DNA from: Nitrospirota bacterium
GTDB taxonomy: Bacteria; Nitrospirota; JACRHJ01
DNA: 64,000 bases
Assembly: GCA_021784575.1 (NCBI GenBank)
Contig: JAJYHX010000001.1
Location: 87,280 to 151,279 of the forward strand
Direction: 5' to 3'
This document shows, in pieces, positions 1 through 64,000 of this stretch; the first letter of the stretch is position 1, and the number at the start of each line of letters is the position of its first letter. Made by a program: the position numbers and the translations under genes. The notes below the pieces were generated by a model. The model had not been told where the DNA came from and searched no databases. It saw only the letters and a list, made by a program, of their open reading frames with translations.

Positions 1-48
1 CGCCGGTATCAGCGCGCCCAAGCCCCTTCCGAGAGCCGTCTTAGACAT
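1..48 (-). CDS. parB: ParB chromosome-partitioning protein (N-terminus only)
   Basis: Only the first 16 codons are inside the window; the gene runs off the left edge. The start reads [16 protein letters not shown], the typical ParB N-terminus (KxxLGRGLxALIP). ParB is the CTP-dependent clamp that loads on parS and works with ParA in origin segregation. Its ATG (46-48) overlaps the parA stop codon by a few bases, so the two are translationally coupled. Two parS sites lie just upstream of parA. Confidence 0.9.
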
Positions 49-808
49 GGGAGATTACCTCCTTGGCGAGGGAGAGATAGCTCTGCGCGCCGCGGGAGCG
101 GATGTCGTACATGATAATCGGTTTGCCGAAACTCGGCGCCTCGGAGAGGCTTACGTTCCTGGGTATCATCGTCCGGTATACCTTCTCCCTGAAATGCTCC
201 CGGACTTCCTTTTCCACCTGCCGGGAGAGGTTGTTCCTTGCGTCGTGCATGGTGAGCAGAATCCCTTCCACCTCCAGGGCCGGGTTCAGGGCCTCGCGCA
301 CGAGATGCAGCGTTTTAAGAAGCTGGGATAGGCCTTCCAGCGCGTAGTATTCGCATTGCACCGGTATCAATACGGAGTCCGCCGCCGCGAGCGCGTTCAC
401 GGTAAGAAGCCCCAGCGCGGGCGGGCAGTCGATAACGACGTAGTCGTAGTCTTCGAGAACGGACGCAAGCGCGTCCTTCAAAACGGTCTCGCGGCCCGGC
501 CTTCCCGCAAGCTCCACCTCCGAGCCGAAGAGGTCTACGGAGGACGGGGCAAGCCAGAGGTGCGGAAGCGGCGCGGGCATGATTATGCCGGAGAGCGGAA
601 GCCCGTCCGAAAAGAGGTCGTAGAGGTTGTTCCCGACAGCCTCCCTGTCCACGCCCACGCCGGAGGTGGAATTGCCCTGCGGGTCGATGTCCACAAGGAG
701 GACTTTCTTTTCCGCCGCCGCGAGGGACGCGGACGTGTTGACCGCCGTGGTGGTTTTGCCGACCCCGCCCTTCTGGTTTGCGACGGCTATTACCCTTGCC
801 CTAGACAT
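41..808 (-). CDS. parA: ParA/Soj chromosome-partitioning ATPase
   Basis: A 255-residue ParA/MinD-type ATPase, full length for chromosomal Soj. The deviant Walker A KGGVGKTT is at about residues 13-20, with signature lysine; DIDPQGN (Walker A') and [10 protein letters not shown] (Walker B) follow. ParA binds DNA non-specifically in its ATP-dimer form and is stimulated by ParB to drive origin movement. The start is supported by an AGAGG Shine-Dalgarno 6 nt upstream. It lies third in the order mnmG-rsmG-parA-parB, a conserved origin-proximal cluster, and overlaps parB by 8 nt. Nothing unusual in the sequence. Confidence 0.97.
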
Positions 809-977
809 GAGCGCCTCTTAAGACCGTTGCCTTCAGGTTGCTTTTCTTTCACCCGGAAGGAGAGTAACATATTGATTTTAAAGACTTTTTCGTATGTGAA
901 CCGGCTCTTTCGCCGGGGGAAGTTACGGGCATTTTACAGGGAGGAAATGTCCGTGTCAAGGATTATCGTCCCCGGAA

Positions 978-993
978 TGTTCCACGTGGAACA
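978..993. promoter_or_regulatory. parS: parS site 1
   Basis: TGTTCCACGTGGAACA is a perfect 16-bp palindrome, differing from the common parS TGTTTCACGTGAAACA only at symmetric positions. It lies in the rsmG-parA intergenic gap, next to the parAB genes whose product binds it. Known biology: ParB nucleates here and spreads. Confidence 0.93.
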
Positions 994-994
994 A

Positions 995-1819
995 TCAGGC
1001 TTTCCTCAGCAGAATCAACGCCCGGCGGATGTCAGAGAACGGAAGGGTTATCTCTTCCTCTCGTTTGACCATCCAGCCCGGCGGAGGCCCCTCGTGCTCT
1101 GTCTCCAAACCCTGTGCCTGCGAGACGAGTCTGTCGCCGGTCGACCGGCTGAGGCTTTGCGCGACATAGCCGTTGTCCGCGAGGAGCGGCCCCGTGGCGG
1201 CCAGAAGATCCTCTAATCCCTTGAACGCGCGCGAGAATACTATATTGAACGGCGGGGCCGGGACGGCGAGCGGAAGTTTGTGTGTGCCGGGAGTCTCTCC
1301 GGCCCGCCGCGGGTGCAAAGACTTGCAGCGGGGACCGGCTTCCGCCGGCGAGAGAAGGCTTTCCTTGTCGCGCCGGGGCGGCAATAACTCCTCGACTCGC
1401 GCCTCCAGGACCGCCGCGCCCTTTAGCCCAAGCGTGCGGATTATGTGCCTAAGGAACGCCGCTTTCCTGCGCGCCGGTTCGATAAGCGCAATGTCCATCT
1501 CCGGCAGGACGATCTTCAGCGCCAGCCCCGGAAACCCCGCGCCGCTCCCGATGTCGCACGCGGTGAAACGCCCGACAGCATTGCCTCTGTGTTCACAGGC
1601 CCAGACAGGGCCGTTTTCTCCCCCCTGCAGTATCCCGAGGAGCGCCAGGGAGTCCAGGAAGTGCTTTACGACAACCTCGTCCGGCCCCGTGATGGCGGTA
1701 AGGTTCACCTTCGCGTTCCATTTCAGAAGTTCGGAGAGATAGACGTCGAATTTCCGCAGTTCCTCATCCGAAAGAGGAAAGCCGAGTTGTCTTGCGCCGT
1801 CTGAAAGTTTATTTTTCAT
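995..1819 (-). CDS. rsmG: 16S rRNA (guanine527-N7)-methyltransferase RsmG
   Basis: A 274-residue GidB/RsmG, which methylates G527 of 16S rRNA with SAM. The SAM-binding motif GSGAGFPG is at residues 91-98, preceded by the N-terminal KWNAKVNLTAI motif. Usual RsmG proteins are about 205-240 residues. The excess falls in three loops: about 66-86, about 148-188 (rich in R, P, G) and about 223-247. The last contains RSTG, encoded by the palindrome CCGGTCGACCGG (1137-1148). The core fold motifs stay in frame, so it is probably functional. It lies between mnmG and parA and is flanked by parS sites. There is no clear Shine-Dalgarno at the ATG. Confidence 0.93.
   Translation of the reverse strand: MKNKLSDGARQLGFPLSDEELRKFDVYLSELLKWNAKVNLTAITGPDEVVVKHFLDSLALLGILQGGENGPVWACEHRGNAVGRFTACDIGSGAGFPGLALKIVLPEMDIALIEPARRKAAFLRHIIRTLGLKGAAVLEARVEELLPPRRDKESLLSPAEAGPRCKSLHPRRAGETPGTHKLPLAVPAPPFNIVFSRAFKGLEDLLAATGPLLADNGYVAQSLSRSTGDRLVSQAQGLETEHEGPPPGWMVKREEEITLPFSDIRRALILLRKA
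1137..1148. repeat. CCGGTCGACCGG palindrome inside rsmG
   Basis: A perfect 12-bp palindrome encoding RSTG within an rsmG loop expansion. Identical copies occur at 14425-14436 and 14587-14598, and a one-base variant occurs at 6197-6208, each inside a coding region. See findings. Confidence 0.6.
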
Positions 1820-1835
1820 AAGAGGTTACGAGAAT

Positions 1836-1851
1836 TGTTCCACGTGGAACA
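1836..1851. promoter_or_regulatory. parS: parS site 2
   Basis: A second exact TGTTCCACGTGGAACA, 842 nt from the first one and just upstream of the rsmG start. Two identical 16-bp palindromes beside parAB make the parS assignment firm. Confidence 0.93.
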
Positions 1852-2048
1852 ATGTCGGGAACGAATACCCTTGCCTGAGCGAACGGCTGGCGGCATTGCC
1901 CTCCGTCAAACCTCGCATTCTTCTGCATTACGCGTTCGGCGATACTTGCTTGGATACATTGAGACTTAACGTCCGGTATCTGGTTTTACGTTCAAGGCAA
2001 TTTTTCCATGAAAAAGCTCTCCCGCCTCGCCCGGCATTAGGCAGAGGG

Positions 2049-3881
2049 TCAGTTCTCGCTTCTCCTGTCCTTCTCCAGCGCGACGAGGATTATGGCCGCC
2101 GCCGCGGGCGTAATGCCGGGAATCCTGCCCGCCTGGCCGACGCTCCGCGGCCCGACCTTCGCAAGCTTCTCCCGCGCCTCGCGCGAAAGCCCCGGAAGCG
2201 AGTAATCGAACCCGCGCGGGATAAGCTTCTCGTCGTATCTCTTCAGCCGCTCCACCTCGCCGGCCTGGCGCTTTATGTAGCCCTCGTATTTCACGAGAAT
2301 CTCCACCTGTTCGGCGGCGGGCTGGTCGACCGGCGTCTCGGGCGGATATGTTTCAAGCAGCCGCGCATAGGCCGTCTCCGGTCTCTTGAGCATCTCTTTC
2401 AGGGGTATTTTTGCGCCGTCGATCTCTCCGTAAGCCCTTTCCAGGCGGGCGAGCTCGCGCTCTATCTGTTCCCGCTTTTTTAAGAACTTCCGATAAACCT
2501 CATCGCTCACAAGACCCAGCGTAAAACCCTTCTCCATCAGCCGGATGTCCGCGTTGTCCTCGCGCAGCAGCAGGCGATATTCGGCGCGCGAGGTAAACAT
2601 CCTGAACGGCTCATCGACGCCCTTCGTTACGAGGTCGTCGATCATCACGCCGATGTAGGCCTCGTCCCGGCCAAGGACGAGGGGCTCCTCGCCCCGGACG
2701 AACTTCGCGGCATTGATGCCCGCTATTATCCCCTGTCCGGCGGCCTCCTCGTAGCCCGAAGTCCCGTTTATCTGCCCCGCGTGGAAGAGTCCGGAGATTC
2801 GCTTTGTCATCAGGGACGGCATAAGCTCGGTCGGGGGCACGTAGTCGTATTCGATGGCGTAGCCGGGGCGCATAAGCTCTGCGTTTTCAAGGCCGTTGAT
2901 AGTCCTGACCAGGGCTGTCTGCACGTCCGCCGGAAGGCTCGTGGATATGCCGTTCGCATAATACTCCGCCGTGTCGTAGCCCTCCGGTTCCAGGAAAACC
3001 TGGTGTCTCTCCTTGTCCGCGAAGCGCACGACCTTGTCCTCGATGGACGGGCAGTAGCGCGGGCCGATGCCCTTTATCGTCCCGGAATACAGTGGGGAGC
3101 GGTCAAGGTTCCCGAGTATCAGCTCGTGTGTTTTTTCGTTTGTATACGTGATGTAGCAGGGGAGCTGCCTGTTCGTTATTCTTTCCGTCGAGAACGAAAA
3201 CGGAGGCGGCGGGCTGTCTCCCGGCTGAGGCTTAAGACGCCCGAAATCAATGGACTTCGCGTCAATCCTCGGCGGAGTGCCGGTCTTTAGGCGTCCTAAC
3301 GGAAAGCCATACTCCGAAAGCGATTCGGAAAGCCCTCTGGCCGGGAATTCCCCTGCCCTGCCCGCCGGGAAACGGCTCTCTCCGATGTGTATAAGGCCGT
3401 TTAAAAACGTCCCGGTGGTAAGGACTACAGCCTGTGCCCGGTATTCGGTTCCAAGCTGGTCGATTATGCCGGAAACCCGCCCGCTCTCCGCCAGCAGCCG
3501 GACCGCCATGCCCTGCTTTAAGTCGAGGTTTTCCTGCCCTTCGACGGTCTCCTTCATAGCCCGCCGGTACCACGCCTTGTCCGCCTGCGCGCGCGTCGCC
3601 CGCACCGCCGGGCCTTTGCTCATGTTCAGCCTGCGGAACTGAATACCCGTCTTGTCGATATTCCTTGCCATCTCGCCGCCAAGGGCGTCGATTTCCCTTA
3701 CGATATGCCCCTTTGCAAGCCCGCCGATAGCCGGATTGCAGGACATCCGGGCCACGGAGTCAAGGTTCATGGTGAGAAGCAGCGTGGACATCCCCATCCG
3801 CGCGGAGGCCAGCGCCGCCTCGCAGCCCGCGTGCCCGGCCCCGACGACGACGACGTCATATTTTTTGGAGTAGAGATACAT
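2049..3881 (-). CDS. mnmG: tRNA uridine-5-carboxymethylaminomethyl modification enzyme MnmG (GidA)
   Basis: A 610-residue FAD enzyme that works with MnmE to install carboxymethylaminomethyl groups on U34 of tRNAs. The N-terminal dinucleotide-binding motif VVGAGHAGCEAA starts near residue 12. Family signatures MSCNPAIGGLAKGH, GPxYCPSIEDK, EGYDT and FTSRAEYRLLLREDNAD are all present, as is the C-terminal helical GIDA-associated domain ending PGITPAAAAIILVALEK. Length is normal. It is the first gene of the mnmG-rsmG-parA-parB set. mnmE is not adjacent: the upstream neighbour is an unrelated periplasmic protein. Confidence 0.98.
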   Translation of the reverse strand: MYLYSKKYDVVVVGAGHAGCEAALASARMGMSTLLLTMNLDSVARMSCNPAIGGLAKGHIVREIDALGGEMARNIDKTGIQFRRLNMSKGPAVRATRAQADKAWYRRAMKETVEGQENLDLKQGMAVRLLAESGRVSGIIDQLGTEYRAQAVVLTTGTFLNGLIHIGESRFPAGRAGEFPARGLSESLSEYGFPLGRLKTGTPPRIDAKSIDFGRLKPQPGDSPPPPFSFSTERITNRQLPCYITYTNEKTHELILGNLDRSPLYSGTIKGIGPRYCPSIEDKVVRFADKERHQVFLEPEGYDTAEYYANGISTSLPADVQTALVRTINGLENAELMRPGYAIEYDYVPPTELMPSLMTKRISGLFHAGQINGTSGYEEAAGQGIIAGINAAKFVRGEEPLVLGRDEAYIGVMIDDLVTKGVDEPFRMFTSRAEYRLLLREDNADIRLMEKGFTLGLVSDEVYRKFLKKREQIERELARLERAYGEIDGAKIPLKEMLKRPETAYARLLETYPPETPVDQPAAEQVEILVKYEGYIKRQAGEVERLKRYDEKLIPRGFDYSLPGLSREAREKLAKVGPRSVGQAGRIPGITPAAAAIILVALEKDRRSEN

Positions 3882-4036
3882 GGGGAAACCCCGGGATTGT
3901 TATAAGGAATCCGACCGGTTAGCGGGCGGTTTTAAATGCGACAAGGGCAATTAAAAAAGCATAAATATAGATTCTTCACGGAGCCTGCTTCAGGCATGTA
4001 TAAAGCCGGGGCTCAGAATGACAGGCAAATTCCTGG

Positions 4037-4056
4037 ATTCCCGTTTTCACGGGAAT
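4037..4056. repeat. Dispersed hairpin, ATTCCCG...CGGGAAT type
   Basis: ATTCCCGTTTTCACGGGAAT forms an 8-bp stem with a 4-nt loop, in the gap between mnmG and the next gene. The embedding text (CAGAATGACAGG, CTGGATTCCCG) matches a very common dispersed palindromic repeat of Gram-negative genomes. A related copy forms the 3' end of tmk at 63127-63153. It may also act as a transcript end for the minus-strand gene at 4070. Confidence 0.6.
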
Positions 4057-4069
4057 GGCGGGCGGCGTC

Positions 4070-4783
4070 TTACGGCTTCGTTATTCTCGCCTGCTCCATT
4101 ATCGCGTCGTATCTGTAGCCGAAGCCGAAGTCTTTATTAGAGGAGATGACGCCCGTCGCCGTAACGACATCCCCGGCGTCGGCATCGTCTTTCGTGGTTA
4201 CGACCAAGCTGTTCGTGCCCTTCGCGGCATCGCCCGTGCCATCCTGGATATGAAGCCAGTTGCTGCCCATGATGCCCCTGGACACCTTGACCACCTTCCC
4301 CCGCACGGAAACGGTCTTCCCGTTCAGCGACGCCCTGTTTTTGTAAACCTCGGCAATCGTGCGCCCGTTTGCCCCTTTGGCTTTTGTTACCTTTATCTTC
4401 CCGGCGGGCTGCTTCGCCCTGTTCTTTGCCCTGTACGCCTTTGTGCCGGGCAGGGCGACGGGGCCGCTGGTGAACATGACCTTCCTGAAGGTGCGATTAA
4501 GCGTATCGCTGTGGAAATTCGTCATCTGCATGCCGGGATAGAAGGTAACGGTCTGGCCGGCCTTCAGCTTTGTCTGCGGCATAGCAAGCCACAATTTCTC
4601 CTTGCGGCTCTGAATCCTTGCATAGGTATACCCGCCGGCATTCATGACCTTCAGCACCTTCCCCGCCAGGACGAACAGACCCGGGTTCTTTCCGGCCGCC
4701 GGAGCGCTTCCCTGACCGAAGGCGGCAGCCGAAACAAAGAGGAAAGCGGCCATGCAAAAAGACAGAACAGGAAATTTTTTCAT
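4070..4783 (-). CDS. Periplasmic OB-fold-like protein
   Basis: 237 residues with a clear Sec signal (KK, hydrophobic core, cleavage near AAAFGQ). Two similar halves follow, each resembling a small OB-fold nucleic-acid-binding-type domain: residues about 35-85 (LAGKVLKVMNAGGYTYARI, LWLAMPQTKLKAGQTV) and about 145-230 (SVRGKVVKVSRGIMGSNWLHIQDGTG, GVISSNKDFGFGY). The GKVVxV...NWxHIQDGTG pattern is typical of exported proteins in cytochrome-rich bacteria. No catalytic residues are evident and the function is unknown. An ATG with GGAGATACC just upstream supports the start. Divergent from the DUF2231 gene. Confidence 0.75.
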   Translation of the reverse strand: MKKFPVLSFCMAAFLFVSAAAFGQGSAPAAGKNPGLFVLAGKVLKVMNAGGYTYARIQSRKEKLWLAMPQTKLKAGQTVTFYPGMQMTNFHSDTLNRTFRKVMFTSGPVALPGTKAYRAKNRAKQPAGKIKVTKAKGANGRTIAEVYKNRASLNGKTVSVRGKVVKVSRGIMGSNWLHIQDGTGDAAKGTNSLVVTTKDDADAGDVVTATGVISSNKDFGFGYRYDAIMEQARITKP

Positions 4784-4959
4784 GGTATCTCCATTGGATT
4801 CAATACCGCATGGCTGGTATCATATCGCATTTTTTATAAATAAACAAGAAAAGACGGAGGCCCGGCCAAAATGAATGATAAATGCTATACTGGATAGAGG
4901 AACCGAGTTCCCTGATTTGGAACCCGTGAATGATTTTTATTTTACAAAGGAGCAGGAAT

Positions 4960-5442
4960 ATGCAAACAAAGGCGGCAATAGAAAGACACCCGATACACCC
5001 GATGCTGGTGGTCTTCCCAATCGGGATGTGGGTATTTTCGCTTATCGGCGACATAGTCCTCAGGGCGGGCGGGAACCCGGCATGGGCGCCCGCAGTCTAT
5101 TACGCGATGGGCATCGGCATAATCGGCGCCCTTGCCGCCGCAATATTCGGCGTGATAGACCTCTTCTCCATCCCGCAGGGCGCGCGGGCGAGAAACCTGG
5201 GCTACTGGCACTTGGGGATAAACCTCGCGGTTACAATTTTGTTCATAGTCAACTTCTACCTGCGCTCTGTCGGGCCGCCGGTCAGTTTGACGCCGTTTAT
5301 CCTCTCGATTGTGGGTGTCGCGGCGCTACTCGTTTCGGGCTGGCTCGGCGGCGAGATGGTCTATGTCGAGGGAGCAGCGGTTGCGTCAGCCCAGAAACCG
5401 CCCGCAAGGGAGGAGGAAGAACGGCTTAAAAAGGCGGCGTAA
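4960..5442 (+). CDS. DUF2231 integral membrane protein
   Basis: 160 residues with four hydrophobic segments (about 20-38, 50-72, 88-108, 115-135) and a charged C-terminal tail. The N-terminal IERHPIHPMLVVFPIGMWVFSLIGD is the DUF2231 signature (HPxHPMLVxFPIG). The start chosen has AAAGGAGCAGGA ending 2 nt before the ATG; an in-frame upstream ATG at 4930 lacks one. Family function is unknown. A GC-rich hairpin with a T-run follows at 5481-5522. Confidence 0.85.
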   Translation: MQTKAAIERHPIHPMLVVFPIGMWVFSLIGDIVLRAGGNPAWAPAVYYAMGIGIIGALAAAIFGVIDLFSIPQGARARNLGYWHLGINLAVTILFIVNFYLRSVGPPVSLTPFILSIVGVAALLVSGWLGGEMVYVEGAAVASAQKPPAREEEERLKKAA

Positions 5443-5480
5443 CATAAGCCGTTTTTATGCTTAGCCTTTATGCTTGATTG

Positions 5481-5522
5481 TAGGGAGGGGTTTATCTTTT
5501 GTGGCCCGGCCCCTCTTTTTTT
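5481..5522 (+). terminator. Possible intrinsic terminator after DUF2231 gene
   Basis: GAGGGG (5485-5490) pairs with CCCCTC (5510-5515), followed by a run of seven T (5516-5522). The loop of 19 nt is long, so efficiency is uncertain. Confidence 0.45.
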
Positions 5523-5583
5523 GTGCAGAGACGCTTCAGGATGTCGCTGTGCGCCACTTGTTATTTTTTGCGGCAGGCCCCTT

Positions 5584-7167
5584 TTATTCCCACTCTATCG
5601 TGGAGGGCGGCTTGGAGGAGATGTCGTAGCAGACGCGGTTTACTCCCTTGATTTCGTTGATGATGCGGTTGGAGATTGTCCCGAGGAGCGGATACGGGAG
5701 GTGTACCCAGTCGGCGGTCATGCCGTCTTTGGAATGCACCGCCCGAAGGGCCGCGACGTTTTCGTAGGTGCGCTCGTCCCCCATAACGCCGACGGTGCGT
5801 ATGGGCAAAAGCACGGCGAATGACTGCCATATCTCGCGGTACAGCCCGGCCTTTTTTATTTCTTCCAGGACTATTGCGTCCGCCTCCCTGAGGATTTCAA
5901 GGCGCTCGCTCGTCACCTCGCCCAGGATCCTGATTGCAAGCCCCGGCCCGGGGAACGGCTGCCTCCAGATTATATCCTCCGGGAGACCCAACTCGGCGCC
6001 AAGCTCGCGCACCTCGTCCTTGAAAAGCTCACGGAGCGGCTCTACGAGCTTAAGCTTCATCTTCTCCGGGAGTCCCCCGACGTTATGGTGGCTCTTGATT
6101 ACCGCCGACGGCCCCTTGAACGAAACGCTCTCTATCACGTCCGGGTAGAGAGTCCCCTGGGCCAGAAACTCCACGCCGTTGCCCGTTGGTTCGAGGCCGG
6201 TCAACCGGCCGGCCTCGGACTCGAATACCTCGATGAACGTGTTCCCTATAATCTTCCGTTTCTTTTCCGGGTCTTCCACGCCCGCAAGCCTGGAGAGGAA
6301 CATATCCTGCGCGTCCGCGTATACGAGCCTCAGGCCCATCGTATCGAACGTCTGCCGGACGCGCTCCGCCTCGCCCTTCCTTAAGCACCCGTTGTTTACG
6401 AATATGCAGGTGAGCTGGTCTCCCACGGCCCGGTGCACGAGCGCGGCGGCGACGGTGGAGTCCACGCCGCCTGAGAGCGCGCAGATCACGGGCTTTTTGC
6501 CCACCTGCTTCCTGATAATATCAACAGAGTAGTCGATGAAGCTTGCCATCGTCCACGACGGCTCGCAGCCGCAAATGGCCAGGAAGTTCTTCAGTATCTG
6601 AAAGCCCTCCGGCGTATGCGCGACCTCCGGGTGGAACTGCACGCCGTAGAACTTCCTCCCGCGGTCCGCCATCGCCGCGGTCGGAGAGTTGTCCGTATGG
6701 GCGATTGCCGAGAACCCCTCCGGCATCTTCTCTATCCTGTCCCCGTGGCTCATCCACACGACGGTGGTGCTCGCGGGCGAATCTCCCGTGCCGCCGACGT
6801 ATTTCAGGAGGCCGCTCTCGTCGTCGAGTTTAAGCTCCGCCCTGCCGTATTCACGCTTTGCCGCCCGCGCCACGACTCCGCCAAGCAGATGCGTCAGAAG
6901 CTGCATCCCGTAGCATATGCCGAGCACCGGGACGCCAAGCTCCATGTGGTCTTTTCCGATGAGCGGCGCGCCAGAATCGTATACGCTCGACGGACCGCCG
7001 GAGAGAATGATGCCCTTGGGGGCGAACTCCTTTATTCTCTCAAGACCCGCGTTATACGGAAATATCTCGCAGTATACCTTCGCCTCCCGCACGCGCCTGG
7101 CGATAAGCTGTGTATACTGCGAACCGAAGTCGAGGACAAGAACCTTTTGCTGATGTATGTCGGACAT
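5584..7167 (-). CDS. guaA: GMP synthase (glutamine-hydrolysing)
   Basis: A 527-residue two-domain enzyme converting XMP, ATP and glutamine to GMP. The N-terminal class I amidotransferase domain has [20 protein letters not shown] (nucleophile Cys) and [11 protein letters not shown]. The ATP-PPase loop is [12 protein letters not shown], and the C-terminal dimerisation domain ends in the canonical [10 protein letters not shown]. An apparent 8-12 residue expansion ([12 protein letters not shown]) sits where most GuaA have a short loop before [14 protein letters not shown]. Its DNA contains CCGGTCAACCGG (6197-6208), a variant of the palindrome seen in rsmG. It lies 5 nt after the preceding exported-protein gene, so the two are co-transcribed. 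Confidence 0.97.
6197..6208. repeat. CCGGTCAACCGG palindrome variant inside guaA
   Basis: A one-base variant of the 12-bp palindrome, lying in the DNA of the GuaA loop expansion. It is surrounded by further GGCC/CCGG-rich sequence. Confidence 0.45.
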
Positions 7168-7172
7168 CTTTT

Positions 7173-7661
7173 CTATTTCCCTTTCATATCCAGGAGCTTT
7201 ACCGCGATGTCGTCACGGCTGCCGTTTCTTATCTCGTAGATAAGCTCAAGCTCGCTTCCGGGGTAATATATCTGGACGGACTTGTTAAAAATCGACCCTG
7301 AGTTTGCGGGAATTGCAAGTTTGCCCGCGCTCAGACCCCGGCCCTTGAACTCCACCCGCATGAGGTAAGTCGCCCCGCGCGGTATGTTTCCCTTGAAATG
7401 GCCGTCCTGGTCTCCGAAGGGAAACGCATAGCTTTCCGCGCCGCTTGCGAAGACCATCTCGATGGGGCTGTTGTACCTTGTGCCGTACTCGGAGCAGTGA
7501 AGCCGTCCGCGCACCTCTGTCATTTTGGCCTTCGGTTTCGGCGCGGGTTTAAGGTGTTCCGGCGGCAGGACGGGCGGGACGGTTTCATCGGGCACATATG
7601 CGAACGCGGGCGCGCAAAACGCGAGAACCGCCAGGACAAGGAATAAGATTCTGATACGCAT
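7173..7661 (-). CDS. Exported hypothetical protein upstream of guaA
   Basis: 162 residues with a classical signal peptide ([21 protein letters not shown]). A Pro-rich linker ([19 protein letters not shown]) leads into a beta-rich domain with one Cys (LHCSEYG). The middle resembles a carboxypeptidase-regulatory/transthyretin-like fold ([23 protein letters not shown]), but this is only an impression. It is likely periplasmic, function unknown. Its promoter puts the transcription start at or within 2 nt of the ATG (see 7670-7698). Confidence 0.7.
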
Positions 7662-7669
7662 GACAGGTG

Positions 7670-7698
7670 ATTTTATCAGGTAACGGGGGCGGATTCAA
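7670..7698 (-). promoter_or_regulatory. Sigma-70-type promoter, near-leaderless
   Basis: On the minus strand TTGAAT (7693-7698), 17-nt spacer, TAAAAT (7670-7675). The ATG of the downstream gene begins at 7661, only 8 nt after the -10 box, and there is no Shine-Dalgarno between them. Confidence 0.6.
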
Positions 7699-7715
7699 GG
7701 CCAAAAGCTCCCGGC

Positions 7716-8681
7716 TTATGGCCTCTTGCCTATTTTCGTTATCCTGTATCCCGCCTCTTTTATGTGTCCGGCATAAAGCACGGCGAGCGCCAGCGCGTTG
7801 ATCTTCTCCTCCGGCGGGTCGGAGCGCGAGGTGAGGATTATCGGGCAGCCCGCCCCGACGACAATCCCCGCGCCGGATGCATTGGCAAAATGCCGAAGCG
7901 CCTTGTATATCACGTTTCCCATTTCTATGTTCGGCGAGACGAGAATATCCGCCGCGCCCGCCACGGTTCCGGTTACCCCCTTTCTCTTCGCCGCCTCCCC
8001 GGAGACCGCGAGGTCGAGCGCCAAAGGCCCTTCGACATCCGCCTCCGGGATTGCGTCTTTCGCCCATTCGGCCAACTTCCGCGCGTCCACGGTAGATTGT
8101 ATCTTGACGTGCACCTTCTCGGATGCGGAGAGGAGCGCGACCTTCGGCCTGTCGATATTCAGTAGCTTCCTCGCCACGAAGACCGAGTTCACTATTATCC
8201 CCTTCTTCATCTCGATGTCCGGGGCGATGTTTATCCCGCCGTCCGTCTGGATTATGAGCCTGTCGAAACCGGGCACGTGCAGGACGCCGCAGTGGCTTAT
8301 GAAAAATCCCTCCGACAGGCCGTTCTCCTTGCGGAATATCGGGTGCAGGAAGGTTGACGTCGGCACCATCCCCTTCATCAGGATGTCCGCCTCCCCCTGC
8401 CGGATCATCCTGACACCCTTCTCCGCCTTCTCGTCCTCTCCGCCTACGTCCGCAATCACGAAAAGGGCCGGGTCGGCGCCGGTCTCCCGCATTATGCCGA
8501 GTATCCGCCGCTTCTCGCCGATAAGAACCGGCCTGGCAAGCCCCAGGCGGGCGGCGGTTTCCATCGCGGTGATTGCGCTTGCGTCCTCCGCCGCGCATAC
8601 CGCGACTCTCATCGGCGGCCGGCATTCCCTGGCCTGCTTCGCCGCGGCCATCAGTTCGCTGAAATTCCTAATCCTGCCCAT
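7716..8681 (-). CDS. ptb: Phosphate butyryltransferase-like phosphate acyltransferase
   Basis: 321 residues of the PTA/PTB family, interconverting acyl-CoA and acyl phosphate. Recognisable are ADILMKGMVPTSTFLHPIF, ISHCGVLHVPGF, DGGINIAPD, VALLSASEKV and the C-terminal ADILVSPNIEMGNVIYKAL. The start at 8681 (MGRIRNFSELMAAAK) matches the family N-terminus; an in-frame ATG at 8723 would add 14 residues lying inside buk. It overlaps the end of buk by 14 nt. With Buk it would form an acyl-CoA to carboxylate route yielding ATP, for butyrate or branched-chain acids. The chain length accepted cannot be read from the sequence. Confidence 0.88.
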   Translation of the reverse strand: MGRIRNFSELMAAAKQARECRPPMRVAVCAAEDASAITAMETAARLGLARPVLIGEKRRILGIMRETGADPALFVIADVGGEDEKAEKGVRMIRQGEADILMKGMVPTSTFLHPIFRKENGLSEGFFISHCGVLHVPGFDRLIIQTDGGINIAPDIEMKKGIIVNSVFVARKLLNIDRPKVALLSASEKVHVKIQSTVDARKLAEWAKDAIPEADVEGPLALDLAVSGEAAKRKGVTGTVAGAADILVSPNIEMGNVIYKALRHFANASGAGIVVGAGCPIILTSRSDPPEEKINALALAVLYAGHIKEAGYRITKIGKRP

Positions 8682-9756
8682 ACGAAAGAATCCGTTCCTC
8701 TCCGGAAAGCGCGGCGGCGGCATACCACGCCAGCGCCTCCATCTCCGCCTGTCCCGGATAAACGAGAACCGGCGCCAAAAAGGACACGCGCTCTTTTATC
8801 ATCCCGACAACCCTCCCGGAGAACGCCACTCCGCCGGTGAGGATAATCGCCGAGGCCGAGCCGCAAAGCGCCGCCGCCATCGCGCCTATTTCCTTCGACA
8901 CCTGGTATGCCATGGCGGAGAGAATCAGCGCCGCTTCCCCGTCCCCCGCGCCGATACGCCTCTCCACCTCCCGCACGTCGCTGGCGCCCGTGTATCCGGC
9001 AAGACCGCTTCCGTGTACCAGCTTTCTCTGAAGTTCCGGCTTCGTGTATTTTCCCGAATACGCCAATTCAAGCAGGTCTCCCGTAGGGAGCGCGCCGGCC
9101 CTCTGCACGGAAAAAGGCCCCATCCCCAGGAGCGCGCCCGTTACGTCGACAATCCTCCCGCGCCGTATGGCCGCGACGGTCGTCCCGCCGCCCATGTGCG
9201 CCGCTATGAAATTGACGTCCTCGATTTTTACTCCCAAATCCCGCGCCGCATGCCGGGTTTGCTCCCTGATGTTCAGGGCATGCAGGAGGCTCCGCCTTTT
9301 TATCTCCGGGACTCCGGAGACCCGCGCTATGTCGTCCATCTCGTCCACGACTACCGGGTCGGCGGTGAATGCCGGGATGCCGAAAACCCCGCTCAGTTGC
9401 AGCCCCATCAAAGGCCCCAGGCTCGAGGCGTGCTCCCGGCCCCAGATGCTCTCCGAGTTCCTCAAGTCCTCCGCCATCTCCTCCGTTACACGGTATATCC
9501 CGCTTTTTACAGGCCGCATAAGCCCGCCGCGCACGCATACGGCGTCGAGCTTGGACGGATCCACCGACCTCTCGCGCAGGGCGCGCATCAGCGTCTCCAT
9601 GCGGAATGGCATCTGGGAGGCGATATCGGGAAATTTCCGAAGCTCGCCTTCAGGATGGACTATGTCGTCCTCGAATATCTTGACCCTGTCTTTGAAGAGA
9701 GCGATTTTTGTGGACGTGGAGCCGGGGTTTATCACGAGAACGGCGAAGGATGTCAT
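8668..9756 (-). CDS. buk: Butyrate kinase
   Basis: 362 residues of the acetokinase superfamily, close to the usual 355-360 for Buk. VINPGSTSTKIALF (about residues 8-21) is the phosphate-binding motif. AAHMGGGTTVAAI, GRIVDVTGALLGMGPFSVQRAG and AIILTGGVAFSGRVVGMI follow in order. It phosphorylates butyrate or branched short-chain acids, or makes ATP in reverse, together with the overlapping ptb. The promoter at 9763-9791 places transcription initiation at the ATG, with no room for a Shine-Dalgarno. Confidence 0.93.
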   Translation of the reverse strand: MTSFAVLVINPGSTSTKIALFKDRVKIFEDDIVHPEGELRKFPDIASQMPFRMETLMRALRERSVDPSKLDAVCVRGGLMRPVKSGIYRVTEEMAEDLRNSESIWGREHASSLGPLMGLQLSGVFGIPAFTADPVVVDEMDDIARVSGVPEIKRRSLLHALNIREQTRHAARDLGVKIEDVNFIAAHMGGGTTVAAIRRGRIVDVTGALLGMGPFSVQRAGALPTGDLLELAYSGKYTKPELQRKLVHGSGLAGYTGASDVREVERRIGAGDGEAALILSAMAYQVSKEIGAMAAALCGSASAIILTGGVAFSGRVVGMIKERVSFLAPVLVYPGQAEMEALAWYAAAALSGEERILSYGQD

Positions 9757-9762
9757 GGGGCT

Positions 9763-9791
9763 ATGATAGCAGAGGGTGCTGGGATATTCAA
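9763..9791 (-). promoter_or_regulatory. Leaderless promoter of buk-ptb
   Basis: Minus strand TTGAAT (9786-9791), 17-nt spacer, TATCAT (9763-9768). The buk ATG begins at 9756, 6 nt after the -10 box. The predicted start of transcription is therefore the initiation codon itself. Confidence 0.65.
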
Positions 9792-9803
9792 GGAAGGAGG
9801 TAA

Positions 9804-9847
9804 CAAGCCTGTCATTCTTCGGCTTACGCCTCAGAATGACAGGCTTG
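9804..9847. repeat. Dispersed palindrome, TGTCATTCT...AGAATGACA type
   Basis: CAAGCCTGTCATTCT (9804-9818) is the exact inverse of AGAATGACAGGCTTG (9833-9847), a 15-bp stem with a 14-nt loop. It lies 11 nt past the stop of the haem-porin gene and may serve as its transcript end. Related elements lie at 30331-30410 and 32111-32190. Confidence 0.75.
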
Positions 9848-9858
9848 TATGTCCGCTT

Positions 9859-11196
9859 TTACAGCGCGACCTGCGCGTAGAGGTAGAGCGTGTTGTTGTG
9901 CGAGGCGTCGGTGCCGAAGCCGTCGTAGTTGTCCGACGCGCCGTTGAACTTGTTGTAGATCGTATACTGCGCGCCGAGCCGCACCGTCTCGACCGGGAAA
10001 TAATCCGCCTCGATTATGAAGCCGTTGCTGTTCGGACTGCCGGAGGCGCTCCCGGTGTACTGGGCTCCTGTGTTGTAAATCCCATTGTCGCTGCTCCCGG
10101 ATGTGTAGAACCAGCCGAGCGTCCCGCTTACGTCGCCGAACGGCAGGCCCTTGTAGCCGTACGTCCCGTTAAGCTTTATGTTGTCCGTGTGGTCGGAGGT
10201 GTTGCCCGTAAGCCCGAGCGGCGCGCTCGCGGCCCAGTCCTGGCCCTCGTGGATGTAGGTGAACCTCCCGGAGAAATAGTTATGCTGGCCCATGAACTGA
10301 TACTGGGCGTCGGCGGCAACGTCCGTGATGTGATCCGGCGAGACGTGGTCGAGTCCCGAGGGCTCGACGTCCGCATAGAGGCCGAACGTGCCGATTTCGA
10401 GGGACTGATTCGTCCAGTCGTGGTTCAGGGCGAACCGCCAGTACGGCACCGCGCCTTTCACCGTCGTGGAAGGAGGCGTGCTGCCCGCGCCGAAGGGCAT
10501 CGTTATGCTGTTCTTGGTCGTGCGGTAGACGGACGCTCCGGCGTATATCATGTCGTCGAAATATCCGTATGCGCCTATGCCGCCCACCTGCGCGCCAAGG
10601 CCGCCGATAAGCGGGCTTGCAGCCGGGGTGTTGGCGACCTCGGACGCATAGTAGGGATAGCCCCACGCCGGGGAGGTGTTCCAGACGTCCTCAAACGTGG
10701 GGTTGTTGTTTACGGTAACGCCGTAGATAAGCTCCTTGCCGCCCACCTTGAGGGTGTTTGCATACCGGACCTCGGAGCTGTCCAGGGCGATAGAATTGCC
10801 CGGCCCGTCGTATGTCGCCTGTATCATCGCGCCGAAATTGTCCCATACCCTGCCGCCGTAGAAAAAGTTCAAAGCCTGGGGGAGATTCGTCCTGTCTGTG
10901 CCGTTGTCGTTGGATGAGTCTAACGGCGCAACGCCGGTTGTCGTCTGGTCGGCGACGGTATAGGAAGCCGTTGCGAGCATTGTTACCGGGATGAAATATC
11001 TGGGTTTGTCGCTCCTTGTCTTTACATAGCCCCGGAGCTTGAAGTCGCGCCCTATAGGCGTAAGCTCCGGATAAAAGGTGTGGCAGTCCTTGCAGTCCAT
11101 CCCGGTCTGCCGGGCAAAGCTTGGCAGCGCATAGCTCCTCGTCGCGGAAAGCGACAAAAGCATCCCGAACGCCAACAACAAAATCTTTTTGCGCAT
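9859..11196 (-). CDS. Monohaem c-type cytochrome-porin fusion (Cyc2-like outer-membrane protein)
   Basis: 445 residues. A signal peptide (cleavage near SYA/LPSFA) is followed at once by a single haem-c motif CKDCH (residues 35-39) in the context PSFARQTGMDC..CHTFYPELTPIGRDFKLRGY. About 390 residues of alternating polar/aromatic strands follow, ending in the aromatic-rich YLYAQVAL, as expected of an outer-membrane beta-barrel. This architecture is that of Cyc2 and related cytochrome-porins; Cyc2 is an outer-membrane Fe(II) oxidase. Whether this copy oxidises iron is inference. The start at 11196 has GGGGAGG at good spacing; an upstream in-frame start at 11238 does not. Single gene with its own promoter, divergent from rmuC. 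Confidence 0.8.
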   Translation of the reverse strand: MRKKILLLAFGMLLSLSATRSYALPSFARQTGMDCKDCHTFYPELTPIGRDFKLRGYVKTRSDKPRYFIPVTMLATASYTVADQTTTGVAPLDSSNDNGTDRTNLPQALNFFYGGRVWDNFGAMIQATYDGPGNSIALDSSEVRYANTLKVGGKELIYGVTVNNNPTFEDVWNTSPAWGYPYYASEVANTPAASPLIGGLGAQVGGIGAYGYFDDMIYAGASVYRTTKNSITMPFGAGSTPPSTTVKGAVPYWRFALNHDWTNQSLEIGTFGLYADVEPSGLDHVSPDHITDVAADAQYQFMGQHNYFSGRFTYIHEGQDWAASAPLGLTGNTSDHTDNIKLNGTYGYKGLPFGDVSGTLGWFYTSGSSDNGIYNTGAQYTGSASGSPNSNGFIIEADYFPVETVRLGAQYTIYNKFNGASDNYDGFGTDASHNNTLYLYAQVAL

Positions 11197-11256
11197 AATC
11201 TTTTTCCTCCCCCGTTTTAAGAAAATAATTACTATCAACTAAAAAACACTCAATTT

Positions 11257-11285
11257 ATAATAACAGGTATTCCAAATACTGTCAA
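11257..11285 (-). promoter_or_regulatory. Sigma-70 promoter of the haem-porin gene, with possible operator
   Basis: Minus strand TTGACA (11280-11285), 17-nt spacer, TATTAT (11257-11262). The spacer holds an imperfect dyad, ACAGTATT-tgg-AATACCTGT, placed where a repressor would block polymerase. The dyad is only suggestive. Confidence 0.6.
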
Positions 11286-11306
11286 TCTTAGGGTGTTTTT
11301 TTATGC

Positions 11307-11335
11307 TTGCCACGGACTTCGAGGTGGTGTAGCAT
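11307..11335 (+). promoter_or_regulatory. Leaderless promoter of rmuC
   Basis: TTGCCA (11307-11312), 17-nt spacer, TAGCAT (11330-11335). The rmuC ATG begins at 11343, 7 nt after the -10 box, so the transcript would start at or next to the ATG. The GAGGTGG in the spacer is too far upstream to act as a Shine-Dalgarno. Confidence 0.5.
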
Positions 11336-11342
11336 CAGCCCA

Positions 11343-12437
11343 ATGGAAACAGTCACGCTAATCGCTTCGCTCGCTGTCCTGCTCGCCGCCGTGTTTATCC
11401 TATTGCGCCTTTCGGACAGGGTACAGGCCGAACTTAAGGCCGGACGCGAGGAGGCGTCGATGGCGAATATGGCGGCAACCGAGGCCGTCGTCAAGAGACT
11501 GGGCGAGTCCGGGAACGCAATGGAGGCGAGGATTGCCGCTCTGGAGAAGAAGACCGCAGAGTCGCTTGAGGCTATACGAGACAAGGTGGACCTACGGCTG
11601 ATGGAGATTGGAAACCAGGTGCAGGCCAAGCTCGACGAGAACATAAAGGAAGGATTCGCCCATTTCGAGAAGGTGAACGAACACCTGAAAAAGGCGGAGA
11701 GCCAGCTTGCGAGCCTTTCGGCTGTGGGTGTCTCGATAAACGAGCTAAACGGTCTTCTCAAGCTCCCGCACCTGCGCGGCGGCTTCGGCGAGGCCGCCCT
11801 TGAGCTTCTGCTCACCGAGTTCCTGCCGAAAGAACTCTACGAGCTTCAGGCCCCCATCGGCGGCAACAGGGTTGATGTCCTGGTGAAACTGCCGAACGCA
11901 GCGCTCCCCATCGACAGCAAGTTCCCGCGCGAACAGGTTCTGCCCCTGTTCGAGTCGTGCGACCAGGGGCGGCTTGCCGAGGCCAGGAAGGCGCTCTCCA
12001 CCGTCGTAAAGGCGCAGGCCAGGGACATTGCCGACAAGTATGTCCGCCCGGAGCTTGGGACGACGAACATGGCGCTGATGTTCCTGCCCTCCGAGACGCT
12101 CTACTTCGAGATTGTCCGGGACTCGGATCTCTGGGCTGCGCTAACGAAGCTCAAGGTATACCCTGTATCGCCGAACACGCTGGCCGTGACATTAAACGGT
12201 ATCCGCGTATCTTACGACTACTACGAAATGGCAAAAGGCGTGGAGAAGACCGTCGAGAACATAAGGAAGGCCAGGAAACACTTTGCCGATTTCGAGAAGA
12301 AGTTCGAAGACGTAGGCAGGTCCATCTCAAAGGCCCAGGAAGCCTACCATACCGCCTCCACGCACATTGGCCGCTACTCAAGCTCGGTTGTCCGCATAAC
12401 CGGCGAGAGCGCGGCGGAAGAGACAGCCGCCGAGTAA
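11343..12437 (+). CDS. rmuC: RmuC-family DNA recombination protein
   Basis: 364 residues. An N-terminal membrane anchor (about 2-20) is followed by a long coiled coil (about 30-135) and the RmuC nuclease-like domain. That domain contains LPHLRGGFGEAALELLL, LPIDSKFPREQ and TNMALMFLPSETLYFEIV. RmuC proteins limit recombination at inverted repeats, which may matter in this palindrome-rich genome. The ATG at 11343 was preferred because the alternative upstream start lies in the promoter. Confidence 0.92.
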   Translation: METVTLIASLAVLLAAVFILLRLSDRVQAELKAGREEASMANMAATEAVVKRLGESGNAMEARIAALEKKTAESLEAIRDKVDLRLMEIGNQVQAKLDENIKEGFAHFEKVNEHLKKAESQLASLSAVGVSINELNGLLKLPHLRGGFGEAALELLLTEFLPKELYELQAPIGGNRVDVLVKLPNAALPIDSKFPREQVLPLFESCDQGRLAEARKALSTVVKAQARDIADKYVRPELGTTNMALMFLPSETLYFEIVRDSDLWAALTKLKVYPVSPNTLAVTLNGIRVSYDYYEMAKGVEKTVENIRKARKHFADFEKKFEDVGRSISKAQEAYHTASTHIGRYSSSVVRITGESAAEETAAE

Positions 12438-12451
12438 TCGCCGCTTTGCGT

Positions 12452-12480
12452 TTGACAGTTTCGCATATGCCCGCTATATT
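12452..12480 (+). promoter_or_regulatory. Sigma-70 promoter of the TPR gene
   Basis: TTGACA (12452-12457), 17-nt spacer, TATATT (12475-12480). The leader to the ATG at 12544 is about 57 nt and includes GAGGGGTG as Shine-Dalgarno. Confidence 0.65.
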
Positions 12481-12543
12481 TAAAAGTATAGTCTTTGGAA
12501 GAGGCGCCGGGGAGATTTTTTTAATCTATGCGAGGGGTGCGTT

Positions 12544-13125
12544 ATGAGTCCGCATTTTTCAAGGAGCAGGCGTTTCAATGCGATAAGATACGTAAACGTC
12601 GTCCGGATGCTTACAAGGGAAATAGACAGCGGAAAGACCATTCCCGAGTTCTTCTACCTCCGCGGCAGGGCATACTCCCTTCTGTCGATGAACAAAAAAG
12701 CATCACTGGATTTCGAGAAGGCGAGCCGGCTTGCGCCGGGGTCGCTTAAATACAAAAAGGCGCTTGCCGCGTCGCTTCTTGTCTCGGAAGACTACCACGG
12801 CTGCCTGGAGATGTTGGAAGGCTGTCCCGACACCCCGCCTTTCATGCTTATGGAAGGCGCCTGCCTGTATAAATCCGGAAGGCCGGCGGAAGCCATAAAG
12901 AGCCTCGACCGCTACCTCGCCTTAAAGCCACTGGACTCCACGGGACACTACCAGAAGGCGCGCTGCCTGATGTCTCTTCAGAGGTTCCAGGAGGCCGAGG
13001 CGGGCTTCAGGAAATCCCTCCGTCTCGGCGGCGATGCGGTCGAGGGTCTCACCTGGCTGGCTCTCTCCACCGTCGCGCGGGAAAGAGAAGAGGGCGCCAT
13101 CCCGGATATGCCGCTCGCGGCGTAA
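12544..13125 (+). CDS. TPR-repeat protein
   Basis: 193 residues without a signal peptide. At least three TPR-like helix pairs are visible (about 38-70 FYLRGRAYSLLSMNKKASLDFEKASRLAPGS; about 104-137 MLMEGACLYKSGRPAEAIKSLDRYLALKP; about 138-170 GHYQKARCLMSLQRFQEAEAGFRKSLRLG). It is a likely cytoplasmic protein-protein adaptor; the partner is unknown. Own promoter, single gene. Confidence 0.75.
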   Translation: MSPHFSRSRRFNAIRYVNVVRMLTREIDSGKTIPEFFYLRGRAYSLLSMNKKASLDFEKASRLAPGSLKYKKALAASLLVSEDYHGCLEMLEGCPDTPPFMLMEGACLYKSGRPAEAIKSLDRYLALKPLDSTGHYQKARCLMSLQRFQEAEAGFRKSLRLGGDAVEGLTWLALSTVAREREEGAIPDMPLAA

Positions 13126-13159
13126 TTTATTACTTCTTCGGACGCTTGGTATAGCAACA

Positions 13160-13262
13160 ACTGTCATTCTCTCTGGAAGCGGGAATCCGGGAAGTTCAAA
13201 TTCCCGGGCCCTCCCGGCTTTATTCATGCCGGGACAGGCTCCGTCAGGCACGGGGTGGCAGG
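13160..13262. repeat. Degenerate dispersed repeat region
   Basis: Contains CTGTCATTCTCTCTGGAAGCGGGAATCCGGG and GCCGGGACAGGCTCCGTCAGGCAC fragments resembling the GTCATTC...GGGAATCC repeat family, in the 152-nt gap between converging genes. The copy is decayed and no gene is visible. Confidence 0.4.
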
Positions 13263-13277
13263 AAAATATCCCTTTCA

Positions 13278-14804
13278 TCAATACATGAAATCCGGGAACA
13301 ACGCCCTCTTTATCGCGTTCCAGTAATCGTTGTAGACCCACGGGAGCGCCACGGCGGGACGGTAGTCCCAAAGCTCCCAGGCCGCCTGGGCCGCCTCTTC
13401 TTCCGGGCTGACATACGGGCGATAAATAACCTCCCGGCCTTCGCCCGGCAGAAGCCCAAGGTTTAAATAGAACCGGATTAGCGCCCTCTGCCTGGCCTCG
13501 TCCGGCGGACGCGCCTCCCCGGTGGAATAATTGTCCTTGAACAGCAGGTCGTAATAACCGCCCGTCCGCACCCCCATGAATACGTTTACGGACGAATCGG
13601 ACGACGCCGCGACGGCAAATCCGGCTGGAGCCGCTTCGGACACAACAGTGCCGGAAGCCTGAGACGAACCGGCCGGAGCCGCTCCGGCGTTCATGGCAAG
13701 TTCGGCGAGGCCCCTGGGGGATGTCCCGGCGATGATCGTCGGCCCTTCGGAGAACGTAAGGTCTCCGTTCCCAAGGAGAATCGATAGCTTTCCGCCGAAG
13801 ACGCTCGCGGCGGCGATGTCGGGCTTGCCGTCTCCGTTGAAATCTCCCGCGACTATGAATTTCGGGTCGAGCCGGGAGACGATGTTGACGGGTTTTTTAA
13901 ACGTGCCGTCCCCGGCGCCGGGGAAAACGGAAATCGTGTCGGAGTTGCGGTATCCGACGGCAAGGTCGAGCTTTTTGTCCCTGTTGAAATCAGCCGCCGC
14001 GAGATATGCCGGTCCCGGGAGGGTTTTCGTTTTTCCCCCCTCGCGGAACGTCCCGTTCCCGTCTCCCAGAAACATCCGTATCGTGTTGTCCCGCTCACAT
14101 GCGACGGCTATGTCGGCTTTGCCGTCCCCGTTGAAATCTCCGACAGCGAGGCCGTCCGGTCCTTTTCCCGCGCCGAGATAAACGGGCGCGGAGAAAAGCC
14201 CGCCTCCTTCGTTTAAGATTATCGCCACGTTGTTGTCGTTGAAGTCGGATACAACGAGATCTTCCATGCCGTCTCCCGTGAAGTCCGCGCTTTCGATGCA
14301 GGCCGGGGAGGAGCCGACGGGAATCTTTATCGGCTTTCCCGGAAAGTGGCCGTGCCCGTCTCCCCTGAACACGTCCACGACATCCCCGAACCAGCACGCG
14401 ACCGCAAGGTCAATATGCCCGCCCCCGGTCGACCGGGCGCCGCCGGTGAAGTCTCCGGCTATGAGACTTACCGGGCCGGAGTCGGTCTTCAAGTCCGCAG
14501 TCTTCACGAAGTTCCCGTCGCCAAGGCCCTTGAATATCGTTATGGTGTCGCTCGCCAGGTTCGAGACGGCTATGTCGGGGCCGCGGCCGGTCGACCGGTC
14601 GTCGCCGTAGAAATCGGCGGAGACTATGGAATAAGGGAACGCGCTCAGATATAGACCGCCCGGAGGGCCGAAATAAACCGGTTTTCCCCTCGCGGGGGGC
14701 GAAGAAGGCGGATACGGGAGCGCCATGCGGGCGGCCTGAACAGGCCCGGACTGCGCCTGGACGCATACGGCGACAATCGCCGCAAATAATAAGTTTTTTA
14801 TCAC
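13278..14804 (-). CDS. Exported FG-GAP/VCBS repeat (beta-propeller) protein
   Basis: 508 residues. A signal peptide (cleavage near VQA) is followed by seven or so repeats of the type DFNGDGKPDIAVA...NTIRMFLGDGNGTF, the calcium-binding FG-GAP/VCBS blade. The last 90 residues are different, with no recognised domain. Two blades carry extra residues in the calcium loop (DFYGDDRSTGRGPDIAV and DFTGGARSTGGGHIDLAV). In both the insert RSTG is encoded by CCGGTCGACCGG. It is probably surface or periplasmic; the ligand is unknown. The promoter is the TTGACA at 14907-14912. Confidence 0.82.
   Translation of the reverse strand: MIKNLLFAAIVAVCVQAQSGPVQAARMALPYPPSSPPARGKPVYFGPPGGLYLSAFPYSIVSADFYGDDRSTGRGPDIAVSNLASDTITIFKGLGDGNFVKTADLKTDSGPVSLIAGDFTGGARSTGGGHIDLAVACWFGDVVDVFRGDGHGHFPGKPIKIPVGSSPACIESADFTGDGMEDLVVSDFNDNNVAIILNEGGGLFSAPVYLGAGKGPDGLAVGDFNGDGKADIAVACERDNTIRMFLGDGNGTFREGGKTKTLPGPAYLAAADFNRDKKLDLAVGYRNSDTISVFPGAGDGTFKKPVNIVSRLDPKFIVAGDFNGDGKPDIAAASVFGGKLSILLGNGDLTFSEGPTIIAGTSPRGLAELAMNAGAAPAGSSQASGTVVSEAAPAGFAVAASSDSSVNVFMGVRTGGYYDLLFKDNYSTGEARPPDEARQRALIRFYLNLGLLPGEGREVIYRPYVSPEEEAAQAAWELWDYRPAVALPWVYNDYWNAIKRALFPDFMY
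14425..14436. repeat. CCGGTCGACCGG palindrome in FG-GAP gene, copy 1
   Basis: Exact copy of the rsmG palindrome, encoding RSTG within the calcium loop of an FG-GAP blade. Confidence 0.6.
14587..14598. repeat. CCGGTCGACCGG palindrome in FG-GAP gene, copy 2
   Basis: A second exact copy at the equivalent loop of the neighbouring blade. It could reflect internal duplication of the blade or a second insertion. Confidence 0.6.
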
Positions 14805-14882
14805 ATGCCCTCCAAGCGCGCAGAAAACCTGGGAAACTCCTTAATACTCGGAGGGCACACGTAACACTATTCTATTTATAAT

Positions 14883-14912
14883 AAGTATTATACTTAGAAC
14901 GGATATTGTCAA
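14883..14912. promoter_or_regulatory. Divergent control region: FG-GAP promoter and palindromic operator candidate
   Basis: TTGACA on the minus strand (14907-14912) with AATACT 17 nt downstream can serve the FG-GAP gene. AAGTATTATACTT (14883-14895) is a perfect odd palindrome about 80 nt before the C-protein gene, as expected for a controller-protein operator. The binding role is inference. Confidence 0.4.
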
Positions 14913-14976
14913 ACCGGGGCAATGGGTATTATCGTCTGTGGACGGAAAGTCATCATTTCTGATAATATGCGCGTTT

Positions 14977-15216
14977 ATGGAAAAAGATAACGAGCCATCA
15001 TTAATTGCTTTAGGGGAAAAAATCCGGGCGGCAAGAAAATTTCTTGGGTGGACTCAGGAAGTTCTTGCCGATGAGGCGGGGATAGATAGAAGTTATATTG
15101 GGGGCGTTGAAAGAGGAGAAAGGAACATTTCTTTTTTAATACTCTGCCAAATTGCAAAAGCACTGAATAAAGACATTTCTTCTTTAACCAAAGGAATACC
15201 CAGGTATGAACGATGA
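14977..15216 (+). CDS. XRE-family controller (C) protein of a restriction-modification system
   Basis: 79 residues, essentially one HTH_XRE domain: LGEKIRAARKFLGWTQEVLADEAGIDRSYIGGVERGERNISFLILCQIAKALN. This is the typical size and sequence of R-M controller proteins, which delay REase expression. The start at 14977 (MEKDNEPS) gives the standard length. It overlaps the REase start by 11 nt, so the two are coupled. AT-rich relative to the flanks. Confidence 0.85.
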   Translation: MEKDNEPSLIALGEKIRAARKFLGWTQEVLADEAGIDRSYIGGVERGERNISFLILCQIAKALNKDISSLTKGIPRYER

Positions 15217-15958
15217 CGAGCTAAAACGGCTGGGACAGCAGCTGGCGGAGTATTGCGAAAAATACCTTATCCCGCTCCCTTACGTCTTTGAAATTTTAAA
15301 CGATCAAAAAGTCACCCCGATGACAAGGGGAAAGGCTATGGAGTACAATGCTTACCTGTTGTTGCGCGAAAAATTAAACGCAAGGGAATGGTCGATTGAG
15401 AAATTGAACTTGTGCGCCCAGCCCGGGCATCCTGACGAAGACATCAGTGTAACCCACAAAAGAACTGGCGTAATTTTGAAGGTCGAATCGAAAAGCGCGG
15501 TTCGCGGGTCAATGTCTTGCGGTACCCGGTCAAGGATTTGCAAGGAACCGCATTTTAATGTCAAATGCCATCGTAGCAGAAGTAATATCAAGCTTTCCGG
15601 CACATCGAACGACAGGTATAAAGAAGATGTGTTTGATATAATACTAACGAATCCGTTGAACGCCCTGTATGAAAAAGGCACGATTGGGGAATGTTTGGAA
15701 TTAATCAGAGACAGGGGAATCCTGGAGGTTTTATACAGGCATTATAACACCGAGTCGGAAAAAGAACTCTTAACGGAATGTAATCGTGATTGGCGATTTG
15801 TCGTGCCGCCGAGTATTGCCATCGATGGCTATATTCCCAGAACGCCGGTTGTTAAATTGATAAATGACACGAACTGGTTTAACATCGCGGCGCTGGAAGA
15901 CGCCATGCTGCGAATAGTAAAAGAACGGACAGGCAGGGGCAGGTTGTCAAGGCATTAA
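15206..15958 (+). CDS. Type II restriction endonuclease
   Basis: 250 residues. The pattern PDEDISVTHKRTGVILKVESK contains a PD-X(n)-ExK nuclease core (about residues 75-96). No other family feature is recognised, but the place between a C protein and an adenine methyltransferase makes restriction endonuclease the clear call. Several Cys (C71, and SCGTRSRIC, KCH) could bind metal. The recognition site cannot be read. Its end overlaps the convergent methyltransferase by 12 nt. AT-rich, hence likely acquired. Confidence 0.78.
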   Translation: MNDDELKRLGQQLAEYCEKYLIPLPYVFEILNDQKVTPMTRGKAMEYNAYLLLREKLNAREWSIEKLNLCAQPGHPDEDISVTHKRTGVILKVESKSAVRGSMSCGTRSRICKEPHFNVKCHRSRSNIKLSGTSNDRYKEDVFDIILTNPLNALYEKGTIGECLELIRDRGILEVLYRHYNTESEKELLTECNRDWRFVVPPSIAIDGYIPRTPVVKLINDTNWFNIAALEDAMLRIVKERTGRGRLSRH

Positions 15959-16792
15959 CAACAGGGTTGCCTCGGATTCGTAATTTAAAATAAAAAGCTC
16001 TCTTCCTTTATATCTTTCACCTTTTCTGTCCGTCTTTGTTTTTTGGTCGTCCGTCCTGCTGATGCAATAATTCCATTCCTTGTCATGCGTTTCTGTTGCC
16101 CAATCATAAAGCCCCCGTATCTCAGGGCTGTTATCATATGTCAGGAGAAAGCTTAGACGGCCGTTATTTCGCCTTAAAACATTATTTAATCGAATATGGT
16201 CGTTTTTTGTGAACGCACAGGTATAAAATTTATCCTGGTCGGCATTAAAATAGGGCGGGTCAATAAAAAGAAATGTGCCGTCGGGGACGTTGTCTATAAC
16301 CGTTTCGAAGTCTTTACAGCTTAGTTTAACGCCTTGCAACTTTTGAGAAGTCCTTCTTATGTTATTTGGCCAATTTTCGGGGCGCATAGAAAATTTATCC
16401 CCGTATCCCCAGTAGCAGTTTTGCATATTCATAATTCCGCTATACGAAATCCTGTTTAAGTAATACCACCTTCCCGCACGTTCAAGGTTGTTGGACGGCC
16501 TGAACTCGTTTTTATAAAAACGGTGTAAATCTTTTGAGGCTGGCAGGCCGTCAAGAAAATCAATAAGCCCTTCAGGATTGTCTCTCAACATAAAATAAAC
16601 ATTCATTAGTTCGCTATCAAGATCGTTTAATACATTTTTATAAGTTTTGGGTTTTGCAAAAAATATAGATCCGCCTCCAACAAAAGGTTCGCAATAATGG
16701 GTATGCATGGGTATGTGTTGTAAAATCAGTTTCCGGGCGTAGAACTTACCGCCTGCATAGCGGAAAGGGGAATTTATAGGTTCAAATGACAT
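15947..16792 (-). CDS. D12-class (Dam-like) adenine-N6 DNA methyltransferase
   Basis: 281 residues from the ATG at 16792 (MSFEPINSPFRYAGGK); a longer TTG-started version to 16891 adds a low-complexity extension unlike the family. Motif X/I is RYAGGKFYARKLI and YCEPFVGGGSIFF. The catalytic motif IV is FIDPPYFNADQ, followed by RLNNVLRRNNGRLSFLLTYDNSPEI. It protects host DNA from the convergent REase; the target is unknown. The convergent R/M arrangement with a C gene in front of R is a common type II layout. Confidence 0.9.
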   Translation of the reverse strand: MSFEPINSPFRYAGGKFYARKLILQHIPMHTHYCEPFVGGGSIFFAKPKTYKNVLNDLDSELMNVYFMLRDNPEGLIDFLDGLPASKDLHRFYKNEFRPSNNLERAGRWYYLNRISYSGIMNMQNCYWGYGDKFSMRPENWPNNIRRTSQKLQGVKLSCKDFETVIDNVPDGTFLFIDPPYFNADQDKFYTCAFTKNDHIRLNNVLRRNNGRLSFLLTYDNSPEIRGLYDWATETHDKEWNYCISRTDDQKTKTDRKGERYKGRELFILNYESEATLLLMP

Positions 16793-16894
16793 GAGTGAAA
16801 GGGTATCATAGTCATCATTGGTTTGTAAATAGTTTTTCTGCGTATTGCTAAAATTTTTTCGATGATGGAGCGTTCTGATTGCCAGGGGCAATAA

Positions 16895-16920
16895 AAAAAG
16901 GCGCCGGTCTGGCGCCTTGA
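16895..16920 (-). terminator. Intrinsic terminator after rpsU
   Basis: On the minus strand GGCGCC-AGACC-GGCGCC is followed by a run of seven T. It lies about 57 nt past the rpsU stop and overlaps the possible extended start of the methyltransferase, supporting the shorter start for that gene. Confidence 0.75.
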
Positions 16921-16976
16921 GGTAGCTTTTGTCGCGGGTATCGAGCCCGCGTTATCCGGGGGCAGCGATTATCCCC

Positions 16977-17153
16977 TTATTTCTTTCCGGCCCTTTTTTT
17001 TCGGGCCTCCTGCTGCTTGCGTTTCTTTTTGACGGAAGGTTTCTCGTAGAACTTTCTCTTCTTCAGTTCCTTTAAGAGTCCCTCCTTGGCCATCTGGCGC
17101 TTTAGGATCTTGAGCGCCTTCTCGACCTGTCCGTCGTGGACTTTAACTTCCAG
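16977..17153 (-). CDS. rpsU: 30S ribosomal protein S21, predicted CTG start
   Basis: 58 residues: (L/M)EVKVHDGQVEKALKILKR, then KFYEKPSVKKKRKQQEARKK, the S21 signature. S21 sits at the 30S platform near the anti-Shine-Dalgarno. The family N-terminus is MEVKV-like, and here the first codon is CTG (17153-17151). The in-frame codons upstream are AGG, TAC and TGA (stop), and the next in-frame ATG would remove 19 conserved residues. GGAAAGGGTG upstream gives a good Shine-Dalgarno. A non-canonical CTG start, or a sequencing error at this base, must be assumed. A terminator follows at 16895-16920. Confidence 0.88.
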   Translation of the reverse strand: MEVKVHDGQVEKALKILKRQMAKEGLLKELKKRKFYEKPSVKKKRKQQEARKKRAGKK

Positions 17154-17343
17154 CCTGTATCACCCTTTCCGGATTTGTAGTTTATGAGGTTCAGAAAAAT
17201 CAGGGCAGCGAATGGTTATAAGCTTTGCCTGCTTTGGTTTAAGCCTCGCCGCCCCCCGCTCTCCGGAGGAATGTCCACCCCCGGGTATCTTATCTTTCTA
17301 TCACGGAGAAAAAGGCTTGTCAAGACAATTTTGCCTGCCGGCG

Positions 17344-18723
17344 TCATACGTCCCGTGCAGCGTTTATCTCTATGCCGAGGGCGGCGATCTTGCGGTGAAG
17401 ATTGCTGCGCTCTATCTTCAATACCTCCGCGGTGCGCGAGATATTCCAGTCGTTCTCCCGGAGGTTGCGCAGGATATAGTCCCGCTCGAACGCCGCCCTG
17501 GCCTCCCGAAGGCCGGCAGACCGGCTGCCGCACATGCCGGCTTCGGCCCCGTTCTCCGGCGCGGCGCTTCGTATCGGCGGCGGGACGTGCGTCGCGTCTA
17601 TTTCCTCGCCCGGCGTCATTATGACAAGACGTTCGATGATATTCTTCATCTCCCGGACGTTGCCCGGCCAGGAGTATGCGGAGAACAGCCGAAGCGCGTC
17701 GGGAGAAGCCTTTTTGGTTCTGGCCCCGCTTTCGGCGGCATACTCCTTCAGGAAATACTCGACGAGGAGCAATATGTCTTCCCGGCGCTCCCTTAGCGGC
17801 GGAACCTCTATGGGAATGACGTTCAGGCGGTAATACAGGTCTTCCCGGAAACGGCCGGCCCTGATTTCGTCTTCAAGTATCTTGTTCGAGGCCGCTATGA
17901 CCCGGACGTCCACCTTTATCGTCCGCATCCCGCCGACGCGCTGTATCTCCTGCTCCTGGAGCGCCCGGAGAACCTTGGCCTGGGTGGAGAGACTCATGTC
18001 GGCGATTTCGTCCAGGAATATCGTGCCGCCGTGGGCCAGCTCGAACTTGCCTTTTCTCTGCGCCGTGGCCCCGGTAAAGGAGCCTTTCTCGTGGCCGAAG
18101 AGCTCCGATTCTATTAAATCCTCCGGGATTGCGGCGCAGTTTATCGTAACGAACGGCCCCTGCGAGCGGTTGGAATATTTGTGTATCGCGCGCGCGACAA
18201 GCTCCTTGCCCGTGCCGTTTTCGCCGAAGATTAGCACCCGCCCGTTCGTCGGCCCGGCCCGGAAAATCTGCTCCCGCAGCGCGATGATTTTGGGCGAGTT
18301 CCCGATTATCGAACACCGGCCCTCGAATCTCTCCTTTAAGCTTCGGTTCTCCTCTTCCAGGCGTGATTTCTCAAGACCGTTCTTTACGCAAAGCGAGAGC
18401 TTGTCGAGCGAGAGCGGCTTTTCGATGAAGTCGTACGCGCCGAGTTTCACGGCCTTCACGGCAGTATCGATTGTCCCGTGGCCGGACATGACGATGACGG
18501 GCAGGGCGGCCGAAACCTCGCGCAGCCTGCCGAGCGTCTCCAGTCCGTCCATCCCCGGCATCCAGACGTCGAGCAGGACCAAATCCGGCAGCGTGTCCTT
18601 CACAAACTTAAGCCCTTCCGCGCCGCTCTCCGCCGTGGAGACCTCGTATCCCTCGTCCGCCAGTATGTCGCCCACGGACTTAAGGATGGCTTTTTCGTCG
18701 TCGATTATGAGGATGTGAGGCAT
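17344..18723 (-). CDS. ntrX: Sigma-54-dependent response regulator, NtrX-like
   Basis: 459 residues: receiver domain (1-120, phospho-acceptor D52 in LLDVWMPG), AAA+ sigma-54 activator domain (about 140-370) and C-terminal Fis-type HTH (NWNISRTAEVLKIERSNLHRKI). Walker A is GENGTGKE and the sigma-54 contact loop reads GSFTGA, a conservative variant of GAFTGA. With the upstream membrane kinase it makes an NtrY-NtrX-type pair, often tied to nitrogen or redox control; the actual signal is unknown. Its ATG lies 2 nt beyond the stop of a truncated antitoxin ORF. Confidence 0.9.
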   Translation of the reverse strand: MPHILIIDDEKAILKSVGDILADEGYEVSTAESGAEGLKFVKDTLPDLVLLDVWMPGMDGLETLGRLREVSAALPVIVMSGHGTIDTAVKAVKLGAYDFIEKPLSLDKLSLCVKNGLEKSRLEEENRSLKERFEGRCSIIGNSPKIIALREQIFRAGPTNGRVLIFGENGTGKELVARAIHKYSNRSQGPFVTINCAAIPEDLIESELFGHEKGSFTGATAQRKGKFELAHGGTIFLDEIADMSLSTQAKVLRALQEQEIQRVGGMRTIKVDVRVIAASNKILEDEIRAGRFREDLYYRLNVIPIEVPPLRERREDILLLVEYFLKEYAAESGARTKKASPDALRLFSAYSWPGNVREMKNIIERLVIMTPGEEIDATHVPPPIRSAAPENGAEAGMCGSRSAGLREARAAFERDYILRNLRENDWNISRTAEVLKIERSNLHRKIAALGIEINAARDV

Positions 18724-18725
18724 GA

Positions 18726-18875
18726 TTACAACTTAAACCTTAAGTGTGTTTCCATCACGGACAGTTTCTTAAAATATTCCACAGTACCCTCGCCCATGCG
18801 GATTGTTGCCTGGCGCTTGAGCCGCTTTGCATAAGGGTTCTTCTGCGCCTTAGAAAAATCGTGTTCTTTTCTCAT
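18726..18875 (-). pseudogene. Truncated BrnA-type antitoxin
   Basis: A 49-codon ORF. The first 40 residues (MRKEHDFSKAQKNPYAKRLK, RQATIRMGEGTVEYFKKLS) match the N-terminal half of BrnA/CopG-type antitoxins, which are usually about 75-90 residues. After that it breaks into METHLRFKL and stops, 2 nt before ntrX. No BrnT toxin is next to it. It is probably a decayed remnant, though the short ORF could still be translated and may couple to ntrX. Confidence 0.65.
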
Positions 18876-18924
18876 GCCTTATGTACCTTAATCTAATCCC
18901 AACTGTGTATTCCTCGCTAGTTAT

Positions 18925-18960
18925 CCCCCTCTTAAGATAAGAGGGGGACCAAGGGGGCGT
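18925..18960. repeat. Dispersed palindrome CCCCCTCTTAAG...GAGGGGG
   Basis: CCCCCTCTTAAGATAAGAGGGGG (18925-18947 region) followed by ACCAAGGGGGCG. An almost identical element in inverse orientation lies at 63072-63108 between holB and tmk. This is a known style of dispersed repeat in many Gram-negative genomes. Confidence 0.75.
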
Positions 18961-18967
18961 TATGAAA

Positions 18968-21160
18968 TCACCCCGCCGGAAGCTCTATTACGAACATTGC
19001 GCCTTTTGGACTGGCGGATTCCGCGCGGATGTAGCCGCCGTGGTCGGAAACGATTCTGCTCACGATGGCAAGCCCCAGCCCCGTGCCGGACTTCTTCTTT
19101 GAGAAATAGGGCTGGAAAAGTTTCTCCCTGTCTTCCGGGAGTATGCCGGGGCCGTCGTCCGAGACGACTATGCGCGCGATGCGCGAAGGCTTGTCGTAAG
19201 AGGTTGCGACGCGGATCTCGCCTTTGCCGTCCATCGCCGTGACGGCGTTGTCGAAGAGGTTCAGGAACACGCGCTTTATCTGCTCCGCGTCCACCTTCAC
19301 CTTCGGCATGTTCTCGTCGAAGTCCCGCACTATCCCGATGTCCTTGTGCGCGCTGTCGAATAGCCCCGCGGCCTCGTCTATTATGCCGTGCAGGTCGCTA
19401 AGCGTCGGCTGGCACTCCGGCATCCGGGCAAAGCGCGAGAACTCGTCCACCAGCGTCTTCATCCCGTCCACCTGCGTGATGATCATCTGCGTGCACTCGT
19501 CGATAATTTTCCCGTAGTCTTCCGCGCCTTCGAGATATTTCTTCCTTAGCCTCTGCGCGGAGAGCTGAATCGGCGTGAGGGGGTTTTTCACCTCGTGGGC
19601 GATGCGGCGCGCGACTTCCTTCCACGCCGCCGCGCGCTGGGCGCGGATGAGCTCCGTCATGTCGTCGAACACGACGAGCGTGCCGATATAGCCGCCCTGA
19701 GCGTCACGGAGGGGCGAGACGAAGAGCCGGAGGTTCAAGACCTTCCTCCCGACGCCTATCTGGACTTCCTTCCCGATGCCGGAGCCGTCCTCGTTCATCG
19801 GGCCGATTCTCTCGCGGATTTCCTCAAGCTGGTGAAACTCGAATACGTCCCTGTAGCCCTTGCCCAGGACGCTTCCGGCATCCATCGCGAGGATGCGCTC
19901 GGCGGCCTCGTTGAACGTGCTGATTTTGCCGCTGCGGTCTATCGTGAGCACGCCGGTATTGACGTTTTCGAGCACGGTCTCCATGAACTGGCGCCGCTGT
20001 TCCAGGAGCTCGTTCGCATGGCTCAAGGTTTCGTTTGCCTGGTTCAGCCTGTGGCGCGAGAACTTCAGGTCGCGCGTCATTCGCCTGAAGGAGTCCACGA
20101 GGACGCCGATTTCGTCGCTTGCGGACACGTCTATTTTTACTTCGTAATCGCCCTTGGATATTCTGTCCGTGGCCTCGGCGAGTTTTGTTATGGGCACGGT
20201 GATGATGCGCGAGAGATACAGACCGAACCACAGCGCGGCGAAGAGTATGACAAGAGTTATTAGTATGAAGGAGAGCATGTAACTTTCCTTCAGGGGGTTC
20301 TTGAAGGTGCGAAGGTTCCAGTAGTGTTCGTAGAACCTCGAAACATCCAGGAGGTTTGCGGACATGGCGGGCGGCATAACGTAGCTTGCGACGACAATTC
20401 CCGCAGGTCTGCCCAGGCGGTCTCTGAATACCGCCGCTCCGCTGACGACCTCGCGCGAATGCCTGACCCTCGAGCTTGAAACGGGCCTTCCCTCCTTAAG
20501 GGCCTTTTCGATGAAATTCCCGTCCGCCCGCGCCCAGGAAATACGGCTTTGTCCGGCCATGGCCAGCAGGTTCTTTTTCCTGGAAAAGACCTCGACCATG
20601 TCCGCCCCGTATCGCGCCCGCGCCTTCATGGAAAAAGCATTATAATCGACCGGCGCGCCGCTCCGGGAAAGCGAACCGGCGAGCCGGGAGGCCGATTGCA
20701 GGGCGTCGCGGGTCTTTTCCTCTTTATATGAGCGCGCGATGGAGATGGAGTCCAGCACGGCGCGTTCGATGCGCGGGCCGAACCAGTTCTTTACGCTTCC
20801 GGACAGGAGTCCGCTCGCGGCGATGAAAAGCAGGACGGCGGGCACAATGGACAGCCCGATGAACGCCGCCACCAGCTTGGTCTTGAAACCTGCCCCGAAC
20901 GGGCTGTTTTTCTTCTCGAAATATATCTTGGCGATCTGGCGGCCAAGCAAAAGCAGGAGCACCAGGAGCAGGATGACGTTGACGTTCAAGAGGCCGAGCG
21001 TTATTACGTTTCCGAGGAGCGGTCTGTGCTGGCGGGATTTCAGGATTATCTCCACTGCGGTGGAGGCGACTGTCAGGAGCAGGAAACCGGCGATGGTGAC
21101 AAGCGTCCTGAGACCTCTGTAAGGCCCCGGACGAGGAGAAGATGACGTCGGGTCAGGCAT
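18968..21160 (-). CDS. ntrY: NtrY-like membrane sensor histidine kinase
   Basis: 730 residues. Three N-terminal membrane segments (about 20-40, 48-70, 90-112) and a large extracytoplasmic sensor region (about 113-295) lead to a fourth membrane segment (about 297-320). HAMP, PAS (VLENVNTGVLTIDRSGKISTFNEAAERIL) and HisKA with phospho-acceptor His in RRIAHEVKNPLTPI follow, then HATPase (NLFDNAVTAMDG, DDGPGI, GTGLGLAIV). It pairs with the NtrX-like regulator downstream; a repeat and a truncated antitoxin separate them. The signal sensed is unknown. Confidence 0.9.
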   Translation of the reverse strand: MPDPTSSSPRPGPYRGLRTLVTIAGFLLLTVASTAVEIILKSRQHRPLLGNVITLGLLNVNVILLLVLLLLLGRQIAKIYFEKKNSPFGAGFKTKLVAAFIGLSIVPAVLLFIAASGLLSGSVKNWFGPRIERAVLDSISIARSYKEEKTRDALQSASRLAGSLSRSGAPVDYNAFSMKARARYGADMVEVFSRKKNLLAMAGQSRISWARADGNFIEKALKEGRPVSSSRVRHSREVVSGAAVFRDRLGRPAGIVVASYVMPPAMSANLLDVSRFYEHYWNLRTFKNPLKESYMLSFILITLVILFAALWFGLYLSRIITVPITKLAEATDRISKGDYEVKIDVSASDEIGVLVDSFRRMTRDLKFSRHRLNQANETLSHANELLEQRRQFMETVLENVNTGVLTIDRSGKISTFNEAAERILAMDAGSVLGKGYRDVFEFHQLEEIRERIGPMNEDGSGIGKEVQIGVGRKVLNLRLFVSPLRDAQGGYIGTLVVFDDMTELIRAQRAAAWKEVARRIAHEVKNPLTPIQLSAQRLRKKYLEGAEDYGKIIDECTQMIITQVDGMKTLVDEFSRFARMPECQPTLSDLHGIIDEAAGLFDSAHKDIGIVRDFDENMPKVKVDAEQIKRVFLNLFDNAVTAMDGKGEIRVATSYDKPSRIARIVVSDDGPGILPEDREKLFQPYFSKKKSGTGLGLAIVSRIVSDHGGYIRAESASPKGAMFVIELPAG

Positions 21161-21247
21161 AAAATATGCTCATTTTTAGGTAAAAGTGTGTCGATAATAC
21201 CACAACAGGGAAGAAAATGCAAGAAAAGCAGGAGGGAATCAGGCCCG

Positions 21248-21847
21248 TCATTCCAACGGCTTCAAGAGCCTCAGTATCTCCTCGTCCGGGCTTGAAAACC
21301 GCTCCATCGGGCATATCATTGCGGTCGGATTACGCGCCCTCAGGGCCTTTTCAAGCTCCGAAACCGCCCCCGGCGGGCAGGCTGCGGCCTGCGGATTAAG
21401 GACGACTACATCCGTTTTGTCAAGGACAGACATAGCGTCCGGCTTTATCCCGGAGAGCGCCGTGTCCGTAACAAAAAACGATATGTCCGGCTTCAAGAGC
21501 CGCGCGGCGGCGTTGCCTTCGATTATTACGCCCGGCGAGCCGGCCTTATAGACCATGTCGAAGGCGAGCGACAGCGCGTCGGAAACATCCCTCTCTCCGG
21601 CGCGAATGAGGATGACTTCTCCTGCCCCCGCCTCTTTCAGTGCCCTTGTGTCCTTGCCCTCGCGCATAATCTCCGCCAGGTCGTCCGTAACAAATACCAT
21701 CAGGTCGGCATGGCTTATCTTTATCGCGGCGAAACCGGGCAGGATTTTTATCAGAAGCGTCGCCAGGAGAGTCTTTCCGACGCCGCTGTGCGAGCCGGAA
21801 ACGGTGATTATTCGGGGATGACGCGGAGGGGACAAGGTTTCGTTCAT
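21248..21847 (-). CDS. MobB-like P-loop NTPase
   Basis: 199 residues. Walker A GSHSGVGKTLLAT is near residues 18-30 and VIIEGNAAARLLKPDISFFV carries the second motif. The fold resembles MobB (molybdopterin guanine dinucleotide biosynthesis accessory protein) and related SIMIBI NTPases, but the sequence is divergent; no mobA or moa gene is near. It overlaps the upstream alcohol dehydrogenase by 4 nt (ATGA), so they are co-expressed. The dehydrogenase link hints at a cofactor or metal role, as inference only. Confidence 0.6.
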   Translation of the reverse strand: MNETLSPPRHPRIITVSGSHSGVGKTLLATLLIKILPGFAAIKISHADLMVFVTDDLAEIMREGKDTRALKEAGAGEVILIRAGERDVSDALSLAFDMVYKAGSPGVIIEGNAAARLLKPDISFFVTDTALSGIKPDAMSVLDKTDVVVLNPQAAACPPGAVSELEKALRARNPTAMICPMERFSSPDEEILRLLKPLE

Positions 21848-22878
21848 GGGATTTGGAAGACCACCACCGCCTTTAGGGACTCGCGCGCCCTCGCGGTCAT
21901 CCTGAAGGCGTCCCCGGCGGCCTCCAGGGGAAAGGTATGAGTGATGATTTTTTCAACCGGAATGGCCCCGGCAGATAGCAGGCGAAGCGCCTCGCGCGTG
22001 TCGTCCGGGCCGCAGGAATAGCTCTGTATTATATTGATTTCATTGAAGTAGAGCCTGTTCGGCTCGATATTTAAGATTTCGCCGGGCGGCGGGGGCGTAA
22101 AGAATAAAACCGTTCCGCCGGGCGCTGTGCAGGCTATCCCCTGCGCCATTGCAGAGGCGTTCCCCGGCCCCACAACGACTCTATCCGCCACGACCGGCGG
22201 GTAGACCCGCCTCGGCCCGGCTTCCGTCAGTGGCGTTTTGCTGACGTCAATCACCTTGTCCGCGCCCACCTCCAGGGCTTTTTCAAGGCGATACGGAACC
22301 ATGTCCGCGCCGGTTATATGCCCCGCGCCCATATGCCTTGCCAGCGCCACAAACAACGCCCCCATGACGCCCAGGCCGATTATAATCACGCTCTCGCCGG
22401 GCTTCAGGCCCAGGCGCCGCATGCCCTTTACGACGCAGGCCAGAGGCTCCACAAGCGTCCCGGCCAGAAAGTCCATATCCGGCGGGAGCTTAAGCGTGTC
22501 GCGCGAGAGGTTCACGGCGGGGATTTTAACAAATTCCGCCAAGCCGCCGGGCACGATATAAGAATGTTTCCACGTCTCGCACAGGACAAAATCGCCCCGT
22601 TTGCACGCCCGGCATTCCCCGCAGGGCGCGTGGTGATGAAAGAACACCCTGTCGCCCGCCTGAAAGTCCGTAACCCCTTCTCCAACCTCGACAATCTCTC
22701 CCGCAGGCTCGTGCCCCAGGACGAGCGGCGCCTTCTTCTCGATATACCACGGCATGACGTCGCCGGAGCATATCCCACAAGCCCTCATCCTGACAAGAGC
22801 CTCGCCCGGCCCCACTTCCGGCACGGGCCGCTCCTCGATGCGGATGTCGTTAAAGCTGTATAATACGGCGGCTTTCAT
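21844..22878 (-). CDS. Zinc-dependent alcohol dehydrogenase (MDR family)
   Basis: 344 residues. The catalytic zinc ligands are in ACGICSGD and GHEPAGEI; the structural zinc lobe is CGECRACKRGDFVLC. The Rossmann motif is GLGVMGALFVALA. It belongs to the sorbitol/threonine dehydrogenase-like medium-chain group and oxidises an alcohol with NAD(P). The substrate cannot be told. The start lies just past the PIN toxin stop with no good Shine-Dalgarno, so it may be coupled to the toxin-antitoxin genes upstream. It overlaps the downstream P-loop gene. Confidence 0.88.
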   Translation of the reverse strand: MKAAVLYSFNDIRIEERPVPEVGPGEALVRMRACGICSGDVMPWYIEKKAPLVLGHEPAGEIVEVGEGVTDFQAGDRVFFHHHAPCGECRACKRGDFVLCETWKHSYIVPGGLAEFVKIPAVNLSRDTLKLPPDMDFLAGTLVEPLACVVKGMRRLGLKPGESVIIIGLGVMGALFVALARHMGAGHITGADMVPYRLEKALEVGADKVIDVSKTPLTEAGPRRVYPPVVADRVVVGPGNASAMAQGIACTAPGGTVLFFTPPPPGEILNIEPNRLYFNEINIIQSYSCGPDDTREALRLLSAGAIPVEKIITHTFPLEAAGDAFRMTARARESLKAVVVFQIP

Positions 22879-22881
22879 GTC

Positions 22882-23301
22882 TCACAACGTCAGTTCAAGC
22901 GAGCTTTCGATGAATTCCCTGGGGCTTACAATCTGGATTTTTTGATAGCTTCGGAACGGGAAATGCTTGTTATTTCCGGTAATCAAAAAATCCGCTTCTG
23001 CTTCTACTGCGCATTCTATGAATTTATTGTCGGCAGGGTCGCTCGTAACGAGATTTATTTTTGTGTTCGTTTCCACACGAAGCGCTTGCCCGGCCAGAGA
23101 AGATATTATTGCCAATCCCTCGTTCCGGATATGCCTGAATTTCTTCCGGTTCAGCACCGCTTCGTATTCCTCAAGTATTTCAAGGGACAGACAGAGCCGG
23201 ACCATCCTGCGCCGGACAAGTGATAGAATAAATGCGGGCGGGCCGTCTCCGTTCAGCAGGGCCGATACCAGCACATTCGTGTCGAGGACGACTTTCAGCA
23301 T
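22882..23301 (-). CDS. PIN-domain toxin (COG1569-like)
   Basis: 139 residues, one PIN RNase domain. Acidic residues are visible at VVLDTNVLVSAL (D7), LEILEEYEAVL, SDPADNKFIECAVEAEADFLITGN. It follows the antitoxin by 9 nt. Known role: Mg-dependent RNase of type II toxin-antitoxin modules. No sign of damage. Confidence 0.85.
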   Translation of the reverse strand: MLKVVLDTNVLVSALLNGDGPPAFILSLVRRRMVRLCLSLEILEEYEAVLNRKKFRHIRNEGLAIISSLAGQALRVETNTKINLVTSDPADNKFIECAVEAEADFLITGNNKHFPFRSYQKIQIVSPREFIESSLELTL

Positions 23302-23310
23302 TAAAAGAAG

Positions 23311-23613
23311 TTACTTTGGCTTCCTTTTCCCAACGATGGTCTTGCGGGCCGCCTGAATTTCAGCTTCTATCTCTTCGTCAATCGTTTTGTCCAGGCCGGC
23401 CTCTTTGGCTTTTAAATGAACGCTGGCCAGGACACTGTCTTTCTTCACGAAATTTTGAAGGTAATCGCTTACACTGAGCATAATCATCTTGGGCTTGCCG
23501 CGCTTGCTCACGAGAAACCGGGTATTTGTCTTTTCCACTTCGCTTATTACGGAGCCGAAATGGACCCTGGCCTCCAGCGCCTCGATTGTTTTAACTGTTG
23601 ATTTTTGTTTCAT
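23311..23613 (-). CDS. Phd/YefM-type antitoxin
   Basis: 100 residues from the ATG at 23613, which has GAGG 6 nt upstream. The N-terminal TIEALEARVHFGSVISEVEKTNTRFLVSKRGKPKMIMLS is the Phd/YefM DNA-binding fold. The C-terminal half (charged, AKEAGLDKTIDEEIEAEIQAARK) would wrap the toxin. It is encoded before the PIN toxin, the usual order. Confidence 0.85.
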   Translation of the reverse strand: MKQKSTVKTIEALEARVHFGSVISEVEKTNTRFLVSKRGKPKMIMLSVSDYLQNFVKKDSVLASVHLKAKEAGLDKTIDEEIEAEIQAARKTIVGKRKPK

Positions 23614-23711
23614 ATTGCCTCTATACAACTGATTAATAAACTCATCATTTAATATATAACATCTGTAAACGGCGTGTCAAATTTAATCGTTCCCGGCGGC
23701 AAAGATTTGCC

Positions 23712-23873
23712 CTACTCCAAGAACTCCCGGTTTATCTTGACGCCGATGTACCAGCCGATTATGCTTGCGATGAGGCTTAAGAGCAGGGCCGTCATGGTGC
23801 CGATGAAATCGCCCAGCCACCAGCCGACCCAGCCCACGAGCGTCGATGTCATTAAAGGAAGAAGACGCTGCAT
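23712..23873 (-). CDS. Small two-helix membrane protein
   Basis: 53 residues: MQRLLPLMTSTLVGWVGWWL, then GDFIGTMTALLLSLIASIIGWYIGVKINREFLE. Two hydrophobic glycine-rich helices (about 5-22 and 25-46) resemble a widespread family of small uncharacterised glycine-zipper membrane proteins. AGAGAGG precedes the ATG, which lies 7 nt after the smpB stop, so it is probably co-transcribed with smpB. Function unknown. Confidence 0.72.
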   Translation of the reverse strand: MQRLLPLMTSTLVGWVGWWLGDFIGTMTALLLSLIASIIGWYIGVKINREFLE

Positions 23874-23879
23874 TTATTA

Positions 23880-24350
23880 CTACCTCTCTTTCTGCCGTTC
23901 ACTGACGGCGCGCTCCACTTCGCGGCGCGCCTCTTTTTCCTTGAGGCTCTCGCGCACGTCGTAGAGCTTCTTGCCCTTGGCAAGGCCGAGCTCCAGCTTG
24001 GCCTTGTCTCTCTTGAAATACAACTTAAGAGGGATAAGCGTGTATCCCTTCTGCGTAAGCGAACCCTGAAGACTCCTTATCTCTCGCTTGTGCAGGAGCA
24101 GCTTTCTTGTCCTTTCCGGGTCGAGGTTCCAGATATTGCCGTGGGAATATGGCGAGATGTGGCAGCCGACAAGCCAGGCCTCCTCGCCCTTTATCAGGAC
24201 GTAAGAGTCCTTTAGCTGCGCCCGGCCCTCCCGCAGGGACTTCACCTCCGTCCCGGCAAGGGATATTCCGGCCTCGAAGGTCTCCTCGATGAAGAAGTCG
24301 TGGTAGGCCTTGCGGTTGGTGGTTACGGGTTTTATTTCGTCCTTCGGCAT
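23880..24350 (-). CDS. smpB: SsrA-binding protein SmpB
   Basis: 156 residues, standard length. TTNRKAYHDFFIEETFEAGISLAGTEVKSLREGRAQLKDSYV, HISPY and the basic C-terminal tail (KLYDVRESLKEKEARREVERA) are all typical. It brings tmRNA to stalled ribosomes. No ssrA gene is seen in the window. Confidence 0.97.
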   Translation of the reverse strand: MPKDEIKPVTTNRKAYHDFFIEETFEAGISLAGTEVKSLREGRAQLKDSYVLIKGEEAWLVGCHISPYSHGNIWNLDPERTRKLLLHKREIRSLQGSLTQKGYTLIPLKLYFKRDKAKLELGLAKGKKLYDVRESLKEKEARREVERAVSERQKER

Positions 24351-24400
24351 AAGGGAAATTTATCACAACGGCGGGAAATTAAAAAGGAATAAATAACAAA

Positions 24401-24420
24401 GCGCCCGCACGCGCGGGCGC
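24401..24420. terminator. Perfect GC palindrome, bidirectional terminator
   Basis: GCGCCCGCACGCGCGGGCGC forms an 8-bp stem with a short loop. On the minus strand it is followed by TTTGTTATTTATTCCTTTTTAATTT, so it can end the gene at 24463-24750. Confidence 0.7.
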
Positions 24421-24462
24421 TTCATAAGTTCTGAGATTGCCGCCAGGCAATGACAGATTCCT

Positions 24463-24750
24463 TTACGCAGCCTTCCTGTATTCCGTCTTCATAATCTCGG
24501 TAACGTCCTTGAAGGCCAGGACCGGGTGAATCTCGATATTGAAGTTATCAAGGAACACCCTGCCGAGCAGGGCCAGAATCTCCGCCGGCTTCTCCACGTC
24601 GAAGATAAAGTAGCCGCCCCTGACACCGAGCAGCGGGCCGCCGTCCTTCATCCTTCCGGATTTCTCGATATGCTCTATCTGCTTTGCCAACAGATCCTCC
24701 ATGCCCTCGGCCTTCGCGCCGAGGCAATCCCACTTCACATAATACTTCAT
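24463..24750 (-). CDS. Small ferredoxin-fold (DUF3303/muconolactone-isomerase-like) protein
   Basis: 95 residues of alternating strand-helix pattern (KYYVKWDCLG...IEHIEKSGRMKDGGPLLGVRGGYFIFDVEKPAEILALLGRVFLDNFNIEIHPVLAF), suggestive of a dimeric alpha/beta barrel. No catalytic residue is evident. GGAGGTG upstream supports the start, and a strong terminator follows, so it is monocistronic. Confidence 0.65.
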   Translation of the reverse strand: MKYYVKWDCLGAKAEGMEDLLAKQIEHIEKSGRMKDGGPLLGVRGGYFIFDVEKPAEILALLGRVFLDNFNIEIHPVLAFKDVTEIMKTEYRKAA

Positions 24751-24914
24751 ACTGCACCTCCATACACGGTGTTACTCTTTAATTATATCACTTCCATGCC
24801 TTCCCTGCCTATCTTCCGCCCCCGCTTGATTCCCCTTGCGCCCGCACGTGTTTAGATGTTAAAATTTATATTTTAGTCCCTTGTTTTTAATCAGGTCGGG
24901 GGGATAAAAGGCAG

Positions 24915-27770
24915 ATGCAGGACAAGCTTGTCATAAAAGGGGCCAGGGAGCACAACCTCAAAAATATCGACGTGGAGATTCCGAGGGACAGGCTTGTCGT
25001 AATCACGGGGCTGTCCGGCTCCGGAAAGTCCTCGCTCGCCTTCGACACCATCTACGCCGAGGGCCAGAGGCGATACGTCGAGTCCCTCTCCGCGTACGCG
25101 CGGCAGTTCCTGGAGCAGATGGACAAGCCGGACGTGGACAGTATCGAGGGCCTATCGCCGGCGATTTCCATAGAGCAGAAGACAACCTCGAAGAACCCGC
25201 GCTCCACAGTCGGCACCGTGACGGAGATTTACGACTACCTCCGGCTCCTTTTTGCCCGCATCGGGCATCCGTATTGCTACAGCTGCGGGAAGGAAATCAC
25301 CTCCCAGACCGTCTCGCAGATGGTGGACAGCATAACGGCCATGCCGCCGGGGACGAAGATAAACATAATGGCCCCCATCGTGCGCGGACGCAAGGGAGAA
25401 TACAGGAAAGAACTCGCGCAGATGAAGAAGGAGGGATATGTCCGCGCGCGCATAGACGGGCAGGCGCGTGAACTCTCGGAGAACATCGCCCTTGACAAAA
25501 ACAAGAAGCACACCATCGAGATTGTCATAGACCGACTCGTCATAAAGGAGGGGATTAATAAGCGGCTCGCGGACAGCCTCGAAATTGCCTTGAAACTCGC
25601 CGAGGGCATAGTCGTAATCTCGCAGACCGAGGCCGGCAAACCGGCATCGGAGGGCGGAAAAGACATGCCGAAACCGGCGGACCGGTTGTATTCCGAGAAG
25701 CTCGCCTGCATAGAGTGCGGCATATCGTACCCGGAGATGACGCCGCGTATGTTCTCGTTCAACAACCCGCACGGCGCGTGCCCGGAGTGCGACGGCCTGG
25801 GCGCGAAGATGGACATAGACCCGGACCTTGTCGTGCCGAACAAGGAGCTTTCGATACGCGAAGGCGCCGTAAAGCCGTGGTCCAAGCGCACCACGGTATT
25901 CTACTACCAGATGCTCGAGGCGCTGGCCGACCACTTCGGTTTCTCGCTCACTGCGCCCTGGAGGAAGCTTCCGAAGAAGGCGCAGGACGTGATACTTTAC
26001 GGCTCCGGCGGCGAGGAAGTGAAGTTCTGGTTCATGCGCGAGGGCAGGAAACAGTTCTACAGCCGCGAGTTCGAGGGAGTTGTGCAAAACCTCGCAAGGA
26101 GGCACGTGGAGACCGAGTCCGCCTACATCCGCGAGGAGATTGAGCAGTACATGGGCGCGCACCCATGCCCGGCATGCAGGGGCGACAGGCTCAGGAAGGA
26201 ATCGCTTGCGATAAAGGCGGGCGGGAGGAATATCTCGGAGACGACAAGGCTCTCCGTGCGCGCGGCGCGTGATTTTTTTGCAGCCCTGCCCCTGACGGAA
26301 AAGGAATCGTTCATCGCCCGGAAGATACTGAAGGAGATAAACGAGAGGCTTGGGTTCCTTGCAAACGTCGGCCTCGATTACTTAACGCTCGACAGGCGGG
26401 CCGCCACGCTCTCCGGCGGCGAGGCGGAGCGGATAAGGCTCGCCACGCAGATAGGCTCCTCGCTCATGGGCGTGCTCTATATCCTCGACGAGCCTTCCAT
26501 CGGTCTGCACCAGAGAGACAACGACAGGCTCCTCGATACGCTCCTGTCGCTCAGGGACATAGGCAACACGGTGCTTGTCGTAGAGCACGACGAGGACACG
26601 ATACTCAGGTCGGACTATGTAATCGACATGGGGCCGGGCGCCGGCGAACACGGCGGCTATATCGTCGCGCAGGGGACGCCGGGGGAAATCATGGAGGACG
26701 AGGGATCCCTCACGGGGGCGTATCTTTCAGGGCGCAGGAAGATACTCGTCCCCTGGACGCGAAGGCAGGCAAGGAAATACATAACCATAAAAAAGGCGCG
26801 CGAGAACAACCTGAAGGGCATAGACGTCCGCATCCCGCTCGGCGTCCTGACATGCGTCACGGGTGTGTCCGGCTCCGGCAAGTCCTCGCTCGTGCTCGAG
26901 GTGCTGTACAAGACGCTCGCCCAGCAGTTCTACCGCTCCACGGAGCGCGCGGGCCTTAGCGACGGAGTGCTCGGCCTGCACGAGGTGGATAAGGTCATAG
27001 ACATCGACCAGTCGCCCATCGGCAGGACGCCGCGCAGCAACCCGGCGACGTATACCGGGCTCTTCACGCACATCCGCGAGCTCTTTGCGCAGGCGCCGGA
27101 ATCCCGGATGCGCGGCTACAGGGCGGGGCGGTACAGCTTTAACGTCAAGGGCGGACGCTGCGAGGCCTGCCAGGGCGACGGCGTCATAAAGATAGAGATG
27201 CACTTCCTGCCGGACGTGTTCGTCACCTGCGACGTCTGCAAGGGAAAGCGCTACAACCGCGAGACGCTTGAGATAAGATACAAGGGAAAAAATATCACCG
27301 ACGTGCTGGATATGACCGTATCGGAGGCGATGGAGTTCTTCGAGAACGTGCCGGTCATACACAACAAACTGCTTACGATAAACGACGTGGGGCTCGGCTA
27401 TATAAAACTCGGCCAGGCCGCGACTACGCTCTCCGGCGGCGAGGCGCAGAGGGTGAAGCTCAGCAAGGAGCTGTCGAAACGAAGCACGGGACGGACGCTC
27501 TATATCCTCGACGAGCCGACGACCGGGCTGCACTTCGCGGACATACAGAAGCTCCTGGATGTCTTGAACAGGCTGGTGGAGTCCGGCAATACGGTTGTGG
27601 TCATAGAGCATAATCTGGACGTGATAAAGACGGCGGATTACGTGATAGACCTTGGCCCCGAGGGCGGAGACGCCGGCGGCAGGATCGTCGCCGCGGGCAC
27701 GCCGGAGACGATTGCGAAGGTAAAGGAATCGTATACGGGGCAATTTTTGAAGAAGGCGCTGAACAGATGA
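24915..27770 (+). CDS. uvrA: Excinuclease ABC subunit A
   Basis: 951 residues, full length. Two ABC ATPase modules: Walker [10 protein letters not shown] (near residue 32) with [15 protein letters not shown], and GVSGSGKSS (near 655) with [15 protein letters not shown]. Zinc modules CIECG...CPECDG and CEACQGDG...[10 protein letters not shown] are present. It scans DNA for damage with UvrB in nucleotide excision repair. A short extra segment ([20 protein letters not shown]), rich in GCCGGC/ACCGGC DNA, lies in a linker before the first zinc cysteine. GGGGGG lies upstream of the ATG; no SOS box was recognised. Confidence 0.98.
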
Positions 27771-27817
27771 AAAAACGACCATCATGTATAAATCAAAACA
27801 TGCAGGACATGGAGTGT

Positions 27818-27823
27818 TATAAT
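27818..27823 (+). promoter_or_regulatory. Extended -10 promoter, leaderless
   Basis: TGTTATAAT (extended -10, TATAAT at 27818-27823) ends 5 nt before the ATG at 27829, with no Shine-Dalgarno. The -35 (near 27794-27800) is weak, as expected of extended -10 promoters. Confidence 0.5.
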
Positions 27824-27828
27824 CCCCT

Positions 27829-28737
27829 ATGACCCACTTCCCGAAATTCCCTGAGTTCAGGCCGATAGAGCTTGCCGACCGCAGGCATTTGGAGGCTGTA
27901 TTCAAAAGCCTTCAGCCGGAGATGTCGGAGCTTTGCTTTACGAACCTCTTCATGTACAAGCACGTCCACGACTACCGCGTAAGCGAACTGCACGGAAACC
28001 TCCTCATATACGCGAGGTCGTACCAGGGCGAGTATTATTTCTTCCCGCCAATCGGCGAGAGTGAAATCCCGGAGACGCTCGAAGCGCAGACGGACTTCAT
28101 GCGGGAGGTGGACGAGATGCCCGTCGTGCAGCTTGCGAACCGGGAATTCACGGAGAGATACATAAAAGACAACCCGAAATACAATTACATCTTAAGCCGC
28201 GACGACTCCGATTACGTCTACAGGACAGCCGAGCTTATCTCGCTTTCCGGCAGGAAGTTCCACGACAAGAAAAACCTGCTTAACCGCTTCCTCCGCAATA
28301 ACAACCCCGAATACCGGCGTCTTACGAAAGAGTTTGTCCCGCAGGCCAAGGACCTCGTGGACCGCTGGTGCCAGGAGAAGTGCTCCGCCAGCGCCCCGTC
28401 CACATTCGGGGAGACCGAGGCGACGATGCACGCGCTGGATCACCTGGGCGAGCTTGGAACAATCGGAGGCGTCGTCCTGATAGACGGCGTCGTCGAAGCG
28501 CTTGCGCTTGGCGAGCTTTTAAACGAGCATATGGCCGTCGTGCATGTCGAGAAGGCGAACCAGGAATACTCCGGGCTGTACCAGTTCATTTCGAGCGAGT
28601 TCCTTCGACGGGAGTTTGCGCACGTGGAGTTCGTAAACCGCGAGCAGGACTTGGGCGAGCCGAACCTGAGGAAATCCAAACAGTCCTACAACCCCGTGCG
28701 CATGGTGGAGAAGTTCAAGGTCTGGCCGAAAGAGTAG
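27829..28737 (+). CDS. DUF2156 (GNAT-like phosphatidylglycerol lysyltransferase C-terminal) protein
   Basis: 302 residues. FRPIELADRRHLEAVFKSLQPEMSELCFTNLFMY and GRKFHDKKNLLNRFLRNN are characteristic of DUF2156, related to the catalytic domain of MprF, but there are no membrane segments. Two GNAT-like halves are suggested. It probably transfers an aminoacyl or acyl group; the substrate is unknown. It has its own extended -10 promoter at the start codon. Confidence 0.82.
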   Translation: MTHFPKFPEFRPIELADRRHLEAVFKSLQPEMSELCFTNLFMYKHVHDYRVSELHGNLLIYARSYQGEYYFFPPIGESEIPETLEAQTDFMREVDEMPVVQLANREFTERYIKDNPKYNYILSRDDSDYVYRTAELISLSGRKFHDKKNLLNRFLRNNNPEYRRLTKEFVPQAKDLVDRWCQEKCSASAPSTFGETEATMHALDHLGELGTIGGVVLIDGVVEALALGELLNEHMAVVHVEKANQEYSGLYQFISSEFLRREFAHVEFVNREQDLGEPNLRKSKQSYNPVRMVEKFKVWPKE

Positions 28738-28815
28738 CCGGGGTTTCGTTGTTTGCGGAGACTTCCGGAGGCGTTGGATACAACGCCTGAGAATAAAATT
28801 GTCGGGAAAAATTAC

Positions 28816-28844
28816 TTGAATATCGTGAAATACGCAATTATAAT
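28816..28844 (+). promoter_or_regulatory. Leaderless promoter of thiS
   Basis: TTGAAT (28816-28821), 17-nt spacer, TATAAT (28839-28844). The thiS ATG begins at 28851, 6 nt after the -10 box. This is a near-consensus promoter with no leader and no TPP riboswitch. Confidence 0.7.
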
Positions 28845-28850
28845 CTCGGC

Positions 28851-29054
28851 ATGAAGATTTCCGTAAACGGCGAGGCCTTCGATACCGCCCCGGAAGTGCG
28901 GACGGTTGGCGAGCTTTTGTGCTCCCTGGGGCTTTGCGACCAGCGCGTGGCCGTGGAGCATAACAGGATGATACTCCCCAAAGCCTCCTACGCGGAGACG
29001 AAGATAAACGAAGGAGACGCCCTCGAGATACTCAGCTTTGTCGGCGGCGGCTGA
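28851..29054 (+). CDS. thiS: ThiS-like sulfur-carrier protein
   Basis: 67 residues, a ubiquitin-like fold ending FVGGG, where the terminal Gly-Gly is thiocarboxylated. MKISVNGEAFD, ELLCSLGL, VAVEHNRMILPKASY match ThiS. It donates sulfur for thiazole synthesis or other sulfur transfers. No thiG, thiF or thiH is adjacent, so it is isolated. Its 3' end overlaps the convergent RlmD-type gene by 23 nt. Confidence 0.88.
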   Translation: MKISVNGEAFDTAPEVRTVGELLCSLGLCDQRVAVEHNRMILPKASYAETKINEGDALEILSFVGGG

Positions 29055-30285
29055 GGACGGCCAGGGCCTCGATGTGATACGTCTGCGGGAAGAAATCCAC
29101 AAGCCTCACCGATTCCACCGCGTAATCCTTTCTTAAGCGGCCCATGTCCCTCGCGAGCGTCGAGGGATTACACGAAACATAGGCGATTACCGAAGGCGCG
29201 CACCCCAGGATTTTCCCGATACCCGCCTCCGGGATGCCTGCGCGCGGCGGGTCCAGGATTACGGCATCGAACCTCTCCCGGATTTTAAAGCCGTCCACGC
29301 CGGAGTGGATAAACTCGCAGTTATAAACCCCGTTTGCCCTCGCGTTCTCCTTGCCGTCGCGGACGGACGCCCGGTTTTCCTCCACTGCGGCGGCCCTTCG
29401 CGCAAGACGGGAAATCGGCAGGGCGAAATTACCCGCGCCGGAGTAGAGGTCGAGAACCGTTTTCCCTTCAAGCGGCTTGAGGCTTTCCAGGACGGATTTC
29501 ACAAGCGCGCGGTTGAGATTCCAGTTGGCCTGGAAGAAGCTCTCCGCGGATACGGAATATTTCAGGCCGTCCAGCCCGAGGGTCAATCTGTCGCAGCCGA
29601 AAACCAAAGGCCTTTTCCCCCCGGCCTCCACGCGGACTCCCGCGAAGCCTTGGTCCATAAGCAGCCCGGAGAGGCGTTTCCAGTCATGGCAAAATGCTGC
29701 GGATGGTCTATCGGCCCCGATCTTTATCAGCGCAAGGGTAACGTCTCCACTGAAGATATGAAGCTCGCCTGCGCGCGTGTCCTTCAGGATTTTTTTTGCG
29801 CTTGTGAAGGCTTCGTTTATCTCAGGCGCCATCAACGGGCATTCGTCTATATCCACGAGCCGGTTTGAGCGCTCCATGAAATATCCGGCGCGCCCGCCGG
29901 AGAGCCTGAACTTGCCCCGGCGCCGGTAATTCCACGGCTGCCCCGTCAGGGGTTCCGACATGGGCGGCGGCTCCAGCTTCCCTATCCTTTTCAGCGAAGA
30001 CCTGAGGACCTCCTCCTTCAGGCGCACCTGCATGGGATACGAGACGTATTGCAGATGGCAGCCCCCGCATGTGTAGAAATACTTGCACGGCGGCTCCACG
30101 CGCTCCGGAGACGGCTCAAGAATTTTTATCGCCGCCGCGAGCGAGTAATCTTTCTTCTCCTGGAGGATTTCGGCCTCGGCAACCTCGCCCGGCATGGCGC
30201 CCCGGAGCATTATAACCTTGCCGTCAAGCCTTGCGGCCGTATAGCCTTCATATGCCGGCGGCCCGGCTGTAAGAATAACCTTCAT
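29032..30285 (-). CDS. RlmD/TrmA-family RNA (uracil-C5) methyltransferase
   Basis: 417 residues. TRAM-like N-terminal domain, then CKYFYTCGGCHLQ (C-x5-C-x2-C, 4Fe-4S ligands). The SAM motif is VLDLYSGAGNFALP, DPPRAGI follows, and the catalytic Cys lies in SCNPSTLARD. The enzyme methylates a uracil in rRNA or tRNA. RlmD versus RlmCD/TrmA cannot be separated here. Single gene. Confidence 0.9.
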   Translation of the reverse strand: MKVILTAGPPAYEGYTAARLDGKVIMLRGAMPGEVAEAEILQEKKDYSLAAAIKILEPSPERVEPPCKYFYTCGGCHLQYVSYPMQVRLKEEVLRSSLKRIGKLEPPPMSEPLTGQPWNYRRRGKFRLSGGRAGYFMERSNRLVDIDECPLMAPEINEAFTSAKKILKDTRAGELHIFSGDVTLALIKIGADRPSAAFCHDWKRLSGLLMDQGFAGVRVEAGGKRPLVFGCDRLTLGLDGLKYSVSAESFFQANWNLNRALVKSVLESLKPLEGKTVLDLYSGAGNFALPISRLARRAAAVEENRASVRDGKENARANGVYNCEFIHSGVDGFKIRERFDAVILDPPRAGIPEAGIGKILGCAPSVIAYVSCNPSTLARDMGRLRKDYAVESVRLVDFFPQTYHIEALAVLSRRRQS

Positions 30286-30330
30286 GGGAATTTATTGCCC
30301 GATAAAGTCTTTGGGTTGACGGGAAAAGAC

Positions 30331-30410
30331 TGTCATTCCGAACGAAGCGAATAATCAACAGTTAATTTTAAAAGGCGGATTCTTCGGCTGCCGCCTCGGA
30401 ATGACATGTC
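30331..30410. repeat. Dispersed palindrome forming the 3' end of the U32 gene
   Basis: TGTCATTCCGAACGAAGCGAA ... TTCTTCGGCTGCCGCCTCGGAATGACA is an imperfect long inverted repeat of the GTCATTC...GAATGAC type. The minus-strand U32 gene runs into it, giving a C-terminus CHSEAAAEESAF before the stop at 30368. Confidence 0.75.
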
Positions 30411-31351
30411 TGGAAATCGCCCGGAAAATAGCAGACGTACGGACTGCAATCCGCGCCGAATGTCCCGCGGTAGTTTTTTCTGGCGAAGTCCGTCAGCTCT
30501 TTTTCGGAGCCGGCCCGGGCAAGCGAGAGGGCCTCTTTAACCGCGCGTACCGCCCCGGCCTTCATGGCCGCAGGCCCGCCCCTGCCGACGATCTTAAGCG
30601 AATATACGCCCGCGTCAAGAAGCCTTTTGACAGCGCAGAGCCCGCAGGCGGCTCTCCTGTTCACCCGGCTCCAAGCGGCTTGAGCCGCGATTATGGAACC
30701 GGCCCGGCTGTCCCCTTGTGACGCCGTAATCTCATATTCTTCCTCGCAGGGCCAGACGAGCCCTGGGTTATTGTGCGTGAAGCCGCAGAAGCTCTCGACG
30801 TTCGGACACTTGCCGATGAATATGAAGGCGTCGAAGCGGCAGCCCGGATTGTTTTTTATCACTTCCGCGCCCTCGTGCGCGGTAAGCTCGCGCGGCAGGA
30901 CAAAACGCGAGACGCCGATTTTTTCAAAGAACTTCGGCGTCATGGAGTTGAATACCGCGCCAAGCGTGCTCAAGTGTAATTCAAGCTTCGGGAACTTATC
31001 CTTAAGTCTCAGGATAAGCCCCATGTCCGCCGCGATAACAGCGTCCGCCCCCGCCGAAAGCGCGTCTTCCGCATCCTCAAACAGGAGCGCATACTGGCCC
31101 CGGGTATAATACGGCGCGTTCATTGCCAGGAAGAACCTTGCGCCTCCCGCGTGCGCCGAGCGGATTATTTTCTTCAGTTCCGAAAGGGTATTGACCTGGG
31201 CGTTCGGGAAATACCTGTGGTTGGGCGAACCCATGAGCGAGAATTTTTTTTGCCACCTCCGGGAAACGTATCCGCCGTAAAGCTCGTCCGCGCCCGCTTC
31301 CGTCAGTAGCGGCGCCTCATCCGCCTTGTCGATGGGAGAGAGTATCTTCAA
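30368..31351 (-). CDS. U32-family Fe-S protein, UbiU-like
   Basis: 327 residues from a TTG start (31351) that overlaps the preceding stop as TTGA and has GGAG 8 nt upstream. It is a TIM-barrel U32 (peptidase U32) protein: KILSPIDKADEAPLLTEAGADELYGG, LSTLGAVFNS, and Cys pattern KCPNVESFC...WPC...CGLC. That pattern fits the 4Fe-4S site known in UbiU and other U32 proteins. UbiU/UbiV perform oxygen-independent ubiquinone hydroxylation; here the substrate is unknown. The last about 12 residues come from a dispersed repeat. Coupled to a second U32-like gene. Confidence 0.75.
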   Translation of the reverse strand: MKILSPIDKADEAPLLTEAGADELYGGYVSRRWQKKFSLMGSPNHRYFPNAQVNTLSELKKIIRSAHAGGARFFLAMNAPYYTRGQYALLFEDAEDALSAGADAVIAADMGLILRLKDKFPKLELHLSTLGAVFNSMTPKFFEKIGVSRFVLPRELTAHEGAEVIKNNPGCRFDAFIFIGKCPNVESFCGFTHNNPGLVWPCEEEYEITASQGDSRAGSIIAAQAAWSRVNRRAACGLCAVKRLLDAGVYSLKIVGRGGPAAMKAGAVRAVKEALSLARAGSEKELTDFARKNYRGTFGADCSPYVCYFPGDFQTCHSEAAAEESAF

Positions 31352-32262
31352 GGCACGTTCTCCATGTATGTTATGCGGTCGATTCCATCGGGCAGCATCG
31401 CGGGCAGACACGGGTTCACGACAAACTGGGCGTTGCCCCGCATGAGGAGCGGGGTGTCCGAGGCCGGCCTGCCGGGATGCGCGGGACCATTAAGCTCCAG
31501 GATATTTTTATTACAGCCTTTAAGCCTGCACCCGGAGCGGCTGAAGGCCTGCCACATCCTCCCGTCGAACGAAGCCGGGCAGTAACGCGTGAGGGTAACG
31601 AATGCGTAGGGCGTATAAACAGAGGCTTTAAGGCGCGTTTCACGGAGGTCGATTTCAAGCCCCTGGAGCGGATAATCCAGTTCCATGCGCCTGATTTTAT
31701 ATCGCCTGAGGAGCTTTGCCGAGACGGGGTCCTCCGCCCCGGCGCGCATGTATATCTCGCGGCCTTCCGGAGGCAGATTATTTATAATGCCCGGCACGCG
31801 CGGGCATCGCCTCTGCCGGATTAATACCCGCCCCAGCACGGGCGAAAGCTCCGGGAACTCATCGCATAACAGGACAAGCGCGCCCATGTCGTTTATTACG
31901 ACTTCGGATTTTGGCGCCTCGTCACGGAGCACGGAGAAAAGTTTCCCGAGTTTTTTTATCCCCGCGTCGGTGACCCACGGCGTCAGAAGCGTAAACGGAG
32001 AGCCGATTTTATCTGCTGCGGCAAGGGCGTTTGAGAGCGTCTTTGGCGAAGGCAGCCTCCACTGGCAGAACTCCGCGCCGAAATAGATGCGGAGGGGGCC
32101 GTGAGAAAGATTGTCATTCTGAGCGAAGCGAAGAATCCGCAGATTATTAAACTCGGATTCTTCGGCTGCCGCCGCGTCAGAACGACAGGCTGCGGCCGCG
32201 CGCCTTATGGCCGCGACGGACGGCGCATAATACGCGAACTCGATTTTTCTACTTCTTGCCAT
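31348..32262 (-). CDS. U32-related protein, UbiV-like partner
   Basis: 304 residues. YFGAEFCQWRLPSP (UbiV-like YxGxxxCxxR), VVINDMGALVL, and Cys RQRRCP, TRYCPASF, GCRLKGC suggest an Fe-S binding U32-type barrel. Size and tandem arrangement match UbiV next to UbiU. Residues about 27-52 (AACRSDAAAAEESEF, NNLRILRFAQNDN) are encoded by a dispersed repeat (32111-32190) read in frame. GAGGGAAA before the ATG supports the start, so the repeat appears to be translated. It overlaps the upstream methylase by 14 nt. Confidence 0.68.
   Translation of the reverse strand: MARSRKIEFAYYAPSVAAIRRAAAACRSDAAAAEESEFNNLRILRFAQNDNLSHGPLRIYFGAEFCQWRLPSPKTLSNALAAADKIGSPFTLLTPWVTDAGIKKLGKLFSVLRDEAPKSEVVINDMGALVLLCDEFPELSPVLGRVLIRQRRCPRVPGIINNLPPEGREIYMRAGAEDPVSAKLLRRYKIRRMELDYPLQGLEIDLRETRLKASVYTPYAFVTLTRYCPASFDGRMWQAFSRSGCRLKGCNKNILELNGPAHPGRPASDTPLLMRGNAQFVVNPCLPAMLPDGIDRITYMENVP
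32111..32190. repeat. Dispersed palindrome embedded in the UbiV-like gene
   Basis: TTGTCATTCTGAGCGAAGCGAAGAAT ... ATTCTTCGGCTGCCGCC...AACGACAGG, the same family as 30331-30410 and 9804-9847. It is translated as residues about 25-52 of the UbiV-like protein. Confidence 0.75.
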
Positions 32263-33025
32263 TTTCCCTCAGCCGCTTGTCACGGATGTCCTTGCGCTTG
32301 TCCCACCAGGACGGGTCTTCCGCGGCGGTGACGGCCTTCCCCACGACGACAATCTTGAAAGCGTCCTCGTCCGCGAACCATAAGGGATCTACGTCGTGCG
32401 GAAGTCCGCCGACGGTGGAGTAAACGATTCCCTCTCCCGGCAGAGAAATCAGTGAGACGATCGCCACGGGCGTGTCCGGCGGGTATCCCTCGGCCAGCTC
32501 TGCGGCGAGCGCGTCCGGAGATTTGTTGTTCATAAAAAGGACAAGGGTCGAGCGGTGGCGGGACAGCGCGCCGATGGTATCCGGGCTGTTGTTAATCGTC
32601 TTTGGCGATGTGGCGATGGTGGAGTGCGAAACGCCGGGGAGGTCGAATGTCCTCTTAAGCGCCGCCGATGCCGCGTTAAGCGCGCTCACGCCGGGGATTA
32701 CCTCCGCGTCGGGGTAACGCGAGATTATCGACTGCACGGGCGAGAATATCGCCAAATCTCCCGGCACGAGGAACACGACGGCCCGGCCGGCATCGAGCGC
32801 GGCGTCGATTTTACCCACAAGGTCTTTGTAGTGGAAATCGAACGGGTCGTAGAACTCCTTGCCGGAAAGCTCGGCGGCATACGAGTCCCTGTAATGTCCC
32901 GGCGCGAAAACGAGTGACGCGCTTTTAAGGATTTCCATCCCCCTGAGCGTCATCAGAGCCGGGTCTCCCGGCCCCCCGCCGACGAAAAAGAGTTTGCCGC
33001 GCGTGGTGTTATCCAATTTCTTCAA
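32249..33025 (-). CDS. SAM-dependent tetrapyrrole methylase, CbiF/CobM-like
   Basis: 258 residues. LFFVGGGPGDPALMTLRGMEIL is the N-terminal methylase signature; VVFLVPGDLAIFSPV and VIPGVSALNAASAALKRTFDLPG match the cobalt-precorrin-4 C11-methyltransferase group. It acts in corrin biosynthesis or a related tetrapyrrole. No other cob gene is near. The first about 6 codons overlap the 3' end of the upstream REase. It forms an operon-like set with the two U32-type genes. Confidence 0.78.
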   Translation of the reverse strand: MKKLDNTTRGKLFFVGGGPGDPALMTLRGMEILKSASLVFAPGHYRDSYAAELSGKEFYDPFDFHYKDLVGKIDAALDAGRAVVFLVPGDLAIFSPVQSIISRYPDAEVIPGVSALNAASAALKRTFDLPGVSHSTIATSPKTINNSPDTIGALSRHRSTLVLFMNNKSPDALAAELAEGYPPDTPVAIVSLISLPGEGIVYSTVGGLPHDVDPLWFADEDAFKIVVVGKAVTAAEDPSWWDKRKDIRDKRLRENGKK

Positions 33026-33812
33026 CGGCTTTTTCCAGTGCCTCTTTTAATTTTTTCGGTGTTTTTGGCTCTTCAGGTTTATCAACGGCAGAATTTAGTT
33101 GCACTATCTTTTTCCAATCTATCCTCTTTTCCTCGATGCAATAGTTTTTATAGAATTCAGCCGTAAACGCCATGATTATCTCGTTGTATGCTTTATCGAA
33201 TTCCTCATTCTTTTCCTTAGCTCGATAACCTAAAGGCTCAATGATTTCCGTATAAAGATTTTCCTCTCCCGAAATAAAAAACCAAAACCTTTGGCCGCAT
33301 AATTTCTCATAGCCCTTTTTAATTGGAACATTATCCCGGCCATAACAGCAACCATTTATAGCCTCCACCGGAAGCTTTGATCCACTTGTTTTTATGGTCT
33401 TGACAGCGCTTTCAAAATCTTCTTTCATTTTCTTAATCTGAGTGCTATTCGCCCAGCTAGGACTTGATTTTATGTTCACGATATACCGAACTCCTTTTAA
33501 ATCGAACTCCAGGTCAATTCCGGGTATTCCGGACTTCCAACCGCCGTAAATTCTACTGTTAATGAAAATCGCCAGCTTCTCAAGAAAGTCTCCGAACATA
33601 GTCTCCTCTTGAGAAGATAAATGAGCGTCTAAAAGAGTGCGGACGAGTAATTCGGGGGTTAGAACATATTTGGTTTTAAAGAGATAGGGGTTTTTCCGTT
33701 TAAGAATTTTAGGAAGTTTTAATTTGGCGAGGCTTTCTAATCTTGCACGGTGAAATGACCCGATATTTTCCTCTACATACGCCCTGACTTCTTCCAAATT
33801 TATAGGCGGCAT
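33009..33812 (-). CDS. PmeII-like type II restriction endonuclease
   Basis: 267 residues, clearly AT-rich. GWKSGIPGIDLEFDLKGVRYIVNIKSSPSWANSTQIKKMKEDF contains the PD-(D/E)xK-like core (D...NIK) and resembles the PmeII restriction family. The Lys-rich N-terminal region (LAKLKLPKILKRKNPYLFK) is helical. It overlaps the upstream methyltransferase by 13 nt and the downstream tetrapyrrole methylase by 17 nt. The pair is a self-contained module dropped into a GC-rich region. Confidence 0.8.
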   Translation of the reverse strand: MPPINLEEVRAYVEENIGSFHRARLESLAKLKLPKILKRKNPYLFKTKYVLTPELLVRTLLDAHLSSQEETMFGDFLEKLAIFINSRIYGGWKSGIPGIDLEFDLKGVRYIVNIKSSPSWANSTQIKKMKEDFESAVKTIKTSGSKLPVEAINGCCYGRDNVPIKKGYEKLCGQRFWFFISGEENLYTEIIEPLGYRAKEKNEEFDKAYNEIIMAFTAEFYKNYCIEEKRIDWKKIVQLNSAVDKPEEPKTPKKLKEALEKAVEEIG

Positions 33813-34693
33813 AAGTCCTCTATGGCTCGATTATAATATTCTTCCTGTATCTCAATTCCTATTGAATTACGGCCCGTTCTTTTGGCGACTTTAAGGGTAG
33901 TTCCCGAACCCATAAAAGGATCGAGCACCCAATCATTCTTTTTTGTAAACAATTTTATAAACCATTCCGGCAAAGCCTCCGGAAAAACCGCGCTATGATT
34001 TTTATTTCCACATTCGGTCGCCATATGCAAAACATTAGTTGGGTATGCTTTATCTCTTCCTATCCAATTGGAAATTTTCTTCCCAAATCCGTTTCCGACT
34101 CTTGAATTGTCGCGGCGCTTATCTGTTTCGCTAAGATTTCGCAGACGATTTTTAGCCCATTCGCCGGTTGGAACCATCACCTCTTCCTGATACATCTTGA
34201 AATTTTTTGATTTATTAAATTGAAGAAGCCTCTCCCAGGAATCACGGAATCGATTCGGCCATTTTCCGGGATAGCAGTTTTTTTTATGCCACATATACTC
34301 TTCCGTCCAAAGCCATCCCTGCTTCTTCATTTCGAGGATAAGTTCAATGACATAGGTATGGCGTTGTCCATTATGAACGCGCTCTTTAATGTTCAGGATA
34401 AAGGTGCCTGTGGGTTTTAAAACGCGAAGAAGTTCCTTTGTTATAGGCAAAAACCATTGGACATATTTATCGGGATGGATTCCGCCATAGGTATTTTTGC
34501 GCGCGTCGGCATATGGTGGAGACGTGACTATTAAATCAACAGAATTTTCATCCAGATTTTTTAACTCGTTTAAACAATCGCCTAATATGAATTTGTTTTC
34601 TATCGGATGAACATTGTGCGATATATTTCTTTTTCTGTAACTTTTATTTTTGATTTCAAACATCGGTAATATCAAATTACTATTCATACTCAT
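33800..34693 (-). CDS. Type II DNA methyltransferase (TSPPY class)
   Basis: 297 residues. The catalytic motif LIVTSPPYADARK comes first (about residue 55) and SAM motif DPFMGSGTTLKVAKRTGRNSIGIE last, a beta-class order. SPPY is most often cytosine-N4 specific, but adenine-N6 is possible. GGAGAA lies directly before the ATG, and a promoter lies at 34723-34751. It is the modification partner of the REase that follows; the target is unknown. AT-rich, likely acquired. Confidence 0.88.
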   Translation of the reverse strand: MSMNSNLILPMFEIKNKSYRKRNISHNVHPIENKFILGDCLNELKNLDENSVDLIVTSPPYADARKNTYGGIHPDKYVQWFLPITKELLRVLKPTGTFILNIKERVHNGQRHTYVIELILEMKKQGWLWTEEYMWHKKNCYPGKWPNRFRDSWERLLQFNKSKNFKMYQEEVMVPTGEWAKNRLRNLSETDKRRDNSRVGNGFGKKISNWIGRDKAYPTNVLHMATECGNKNHSAVFPEALPEWFIKLFTKKNDWVLDPFMGSGTTLKVAKRTGRNSIGIEIQEEYYNRAIEDLCRL

Positions 34694-34722
34694 TTCTCCA
34701 AAAACTCGATTAAAGTCACCAT

Positions 34723-34751
34723 AATTTACTCATAATCAAACTGTGCGTCAA
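34723..34751 (-). promoter_or_regulatory. Promoter of the second restriction-modification module
   Basis: Minus strand TTGACG (34746-34751), 17-nt spacer, TAAATT (34723-34728), about 30 nt before the methyltransferase ATG. Confidence 0.5.
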
Positions 34752-34762
34752 TAAAAATTAGC

Positions 34763-35185
34763 CTATTGAAATTTTACTTCCTTCAAAACCACCTTCCCCG
34801 CCGGGCCGATTATCCTCTTTTGCGCATGTTCCATGACGCAGTTTTCTATATTGCCCTGCCCGCCGCTTGTGAACTCTAAGCCGCGCCAGAAGCCTTTGCC
34901 GTCCTTCGGGATGAATTGTATCGGCCTGTCCTTCGTCCCGACCGCGACGAGCCTTCCGCTTACGACGATGCCGTTGTTTGCCGACGGCTCGAAGCGCACA
35001 ATCGTCCCCGGCTCAATCGTGAGCGTAACCCCCTTCGGAACCGTGAGGGTCTTTACGATTAATATGTCGCCGGACAAGTCCATATCCACCGGCACCTCGC
35101 CCCAGAAGCGGTTCATCGGGCTGTGCGCAGACGCGGGGACGGAGAAGCATAAAATCAACAGTAGCGCGGGTATAAACTTTTTCAT
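34763..35185 (-). CDS. Exported beta-helix-like protein
   Basis: 140 residues with signal peptide (cleavage near ASA/HSPM). The mature part (LTVPKGVTLTIEPGTIVRFEP..GIVVSGRLVAVGTKDRPIQFIP..) is the repeating pattern of right-handed parallel beta-helix proteins, as in PKD/NosD-like exoproteins, but only about three coils long. Function unknown. It overlaps the permease by 4 nt (ATGA), so the two are coupled. Confidence 0.7.
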   Translation of the reverse strand: MKKFIPALLLILCFSVPASAHSPMNRFWGEVPVDMDLSGDILIVKTLTVPKGVTLTIEPGTIVRFEPSANNGIVVSGRLVAVGTKDRPIQFIPKDGKGFWRGLEFTSGGQGNIENCVMEHAQKRIIGPAGKVVLKEVKFQ

Positions 35186-36132
35186 CTCGTAACCAGCCAG
35201 ATATACTGCCAGAGATAGCCCAGCGCAATCGAGCCGACAAGGCCCACGGAGACGTACAGGACGAATATCCTTTTCTTCATCATGCCGAGCATCGCGGCCA
35301 TCGCGGGAATGGACGTAACCGGCCCGGCAATCATAAACGCCACCGCCGGCCCGAAGCCGATATGCCCGGTGTCCATCATGCCCTTGACAATCGGCACGGC
35401 GGAGAGGCCGTTTATCGGGAGCGGTATGCCGATTAGCGCGGCGTAGACGACGGAGAACCTGCCCCTGCCCGCGAGCGCGTAAATCCAGTTCGCCGGGACG
35501 AACGCCTCGATTATCCCCTGGATGACAAGAGCGATGAGCAGGAACTTCCCGACGATTAGGAGCGTGTCCTTAGCGCGGGCGAAGAAGAAGGGGACTTTCC
35601 TGTCGGAAAGGACGGTGTCGATAGGGACGGCTTTCGGGCTTGCAGGGTCGATTTTCGCGTCGCAGTAGCCCCTGCGGGACATGCCATTCCAAGGGTTTTC
35701 GCCGTCGATAACTCCAGCCTCCGTAAGCCATTTCGCAGCGAACCCGGCGAAGAGCCCCATAGCCAATGCCCCGGTTATCTTCGCGATAGTCAAGGGAATT
35801 CCGAGTTCGGAGTAGCTGACCATTATCGACGCCGGGTCTACAATCGGCGCTGAAATAAGGAGGGCCATCGCGGGGCCGAGCGGCGAGCCCGCCTCGAGCA
35901 GTGTCACGGCGATCGGGAGGATGCCGCAGGAACACAAGGGAGAAAAAACCCCGGCGGCGGCGGCAAGGAATATCACCCAGGCTCCGCCCCGGTTTAAGAT
36001 TACCCAGAGCCTTCTGTCGAGCTTCCAGGTCTTGATAAGCGCGGAAACGACTATCCCGGCAAGGGCGTAAGGCCCCATCCTCAAAAGGCCGTCCCATACG
36101 ACTCCAAGGACTTCGAGGATGGCGTTGTTCAT
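35182..36132 (-). CDS. DUF318/ArsP-family permease
   Basis: 316 residues with about eight membrane segments. Signatures are GVFSPLCSCGILPIAVTLLEAGSPLGPAMALLISAPIVDPASI near the N-terminus and GIPLPINGLSAVPIVKGMM in the second half. These match the UPF0718/DUF318 permeases that include the organoarsenical exporter ArsP. CSCG could bind a soft metal or arsenical. No arsR is nearby, so the substrate is open. Confidence 0.85.
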   Translation of the reverse strand: MNNAILEVLGVVWDGLLRMGPYALAGIVVSALIKTWKLDRRLWVILNRGGAWVIFLAAAAGVFSPLCSCGILPIAVTLLEAGSPLGPAMALLISAPIVDPASIMVSYSELGIPLTIAKITGALAMGLFAGFAAKWLTEAGVIDGENPWNGMSRRGYCDAKIDPASPKAVPIDTVLSDRKVPFFFARAKDTLLIVGKFLLIALVIQGIIEAFVPANWIYALAGRGRFSVVYAALIGIPLPINGLSAVPIVKGMMDTGHIGFGPAVAFMIAGPVTSIPAMAAMLGMMKKRIFVLYVSVGLVGSIALGYLWQYIWLVTR

Positions 36133-36153
36133 ATTGCTTTCGCTTTCTTTAAG

Positions 36154-36906
36154 CTACTGTACTATCCCCTGCACGATAAAGTCCCGGATGGGGTTTCTCG
36201 AGGAGTTCGACCGGATAATCAGCACCTCCTGATAATTGCCTTTTATGACCTTGGGACGTATCGTAACGTCAATTTTCTCGGACTGGCCGGGCTTTAGTGT
36301 CAGGGAGGTGTTGACGGTCTTGCCCTCCGCGATCTTCACGCCGCCGATGGTGGCCTGAATGCCCTGGGAAGCTGTTATCTGGTTGATTGTCAGGTCGAGC
36401 TGACCCGGATTGGAAACCGTAACCGTTCTCTTCGTGCTGCCGCCCGAAGGTATCTGGACATTGGCGAGCATGTAGATGGAAAGCGCGATATCCGGGGCGG
36501 GCTTGGCTTTTACGTTTGCGGAGAGTGTAAGGATGATGACGCCGTTGGCGGTCTTGACGTTGTTTGTCGAGACGGTTATGAACTTGCGGATCTCGCCGCT
36601 TGCGTTCGTGGAATTATAGACGGCGACAAGCGTTGCGGTTTTACCGGGGGCTATGGTCTTTGAGCTAAGGTTTGCTATGGTGCAGCCGCAGGTCGGCCTG
36701 GCGTCGTAAATGACAAGAGGCGCGCCGCCCTCGTTTTTTATAGTGAAAGTCGCCTTGGCCTTGACGCCTTCGTCGATGGTCCCGAAGTCGAAGTTCATGG
36801 GCGTTATCACCATCTTCGGCTGAGCCGCCCTGGCAAAGGGGGCGATGTAAAGAGAGAGGCTTAAAAACAAGGCCGTGACCGCACAGATTAATGCCGGTTT
36901 TTTCAT
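36154..36906 (-). CDS. Exported DUF1573 protein
   Basis: 250 residues from the ATG at 36906, which has AGGAGG at good spacing. Signal peptide, then PKMVITPMNFDFGTIDEGVKAKATFTIKNEGGAPLVIYDARPTCGCTIANLSSKTIAPGKTA, the DUF1573 signature with its C-x-C pair. A second Ig-like domain follows (about 140-250). It is likely periplasmic; the family is often near redox proteins. Function unknown. Confidence 0.83.
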   Translation of the reverse strand: MKKPALICAVTALFLSLSLYIAPFARAAQPKMVITPMNFDFGTIDEGVKAKATFTIKNEGGAPLVIYDARPTCGCTIANLSSKTIAPGKTATLVAVYNSTNASGEIRKFITVSTNNVKTANGVIILTLSANVKAKPAPDIALSIYMLANVQIPSGGSTKRTVTVSNPGQLDLTINQITASQGIQATIGGVKIAEGKTVNTSLTLKPGQSEKIDVTIRPKVIKGNYQEVLIIRSNSSRNPIRDFIVQGIVQ

Positions 36907-37021
36907 GCTGATAACCTCCTGTTTATCTGTAAGCTGCAATATGGCACCCGGATAAGTTATCACAACCTGGGCTATTATGCAAGAGCCGCGCCACATCGCC
37001 GTTGACTTTCGCTATCCGAAA

Positions 37022-38575
37022 ATGTTAACCTTTCTCATGCGTTTAAATTCCGCAAGACGGTTTTTTCTCCCGTTTTTTCTTCTGGCGGCGCTGCTTGCCC
37101 CGAAGACCGCCATATCCGATACCATAAAACCCGTCCTGGACATAAACGGAAGGCCCCCCAGGACACGCCTCGTGGAGCTCCCGCAGGAATCGATAAGGAT
37201 ATGGAAGGAGCGCCGCATAAAAAAGCCCATAACATTGCTCCTGATTTCCTCCGTCCCCGGCCTCTCTCCGCTTGATTGGAGAAGCTTCCGGAGGGCCGGG
37301 GCGCTCTACAGGAAGAACAGATGGAAAGAGCTTTTCAGCAAGAGCTATCCCACCGTGAAAAGCTATCCTGTCGGCCCAGGCAATTTCCTCTGGTTTGCGG
37401 CGAGGGAGCGGATTATAAGGGAGATTTACTGGGCCGCACCGGCCAAAAAATCCGTGAAAACCGAGTCGATAGCGCGATTCAGGAAGTTTTTAAAGTCCAT
37501 CGGCCTCCCGAAAAAAGAAGTCGGGTCTTTCAGGCATTACGGAAACGGGATACGCGGGACGGTGGCCGGAATCCCCGTAAGGATATATTCCATAAAGGAA
37601 CTCCCGAGGATAAGACGCAGGATGGTCGTGCTGGCCGACCCGAGTTTTTTTAAAGACCTGTATAAAAACGAGGTGAAGACGCCGTTTCTCGACCTATTCG
37701 GGGGCGTGATGAACCTGCTCGGCGCATCAGGCATCAGGGTATCGGACGCGACGGTATCGTATTCCAGCTCCCTTCCCCCTTTAAGCGTGAAGGACAGGTT
37801 CATAGCCCGCTACCTGTACACCTACTTTTCCGACCCCGAGAAGCTAAAAAACGGCCCTCCCGCAACGTGGAAACTCCGTTCCCAGGCCATGTACGACGGG
37901 ACCTTCTATCAACTCAACCAGGAGGCCCAGTCATATGCTGACGCCATAAAAAAAGACCCGAAAGACCCCTCCCTAACGTACGACATGGCGCTCGCCCTTT
38001 TCGAGCTGAAAGACCTAAAAGGAGTCCGGATGGAGCTTGCCAATACAGTCGGCCTCGACAAGAACTACTACCCCGCATATCTCGACATGGCAAGTTATTT
38101 CTACTCCCAGAAGATGCATCCGGATTCGGAGTATTTCGCCAGGATTGCCGCCAGGATCAATCCGAAAGACCCGCGGTGCTGGGAGGCCCTTTATAACGCC
38201 CTGTATGCCGAAAAGAGATACAAGGAGGCCGCAGTCGCCCTGGAGAAAAACATGGCGCTCGGCTTCAATAACCTGTACGTGATGGGGACTTACGCCCAGA
38301 CGCTCCTGCTCGCGGAGGAATACAAGAAGTCGGCGGGAGAATACGAGAAAATCCTTTCCCGCATAACTCCGATAGACCGAAAGACGAGGCCGTCCATTCT
38401 CGGGGAGCTTGCGGAGGCATATGAGGGCGAGGGCAGGATAAACAAGGCCCTTGACGCATACGACCAAGCTGCCGAGGGCATGACGGATGCGACGAAGAAG
38501 CACATCCTGCTGGAGAAGGCCAAGAAGCTGAGGGAGAAGTGGAAACCCTTCCTCACTCCCGGAAAGGCCCGGTAG
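37022..38575 (+). CDS. Exported TPR protein of unknown function
   Basis: 517 residues from ATG 37022; a start at 37037 (MRLNSARRFFLPF) is equally plausible. An N-terminal signal or anchor (about 8-30) leads to a 280-residue region I do not recognise. That region has LVELPQESIRIWKERRIKKPITLLLISS and Lys/Arg-rich helices. A C-terminal TPR block follows (about 290-500: AIKKDPKDPSLTYDMALALFELKDLKGV ..., KAKKLREKWKPFL). There is no Shine-Dalgarno at either start. Single gene. Confidence 0.72.
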   Translation: MLTFLMRLNSARRFFLPFFLLAALLAPKTAISDTIKPVLDINGRPPRTRLVELPQESIRIWKERRIKKPITLLLISSVPGLSPLDWRSFRRAGALYRKNRWKELFSKSYPTVKSYPVGPGNFLWFAARERIIREIYWAAPAKKSVKTESIARFRKFLKSIGLPKKEVGSFRHYGNGIRGTVAGIPVRIYSIKELPRIRRRMVVLADPSFFKDLYKNEVKTPFLDLFGGVMNLLGASGIRVSDATVSYSSSLPPLSVKDRFIARYLYTYFSDPEKLKNGPPATWKLRSQAMYDGTFYQLNQEAQSYADAIKKDPKDPSLTYDMALALFELKDLKGVRMELANTVGLDKNYYPAYLDMASYFYSQKMHPDSEYFARIAARINPKDPRCWEALYNALYAEKRYKEAAVALEKNMALGFNNLYVMGTYAQTLLLAEEYKKSAGEYEKILSRITPIDRKTRPSILGELAEAYEGEGRINKALDAYDQAAEGMTDATKKHILLEKAKKLREKWKPFLTPGKAR

Positions 38576-38734
38576 AAACTCTCCGGGGACATTATGGTTT
38601 CGCCGGAGCGGGGCCAACCCCCGGCTTGAATCAAGTTTTAAATGTCATCCTGCTTCGTTTTTATACGGACCGAGCCGCTCATATGCTGGCAATAATCCGC
38701 CAGATAGACGCGTCAAGACAGTTTTCCGCCAAAC

Positions 38735-39997
38735 CTACCCAAGCTTGCCGAGGAGCGTCCTTACCTTGTTTTTGTAGCGGTCGTCCACCGGCATTTTCAA
38801 GTAGTTTTTCAGAGCTTCCTTTACCTTGACGTCCCGTGGCAAGGCCGAAACATTCCACGCGCGAATAACCGAGCGGACGACATAGAGGTTGTTCCAGTTG
38901 ATATACGGAAGCAGTATGTCGGCGTCGAACTTCATGCCGATGTCGGCAAGCGCACCCGCAACCGCGTCCACTACGTCGTCCGACTGTTTTCCTTTGTTTT
39001 TAAGCAGTTCCTGCAAAGGCAGGAGCGCCTGGGCCGCCTTGAGCGCGCCAAGCCGCCGGGCCGCCGCCGCGGCAACGGAAATGTCGTTGTCCTTAAGCGC
39101 GGCAACAAGCGGCGCCACGGCCTGCCCGTTTTCGCCGCACCTGAAGACAGCCTCCGCGGAAAGCGCCCGCACCCTGGGGTCCGGGTCACTCAGGAGCATT
39201 TCCGAAAGTATCCTGAAGCATTTGACATCTCTTAGCTTTGTTGCGAGCTGAACGGAATTCTTACGCACATCCGTATCCGGGTCCTTGAGGAGCGCCGGGA
39301 GCTCTTTTACGGAAAAATTGGGGGCCATGGCGAGGAAATATGCCGATGCGGCGCGCCGGATTTTTACGTCTTTATCGCCCAGCAGCCTTTCCATGTCTTC
39401 CCTGGCCGCAGGGTCGAGCCAGGAAAGCTCCACATCCGCCGCCGCCCGCCTTACGTAAATTCGTTTATCCTTCAGGCGATCCTTAAGTTTTTCCCGGTAA
39501 TTTGGGGCCTTTATCGACGCAAGAACCGCCGCCGCCGACTGGCATCGGGACGGGTCTTCAATGGCCGCGAAGAGATACGGGACGGAGTGGCCGCCAAGGG
39601 CGAAGAGGGCGTTTTCTACGGCCTCCAGAGATTTTTTATCCTTTAAATTCAAGAGGTCGGCAAGCGGACCCGCCGAACGCTTGTCCTTTATGCCGTTTAA
39701 TACGAAGACAAGCTCCGGCACATATTCCCGCTTGCCAAGCGCATGAAGGAGCGCGGGCACCGCCCGCCCGCCCATGTTTACAAGCGCAAACCGGGCCTTT
39801 GCCCTCGTCGCGAGCGATCCTTTTTCGGCAAGGTTTATCAAGGCCTTACAGTCGCCTCCTTTAGCCAGTTTGGCGACGGATACAGTGGCGTCGGCTTCGG
39901 ATGCGGCTGAGACGCCCGCGGGCCTGTTTGCCAACGCATGGACAGGCGAAGGGATTAATAACGTGGCGAAAAGGAGGGCGGCGGCAAGGGCTTTCAT
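38735..39997 (-). CDS. Exported HEAT-repeat protein
   Basis: 420 residues from the ATG at 39997, with GGAGGAAAG directly upstream. Signal peptide (KALAAALLFATLLIPSPVHA), then about ten HEAT-like units (for example KDKDVKIRRAASAYFLAMAP, DPDTDVRKNSVQLATKLRD, DPDPRVRALSAEAVFRCGE). It is a periplasmic solenoid scaffold with no catalytic motif. It lies directly downstream of the sigma-54 microgene but is separated from it by a strong terminator, so it is probably transcribed on its own or by read-through. Confidence 0.78.
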   Translation of the reverse strand: MKALAAALLFATLLIPSPVHALANRPAGVSAASEADATVSVAKLAKGGDCKALINLAEKGSLATRAKARFALVNMGGRAVPALLHALGKREYVPELVFVLNGIKDKRSAGPLADLLNLKDKKSLEAVENALFALGGHSVPYLFAAIEDPSRCQSAAAVLASIKAPNYREKLKDRLKDKRIYVRRAAADVELSWLDPAAREDMERLLGDKDVKIRRAASAYFLAMAPNFSVKELPALLKDPDTDVRKNSVQLATKLRDVKCFRILSEMLLSDPDPRVRALSAEAVFRCGENGQAVAPLVAALKDNDISVAAAAARRLGALKAAQALLPLQELLKNKGKQSDDVVDAVAGALADIGMKFDADILLPYINWNNLYVVRSVIRAWNVSALPRDVKVKEALKNYLKMPVDDRYKNKVRTLLGKLG

Positions 39998-40043
39998 CTT
40001 TCCTCCGGCTTTGGAAGCGCTTGATACTGTTTGGTTATGCGGA

Positions 40044-40085
40044 TAAAAAAGGCAAGGCGCGTCCTGGATACGGAGCGCGCCTTGC
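40044..40085 (-). terminator. Intrinsic terminator of the microgene
   Basis: On the minus strand GCAAGGCGCG (40085-40076) pairs perfectly with CGCGCCTTGC (40061-40052), followed by CTTTTTTATCC. A 10-bp GC-rich stem with a T-run is a textbook intrinsic terminator, about 37 nt after the microgene stop. Confidence 0.8.
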
Positions 40086-40121
40086 GGAGAACTGGAAGCT
40101 GACCTTTTCGAGCCTCCCGCT

Positions 40122-40184
40122 TTAGCAGGGATGCACGCTGGAGCTCCCGACAACCTGGGGTTTGGAGTATTTTATCTTCCTCAC
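40122..40184 (-). CDS. Sigma-54-promoted 20-residue peptide gene
   Basis: GTG start (40184-40182), 20 codons, TAA at 40124-40122. The peptide is MRKIKYSKPQVVGSSSVHPC: a basic leader, a Y-x-x-P-x-V segment, then GSSSVHPC ending in Cys. AGGAGAAAGGGGG is the Shine-Dalgarno, spaced 7 nt. The unit is complete: consensus sigma-54 promoter (40221-40237), leader of about 26 nt, ORF, terminator (40044-40085), giving a transcript of about 165 nt. Size and composition recall precursors of ribosomally made, post-translationally modified peptides. No radical-SAM or other modifying enzyme is in the window. It could instead be an sRNA with a chance ORF. I do not recognise a named family with certainty. Confidence 0.6.
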   Translation of the reverse strand: MRKIKYSKPQVVGSSSVHPC

Positions 40185-40220
40185 CGGTTCACCCCCTTTC
40201 TCCTTATGAATGAAACATAA

Positions 40221-40237
40221 AGCAAACCGCGTGCCAG
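40221..40237 (-). promoter_or_regulatory. Sigma-54 promoter (-24/-12)
   Basis: Minus strand CTGGCACGCGGTTTGCT: GG at -25/-24 and GC at -13/-12 with the exact spacing, and agreement with TGGCACG-N4-TTGCW at every defined position. It lies 67 nt after the stop of a sigma-54 activator gene and drives the 20-codon ORF. Predicted transcription start near 40210. Confidence 0.85.
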
Positions 40238-40303
40238 AAAAGAGAAGATAATCGCTTAATATTTTATCTCCGCATTCAGAAAAAGGCAAGGGCTATATTA
40301 AAC

Positions 40304-41674
40304 TTAGAGCAGGCCGAACTTTTTCATGCGTCTGCGGAAGGCGTCTCTCTGCACGCCCAGGAGGTCCGCAGCCTTGCTCTGGTTGCCGCCCGCCACTGTA
40401 AGCGCCTGTTTTACAAGCTCTTCTTCTACCTTCTCAAGCGACATCCCTTCCTTGGGAATGCATATGGAAGAAGCTGCGGGGGATGCGGGCGCTATTCCGC
40501 CGACGAGCTCCACCGGCAGGTGTTCGAGCAGGAGAATGTCCTCGCTTTCCAGTATCATTGCGCGCTCTATGACATTTTTCAGCTCCCGGATGTTGCCGGG
40601 CCAGTCGTACCGGATAAGGAATTCCCTGGCTTTTTCCGAGATTTCCTTGACGGTTTTACGAAACTCCGCGTTGAACAGCTCTATGAAATATCTTGTGAGC
40701 GGGAGGATGTCTTCCTTGCGTTCCCTCAAGGGCGGCAGGTATATGGGCACGACCTGGAGACGGTAATACAGGTCTTTCCTGAACCTGTTCTCCATCATCA
40801 GCTTCTTTATGTCCTGGTTCGTGGCCGATATGACCCGGACGTCAACCTGGATGTCCTTTACGCCTCCGACCCGTTTGAAGATCTTGTCTTCCAGGATGCG
40901 AAGGAGCTTGGCCTGCATGGCGTAAGGCATGTCGCCTATCTCGTCCAGGAATACCGAGCCTCCGTCCGCAAGCTCCAACAGACCCTTTTTCTGGACTTTT
41001 GCGTCCGTAAAGGCGCCTTTTTCGTGCCCCAACAGCTCGGATTCGAGGAGGTTTTCGGGGAGTGAGGCGCAGTTTATTGCCATGAAAGGCTTGTCCGCGC
41101 GTGAACTGTTTGCGTGGACGGCCCTGGCCACTACCTCCTTTCCCGTCCCGGACTCGCCCTGGATAAGAACTGTGCTGGCGTCGGACTGGGCTATCTTCTG
41201 GATCATTTCGAGGACGTTTAAGATTGCGCGGCTTTTCCCGATTATGTTGGAGGAATGGGCGGTTGTTTTCTGCTGTTCTTTTAAGAGCCTTACCTCTTCC
41301 CGGAGCGAGACCGTCTCCAGCGCCTTCCTGATGGCAATGGTAATCTCGTCAAGGTTGAAAGGCTTGCTTATGTAGTCGTACGCGCCAAGCTTCATGGCCT
41401 TTACCGCCGTCTCAAGCATCCCGTGCGCAGTTATCATTATGATGATAATGTCTTTGTTTATTTCCTTTATCCTGCCCAGCGCCTCGATTCCCTGTATGCC
41501 GGGGAGCTGGTTGTCGAGCAGGACCAGATCCGGCGCAAGGTCAGCCGTCATCTGAAGCGCCTTCTCTCCGTCCTCCGCGGTATATACGTCGTAGCCTTCC
41601 TTGCCCAGGTGCTGCTCAAGAGTCCATCGGATTAAGTGCTCGTCGTCCACTACCAGTATCTTGGTTTTTTCCAT
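40304..41674 (-). CDS. Sigma-54-dependent response regulator with GAFTDA loop
   Basis: 456 residues: receiver (1-120, phospho-acceptor D54 in LLDNQLPG), AAA+ activator (Walker A GESGTGKE), C-terminal Fis HTH (GGNQSKAADLLGVQRDAFRRRMKKF). The sigma-54 contact loop reads GAFTDA, not GAFTGA. It lies 18 nt downstream of the haem-motif kinase gene, its likely partner, and directly upstream of the consensus sigma-54 promoter at 40221. That promoter is the obvious candidate target. Confidence 0.92.
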   Translation of the reverse strand: MEKTKILVVDDEHLIRWTLEQHLGKEGYDVYTAEDGEKALQMTADLAPDLVLLDNQLPGIQGIEALGRIKEINKDIIIIMITAHGMLETAVKAMKLGAYDYISKPFNLDEITIAIRKALETVSLREEVRLLKEQQKTTAHSSNIIGKSRAILNVLEMIQKIAQSDASTVLIQGESGTGKEVVARAVHANSSRADKPFMAINCASLPENLLESELLGHEKGAFTDAKVQKKGLLELADGGSVFLDEIGDMPYAMQAKLLRILEDKIFKRVGGVKDIQVDVRVISATNQDIKKLMMENRFRKDLYYRLQVVPIYLPPLRERKEDILPLTRYFIELFNAEFRKTVKEISEKAREFLIRYDWPGNIRELKNVIERAMILESEDILLLEHLPVELVGGIAPASPAASSICIPKEGMSLEKVEEELVKQALTVAGGNQSKAADLLGVQRDAFRRRMKKFGLL

Positions 41675-41692
41675 TCGCGTAGTCCTCGTGGT

Positions 41693-43237
41693 TTATACGG
41701 CCGCCTCAGGCATCCTGTCTTTCGCCGCCAGCAGATAAATCGTGAAGACCGTCCCTTTGCCGGGAACGGAATCCACGGTAATGCTCCCTCCGTGCTGCTC
41801 GATTATCTTCTGGGTAATGGACAGGCCAAGGCCCGTCCCCTGCTGCCGCGTTGTAAAGAAGGGGTTGAATATCTTTTCCAGGTTCTCCGGCAGTATGCCT
41901 TTCCCCGTATCGGATATGGCTATGGAGACCGTTTCCGAATCCGGCTCGCGGAGGTCTTCGCCGGCTTCCGGATCCGTTTTTTGCGCCGCCGCGCCGGAAT
42001 CCGGCTTGATGGAGGTCTCTATAAGCATTTCGCCGCCTTCCGGCATAGCCTGGACGCCGTTCAGAATTATATTAAGAAATACCTGCTGAAGAAGCTCCGG
42101 GTCTCCCGAAACGTCGGGGATATCCGGCAAAAGTTCCTTGCGCACTTTTACCCTGTTCTTCGAGAACTGCGGCGAGAGAAAGGCTATTATCTTTTCCAAC
42201 AGCTCGTTTATATTCAATTCGGCGAGGTTCGGCGCCGGCGGCCTGGCAAAGGAAAGCAGGTTTTTGACGGCCTTGTCCAGCCGGTCTATCTGTTCCAGGA
42301 CTTCCTTTATTATCTTGTGCCTGGAGTCCTCCGGCGGAAAGTCCCTGCCCAGTATCTGTATCACTCCAGCTATGCCCGTGAGGGGGTTTTTGATCTCGTG
42401 GGCAATCCCCGCAGCCATCTCGCCCACCGTAGCCAGCCTGTCCGCCCTCCTCATCTGTTCGTAGTGGAGCTTCTCGACCTTCCTCTTTGTCTTGTTGAGC
42501 TTTATGATCATGGAATTGAAGCTGTGGGCAAGCCTGCCAAGCTCGTCCTCGGAAACGACCTTCGCCCGGACATCGAGCCCTTCCTCGGCCTTCGCCATGG
42601 TATTCGTAAGGTCTATTATAGGGTTCGTGACCATCCAGGAAAGGAGCACGGAGAGCCCAAACGCAAGGAGCACGGTTATGGAGGCGGCCCAGATCACCAT
42701 TGTCTTCTTGAGCTTGGCCACATGTCTTTCCATCTCGTCAAGCGAGACATCAACCTCCAGAACGCCGTTTATTCTCTGGCTTGCGTCGTGGCATCGATAG
42801 CACTCCGGGCGGTTCAGTATGGGACGGAGGTTCCGCAGTATCACGTCTCCGCGCTCGTTTTTATCCTGTATGATTATATTCGACTGATCTTCTATCTGCA
42901 TGGAGGAAAAGTCGAGGTTCGCGCGCATGCCTATTTCCGATTCCCGCGCAGACCTCAGCACGAATCCGTCCGCATCGAGGACCCGGATTGCGTATATTTT
43001 GTTATGCGTCCCAACCATCTCCACTATCCTCTGCACGTCCTGGCTTCTGCCTTCGAGCATGGCGGTCTCCAGGGAGCGCTCTATGGTATTGGCAAGGATA
43101 GTGAGCTTGTCCTCCGTAAGCTTCCGAAGCTCCATTATCTGGAGGTCTACGATTATCCAGGTGCCAAGTCCTATGGCCAGCATGAGAATGGCGACGGTAA
43201 AGAAAATTATTTTAGTCCTTAAGCTCTTGAAAAACAT
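41693..43237 (-). CDS. Membrane histidine kinase with periplasmic CxxCH motif
   Basis: 514 residues. Membrane segments at about 10-30 and 180-202 enclose a periplasmic sensor domain. It carries CYRCH (146-150) in the context [21 protein letters not shown], a motif shared with c-haem or metal-binding sensor domains. HAMP, HisKA ([18 protein letters not shown], phospho-His about 280) and HATPase ([42 protein letters not shown]) follow. A gas, redox or metal cue is likely; haem attachment is inference. It begins 79 nt after the last pseudopilin gene of the secretion operon, on the same strand. Confidence 0.9.
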
Positions 43238-43316
43238 TAACCACCGCTATGACTTAAAAAAACTGCCGCAAGGCCGGCCGCCCGGATTGAAGCCGCCCAA
43301 ACTATTGCAAAAAGCT

Positions 43317-43961
43317 CTACCCTCCGCCGAAAGGACTCTGGGGGCTGACGGGAACTTGTCCTGCTTGTGGTGTTGCCGCTCCCCCCGGGGTTATTTGGGT
43401 CTGACCGGCGGCGGGAACGAGTGTCCCTCCCGGATTTATCTGGGTCGCTGTGCTCGGGCTGTAATCGAACATCCACTCGGAGTATTTGGTCTTGCCCGTG
43501 AAGCTTATATCGTCCAGATCGAAATTACTCGTTTTCAACGGTCTTTTGTCGCTGATGCTGTGCACACCGCCAATGGCTTCGCCGGACATGACTGATGCGC
43601 CCTCGATGGTGTTGGGCGCGGCGCCGGGCGGCGGCGGGGGCGGATCAAGCGCCCAGTCGGCCTTTCCGGTCATGGGGTCTTTATATATCTTTCGCAAGTC
43701 TCTTACGGGGTTAAGATACGCCGGGTCTTCCAGGAGGTCTTGCAGGGATGTCGGATATTTGCCCTTGTGCCTTGGGTCGTTGTAATACCGCTCGATAGCC
43801 AGCCGGAACTGGTTACCGCGCCAGAGCAGTTCCTTTTCCTTCTCTTCCCTGGTAAAAAGCCTCCAGGAGTGTCCGAGCGCCGCCGAGGTTATGCCGATAA
43901 TCAGTATGATCATCAGCATACCCATGTAAGTGAAGCCGGCGTTGTTTTTACCAGTCCGCAT
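43317..43961 (-). CDS. Minor pseudopilin-like protein lacking Glu5
   Basis: 214 residues. The prepilin leader MRTGKNNAG/FTYMGMLMIILIIGI is followed by a helix, but position 5 of the mature protein is Gly rather than Glu, as in GspK-type minor pseudopilins. The middle has YPTSLQDLLEDPAYLNPVRDLRKIYKDPMTGKADW, shared with the other two pseudopilins. The C-terminal 60 residues are Pro/Gly/Gln low complexity. It overlaps the preceding pseudopilin by 14 nt. Confidence 0.82.
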   Translation of the reverse strand: MRTGKNNAGFTYMGMLMIILIIGITSAALGHSWRLFTREEKEKELLWRGNQFRLAIERYYNDPRHKGKYPTSLQDLLEDPAYLNPVRDLRKIYKDPMTGKADWALDPPPPPPGAAPNTIEGASVMSGEAIGGVHSISDKRPLKTSNFDLDDISFTGKTKYSEWMFDYSPSTATQINPGGTLVPAAGQTQITPGGAATPQAGQVPVSPQSPFGGG

Positions 43962-44355
43962 AGCTCACACCGTTCGTTCCTATCTTGTCGCTCCCGCTAT
44001 GGATGTCGTAAATACCGCCGGAGTCCGAGGAATCAGAGGAGTCGGAGCTGTCGCCCGTGTAATATTCAAAACGCCACGTTGTCTTAGAACCCGTCATGGG
44101 GTCGGGCGGGATGGTTCGCATGTAGCCTTTTGCGACAAGGTCGTCCAGTGTGTCCGGGTATTTGCCGTTGTCCGCGTAATACTGGTCGAGGACATTGCGG
44201 AGGTTGAAGAGGTCTTCTTTTAGTGTGGCCTCCTTGGCTTTGAGGACCGCCGTCTTGAACATCGGCTGGGCAAGTGTCGCAAGTATACCGATTATGGCTA
44301 TGACCACCATCAGTTCCAGGAGAGTAAAGCCTTTTTTCCCTCTTAAAACGTTCAT
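43948..44355 (-). CDS. GspG-like major pseudopilin
   Basis: 135 residues. Prepilin site MNVLRGKKG/FTLLELMVVIAIIGILATLAQP with Glu5, then the GspG core ALYxxKEATLKEDLFNLRNVLDQYYADNGKYPDTLDDLV and IPPDPMTGSKTTWRFEY. The end (GTNGVSYADW) resembles the calcium-site tail of GspG. Probably the main subunit of the pseudopilus. An SDSSDSSDS stretch is in the loop. Confidence 0.9.
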   Translation of the reverse strand: MNVLRGKKGFTLLELMVVIAIIGILATLAQPMFKTAVLKAKEATLKEDLFNLRNVLDQYYADNGKYPDTLDDLVAKGYMRTIPPDPMTGSKTTWRFEYYTGDSSDSSDSSDSGGIYDIHSGSDKIGTNGVSYADW

Positions 44356-44442
44356 TTTTACCTTTCCGGCATGGATTGGATCATTTCTGGAGCGTCCCGG
44401 TCATGACGGCAACCCTCCTTTTCGCGAATACGCACGAGTGTC

Positions 44443-45021
44443 CTACCAGTCCGCGTATTTCGTCCCGTCCAGCGCGGTGCCGCTGGAAAGCGAGTAGACG
44501 TCGAACACGTCCTGTCCGCCCCATACCGTGCTCTCCGGATCGTCCGCGTTGCTCCTCATGCCCCATTTCGCCTTGCCGGTCATCGGGTCTACCGGGATTT
44601 TGCGAAGGAGCCTTATAGCCTTCGGGAACTGTTGTGCCGCCGCCCCCACCGCGCTTCCCCCCGCAGGCTGTGAAAGCATCGCAGTCGCGAGCGCCCCGGG
44701 CGGGACTTGAAGCGGTATCAGCCGGGTCAAAGTCTTCAGGGTTGGGGGATACCCCGTAGGGGCGTTATCCGTTACGCTGGTCTGGGTGCCGGAGGCCTGA
44801 GCAATCCGGCCTTCGTCGTAGAGCTTCTTGTATTCGTCGATTGCGTCGCGCATCTCTCTCAAGTCGGCCCTAAGCTCCGCTTCCTTCTCGCGCTTGACGG
44901 TCATGCGGATGAGCGGCATTGATATGGTAGATAGAATCGACAACACAACCATGACGACCACAAGTTCCGTCAGGGTAATGCCGCGCTCGTTAAAACATTT
45001 TGTTGCCGCCGGTTTTTTCAT
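44443..45021 (-). CDS. Pseudopilin (GspG/OxpG-like)
   Basis: 192 residues. Prepilin site CFNERG/ITLTELVVVMVVLSILSTISMP with Glu5, then EAELRADLREMRDAIDEYKKLYDEG and IPVDPMTGKAKWGM. An Ala/Gly/Pro-rich insert (about 105-140) is present. The tail GTALDGTKYADW matches that of the next pseudopilin. Its start is 23 nt after the secretin stop. Confidence 0.87.
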   Translation of the reverse strand: MKKPAATKCFNERGITLTELVVVMVVLSILSTISMPLIRMTVKREKEAELRADLREMRDAIDEYKKLYDEGRIAQASGTQTSVTDNAPTGYPPTLKTLTRLIPLQVPPGALATAMLSQPAGGSAVGAAAQQFPKAIRLLRKIPVDPMTGKAKWGMRSNADDPESTVWGGQDVFDVYSLSSGTALDGTKYADW

Positions 45022-45044
45022 GTCTCACTATAACCTCTCCCCGA

Positions 45045-47603
45045 CTACCTTACATACAGCGTTCCCGTCTTCAGGTCCGCCGGGACCGGGACGCCTTGCG
45101 CGTCCTTCAGGTCGTTCTGCTTGAACACAAGCGGGCTTATGCCCGGCGCGATGCCTTTGAAGGTCAGGGAGAATAGATTGCCTGAACCCGCAATTCCCGG
45201 TATCCTGCCGAGCCTGGTAAGCATCACATTTATCAAACCTATCTTTTCGTTTGCGCTGGACATGAACGATGTCGGCTGCTTGTCCACGTTCATATAGTTG
45301 CCCTCCGTCGCCTTTACGAACTTGACGAGCTTCGGGTTGTAGATTATCGAAAGCGGCGCCTCGAAGGTAGAGTCCAGGTTCGTCGCCATGACGTCAATAG
45401 TTACCGTCTGGCCCACGCCGACAGGCGTTACCTCCGGCGAGAAGGAAAGGGTGCCCACGCGGCCTATTTTATGGAACGCCGGCACGGATTGCGGCGGTGT
45501 TGCCACAGGCTTGTTCGCCGGGATTGTCTTGGCCCCCGGCTTTGCGGACGTTCCCGGCGTCACGGGCGCGCCGGGCTTGGCAGGCGTTTGGGGCTGGCCG
45601 GGCATGGACCCTGCGGGCGGGCCTGTCGGGGCCACTGGCGTCGGGGGCTGGCCGGGTTTGGATCCTGCGGCCGGCCCTGCGGGGGCTGCGGGTGTCGGGG
45701 CCTGGGATACCTCGGACTCAGGGGCGGGCGCCGCCTCGGGAATGGAGAGTTTGGCCTTCTTCTCCTCGAAGAGGGGCTTCGTGTCGTATGCCTGCTCCGT
45801 CCCTGACCAGAAAGATGTATCCCGTTCGCTGGGGAGCTGAAGCGGCCTGATTATGTGCGGCGTGAGCGTCATTACCAGCTCGCGCTTGCTGTTCGGGCCG
45901 ACGACGTTATCCGAGAACAGCTTGCCGAGGATGGGTATGTCCATCAGGCCCGCGACGCCGGTGTTCGAGAGAGAGGTGGAGTTATCCATGAGGCCGCCGA
46001 TAATGACGGTTTCGCCGTCCCTCAGGCTGAGTGTCGTCTCCGCCGTTGTGGTGTTGAATTCCGGCTCGCTCTGGCCGCCCACGGTAAGCTCTCCGCCCAG
46101 AGAGCTTACCTCAAGCGTTACTTTAAGCTTCACATCGCCGCCGATTCCAATATTGGGCACGACGGTTAGCTTTATGCCTATGTCCCTGTACTCGAAGGTG
46201 GACGTGGTTATCGCGCCCGCGACCGCCGTGCCCGTCTGGACGGGTATGCGCTGGCCTATGAGTATCTTCGCGGGCTGGTTGTTGAGCGCGCGTATCTGCG
46301 GGTTGGTAAGGGTCTCGGCCTTGGCGAACGCCTCGGAGAAGTTGGCTGTAACGGCGGGATAGCTGAAAATGGCATTAGTGTTGGCGCGCCCCGTAACCAA
46401 GCTTTTCCAGTTTGTAGTGAATGTAGTGGTGGAGGAGACCGGGTTCGGCATCGAACCAGACGCGCCCGTAGAGAGCGACAAAGAGGAAAGAGGAGACGGG
46501 ATTACACCGACACCTCCCGGCGCCCATGTCCCGGTAACCGATGTCGGCCAGGAGATTCCGTACCTCGTCTCGTTCGGCCCCCTGTCCACGGACATGACGT
46601 CGCAGTTTATTATAACCTCGGAGTCCTGCCGGTCGTTCGCCTCGATGAGCCTCTCGGCGAGCTTCAGCTTCTTCGGGGTCTCCCGGAGCGTTATCGAGTT
46701 CAGGGTGTCGTTTATTATTATCCTCCTCGTCTCAAGCATCGTGCGCAGGATGTTCACCATATCCTTCGCCTGGATGTGAGAGAGGTAGAATGTCTTTATC
46801 TTGAGGTCCTGGTACTGGTCTTCCTTCGCCTTTGTCTTGGGTATGATTATTATTGCGTCAGGCGCGATCTTCTTCATAAAGAGCCTGTTCGTGGCAAGGA
46901 GCAGGTTCAGCGCCTCCTTGAAAGAAACGTCCTTTGCGAAGACGGTAACGGGCTGGTTCTTCACGTCCTCGTCGAAGAGGATGCTGATGCCGGAAATCTT
47001 TGACAGGAACTCGAAAACCTCCTTGAGTTTCGCGTCCTTGAAGGAAAGAGTTATAGGCTCATTCGACGCAAGCGTGAGCTCATCCTCCTCGTTTTCCTGC
47101 ACCTTGCGTTTCGTTATCTCCTCGATATATTTCTTTGCGATCTTGTTTTTAGGCTCGATGTCGAGCACCCTGTAGAACTCGTTTACGGCCTCGCTCGGCC
47201 TTCCCGCGGCGAGATAGCTCCTGCCGTCGGCGATATACTCCTGTATTTTTTTTAGCTTCCCGGCTTCTTCGATAAGCTGATGTGCCTTGGCGCTGCCGGG
47301 GTCGTAGATATTCGCCTGCTGCGCCTCGAAGATGGCGGCGTCGGGATTATTCTGCATGAGATAATATGTGGCCCTGTCCATGTGCCGGATGGCCGCCTCC
47401 TGCTGAATTCTTGTGAGCCTTGTCTTGAAGGTTATGTTGCCCGGGTCGTGCCGGAGCGCATCCCTGTAGTATGCCACTGCCCGGTCCAGGTCTCCCTCCA
47501 CGGCGTATTGTTCCCCTTTTTTGAAGGCGACGTCTCCGGCACAGCCCGCGAGGACCGCGCATAGAAGGATGAGCGCCATGGAAAGTCTGGTGAACCTGTG
47601 CAT
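45045..47603 (-). CDS. Lipoprotein secretin with N-terminal TPRs and C-terminal cohesin-like domain
   Basis: 852 residues. Lipobox LAGC (Cys21), three TPRs (about 27-165), secretin N0/N1 domains (LSFKDAKLKEVFEFLSKISGISILFDEDV, VFAKDVSFKEALNLLL) and the secretin C-ring (VPVQTGTAVAGA, RDIGIKLTVVPNIG, LRDGETVIIGGLM, LFSDN, ELVMTLTPHII; about 260-600). A Pro/Ala/Gly-rich linker (about 635-715) leads to a cohesin-like beta-sandwich (about 725-850: TLSFSPEVTPVGVGQTVTIDV..LSIIYNPKLVKFV..). It forms the outer-membrane channel of the secretion system. GspD and PilQ homologues lack this C-terminal domain. Confidence 0.92.
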   Translation of the reverse strand: MHRFTRLSMALILLCAVLAGCAGDVAFKKGEQYAVEGDLDRAVAYYRDALRHDPGNITFKTRLTRIQQEAAIRHMDRATYYLMQNNPDAAIFEAQQANIYDPGSAKAHQLIEEAGKLKKIQEYIADGRSYLAAGRPSEAVNEFYRVLDIEPKNKIAKKYIEEITKRKVQENEEDELTLASNEPITLSFKDAKLKEVFEFLSKISGISILFDEDVKNQPVTVFAKDVSFKEALNLLLATNRLFMKKIAPDAIIIIPKTKAKEDQYQDLKIKTFYLSHIQAKDMVNILRTMLETRRIIINDTLNSITLRETPKKLKLAERLIEANDRQDSEVIINCDVMSVDRGPNETRYGISWPTSVTGTWAPGGVGVIPSPLSSLSLSTGASGSMPNPVSSTTTFTTNWKSLVTGRANTNAIFSYPAVTANFSEAFAKAETLTNPQIRALNNQPAKILIGQRIPVQTGTAVAGAITTSTFEYRDIGIKLTVVPNIGIGGDVKLKVTLEVSSLGGELTVGGQSEPEFNTTTAETTLSLRDGETVIIGGLMDNSTSLSNTGVAGLMDIPILGKLFSDNVVGPNSKRELVMTLTPHIIRPLQLPSERDTSFWSGTEQAYDTKPLFEEKKAKLSIPEAAPAPESEVSQAPTPAAPAGPAAGSKPGQPPTPVAPTGPPAGSMPGQPQTPAKPGAPVTPGTSAKPGAKTIPANKPVATPPQSVPAFHKIGRVGTLSFSPEVTPVGVGQTVTIDVMATNLDSTFEAPLSIIYNPKLVKFVKATEGNYMNVDKQPTSFMSSANEKIGLINVMLTRLGRIPGIAGSGNLFSLTFKGIAPGISPLVFKQNDLKDAQGVPVPADLKTGTLYVR

Positions 47604-47634
47604 GTTCCCCCTTTCAGGAAAAGAAGCCCCGTAT

Positions 47635-48456
47635 CTATCTTAACGAAAAATTGTTCAGAGGATTCGCCGAAGTCCTCCGCGCCGCCTGCGCGTCCGGCAG
47701 CGCGACTCCCGGCCGGATATAACCCGCAGGTCCGGGGAGTCTCCTTGCGGCGGGATTTGGATAACCTCTCATGGGAGACGGCATCCTTCCCGCATATGGA
47801 TTATAGCCCATCCCGCCCGCCGGACCAATCCCCCCGTCAAGTCCGGGAGAAGGATAAATATCCGAGGAAGCGTTTTTAGAGAAATCGGTTTTAATCTTTA
47901 CAGAAACGCCCGTTTTCTTGTCCGATATGGTAACGGAGTTATCGGTCACGGCCGTCAGGTAGTAATCTCTTGTTATTTTGTCGCCCTTGGCTGCTACATA
48001 GTTTTCCTGGCCGAGTGATAAGAAGACAACCGTTTTGAGTCTTCGTTTAAGAAAACCCATGACCTTCATCTTGTTTATTTCCTCGCGGGCGTTGTCCGCG
48101 GCTATTTCCGCCGGCGATTTCGGCGGCGGAGGCGGCGGAAGCGGTTTCAGGGGAGTTACGGTAATCTTTCCATTGCCGGGCCTGACATTCCCGATAAGCC
48201 TGGGCAGAGACGGTTTCACATATACCGGGGCGAATATGTTCCTCGAAGCCGTAAAATCCGCCTTCGTCCTGTTAAGCAGGGCGAGGTTTACGTTAATGGC
48301 CGTTTTGGGGATAACGGCCCTTGCGGCTCTTTTGTCCGCATGTGCGGCGGGGACGGCGGTTTTTTTCGCTGAGCCTGAGTATATCCTCAGGAATATCAAT
48401 ATGCCCAGGAGTGCGAAAAGCGATGCCGCGAGTATGGCTTTTTTCTTGTCCTTCAT
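47635..48456 (-). CDS. GspC/PilP-like inner-membrane protein
   Basis: 273 residues. One N-terminal membrane segment (about 9-25), a Pro-rich linker (PLKPLPPPPPPKSP) and a small beta domain (about 125-195: MKVMGFLKRRLKTVVFLSLGQENYVAAKGDKI..VSVKIKTDF) like PilP or the GspC HR domain, which contacts the secretin. The Gly/Pro/Tyr-rich tail (about 200-273) is low complexity. It overlaps the preceding gene by one nucleotide. Confidence 0.72.
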   Translation of the reverse strand: MKDKKKAILAASLFALLGILIFLRIYSGSAKKTAVPAAHADKRAARAVIPKTAINVNLALLNRTKADFTASRNIFAPVYVKPSLPRLIGNVRPGNGKITVTPLKPLPPPPPPKSPAEIAADNAREEINKMKVMGFLKRRLKTVVFLSLGQENYVAAKGDKITRDYYLTAVTDNSVTISDKKTGVSVKIKTDFSKNASSDIYPSPGLDGGIGPAGGMGYNPYAGRMPSPMRGYPNPAARRLPGPAGYIRPGVALPDAQAARRTSANPLNNFSLR

Positions 48457-49001
48457 CAGGACCTCACGTAGGCGCTGAGAGCGAGGGTGACGGATATTTT
48501 GTCCGTCTTTGCGCCGCCGTTGAAGCCGAGCTGGTCTATAGTCAAAAACAAGGAAGAATTCTCCATATCGTAAATAAGCTTTCGGACGTCCCTGTAGCTG
48601 CCGGAGACGGGCATGGAAAAGACAATCTGGTCGATGTCTCCGTGCGCAACCTGTCTCTTTTCCACGCTTATTGAATTGCTTTCCACCCTGTCTTTACCGG
48701 CCATCTTGAAGAGCTCTTCGATTATAACGGTGTAATCGGATTTTGCCGGGAGCATTTTTTTGAAAGACTCAAGCTGCGCCTTACCGCGTCCGAAAGAGGC
48801 GTAAAGCCGGTACTGTGCCTGTTTTGCCAATATTGCCTGCCGGTTGGCCTGTAGCGCCGTCTCAAGGCTTGAGGCCTTCTCCGCGGCGGGTTTTGCCTTA
48901 AGCAGGTAAAATCCGCCGTTTACCAGGAGCATAACACCAAGAATAAGCGCCAGCGCCTGCGCTTTTCTGTCCCTTGTTATCAGCCGGCCCCACTCCTTCA
49001 A
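48456..49001 (-). CDS. PilO/GspM-like inner-membrane protein
   Basis: 181 residues. Membrane anchor (about 14-32), a coiled coil (KPAAEKASSLETALQANRQAILAKQAQYRLYASFGRGKAQLESFKKMLP), and a ferredoxin-like periplasmic fold (about 95-180). Size and topology match PilO/GspM. It overlaps the PilN-like gene by 4 nt. It joins the inner-membrane alignment complex. Confidence 0.82.
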   Translation of the reverse strand: MKEWGRLITRDRKAQALALILGVMLLVNGGFYLLKAKPAAEKASSLETALQANRQAILAKQAQYRLYASFGRGKAQLESFKKMLPAKSDYTVIIEELFKMAGKDRVESNSISVEKRQVAHGDIDQIVFSMPVSGSYRDVRKLIYDMENSSLFLTIDQLGFNGGAKTDKISVTLALSAYVRS

Positions 49002-49615
49002 TGCAGTCCCTCCTTGTTTACGTAAGGGCTTTTGAAGGTGTGCGACCCGTCAGGACTGTATTTTATCGCCAGGCCGAATGTCTGAAGAGTCTTGCCGTTG
49101 TCCTTGTCCGCCAGGACCTTGTTTGTATGAAAAGTCGGCGGTATCTCCTCGAAATATTTGGATGTCGTAAGTCTGTTCAAAAATTCCATCAACCTGTTGG
49201 ACGAAACGGCTTCTCCGGAAATATTAATGTTCAGCGACTGGAAATCCGGGGATATATTGTTTATCCCGACCCCTTCCGGCACCACCTTTTCAAGCCGGTT
49301 TAAAAAGGTTGTCCAGGAAAAAACCCTTATGGCGATGACTCTGTTGGCAAAATTGGCCTCGCCAAGCGCCGCCTTGACGTCCGCGGCGTTGACGCCTTTT
49401 TCAATTGCCGCAAGCTTTAAGTCCATCTCGGCGGCAATTTTCTTTTGGGCGGAGAGCTGATTCGAGAATACACCCGCCTTCTGCGCAGAATTTTTGTATA
49501 CCCCCAGATTATAGACAAAAACCAGGACCGAAGCGGCGATTGCGGCGGCGAGGGCAAGGTAAACCTTTCTTGCCAGCAGATAATCCCTTGAAGCGAAATT
49601 TATATTTATACGCAT
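48998..49615 (-). CDS. PilN/GspL-like inner-membrane protein
   Basis: 205 residues from the ATG at 49615. MRININFASRDYLLARK is the short cytoplasmic PilN motif that docks in PilM. Membrane segment at about 19-38, coiled coil, then a ferredoxin-like periplasmic domain (RVIAIRVFSWTTFLNRLEKVVPEGVGINNI). An upstream in-frame start (49708) lies in the PilM gene and is unlikely. It partners PilM and PilO. Confidence 0.85.
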   Translation of the reverse strand: MRININFASRDYLLARKVYLALAAAIAASVLVFVYNLGVYKNSAQKAGVFSNQLSAQKKIAAEMDLKLAAIEKGVNAADVKAALGEANFANRVIAIRVFSWTTFLNRLEKVVPEGVGINNISPDFQSLNINISGEAVSSNRLMEFLNRLTTSKYFEEIPPTFHTNKVLADKDNGKTLQTFGLAIKYSPDGSHTFKSPYVNKEGLH

Positions 49616-49625
49616 AATATTACCG

Positions 49626-50570
49626 TCATACCTCAAAGGCTGCGCCGCAGGCCGCCGAAAAACAGACCGGGAGATCCGCGGCAGACCCGGGCTGGACGGC
49701 GCTGCCAAGAGATAATACCCGCGCGTCTATGCCGGATCTGACGGAGGCCTCTTTAGCCAGGTTGTTCACCCCTCCGGTATCGCTTGTCAGATATACCGTC
49801 CGGATCGGCGCCGACGAAAAGTTCTCCTTATAATAAATCAGGGACGCATTCAGCTCCCTTAGAATCCGGATGACGTCTATGGAATTCTCCCCTGAATCAT
49901 CGGACTTTCCCAGGTCTTTGAGGCGCATGAAATGCGGGGAGCCTTTCGAGAATATTATTACCGAAAGCTTCCCGGCGGACAGGTTCATTACGGCGAAATC
50001 GGCCCCTTCTCCTAATTCTCCGGCAATGTTTGCTCGGAACAGGTTCCAGATGGAAAAGGTCGCCAACCCGAGGCATTTGGCGTTCAGCCCGGCGCCGGCG
50101 AGGGCGCCCTGGTACTGGGATAATATTTCCGTTTTTATTATCGAAGCGAGGTACCGGTGCTGCTCCTTTTCATTCACGACAAATTTGCCCAGATACTGCC
50201 ACCTGAGCGTAGCCTGGTCTGTCTCGAACGGCAGAGCTTTTTTAAGCCTCCACTTCAGCATTTGTTCCGCATCGTCCTTTTTCGGCGCGGAATCGAAATC
50301 CAGCACCTGCACCCTTGCAACATAATCCGGAAGCGCCACTGCTGCGCGGCTCCCGCGCGTATTGCCGTCTAAAAGGCCCCTGACGGCCGCCGTGAATTTA
50401 GGAACGTCGCGGATATTCGGCTCCGTGAAGGAGTCCTGGACAAGCCCCTCCGGGAGAGGGGCGTCCTTGAGCCACAATACCTCAAAGGCCCCGCCGTTTC
50501 TCTTCAGTTTTGCGGCCCGGAGCGCCTTCTGGCTTATCTCAAGACCCAGATTTTTTTTAAGGGGAAACAT
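49626..50570 (-). CDS. PilM/GspL cytoplasmic-domain-like actin-fold protein
   Basis: 314 residues. NLGLEISQKALRAAKLKRNGGAFEVLWL, RAAVALPDYVARVQVLDF and FAVMNLSAGKLSVIIFSKG match the PilM/GspL actin-like fold. It would recruit the ATPase to the PilNO complex. Its start is 2 nt from the GspE-type gene stop, in a tight operon. Confidence 0.85.
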   Translation of the reverse strand: MFPLKKNLGLEISQKALRAAKLKRNGGAFEVLWLKDAPLPEGLVQDSFTEPNIRDVPKFTAAVRGLLDGNTRGSRAAVALPDYVARVQVLDFDSAPKKDDAEQMLKWRLKKALPFETDQATLRWQYLGKFVVNEKEQHRYLASIIKTEILSQYQGALAGAGLNAKCLGLATFSIWNLFRANIAGELGEGADFAVMNLSAGKLSVIIFSKGSPHFMRLKDLGKSDDSGENSIDVIRILRELNASLIYYKENFSSAPIRTVYLTSDTGGVNNLAKEASVRSGIDARVLSLGSAVQPGSAADLPVCFSAACGAAFEV

Positions 50571-50572
50571 GA

Positions 50573-52771
50573 TTACTCCACGAACGTAACCCTGTTTATC
50601 TCGCGCAGGGTGGTCTCTCCGGCTAATGCCTTTTGAAGCGCGGACTGTCTCAGGGTGCTCATGCCTTCCTCGAGGGCCGCTTTCCTGAGCTCGGAGACGG
50701 GCCGCCTCTCAAGCATCATTTCCTTTATGCGGTCGGAGAGGTCGAGGAATTCCGTTATGGCCTTCCTGCCCTTGTATCCGGTCCCGTTGCACTCCGCGCA
50801 GCCTCTGCCTTCGTAAAATACGATGCCCTTTTTTACCACGTCGTCGTAGTCCAGGCCGGAATCCGCTATAACCTCCCTGGAGAGCTTGACCGGGCGCTTG
50901 CAGCTCTGGCATATCATTCTGACCAGTCTCTGCGCCAGGATGCAGTTAAGAGAGCTGACGAAGTTATAAGGCTCCACGCCCATGTTGGTAAACCGCCCTA
51001 TTACGTCGAAGGCGTTGTTCGCATGGACGGTGGTAAAGACAAGGTGTCCCGTCAGGGCCGCCGCGACCGCTATCTGGGCGGTCTCAGGGTCTCTTATCTC
51101 GCCCACCAGTATCTTGTCCGGGTCGTGTCTGAGTATTGAGCGCAGTCCTCGCGCAAAGGTAAGCCCCTTTTTTTCGTTAACCGGTATCTGCACGACGCCC
51201 GGAAGCTGGTACTCGACAGGGTCTTCAATGGTTATCATCTTGTCTTCGGTTGTGTTTATCTCGCTGATGGCGGCGTAGAGCGTGGTAGTCTTTCCGGATC
51301 CAGTGGGGCCCGTCACCAGCACCATCCCGTAAGGCTCCAGGACGGCCTTTCTGAATCGTTTCAGGTCGTTTTCGGAATAGCCCAGACGGTCGAGCCGAAG
51401 CTCGTGGAGGTCGGCGGTTATCGACTCCTTGTCCAGTATTCTGATAACCACATCCTCTCCGAATATGGACGGCATTATGGATACGCGAAAATCTATCTTT
51501 TTGTCCTTGAGCTTTATCTTGAAACGCCCGTCCTGCGGGATGCGCCGCTCGGCGATGTCGAGCTCGGACATAATCTTTATGCGGGAGATTATGTTAGTCT
51601 GGAAACGCGCGTCGATAGGGTCCATGGCCCGATAGAGCACGCCGTCTATCCTGTATTTTACGATGACGTGCATCTCGTCGGATTCTATATGTATGTCGGA
51701 GGCGCGCTTCTGGAGGGCGGAGAAGATTATAGTGTCCACCAGCTTTATAATCGGGCTTATCTCCTCGCCCAGGCGATCCATGGAAAGCGTTTCTTCGCCT
51801 TCATCGGTCTCCTTGACCAAGTGAAGCTTGAACTCCTCGGTTACTTCCTTCAGCACCCTCTGGGAACCCTCGCTCCTCTTCAGGGCCTCGGCGATGGCCG
51901 CCTTTGTCGCCACGCATATCCCCAGAGGCCGGCCCAGGAGAAGCTCCAGCTCGTCCACCATGATGATATTTGTCGGGTCGGAGACGGCTATGATTAGCCT
52001 TCCTCCCTCCTCTTCGTAGGGCACGAACTGGTAGCGATCCATAAGTTCGTAAGAGATTGTCTCGAAGAAGCGCGGCTCGATGTGGAAATTGAATAGATTT
52101 ATGAACTTGACACCATGCTGGAACGCGAGGCTCCTTGCGAGCTGCTCCTCGGATATTACCCCCGCCTCGAGCAGGACCTGCCCCACCCGCTTATCGATAT
52201 TTTTTGCGGCCCCCAGGACGTTTTCTATTTCCGCCGGGCTTGCATACCCCTTGGAGGTAATGACATCGCCTATCCGCTGCTTGCCTACCATCCTGGATAT
52301 TTTTACAATCTCCCGGTCTTCGGCCTCAAGACGCTCCTTGCGTTCGCTCAAGGCGCGCCTTACAGCGCCGAGGAGGCTTTCCCTGTTGAAAGGCTTGGGT
52401 ATATAGCCTACCGCGCCCATTTTTATCGAGTCCGCCGCAGTTGTCTCGCTTCCGCGGCCCGTTATGATTATTACCGCCGTATCAGAGCGCAGTTTCTTTA
52501 TTTCCTTAAGCACATCCAGGCCGTTCATGCCGGGCATCATGTAATCGAGCAGGACAAGGTCGGGAGATGCCTCTTTCACTTTTTCAAGGGCGTCGATGCC
52601 GTTAGAGGCGGAAAGGACGGAGAAACCGCTCGATGTAAGTATTTTGGAAATCAACGCGAGCAGATCGCGCTCATCGTCTACGACGAGAATGGATGCCTTC
52701 TCGTCCGCCGTGTCCGGCGCCGGCTCAACGGACGCGCTTTTTTCTTCGTAGGTTTTAAGGTTATCTTCCAT
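50573..52771 (-). CDS. Receiver-domain/GspE-type secretion ATPase fusion
   Basis: 732 residues. An N-terminal receiver domain (about 27-145) has every key residue: D32-D33, phospho-acceptor D76 (LLDYMMPG), T104, K126. Then comes an MshEN/GspE N-terminal domain (about 165-300). The ATPase core has Walker A GPTGSGKT (488-495), Asp box, Walker B and the zinc tetracysteine CQSCKRP...CAECNGTGYKGR. It powers pseudopilus assembly. A receiver fused to a GspE ATPase is unusual and implies phosphorylation control of secretion. It lies 17 nt after the GspF gene. Confidence 0.93.
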   Translation of the reverse strand: MEDNLKTYEEKSASVEPAPDTADEKASILVVDDERDLLALISKILTSSGFSVLSASNGIDALEKVKEASPDLVLLDYMMPGMNGLDVLKEIKKLRSDTAVIIITGRGSETTAADSIKMGAVGYIPKPFNRESLLGAVRRALSERKERLEAEDREIVKISRMVGKQRIGDVITSKGYASPAEIENVLGAAKNIDKRVGQVLLEAGVISEEQLARSLAFQHGVKFINLFNFHIEPRFFETISYELMDRYQFVPYEEEGGRLIIAVSDPTNIIMVDELELLLGRPLGICVATKAAIAEALKRSEGSQRVLKEVTEEFKLHLVKETDEGEETLSMDRLGEEISPIIKLVDTIIFSALQKRASDIHIESDEMHVIVKYRIDGVLYRAMDPIDARFQTNIISRIKIMSELDIAERRIPQDGRFKIKLKDKKIDFRVSIMPSIFGEDVVIRILDKESITADLHELRLDRLGYSENDLKRFRKAVLEPYGMVLVTGPTGSGKTTTLYAAISEINTTEDKMITIEDPVEYQLPGVVQIPVNEKKGLTFARGLRSILRHDPDKILVGEIRDPETAQIAVAAALTGHLVFTTVHANNAFDVIGRFTNMGVEPYNFVSSLNCILAQRLVRMICQSCKRPVKLSREVIADSGLDYDDVVKKGIVFYEGRGCAECNGTGYKGRKAITEFLDLSDRIKEMMLERRPVSELRKAALEEGMSTLRQSALQKALAGETTLREINRVTFVE

Positions 52772-52788
52772 GTTGGTCCGATATGTTT

Positions 52789-53994
52789 TTAGTGGATTGT
52801 CCCGGCCAGATCGAATATCGGCAGGTACATTACTATAACTATGGTGCCCACAACGACGCCCATGGAAAGCATTATAATCGGTTCGATAAGGTTGGTCATT
52901 CTCTGAACCTTGACGTTTACCTCGTCTTCATAAAAAGTCGAAATATTGTCCAGCATGTTTTCGAGAGCGCCCGTTGTCTCCCCCACCTCTATCATCCTGA
53001 TTGTCATGACGGGCATTATCTTGGTCTCCTCAAGCGACGCGGCCAGGCTTATTCCCTCCCGCACCCTCTCCTGGGCATACCTGAGTTTTTCTGATATATC
53101 ACGGTTCGTAATGGATTTCGAGACCATCTCCAGGGCCTGGAGCATCGGGATGCCGCCGGAGAGAATCGTCGCCAATGTTCGGGTCATGGTGCTGATAATA
53201 TATCCCCTGATGGTATCGCCGAGAAGCGGGAGTTTCAGGAGGTAGGAATCCGTTTTAAGTCTGCCGGCGTCGGTCCTGTACCATGCCCGAAATGCAAAGA
53301 TCAGGGCGGCGCCCAGGGCTATGAAAAACAATATATATGTTTTAAGGAAACCCGTGATGTTCATCAGTATTATCGTCGGCATGGGCAATTTAGACTGTGT
53401 ATTCGCATAAATCTGGGTGAAGGAAGGCACGACATATGTAAGAAGGAATATAAGGAGCAGCGCCGTTACACCAACGAGGAATATCGGATAGGTTACCGCA
53501 GTCTTCAGCTTCCTCGTCACATCGAGCAGTTTTTTCTGATATATTATAAAGCGTTCGAGCACCTCGGCCAGATTGCCCGTCCGTTCGCCCGCACTAAGAG
53601 AGTTGCAGTAAAGCTCCGGGAATAATCTGGGATGCCTGGCCATGGAGTCGGATAAGGCCTTGCCGCCCTGTATTTCCGTTTTTACGTCCACAAGGGCGTC
53701 CTTGAACGCCGGGAGTGGTGTCCTGTCCGCCAGGATGTCAAGGGACTGGACTATGGGCAGCCCCGCCCGGATGAGCACCAGCATCTCCTGGTTGAATACC
53801 AGGAAGTCCTCGGTCTTCAGGCGTTTCTTGAAGAAATCCGCTCCCAGCCCGATGGCGCGGCGTTTTACGAGATGGAGCACGAGATAGCCCTTATCTTCCA
53901 GCTCCTTCCTAAGCGCCTCCGGGCTTTCGGCTTCCGTCTCTTTTACGAAAACGCTTCCGTCTTCTCTCCCGGCCTTGTAAACAAAAACTGGCAT
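52789..53994 (-). CDS. GspF/PilC inner-membrane platform protein
   Basis: 401 residues, standard length. N-terminal cytoplasmic region, then two GspF domains (about 65-190 and 270-395) with three membrane segments. NQEMLVLIRAGLPIVQSLDIL and SAGERTGNLAEVLERFIIY, and the mirror IRMIEVGETTGALENMLDNIS, are signatures. It is the first gene of the operon and has the promoter at 54046-54075. Confidence 0.95.
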   Translation of the reverse strand: MPVFVYKAGREDGSVFVKETEAESPEALRKELEDKGYLVLHLVKRRAIGLGADFFKKRLKTEDFLVFNQEMLVLIRAGLPIVQSLDILADRTPLPAFKDALVDVKTEIQGGKALSDSMARHPRLFPELYCNSLSAGERTGNLAEVLERFIIYQKKLLDVTRKLKTAVTYPIFLVGVTALLLIFLLTYVVPSFTQIYANTQSKLPMPTIILMNITGFLKTYILFFIALGAALIFAFRAWYRTDAGRLKTDSYLLKLPLLGDTIRGYIISTMTRTLATILSGGIPMLQALEMVSKSITNRDISEKLRYAQERVREGISLAASLEETKIMPVMTIRMIEVGETTGALENMLDNISTFYEDEVNVKVQRMTNLIEPIIMLSMGVVVGTIVIVMYLPIFDLAGTIH

Positions 53995-54045
53995 CGATAC
54001 CTTTCAGAGCGCGGCATTTGCTCATAAGAGCTTTTCCGCTCCTAA

Positions 54046-54075
54046 ATTATATATTAACCCCCGGTTTTTATTCAA
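54046..54075 (-). promoter_or_regulatory. Promoter of the secretion operon
   Basis: Minus strand TTGAAT (54070-54075), 18-nt spacer, TATAAT (54046-54051), with a leader of about 45 nt to the GspF ATG. An A/T-rich stretch (54100-54130) could be an UP element. A GG...GC pair further upstream has 11 rather than 10 intervening bases, so I do not call sigma-54 here. Confidence 0.65.
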
Positions 54076-54238
54076 GCTAAATTTCGCAAAAATGCGCACC
54101 AGGATTCCTTTGAATTCCTTAAAAAATTTTAACTTGGAGCGCCGCGGGAAAGGGTGGTGAGCGTAAACGAGCTAACCCCGCCGACAAAGAAGCAAACGCG
54201 CAAACCATTCCCGCAGCCGATTGCCTGAAAAAGACGGG

Positions 54239-54445
54239 TTATTTTTTTGAAAGGGTGTTTATCTCGTCAACCACCTTCTGGGGGTCGAGATTGTGCATCA
54301 GCGAGCCAAAGCCTATCGACTCCATGTTTATGCCGGGGCAGGTGAAGCACCCGTTTCCGAAATGCTTTTCGATAACCTTTCTGATTTCCGGGTCCGCTTT
54401 GATGGCTTCGCCAATTATCGTATCCTTGTCAACTTTTATTGACAT
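54239..54445 (-). CDS. DUF1858 domain protein
   Basis: 68 residues: IKVDKDTIIGEAIKADPEIRKVIEKHFGNGCFTCPGINMESIGFGSLMHNLDPQKVVDEINTL. CFTCPG with the following helices is the DUF1858 signature, a small Cys-pair protein of possible redox or Fe-S role found in many anaerobes. AGGAGGT precedes the ATG. Single gene. Confidence 0.88.
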   Translation of the reverse strand: MSIKVDKDTIIGEAIKADPEIRKVIEKHFGNGCFTCPGINMESIGFGSLMHNLDPQKVVDEINTLSKK

Positions 54446-54539
54446 GCGCCAGACCTCCTGCGTTAGTTGAATCCTTGTTATTATTATACATTAAGATTCA
54501 TTATGGGACGTCGTTTTTTTTATGAAATTAATAATGCTA

Positions 54540-54568
54540 TTGACATTTTAATTTTTGAATAGTATTTT
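54540..54568 (+). promoter_or_regulatory. Promoter of the triheme cytochrome gene
   Basis: TTGACA (54540-54545), 17-nt spacer, TATTTT (54563-54568), in a notably AT-rich intergenic stretch. Leader of about 85 nt with AAAGGAGGTG as Shine-Dalgarno. Confidence 0.65.
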
Positions 54569-54660
54569 TATTTAATCGTCAACCTTATTAGCGTTCAAGC
54601 CGTCTAATGCTGCGAGGTATTTCTTCCTCAAGGCTCTTCAAAAAGAAAGGAGGTGAAAAA

Positions 54661-54990
54661 ATGAAGAAACTGCTTATACTTACGATGGCGGCTGTCATAG
54701 CCCTCGCAGTCGCGGGCGTCGTCTTTGCCGCTCCCCCGGATTTCCAGCTTAAGAGCACCGGCAGTGAAGGTCCGGTCACCTATTCCCATTCCTTCCATCT
54801 GAAGCAGAAGATAAACGGGAAGCAGATAACCTGCAAGAACTGCCATATGAAGCTCTTCCACATGCAGAAGGGAGCCGACAAGATCACGATGGCGGGTATC
54901 AAGGCGGGCAAGTTCTGCGGCGCGTGCCATAATGGCAAGATAGCTTTTGGCGTCTCCGCGAAGACCTGCAACAAGTGTCATAAGAAGTAG
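54661..54990 (+). CDS. Periplasmic triheme c7-type cytochrome
   Basis: 109 residues. Signal peptide (cleavage near VFA/APPDF), then three haem-c motifs: CKNCH (58-62), CGACH (86-90), CNKCH (103-107). YSHSFHLKQK supplies distal His ligands, as in the c(7)-type triheme family of metal-reducing bacteria. It is a soluble periplasmic electron carrier. AGGAGGTG 6 nt before the ATG fixes the start; strong terminator at 55010-55037. Confidence 0.93.
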   Translation: MKKLLILTMAAVIALAVAGVVFAAPPDFQLKSTGSEGPVTYSHSFHLKQKINGKQITCKNCHMKLFHMQKGADKITMAGIKAGKFCGACHNGKIAFGVSAKTCNKCHKK

Positions 54991-55009
54991 TTATCGGTTT
55001 TTTTAAGGC

Positions 55010-55037
55010 AAAGGCCGCCGGAGATACGGCGGCCTTT
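55010..55037 (+). terminator. Intrinsic terminator after the cytochrome gene
   Basis: AAAGGCCGCC (55010-55019) pairs with GGCGGCCTTT (55028-55037), followed by GTTTT. The sequence is nearly symmetric, so it may also stop the convergent HD-GYP gene. Confidence 0.8.
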
Positions 55038-55079
55038 GTTTTATAATGCCATGTCCGGGTTTTTCCGGGCGCCTGGTTT

Positions 55080-56396
55080 CTATTCCATGATGTCTTCTTT
55101 TTTTAAATTCGCGCTAAAGACATCGACGACAGCCGGGTCAAACTGTGTTCCGGAGTTGGCTTTAAGCTCGGCCACGGCCTCCTCGAAGCTCTTTGCCGGC
55201 TGGTAAGACTTGGTGCTGATCATTGCGTCGAATGCTTCCGCCACGCCGATTATCCTCGCGCCGAGCGGTATTTCAGTCCCGGCTATGCCCCTGGGGTAGC
55301 CGTTGCCGTCGTAGCGCTCGTGGTGGGAGAGCACGAGGGATGCAGTCGGCCCCCAGATGCTGATGGTCTTTATCATGTCGTAGCCGAGCGCGGGATGAAG
55401 CTCGAAATTCTTAAAGGCCCAGTTCTCGTCTTTGTCGAACTTCAAAAGCCCGACGTCGTGCAGGAGCGCTCCGAAGTAAACCTTTTTCTGCTCGTCCTCG
55501 CTAAGCCCCATGCCCTTGGCAAGCTTCACGGAATATCTGGCGACGCGCCTTGCGTGTCCTTTCTTTTCAGGGATGTGATAGTCCATCGCGGAGAGAAGTA
55601 TCTCGGTTACCTGTATAAAATCGCTGTGCGAGGACTCGTTGGATTTCGTCCGGTAAATGGACAGGGCGGCGTGGTCTGCCAATGAGAATAAAATCTTCGT
55701 GTCCTGTTCGGAGAACTCTTCGCCGTCCTTTTTGTTCAGGACCTCCAGTATGCCGATGTTTTTGCCGTCAAGCTTGAGGGGGACGCATAGTATGGAGCGG
55801 GTCCTGAACCCCGTCTCGTTATCGTAATTGCCGGAAAAGCGCGGGTCGGAGCGCACATCGTTCACAAGGACCGGCGTCCCCTCCTGCGCCACCCAGCCGG
55901 TTATGCCCTCGCCTATTTTCACCTGTCTGCCATTCAGTGGGCCGGAGCCTATGCCAAAGAGATGCGCAAACCTGAGGGCGCCCGCGTCGTCGTAGAGGAG
56001 TATGGAGCTTGCCTCGGCGTTTAAGAGCTTCGCCGCAGAGTTTGCGATGGAATCGAGCAGGACATCTACATAAAAACCCTCCCTGAAGCCCTTGGTGAAG
56101 TCAAGCAGGGTGTCCATCCTGGTATTGAGTTTTTTAAGGGTGTTTATGGACTCGCCTGCGGCCCGGTTTGTGAGAACCAGCCCCATTACGGAAAGGAATA
56201 TTGTCAGGAAGAGAAGGACGCCTATCATCCAGTTGAGGCCGAGACCGCCTTTCTCCTGCATCCTGGGCGAGATGTATGACAGGTAGAGGTATGTCATAAC
56301 GGCAAGCGGGATAATGGAGGCGACGAAATAGGAGAGCTTCAGTTTGTTGCTGATTCCGGCCCCGGCGGACTGCTGTTCCTTGGAATGGCGCGGCAT
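55080..56396 (-). CDS. Membrane GAF/HD-GYP phosphodiesterase
   Basis: 438 residues. Two membrane segments (about 22-42 and 55-78), GAF domain (about 110-255) and HD-GYP domain (about 260-430). Metal-site residues are visible at HARRVARYSV, LLHDVGLL and the signature HHERYDGNGYP. HD-GYP proteins hydrolyse cyclic di-GMP. AAAGGGGG lies before the ATG, and a promoter lies at 56432-56461. It may set motility or secretion levels. Confidence 0.92.
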   Translation of the reverse strand: MPRHSKEQQSAGAGISNKLKLSYFVASIIPLAVMTYLYLSYISPRMQEKGGLGLNWMIGVLLFLTIFLSVMGLVLTNRAAGESINTLKKLNTRMDTLLDFTKGFREGFYVDVLLDSIANSAAKLLNAEASSILLYDDAGALRFAHLFGIGSGPLNGRQVKIGEGITGWVAQEGTPVLVNDVRSDPRFSGNYDNETGFRTRSILCVPLKLDGKNIGILEVLNKKDGEEFSEQDTKILFSLADHAALSIYRTKSNESSHSDFIQVTEILLSAMDYHIPEKKGHARRVARYSVKLAKGMGLSEDEQKKVYFGALLHDVGLLKFDKDENWAFKNFELHPALGYDMIKTISIWGPTASLVLSHHERYDGNGYPRGIAGTEIPLGARIIGVAEAFDAMISTKSYQPAKSFEEAVAELKANSGTQFDPAVVDVFSANLKKEDIME

Positions 56397-56431
56397 ATGT
56401 TCCCCCTTTCGACAGAACGGACCTTAACGCC

Positions 56432-56461
56432 ATTATCCGACAAACCCGGTCATCTTGTCAA
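56432..56461 (-). promoter_or_regulatory. Promoter of the HD-GYP gene
   Basis: Minus strand TTGACA (56456-56461), 18-nt spacer, GATAAT (56432-56437). Confidence 0.6.
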
Positions 56462-56515
56462 TGGGAGAAAGGGGTCGTGAATCAACCATTGGGAAGCCGG
56501 CAGGCGTAAAAGATT

Positions 56516-57763
56516 TTAGATCTTGCCGGCCCTTGGCGCCTGATGCATGGCCCCGCTAATTAAGGCCTGGAATTCCGGAGAGCTGCGGATGGGGTCGAAG
56601 TCATGGTCTTTCTCCGCCTGGGCCAGGACCACTTTGTTTAGCTGGGACGCCCTCTTGAGGGCGTTCACGGAGGATTTTGCGTCGCCGGAACCGGCAAACG
56701 CGCAGGCCTTGTTGTAATTCGCCGTGAAGTTCTTTTTGTCGTATCTCAGAACTTCATCAAAACACACAAGGGCCTCCTTCTCCCTGCCAAGCGAGATAAG
56801 GACGCTCCCCTTGTTGTTCAGGGCGTCAATATTAACCGGATCGAGACGAAGGACGCGCTCAAAATCCTCAAGGGCCGCCTCATACCTTTCGAGCCTCGCA
56901 AGAGATATGCCGCGGTCGAAATATATCAGGGGGTCGTCGGGGTTCCTTTTTGCCTCCCTGTCGTAAATCTTTACCGCCTCATCGTCCGCGCCCATGTCCC
57001 CCAATATGTTTGCCTTTTCGAGGGCGGCCCCGGGAAAGGCCGGGTCGAGCTCGAGTGCGCGGTCAAGCGCCATGACCGCATCTTCCCGGTGCCCCAGCCT
57101 TTCAAGCATCAATGCGGCGTTGTAGGACAGTCCGGCATTATCGGGAGTGGCTACGAGCGCCTTCCGATAGAGTTTGAGCGCATCGGCGTATTGCCCCAGG
57201 CGGCTTAGGGAATAGGCCCTGCCGCCAAGCCAGGACGGCTCGTCGGGGTCGTCCTTCAAGAGTGTCCTGAAAACCGCCTCGGCCTCCTTGAAACGCTCCG
57301 CCCGGTTTAAGGTTATACCCTTGTTGTAGAGCGCGTCTTTCAGGCCGGGATTTATCCTCAGGGCCTCGTCGTAGGCTGCGAGCGCAGCCTCAACCTGGCC
57401 CGTCTCGCCCAGCGAGTCCGCAAGAGAAAGATATACCTCAGCCGATTCCTGGTCGAGCGCAAGGGCCTCGCGGTATACCTTGATGGCGTCCCTGTGGCCG
57501 CCCATTCTGGCCATAAGCAGCCCAAGGTTGTAATAGACCTCGGGAGTTTCACCCTGTATGACCAGCGCCTGCTCGTACAGCGCCGCAGCCTTGTCGTAGT
57601 CCCCGAGCCGTGTCGCGGCTATGGCGGCGGTATTTAACGCCTCAAGGTTATACTGGTCTCTCGCCAGGGCCTTCATGGCATAATCAAAGGCCTTACGGTA
57701 ATCGGAGGCCTTCAACGCCTGCCATGCCGAATCCCTGTAGTATTTGAAATAGCGTCCTTCCAA
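56516..57763 (-). CDS. Tetratricopeptide-repeat protein
   Basis: 415 residues made of about eleven TPR units (for example AAALYEQALVIQGETPEVYYNLGLLMARMGGHRDAIKVYREALAL) with no signal peptide. A cytosolic scaffold is likely. It starts 1 nt after the stop of the next TPR gene upstream, so the two are one operon. Confidence 0.85.
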   Translation of the reverse strand: MEGRYFKYYRDSAWQALKASDYRKAFDYAMKALARDQYNLEALNTAAIAATRLGDYDKAAALYEQALVIQGETPEVYYNLGLLMARMGGHRDAIKVYREALALDQESAEVYLSLADSLGETGQVEAALAAYDEALRINPGLKDALYNKGITLNRAERFKEAEAVFRTLLKDDPDEPSWLGGRAYSLSRLGQYADALKLYRKALVATPDNAGLSYNAALMLERLGHREDAVMALDRALELDPAFPGAALEKANILGDMGADDEAVKIYDREAKRNPDDPLIYFDRGISLARLERYEAALEDFERVLRLDPVNIDALNNKGSVLISLGREKEALVCFDEVLRYDKKNFTANYNKACAFAGSGDAKSSVNALKRASQLNKVVLAQAEKDHDFDPIRSSPEFQALISGAMHQAPRAGKI

Positions 57764-57764
57764 G

Positions 57765-59003
57765 CTATTGCCCGCCCTCTCTCAGCACCCGCTTCAGCCG
57801 GGCTTTCACGTCCTCGGAAGCGGCGCCGTCGGGCGCATAGTAGAGGTACCTGTCGTACGCGCGGGCGGCCTTGTCGTAGTCTCCCGTGTTGGCGTAAGCG
57901 TTGCCCATTATAAAATAAGCCTCGACAAGGTTCGGCTCATACGAGACCGCCTCTCTGGCCTCCGTTACGGCCTGTTCGTAATAGCCCTGCCGCAGGTATA
58001 TCCCGGCAAGGTTGCTGTGCGCGATTGCCATGTCGGGTTTCTGGGCGATGGCTATCTTGAATTCCTGAACCGCGCGCGCGACGGAGCCTCGTTTGTAGAA
58101 CGCGGTGCCGAGGTCAGCATGGGCCTCCGGGTAGTTCTTCCTGAGCTGAACGGCCTTCCTGAAAGAATCTATGCTCTTGTCCAGGTAATCCATGCGTTTT
58201 GCGGAGTCTGTGCTCTCCACGCCGAGCACGCCGTATAGAAGGCCCTTGTAGTAATGCGCCTGCGGGAGCCGTGGATCAAACTTCTCCGCCTGGTCAAGGT
58301 TAGCCATTGCCTTGCCGAACTTTGATTTCTTGTAATACACAAATCCGAGCATGGCATAGGCCTGCGCGTAGTCCGGCCTGAACTCAAGGGCTTTTTTCAG
58401 CTCCTCTATCGCGCCGTTGAACATGTCCTGCCGCGCGTAGGACATGCCAAGACCGAGGTGAGCCTCTTTGTCTTTCGGGTCTTCGTCCAGGGCGCGGAGG
58501 TATTTGTCGATGGCGTCGTCGTATTTTTTCTGCTCGTAGCATATATCCCCAAGACGCGTATTAACCTTAGGGTATGCCGGGTCGATCTCAAGAACGCGCA
58601 TGAAGTTATACTGAGCCTCGTCATATCGCTTGAGGTATATAAGCTCGCGCCCGAGCAGGAACCTTGTCTTCGCATCGTCCTTGTCCATGCCAACAAGGGC
58701 ACGGTATAGTTCCATCGCGCCCAAATGGTCGCCGTCCGCGGATATTTTAGAGGCTTTTTTCATCACCTGAAGATATGCGGCGTAGTCCTTCAGCGTCTTT
58801 TCCATGTCTATCTTCTTTTTCTGAAAACCGGTCTCCCCGCTCGGCATTTTGAGGTATACCATGTCCCCCTGCACCCTGTGGGACAAAACCTCCATCGTGG
58901 AGCCGTTCTTGAAGTAGACCAGATATGCATCGGCGGGTGCGGCGGATATAAAGAGCAGAAGGGCCGCGGGCAGGATAATGGCGGGTAATTTGCGCATCTT
59001 CAT
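57765..59003 (-). CDS. Exported tetratricopeptide-repeat protein
   Basis: 412 residues. Signal peptide (LPAIILPAALLLFISAAPADA), a short beta domain (YLVYFKNGSTMEVLSHRVQGDMVYLKMPSGETGFQKKKIDMEKTL) and then about eight TPR units. The pairing of a small beta domain and TPRs suggests an envelope assembly factor. It is upstream of the cytosolic TPR gene and downstream of metG by 27 nt. Confidence 0.83.
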   Translation of the reverse strand: MKMRKLPAIILPAALLLFISAAPADAYLVYFKNGSTMEVLSHRVQGDMVYLKMPSGETGFQKKKIDMEKTLKDYAAYLQVMKKASKISADGDHLGAMELYRALVGMDKDDAKTRFLLGRELIYLKRYDEAQYNFMRVLEIDPAYPKVNTRLGDICYEQKKYDDAIDKYLRALDEDPKDKEAHLGLGMSYARQDMFNGAIEELKKALEFRPDYAQAYAMLGFVYYKKSKFGKAMANLDQAEKFDPRLPQAHYYKGLLYGVLGVESTDSAKRMDYLDKSIDSFRKAVQLRKNYPEAHADLGTAFYKRGSVARAVQEFKIAIAQKPDMAIAHSNLAGIYLRQGYYEQAVTEAREAVSYEPNLVEAYFIMGNAYANTGDYDKAARAYDRYLYYAPDGAASEDVKARLKRVLREGGQ

Positions 59004-59030
59004 ACATTTACCCTTGGTGGCTTTTTTCGT

Positions 59031-61073
59031 TTATTTTACCCTCGTGCCGGGGGCCGGTTTGCCGGCATCGTCCACGGCGTCGAACCCGGCGAGTTTAAGC
59101 GTATTCACGTCTCCGGCTGCCAGCACCATCCCCTGGGACTCTATGCCCATAAGTTTAGCAGGTTTCAGGTTCGCCACAACCACCACTGTGCGCCCGACAA
59201 GCTCTTCAGGAGAATACGCTTTCCCGATTCCGCCGACGATCTGACGCGTCTCCGCGCCTATATCGATTTTCATTTTTACAAGTTTGTCGGACTTCGGCAC
59301 ACGCTCGGCCTCCAGAATTTTGCCGATGCGGAGGTCTGCTTTCATGAAGTCGTCGATGGTTATCCGGTTATCCACGGCGGCGGTCTGCGGCTCATTGACT
59401 GATTCCTTTACTTTCTTTAACCCCTCGCCCGTTTCTGGGAGAGGGGCAGGGGGTGAGGGCTGATTTGCCGCGGCGGCTGACGCGGCCTTTTTTGCTTTTA
59501 TTCTCTCAGTCTCAATCCTCGGGAACGGCGCCGGGCCGCGGACTATTTTCTGGCCCGCAAAATATCTCCAGAATGTTTTTTCTATTGGAATTTTTTCATC
59601 TGCAAGGTGTGTTGAATGCCCAAGCTGCTCCCATATAATTTCCATTTTCTCCGGCATTATTGGATAAAGCATGATAGCTGAAGCTTTTATAACTTGAGCA
59701 GACGAACCCAGAACATTGTTCAATCTTAGTTTATCTTTAGTTGCCTCACTTTTAGCTAAAGTCCAAGGAGCCTGAAGGTCAATTAAACGATTGGCGTCGG
59801 ATATCATCTTCCAAACAGTTTGAATGGCATCATTAAAAGAAAAACTTTCCATTAAGTCTTTATATTTTTTAAAAAGGCCAAGTATTTCTGGCTCATATAC
59901 ATTGAATGGAAGAATCTTTTCGTCAACATCATAATTTGGTTCCGGTATCTCCCCTCCTAAATACTTCTCAATCATGTTTATCGTGCGGAAATGGAGGTTT
60001 CCCAAATCGTTTGCGAGGTCGGAGTTTATGCGGTTTACAAGGGCGTCTTTAGAGAAATCGCCGTCCAATCCGAACGGGACTTCGCGTAGCAGAAAATACC
60101 GGAACTCGTCCACGCCGTATTCCTTTGCGACGGCGGCGGGATCGATGACGTTGCCCTTGGACTTGGACATCTTCTCGCCCTCAATCGTCCACCAGCCGTG
60201 CGAGACGATTGTCTTCGGGAGGGGCAGTTCAGCCGCGAGGAGGAGGCATGGCCAGTAGACCGCGTGGAAGCGCAGGATGTCCTTGCCGATTACGTGCGCC
60301 GCGACGGGATTTTCCTCCGGCCAGAACTTCTTGAATTTTTCCGTATCAGTGTCCGGGTAGCCGAGAGCTGTAATATAATTCGTCAGCGCGTCCAGCCAGA
60401 CGTAAATCACGTGCCTGTCGTCGCCGGGGACGGGTATGCCCCACTTGAAAGTCGTGCGCGAGATGGAGAGATCCCGGAGGCCGGTCTTTATGAAACTTAC
60501 AATCTCGTTTCTGCGGGACTCCGGCCTGATGAAATCCGGATGAGTCTCGATATGTTCGAGAAGTTGTTTTTCGTATTTCGACATGCGGAAGAAATAGCTT
60601 TCTTCCTTCAGTTTCTCAACGGGTCTGCCGCAGTCCGGGCATTTGCCCCCTTCTTTTAGTTGAAGCGATGTCCAGAAGCTCTCGCACGGGATGCAATACC
60701 AGTCCTCGTATTCGCCCTTGTAGATGTCGCCCTTGTCCTGGAGAACCTTGAAGAGGTGTTGGACGGATTTCTTGTGCCGCTCCTCCGTCGTGCGGATGAA
60801 GCCGTCATTGGAAATATTTAAGAGGCGCCAGAGCTCCTTGTATTGCGGGACGATGGAGTCAACGAATTCCTGCGGCTTCAGGCCCTTCTCTCCGGCGGTC
60901 TTTTCCACCTTCTGGCCGTGCTCGTCGGTGCCGGTCAGGAAGAACACGTCGTCGCCTATGAGGCGATGATAGCGCGCCAGGACGTCCGCGGCGACGGTGG
61001 TGTATGCATGGCCGACATGCGGCGCGTCGTTTACGTAATAAATGGGAGTAGTGATGTAGAATGCATTTTTCAT
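59031..61073 (-). CDS. metG: Methionyl-tRNA synthetase
   Basis: 680 residues from the ATG at 61073, which overlaps the yaaT stop as ATGA. Class I signatures YYVNDAPHVGHAYTT (HIGH-like) and KMSKSKGN (KMSKS) are present. The zinc knuckle is CIPCESFW...CPDCG, and a C-terminal tRNA-binding EMAP/Arc1p-like domain spans about 580-680. Two oddities stand out. PSPPAPLPETGEG (about residues 538-550) is encoded by a dispersed repeat (59421-59459). The stretch 59580-59980, in the anticodon-binding domain, is much more AT-rich than either side. Confidence 0.97.
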   Translation of the reverse strand: MKNAFYITTPIYYVNDAPHVGHAYTTVAADVLARYHRLIGDDVFFLTGTDEHGQKVEKTAGEKGLKPQEFVDSIVPQYKELWRLLNISNDGFIRTTEERHKKSVQHLFKVLQDKGDIYKGEYEDWYCIPCESFWTSLQLKEGGKCPDCGRPVEKLKEESYFFRMSKYEKQLLEHIETHPDFIRPESRRNEIVSFIKTGLRDLSISRTTFKWGIPVPGDDRHVIYVWLDALTNYITALGYPDTDTEKFKKFWPEENPVAAHVIGKDILRFHAVYWPCLLLAAELPLPKTIVSHGWWTIEGEKMSKSKGNVIDPAAVAKEYGVDEFRYFLLREVPFGLDGDFSKDALVNRINSDLANDLGNLHFRTINMIEKYLGGEIPEPNYDVDEKILPFNVYEPEILGLFKKYKDLMESFSFNDAIQTVWKMISDANRLIDLQAPWTLAKSEATKDKLRLNNVLGSSAQVIKASAIMLYPIMPEKMEIIWEQLGHSTHLADEKIPIEKTFWRYFAGQKIVRGPAPFPRIETERIKAKKAASAAAANQPSPPAPLPETGEGLKKVKESVNEPQTAAVDNRITIDDFMKADLRIGKILEAERVPKSDKLVKMKIDIGAETRQIVGGIGKAYSPEELVGRTVVVVANLKPAKLMGIESQGMVLAAGDVNTLKLAGFDAVDDAGKPAPGTRVK
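59421..59459. repeat. Dispersed repeat inside metG
   Basis: CCCCTCGCCCGTTTCTGGGAGAGGGGCAGGGGGTGAGGG is a widespread bacterial intergenic repeat, here read in frame as a Pro-rich linker between the catalytic and C-terminal domains of MetG. Confidence 0.8.
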
Positions 61074-61996
61074 TGTGCGGGCGCGCCTCCGCCCTCGCCA
61101 TCTCTGTCGCCGGGTTTTTTCCTGCGGCGTTTGCGCCATGCGTTGCGCTTTTTCTTCCTGTCGTGCGGCTTATCCTCCGGGGTCGTCGGTTTATCCGCGC
61201 CCTGCGAATGGACTTTGACCTCCGCTCCGGGCGGGAGCATCACCTCTTCCGTTTCGGCCTCGTTTTTATCGCAAGGCCGCTTTTGGCAGCACCTCTTTCT
61301 TTCGCCTTTTTTGGCCTCGTCGTATAGACTGTACTCGTATCCCAGGCAGCACATGAGACGCCCGCAGATGCCGGAGATCTTCGCCGGATTGAGCACCAGG
61401 TCCTGCTTCTTCGCCATACGGATTGACACCGGCTCAAAATCGCGCAGGAACGTGGAACAGCAAAGAGGCCGTCCGCATGGCCCGAAGCCTCCAAGCATCT
61501 TCGCCTCGTCACGGACGCCGATCTGCCGCATTTCTATTCGTATGTGGAAGCGGTGCGCAAGGTCTTTTACAAGGTCCCGGAAGTCCACCCTGCCGTCGGC
61601 GGTAAAGTAGAACGTCGCCTTGGAGTTGTCGAAAGCCCATTCCACTCTTACGAGCTTCATTACCATCTCGCGTTCCAGGACCCTCTGTTGGCATACCCTG
61701 AACGCCTCGTTTTCAAACTCGCGGTTTCTTTCTATTTTCCTTATGTCATCCTCGGTAGCTTTCCGGATGACCCTTTTCAGAGGCTTGTCGGATGGCCCGC
61801 GTTCCTCGGGATGAGCCTCGCTTACAACCGTCGCAACTCCAAGCCCCTGCTCCGAGTCCACGATTACCCTGTCCCCGACGGAAAGCAAAAGGGAACCCGC
61901 GTCGAAATTATAGACCTTGCAGCCCTCGCGGTAACGCACTCCGACGACGTTAAAAGTCCCCGCGCGCCCGGCGCCTGCGGGCACAGCCTTCCCCAT
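61070..61996 (-). CDS. PSP1/YaaT (RicT)-like protein
   Basis: 308 residues from the ATG at 61996, which has AGGA 5 nt upstream; an upstream in-frame ATG (62146) would overlap holB by 124 nt. VVGVRYREGCKVYNFDAG, RVDFRDLVKDLAHRFHIRIEMRQIGVRDEAKMLGGFGPCGRPLCCSTFL and PAKISGICGRLMCCLGYEY are PSP1/YaaT signatures with their conserved Cys. In Bacillus RicT is part of an Fe-S complex that affects RNA processing. The tail is Arg/Lys-rich. It sits between holB and metG, the common order. Confidence 0.9.
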   Translation of the reverse strand: MGKAVPAGAGRAGTFNVVGVRYREGCKVYNFDAGSLLLSVGDRVIVDSEQGLGVATVVSEAHPEERGPSDKPLKRVIRKATEDDIRKIERNREFENEAFRVCQQRVLEREMVMKLVRVEWAFDNSKATFYFTADGRVDFRDLVKDLAHRFHIRIEMRQIGVRDEAKMLGGFGPCGRPLCCSTFLRDFEPVSIRMAKKQDLVLNPAKISGICGRLMCCLGYEYSLYDEAKKGERKRCCQKRPCDKNEAETEEVMLPPGAEVKVHSQGADKPTTPEDKPHDRKKKRNAWRKRRRKKPGDRDGEGGGAPAQ

Positions 61997-62022
61997 CTGT
62001 TCCTGCGGCGCGGGATCCCCGT

Positions 62023-63069
62023 TCAGATCAGGACTTCCGTTTTCAGTCTCAGAAACAGGTCTTCCGCCGTCAACCGCCTGTTGAATGTCCTCGTGAGCGC
62101 CGCCCCCGTCTGCTCCAGGAGTATAATTGCCTCCTCCGACCTCCATCCGTCTATCCTCCTAACCCATGCCCTTAACTCGTCCGTTAAGTCTCGGTTTATT
62201 GCGAGCGATTCGTCCGCGCCCGCGCTTAATATCATTATATCCCTGAACCACGCGCTCCCGAAGCTCACAATGTCTTCGAGCGCGCCTCCTTCTGCGGAGG
62301 CCTTCTCCGCTTCCTTCAGGACCTGCGCGAGCGTAAGACCAGGAAGTCTTGCGATAAACTTCAGCGCGCCCCGCCTCCGCTCGACAAGCTCGGATGGCTC
62401 GACAGCCAGGGCATCGCCCGGCCTTCCACCCGTAAGCCGCGCAGCCATCAACGCCATATCGTGCGAAAGTCCATTCCGCTCCATCAGAAGGCCGGCCACC
62501 GCCTCCTCGCTCAGGGTGGAGAATCCTACTGAGCGGCACCTGGAAAGCACGGTCGGAAGGAGCGAGTCCGGCTTCGAGCTTACCAGAATCACGTGGCTTG
62601 AATCCGGCGGTTCCTCCAGCGTCTTTAAGAAGGCGTTCATGGCCTCCTCGTTCATCAGGTGCGCGTCGTCGACAATCAATGCCTTCCTGCCGCCGCCGAC
62701 GGCCTTCAGCGATATAAACTCCTGCGCCGCGCGAACCTGCGAGATGACAATCTCCTGGCGCATCTTCCCGGTATCCTGGTTAATCTCCAGGGCGATCGTC
62801 ATCACGTTCGGATGACAGCCGGAATCGATATTGCGGCACGACTGGCAGACGCCGCAGGAATCTGCCGGTAGAGCCGGTAGGCCGGCTTCCGACGGGCCGG
62901 CTGCCGGGTTCATGCAATTCAGCGCCTTCGCCAGCGCAAGCGCCGCAAGTCTCTTGCCGATGCCGTCCTCGCCGCGAAAGAGGTACGCCGGGGGAAGCTG
63001 TCCGGTGGACATATCCCGCCTGATTACCTCAATCTGCCGCTTATGACCGAGTATCGATGAGAAGTTCAT
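62023..63069 (-). CDS. holB: DNA polymerase III delta-prime subunit
   Basis: 348 residues. FRGEDGIGKRLAALALA is the P-loop-like region (R replaces S/T), followed by zinc-module DSCGVCQSCRNIDSGCHPNV and sensor IVDDAHLMNEEAMNAFLKTLEEPP. It is the stator of the clamp loader. About 12 extra residues (AAGPSEAGLPALPA) precede the zinc site; their DNA is a GCCGGTA/GCCGGC-rich cluster (62861-62895). It lies between tmk and yaaT. Confidence 0.93.
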   Translation of the reverse strand: MNFSSILGHKRQIEVIRRDMSTGQLPPAYLFRGEDGIGKRLAALALAKALNCMNPAAGPSEAGLPALPADSCGVCQSCRNIDSGCHPNVMTIALEINQDTGKMRQEIVISQVRAAQEFISLKAVGGGRKALIVDDAHLMNEEAMNAFLKTLEEPPDSSHVILVSSKPDSLLPTVLSRCRSVGFSTLSEEAVAGLLMERNGLSHDMALMAARLTGGRPGDALAVEPSELVERRRGALKFIARLPGLTLAQVLKEAEKASAEGGALEDIVSFGSAWFRDIMILSAGADESLAINRDLTDELRAWVRRIDGWRSEEAIILLEQTGAALTRTFNRRLTAEDLFLRLKTEVLI

Positions 63070-63071
63070 AA

Positions 63072-63108
63072 CGCCCCCTCGGTCCCCCTCTTAAATCTTA
63101 AGAGGGGG
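63072..63108. repeat. Dispersed palindrome, inverse copy of 18925-18960
   Basis: CGCCCCCTCGG then TCCCCCTCTTAAATCTTAAGAGGGGG is the reverse complement of the 18.9-kb element with two added bases. It fills the holB-tmk gap. Confidence 0.75.
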
Positions 63109-63117
63109 ATGAAGGAA

Positions 63118-63774
63118 TTAAAAATTGTCATTCCCGCGAAAGCGGGAACCCAGCGACTTTTGAATTAATGCCTGCACCTCTTCCGCCGTCCCCGACGCAT
63201 CTATAATTTTAAATCTGTCGGTCTCACGCGAGGCTAAGGTCAGATACCCCTGCCGCACCTTTTTATGAAACTCATCCGGCTCTTCCTCGAAGCGGCCCTC
63301 GCTGGCCTGGTTATTGTCGCCGTTTCTTTTTCGGGCGCGTCTTAAACCCTCGGCAACCGGAATGTCGAGGAGAAGCGTCAAATCCGGCGCGAGCCCCTGC
63401 GTAGCCGCTTCGTTTAGATCCGCGATTAATTCCAGGCCAACGCCCCTGCCGAAGCCCTGATAAGCCAGTGTCGCGTCCGTGAACCTGTCGCATATCACGA
63501 CGGCGCCGTCGGCCAGCGCGGGTTCTATGACTTCGGCGACATGCTGTGCGCGGTCGGCAAAATAAAGCAGAAGCTCGGCCCGGCTGTCGATACCCTTGCT
63601 CTCCGGGTCGAGAAGAATTTCACGAATCCTTTTCCCGATGACCGTCCCGCCCGGCTCGCGCGTGAGGACGACGCGCCTGCCCTTGCTTTGGATATACTCA
63701 GACATGAGCCTCGCCTGCGTTGTCTTCCCGCAGCCCTCTATGCCTTCAAGCGTGATGAAAAAACCGTTGGACAT
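63118..63774 (-). CDS. tmk: Thymidylate kinase
   Basis: 218 residues. P-loop TLEGIEGCGKTTQARL, DR motif CDRFTDATLAYQGFGRG, lid region RARKRNGDNNQASEGRFEEE. It phosphorylates dTMP. The last about 10 residues (SLGSRFRGNDNF) are encoded by GTCATTCCCGCGAAAGCGGGAACCCAG (63127-63153), a very common dispersed repeat that has replaced the gene end. Located next to holB as usual. Confidence 0.96.
   Translation of the reverse strand: MSNGFFITLEGIEGCGKTTQARLMSEYIQSKGRRVVLTREPGGTVIGKRIREILLDPESKGIDSRAELLLYFADRAQHVAEVIEPALADGAVVICDRFTDATLAYQGFGRGVGLELIADLNEAATQGLAPDLTLLLDIPVAEGLRRARKRNGDNNQASEGRFEEEPDEFHKKVRQGYLTLASRETDRFKIIDASGTAEEVQALIQKSLGSRFRGNDNF
63127..63153. repeat. Dispersed hairpin forming the 3' end of tmk
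   Basis: GTCATTCCCGC-GAAA-GCGGGAACCCAG, a stable hairpin of a widespread repeat family, read as the C-terminus of Tmk. Related to the element at 4037-4056. Confidence 0.8.
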
Positions 63775-63776
63775 TT

Positions 63777-64000
63777 TTACCGGCGGCCCTGCTCCCTTAT
63801 TATCCTCTTGAATATCTCCACCGCCTCCATCGCGTCGCGGGAAAAGGCCGCCGCGCCGACGGACTTCGCATAACCCTCCGTAATCACCGCGCCGCCAAGC
63901 ACGACGGGAATCTTCATCCCGCGCCTGTCCCGCTCATTTATCACCGCGCCCATCTGCGTCATGGTCGTGGTCATAAGCGCGGAGAGGCCGATGACGTCAG
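63777..64000 (-). CDS. Corrinoid/B12-binding protein (C-terminal end)
   Basis: The 3' 73 codons of a gene running off the right edge: DVIGLSALMTTTMTQM, GAVINERDRRGMKIPVVLGG, AVITEGYAKSVGAAAFSRDAMEAVEIFKRI. The pattern (LSALMTTTM, GGAxITxxYAxxxGADxxxxDA) is the C-terminal half of a cobalamin-binding domain as in MtbC/MtaC and MetH-like corrinoid proteins. It stops 2 nt before the tmk ATG, so it may be part of that operon. Confidence 0.85.
   Translation of the reverse strand, partial: DVIGLSALMTTTMTQMGAVINERDRRGMKIPVVLGGAVITEGYAKSVGAAAFSRDAMEAVEIFKRIIREQGRR

Follow-up and report, generated by a model that had tools for sequence, protein, structure and literature searches.

A conserved sigma-54-associated microgene encodes a likely precursor peptide of the GeoRSP radical SAM system

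A 20-codon gene on the minus strand of the window (the whole stretch of 64,000 nucleotides of a Nitrospirota genome that was analyzed) is a conserved protein-coding gene with a conserved sigma-54 promoter and terminator, and its product is likely the precursor, i.e. the substrate, of the GeoRSP system, produced under sigma-54 control. This assignment rests on genomic linkage, with neither modification nor a transcript observed. What the comparison of genomes shows is that the peptide family tracks the GeoRSP enzyme, and is often encoded right after its gene. The peptide would thereby provide a likely substrate for a widespread radical SAM system without a peptide model that we could find, in bacteria known for extracellular electron transfer, and, if the assignment is right, the chemistry can be tested directly with a 20-residue peptide and three enzymes.

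The precursor-peptide open reading frame (ORF), of the form (V/M)RKIKYSKPQVVGSSSVHPC, occupies positions 40122–40184 (-); its GTG start lies at 40184, its 20 codons span 40184–40125 and a TAA stop follows at 40124–40122, giving the product VRKIKYSKPQVVGSSSVHPC. Upstream lies the sigma-54 (-24/-12) promoter TGGCACGCGGTTTGCT (40221–40236, -), and no other site in the window matches the consensus TGGCACGNNNNTTGCW exactly; when up to one mismatch was allowed, two sites were found vs. 0.43 expected from shuffled sequence. The Shine-Dalgarno region, AAGGAGAAAGGGGGTGA, is positioned 5' of the GTG, and the gene ends in an intrinsic terminator (40045–40085, -), consisting of a GC hairpin, GCAAGGCGCG-(bulge)-TCC...GGA-CGCGCCTTGC, followed by TTTTTT. 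The bulge and the loop hid this hairpin from a simple terminator scan, and it is visible in the predicted fold of the 169-nt transcript (z = -3.1); a scan of the window against Rfam matched no family. The first-pass annotation, made from the sequence without database searches, had described an exact -24/-12 promoter, a Shine-Dalgarno, a GTG-started ORF of 20 codons and a GC hairpin with T-run, all of which held, with every element on the minus strand; it had also stated that such well-matching sigma-54 sites are rare by chance.

Each of these elements is conserved. The sigma-54 site is kept in five of five same-genus genomes (the window's own included) as TGGCAYGYRGTTTGCT, and reads GGGCACGGTTCTTGCA in the same-family genome G005, with -24/-12 spacing that is both correct and conserved; the Shine-Dalgarno and the hairpin, the latter located 3' of the same-genus copies, are likewise conserved among the five. 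Across the wider peptide family, sigma-54-like sites were found 5' of 17 of 145 peptides, whereas the reverse strand gave 1 of 145; several of the 17 come from the same genus, and such sites are enriched, not universal. A second sigma-54-like site in the window, with one mismatch, is found at 36978–36993 (-), at the start of the region of a DUF1573 gene.

All five same-genus genomes carry the peptide, and the ORFs differ within the genus only synonymously (TAC/TAT and AAA/AAG, with AAG/AAA in addition at locus L003), while an identical peptide is encoded in the relatives at loci L101 and L150, labelled Nitrospirae. A tail search combined with a pattern scan covering 84,980 species genomes returned at least about 150 distinct sites, a count that, like the taxonomic range, is a lower bound. 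The family takes the form Y..P.(V/I).(G/A)...(V/I/M)HPC-stop, is 18–20 residues long and has an invariant His-Pro-Cys; 80 of the 82 pattern matches (80 listed loci) are clear members. Hosts are nearly all Nitrospirota or Desulfuromonadia-type bacteria (Geobacter, Desulfuromonas, Malonomonas, Geoalkalibacter), and a cultivated carrier is Pelotalea chapellei DSM 13688 (locus L107). A few isolated records bear other names, and the one among them labelled Phycisphaerae probably represents a mis-binned genome. Because the peptide sequence is conserved across two phyla, in otherwise unrelated DNA contexts, the microgene is more than a chance ORF. Codon positions that were fixed by the search pattern are unusable as evidence of selection; at the positions left free by it, residues are kept and codons vary, e.g. 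serine is encoded by both AGY and TCN. Many genomes hold 2–6 copies, and one holds about 15, mostly beside secreted proteins.

The peptides had no match among NCBIfam or Pfam models (members shorter than 20 residues were left out of the scan), and a PDB sequence search gave no match to the family. No selenocysteine (TGA) variant of the final cysteine was present among the 82 pattern matches, the lone TGA match lying outside the family. With only 18–20 residues and no Pfam or NCBIfam model, the family is easily overlooked. To our knowledge the GeoRSP system has no named substrate, and we found no description of a GeoRSP peptide in the open-access literature searched; subscription journals were largely outside this scope, and a prior description is possible.

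The first-pass annotation had noted the absence of a maturase from the window and suggested that it may lie elsewhere, which held: a genome search identified, on the same contig at a distance of about 450 kb, a PqqD-type chaperone gene (TIGR04302; G000:C6:578018-578323, 106.9 bits against a cut-off of 100) directly upstream of the gene for the GeoRSP radical SAM/SPASM enzyme (TIGR04303; 578322-579317, 455 bits against a cut-off of 400). This pair adjoins secreted beta-helix proteins. For the SPASM partner (TIGR04304) there is only a divergent candidate, a SPASM protein encoded elsewhere on the contig (90–100 bits vs. a cut-off of 300). Among 296 genomes of the phylum, the peptide occurs in all 16 that bear the enzyme (Fisher 1.9e-22), and in 21 altogether at E 0.05 (two being borderline hits). 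Within Geobacter's class (244 genomes) the enzyme was found in 78, the peptide in 84 and both in 76 (Fisher 4e-51). These p-values overstate independence, as the genomes are related. When genomes were instead picked by the peptide pattern alone, 29 of 29 had the enzyme, 23 of them above the curated cut-off, and most of the remaining six were fragments at contig ends or only a few bits short.

Direct adjacency is a stronger argument than co-occurrence. In 36 of the 76 class genomes the peptide ORF follows the enzyme gene in the same orientation, starting 39–208 bp behind it (genome G025 has an enzyme-peptide gap of about 0.1 kb), and in several Nitrospirota the peptides come last in a long GeoRSP operon, composed of a SPASM protein, the enzyme, a PqqD-type protein, a cupin, a Cu/Zn efflux-related permease, a YedE-type transporter, and TPR, PhnD-like, ResB-like, CarboxypepD_reg and beta-helix proteins. 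Overall, TIGR04303 is encoded in the window's own genome and, with few exceptions, in the peptide-bearing genomes tested, and the same holds for TIGR04302 in those where it was sought; many genomes have the peptide within or next to a GeoRSP operon. The CX3CX2C motif and seven SPASM cysteines are intact in the own genome's enzyme and in all 55 enzymes collected, and the nearest solved relative of the enzyme is PqqE (6c8v, E 1.3e-23). A small ORF that is conserved, and that keeps company with a modifying enzyme from genome to genome, is what a RiPP precursor should show, so that the RiPP-like precursor suggested by the first-pass annotation is supported and can now be specified as a GeoRSP precursor, with its modification still only inferred. 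We also observed, in GeoRSP operons, a YedE-family putative selenium transporter (L081:7732-8958, 388 bits) and a Cu/Zn efflux-related permease (L081:5775-7688), which might hint at a metal, sulfur or selenium link.

Several observations do not fit this picture neatly. In the window's genus, peptide and enzyme are about 450 kb apart, which counts against the assignment, as do the remote location and the low score, far short of the family cut-off, of the own genome's candidate SPASM partner. No peptide was detected in the enzyme-bearing genomes G345 and G467, and inspection of the cytochrome and operon loci of the former and the operon contig of the latter revealed no diverged peptide. Conversely, the enzyme was not detected in eight peptide-bearing genomes of Geobacter's class, nor in G005, G062 and G083 of the phylum, some of these genomes being incomplete.

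In the mechanism that we propose, the conserved N-terminal half, MKKxxYxKP, would be recognized by the PqqD-type chaperone (TIGR04302), and the TIGR04303 enzyme, together with its SPASM partner TIGR04304, would modify the C-terminal core GSSSVHPC; the binding is inferred, as is the modification, and neither modification nor leader cleavage has been observed. By analogy, a short peptide, a PqqD-type protein and a SPASM enzyme fit the plan of PQQ (PqqA/PqqD/PqqE) and mycofactocin (MftA/MftB/MftC), which share the very short precursor, the PqqD-type chaperone and the SPASM radical SAM enzyme, and whose study used the same phylogenetic-profiling logic (PMC3023750). In contrast to these systems, the GeoRSP peptide ends in VHPC and is present in several to many precursor copies per genome, there is an extra SPASM-only protein, and the associated proteins are extracellular cytochromes rather than soluble dehydrogenases; the peptide also fits neither the PqqA nor the MftA model, having no match in NCBIfam or Pfam, where NCBIfam models of GeoRSP cover the enzymes only. 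Sactipeptide and ranthipeptide precursors are similar in combining a Cys-containing peptide with a SPASM radical SAM enzyme, but the GeoRSP peptide usually has one terminal Cys and no multi-Cys core, and the own enzyme scores far below the cut-offs of those families. The SbtA/SbtM thio(seleno)oxazole system (TIGR04082) also pairs a radical SAM maturase with a short peptide; unlike it, the GeoRSP peptide family yielded no TGA-for-Cys member. The SbtM/selenobiotic system was rejected for the own genome, in which the best enzyme reached 83 of 350 bits, far below the cut-off. A full-length SbtM-type maturase (L039:4169-5755, 725 bits) coexists with GeoRSP in the Nitrospirota genome G018.

A weaker inference would place the action of the product at the cell envelope or beyond it, in concert with the surface proteins whose genes immediately precede many copies (multiheme cytochromes, CarboxypepD_reg and beta-helix proteins). 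At 156 sites, a same-strand gene ends within 600 bp upstream in 125 cases and an opposite-strand gene in 13, with a median gap of 71 bp. The 125 same-strand genes include 40 multiheme cytochromes and 22 copies of the GeoRSP enzyme gene, with CarboxypepD_reg proteins accounting for many of the others, and multiheme genes are enriched upstream of the peptide (58 multiheme genes among 1037; Fisher 3e-26); gene calls for these counts came from a simple purpose-made caller. The first-pass annotation had proposed looking for conserved neighbors in related genomes, and the enzyme, multiheme cytochromes and other surface proteins do recur beside the peptide. The surface neighbors themselves vary (cytochrome, CarboxypepD_reg, fn3, beta-helix), and they point, on genomic context only and without any experiment, to a possible cell-surface role for the product.

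The own genome's second peptide copy lies directly after the gene of a 2872-residue multiheme cytochrome ending in WNNKTPW. A C-terminal WNxxTPW tail is common to giant multiheme cytochromes (G000:C6:305631-305654, at locus L031; also L268, L270 and L277-L286). It was found in 18 of 35 GeoRSP-linked genomes (enzyme or peptide) vs. 1 of 33 others; all ten WNxxTPW genes inspected encode heme-binding motifs, and about half have a peptide immediately 3'. The tail could be a sorting or attachment signal. A PDB sequence search with a representative cytochrome gave no match. Large fn3/secreted proteins located by peptides or in GeoRSP genomes share another tail, like TPAYQTGDGTCQ (L081, L084, L185, L287).

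With giant multiheme cytochromes as its partners, the peptide might give rise to a component of extracellular electron transfer. A bolder reading, which we regard as no more than possible, is that modified GeoRSP peptides are exported and that each has its own partner among the extracellular electron-transfer and adhesive surface proteins, e.g. a multiheme cytochrome to which it is covalently attached or tightly bound; if true, they would constitute an unrecognized peptide-derived part of the extracellular electron conduits of Geobacter-like and Nitrospirota bacteria.

Three other explanations were considered. The one that survives best, while still unlikely, is a sub-version of the precursor assignment with another end product, namely that the peptide merely supplies the atoms of a redox cofactor that diffuses freely, in the way that PqqA does for PQQ. 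The relatedness of the enzyme by sequence to PqqE and MftC and the presence of a PqqD-type protein speak for it, but one precursor gene would then be enough, and yet 2–6 copies are common and about 15 occur in one genome, mostly by different secreted proteins. The second, which we consider very unlikely, is that the peptide, while part of the GeoRSP system, stays unmodified and serves the adjacent surface protein as a small partner (guide, chaperone or subunit), and that the enzyme modifies the surface protein instead. It is favored by the same-strand orientation of the upstream gene at 125 of 138 sites (40 of them multiheme cytochromes), by the roughly 15 peptides of one genome, mostly by secreted proteins, and by the cytochrome tail WNxxTPW being largely confined to GeoRSP genomes. 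Against it, the common denominator is the enzyme whereas the surface neighbors vary, many genomes have the peptide directly after the enzyme gene, and the invariant C-terminal HPC and tiny size suit a substrate core. Finally, a sigma-54-driven small RNA or leader with an incidental ORF, for which the strong transcript fold (z -3.1) and the hairpin kept in the genus could be cited, is all but excluded by the codon pattern, with amino acids kept and synonymous change both within the genus and across phyla; the first-pass annotation had named unconserved ORF codons with only RNA structure kept as grounds for abandoning its proposal, and this is not what we found; nor did its other sequence-level ground apply, a synonymous/non-synonymous ratio near 1, since every change seen within the genus was synonymous.

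Returning to the peptide as a GeoRSP precursor, its candidate activator in the window is an NtrC-type response regulator (40304–41674, -) with receiver, sigma-54 activator and Fis HTH domains, identified by Pfam and synteny, whose gene is directly upstream of the peptide in the tested same-genus loci and in G005. The next gene encodes a sensor kinase (41693–43237, -) whose periplasmic sensor domain is of the Mcp40H-20 type (Pfam) and akin to the heme sensors of Geobacter chemoreceptors. A CYRCH (c-type heme) motif was read directly in the kinase, which is likely a heme-based periplasmic sensor, an inference from sequence alone. The arrangement of the peptide behind regulator and kinase recurs in the genus and in G005, and it is likely that the adjacent regulator, under the heme-type kinase, switches on the window copy. 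As for control by the adjacent activator, suggested by the first-pass annotation, the arrangement is conserved, and the regulation, including dependence on RpoN and the activator, is inferred without expression data.

On the other side of the microgene, past the terminator, the next gene 3' of the peptide encodes a secreted HEAT-repeat protein (38735–39994, -; Pfam HEAT_2), a neighbor common to the same-genus loci L003, L005, L101 and L150. Farther along lies a TPR protein (36977–38575, +) with homologues near other peptide copies, i.e. the own genome's second copy (L031:9088-10191, 27% identity) and that of G005 (L033:13979-15556, 39% identity); this TPR family, of unassigned function, is thereby found near three peptide loci (the own two and that of G005). 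Three pseudopilin-like proteins with prepilin-type N-termini (43317–45021, -) adjoin the sensor kinase.
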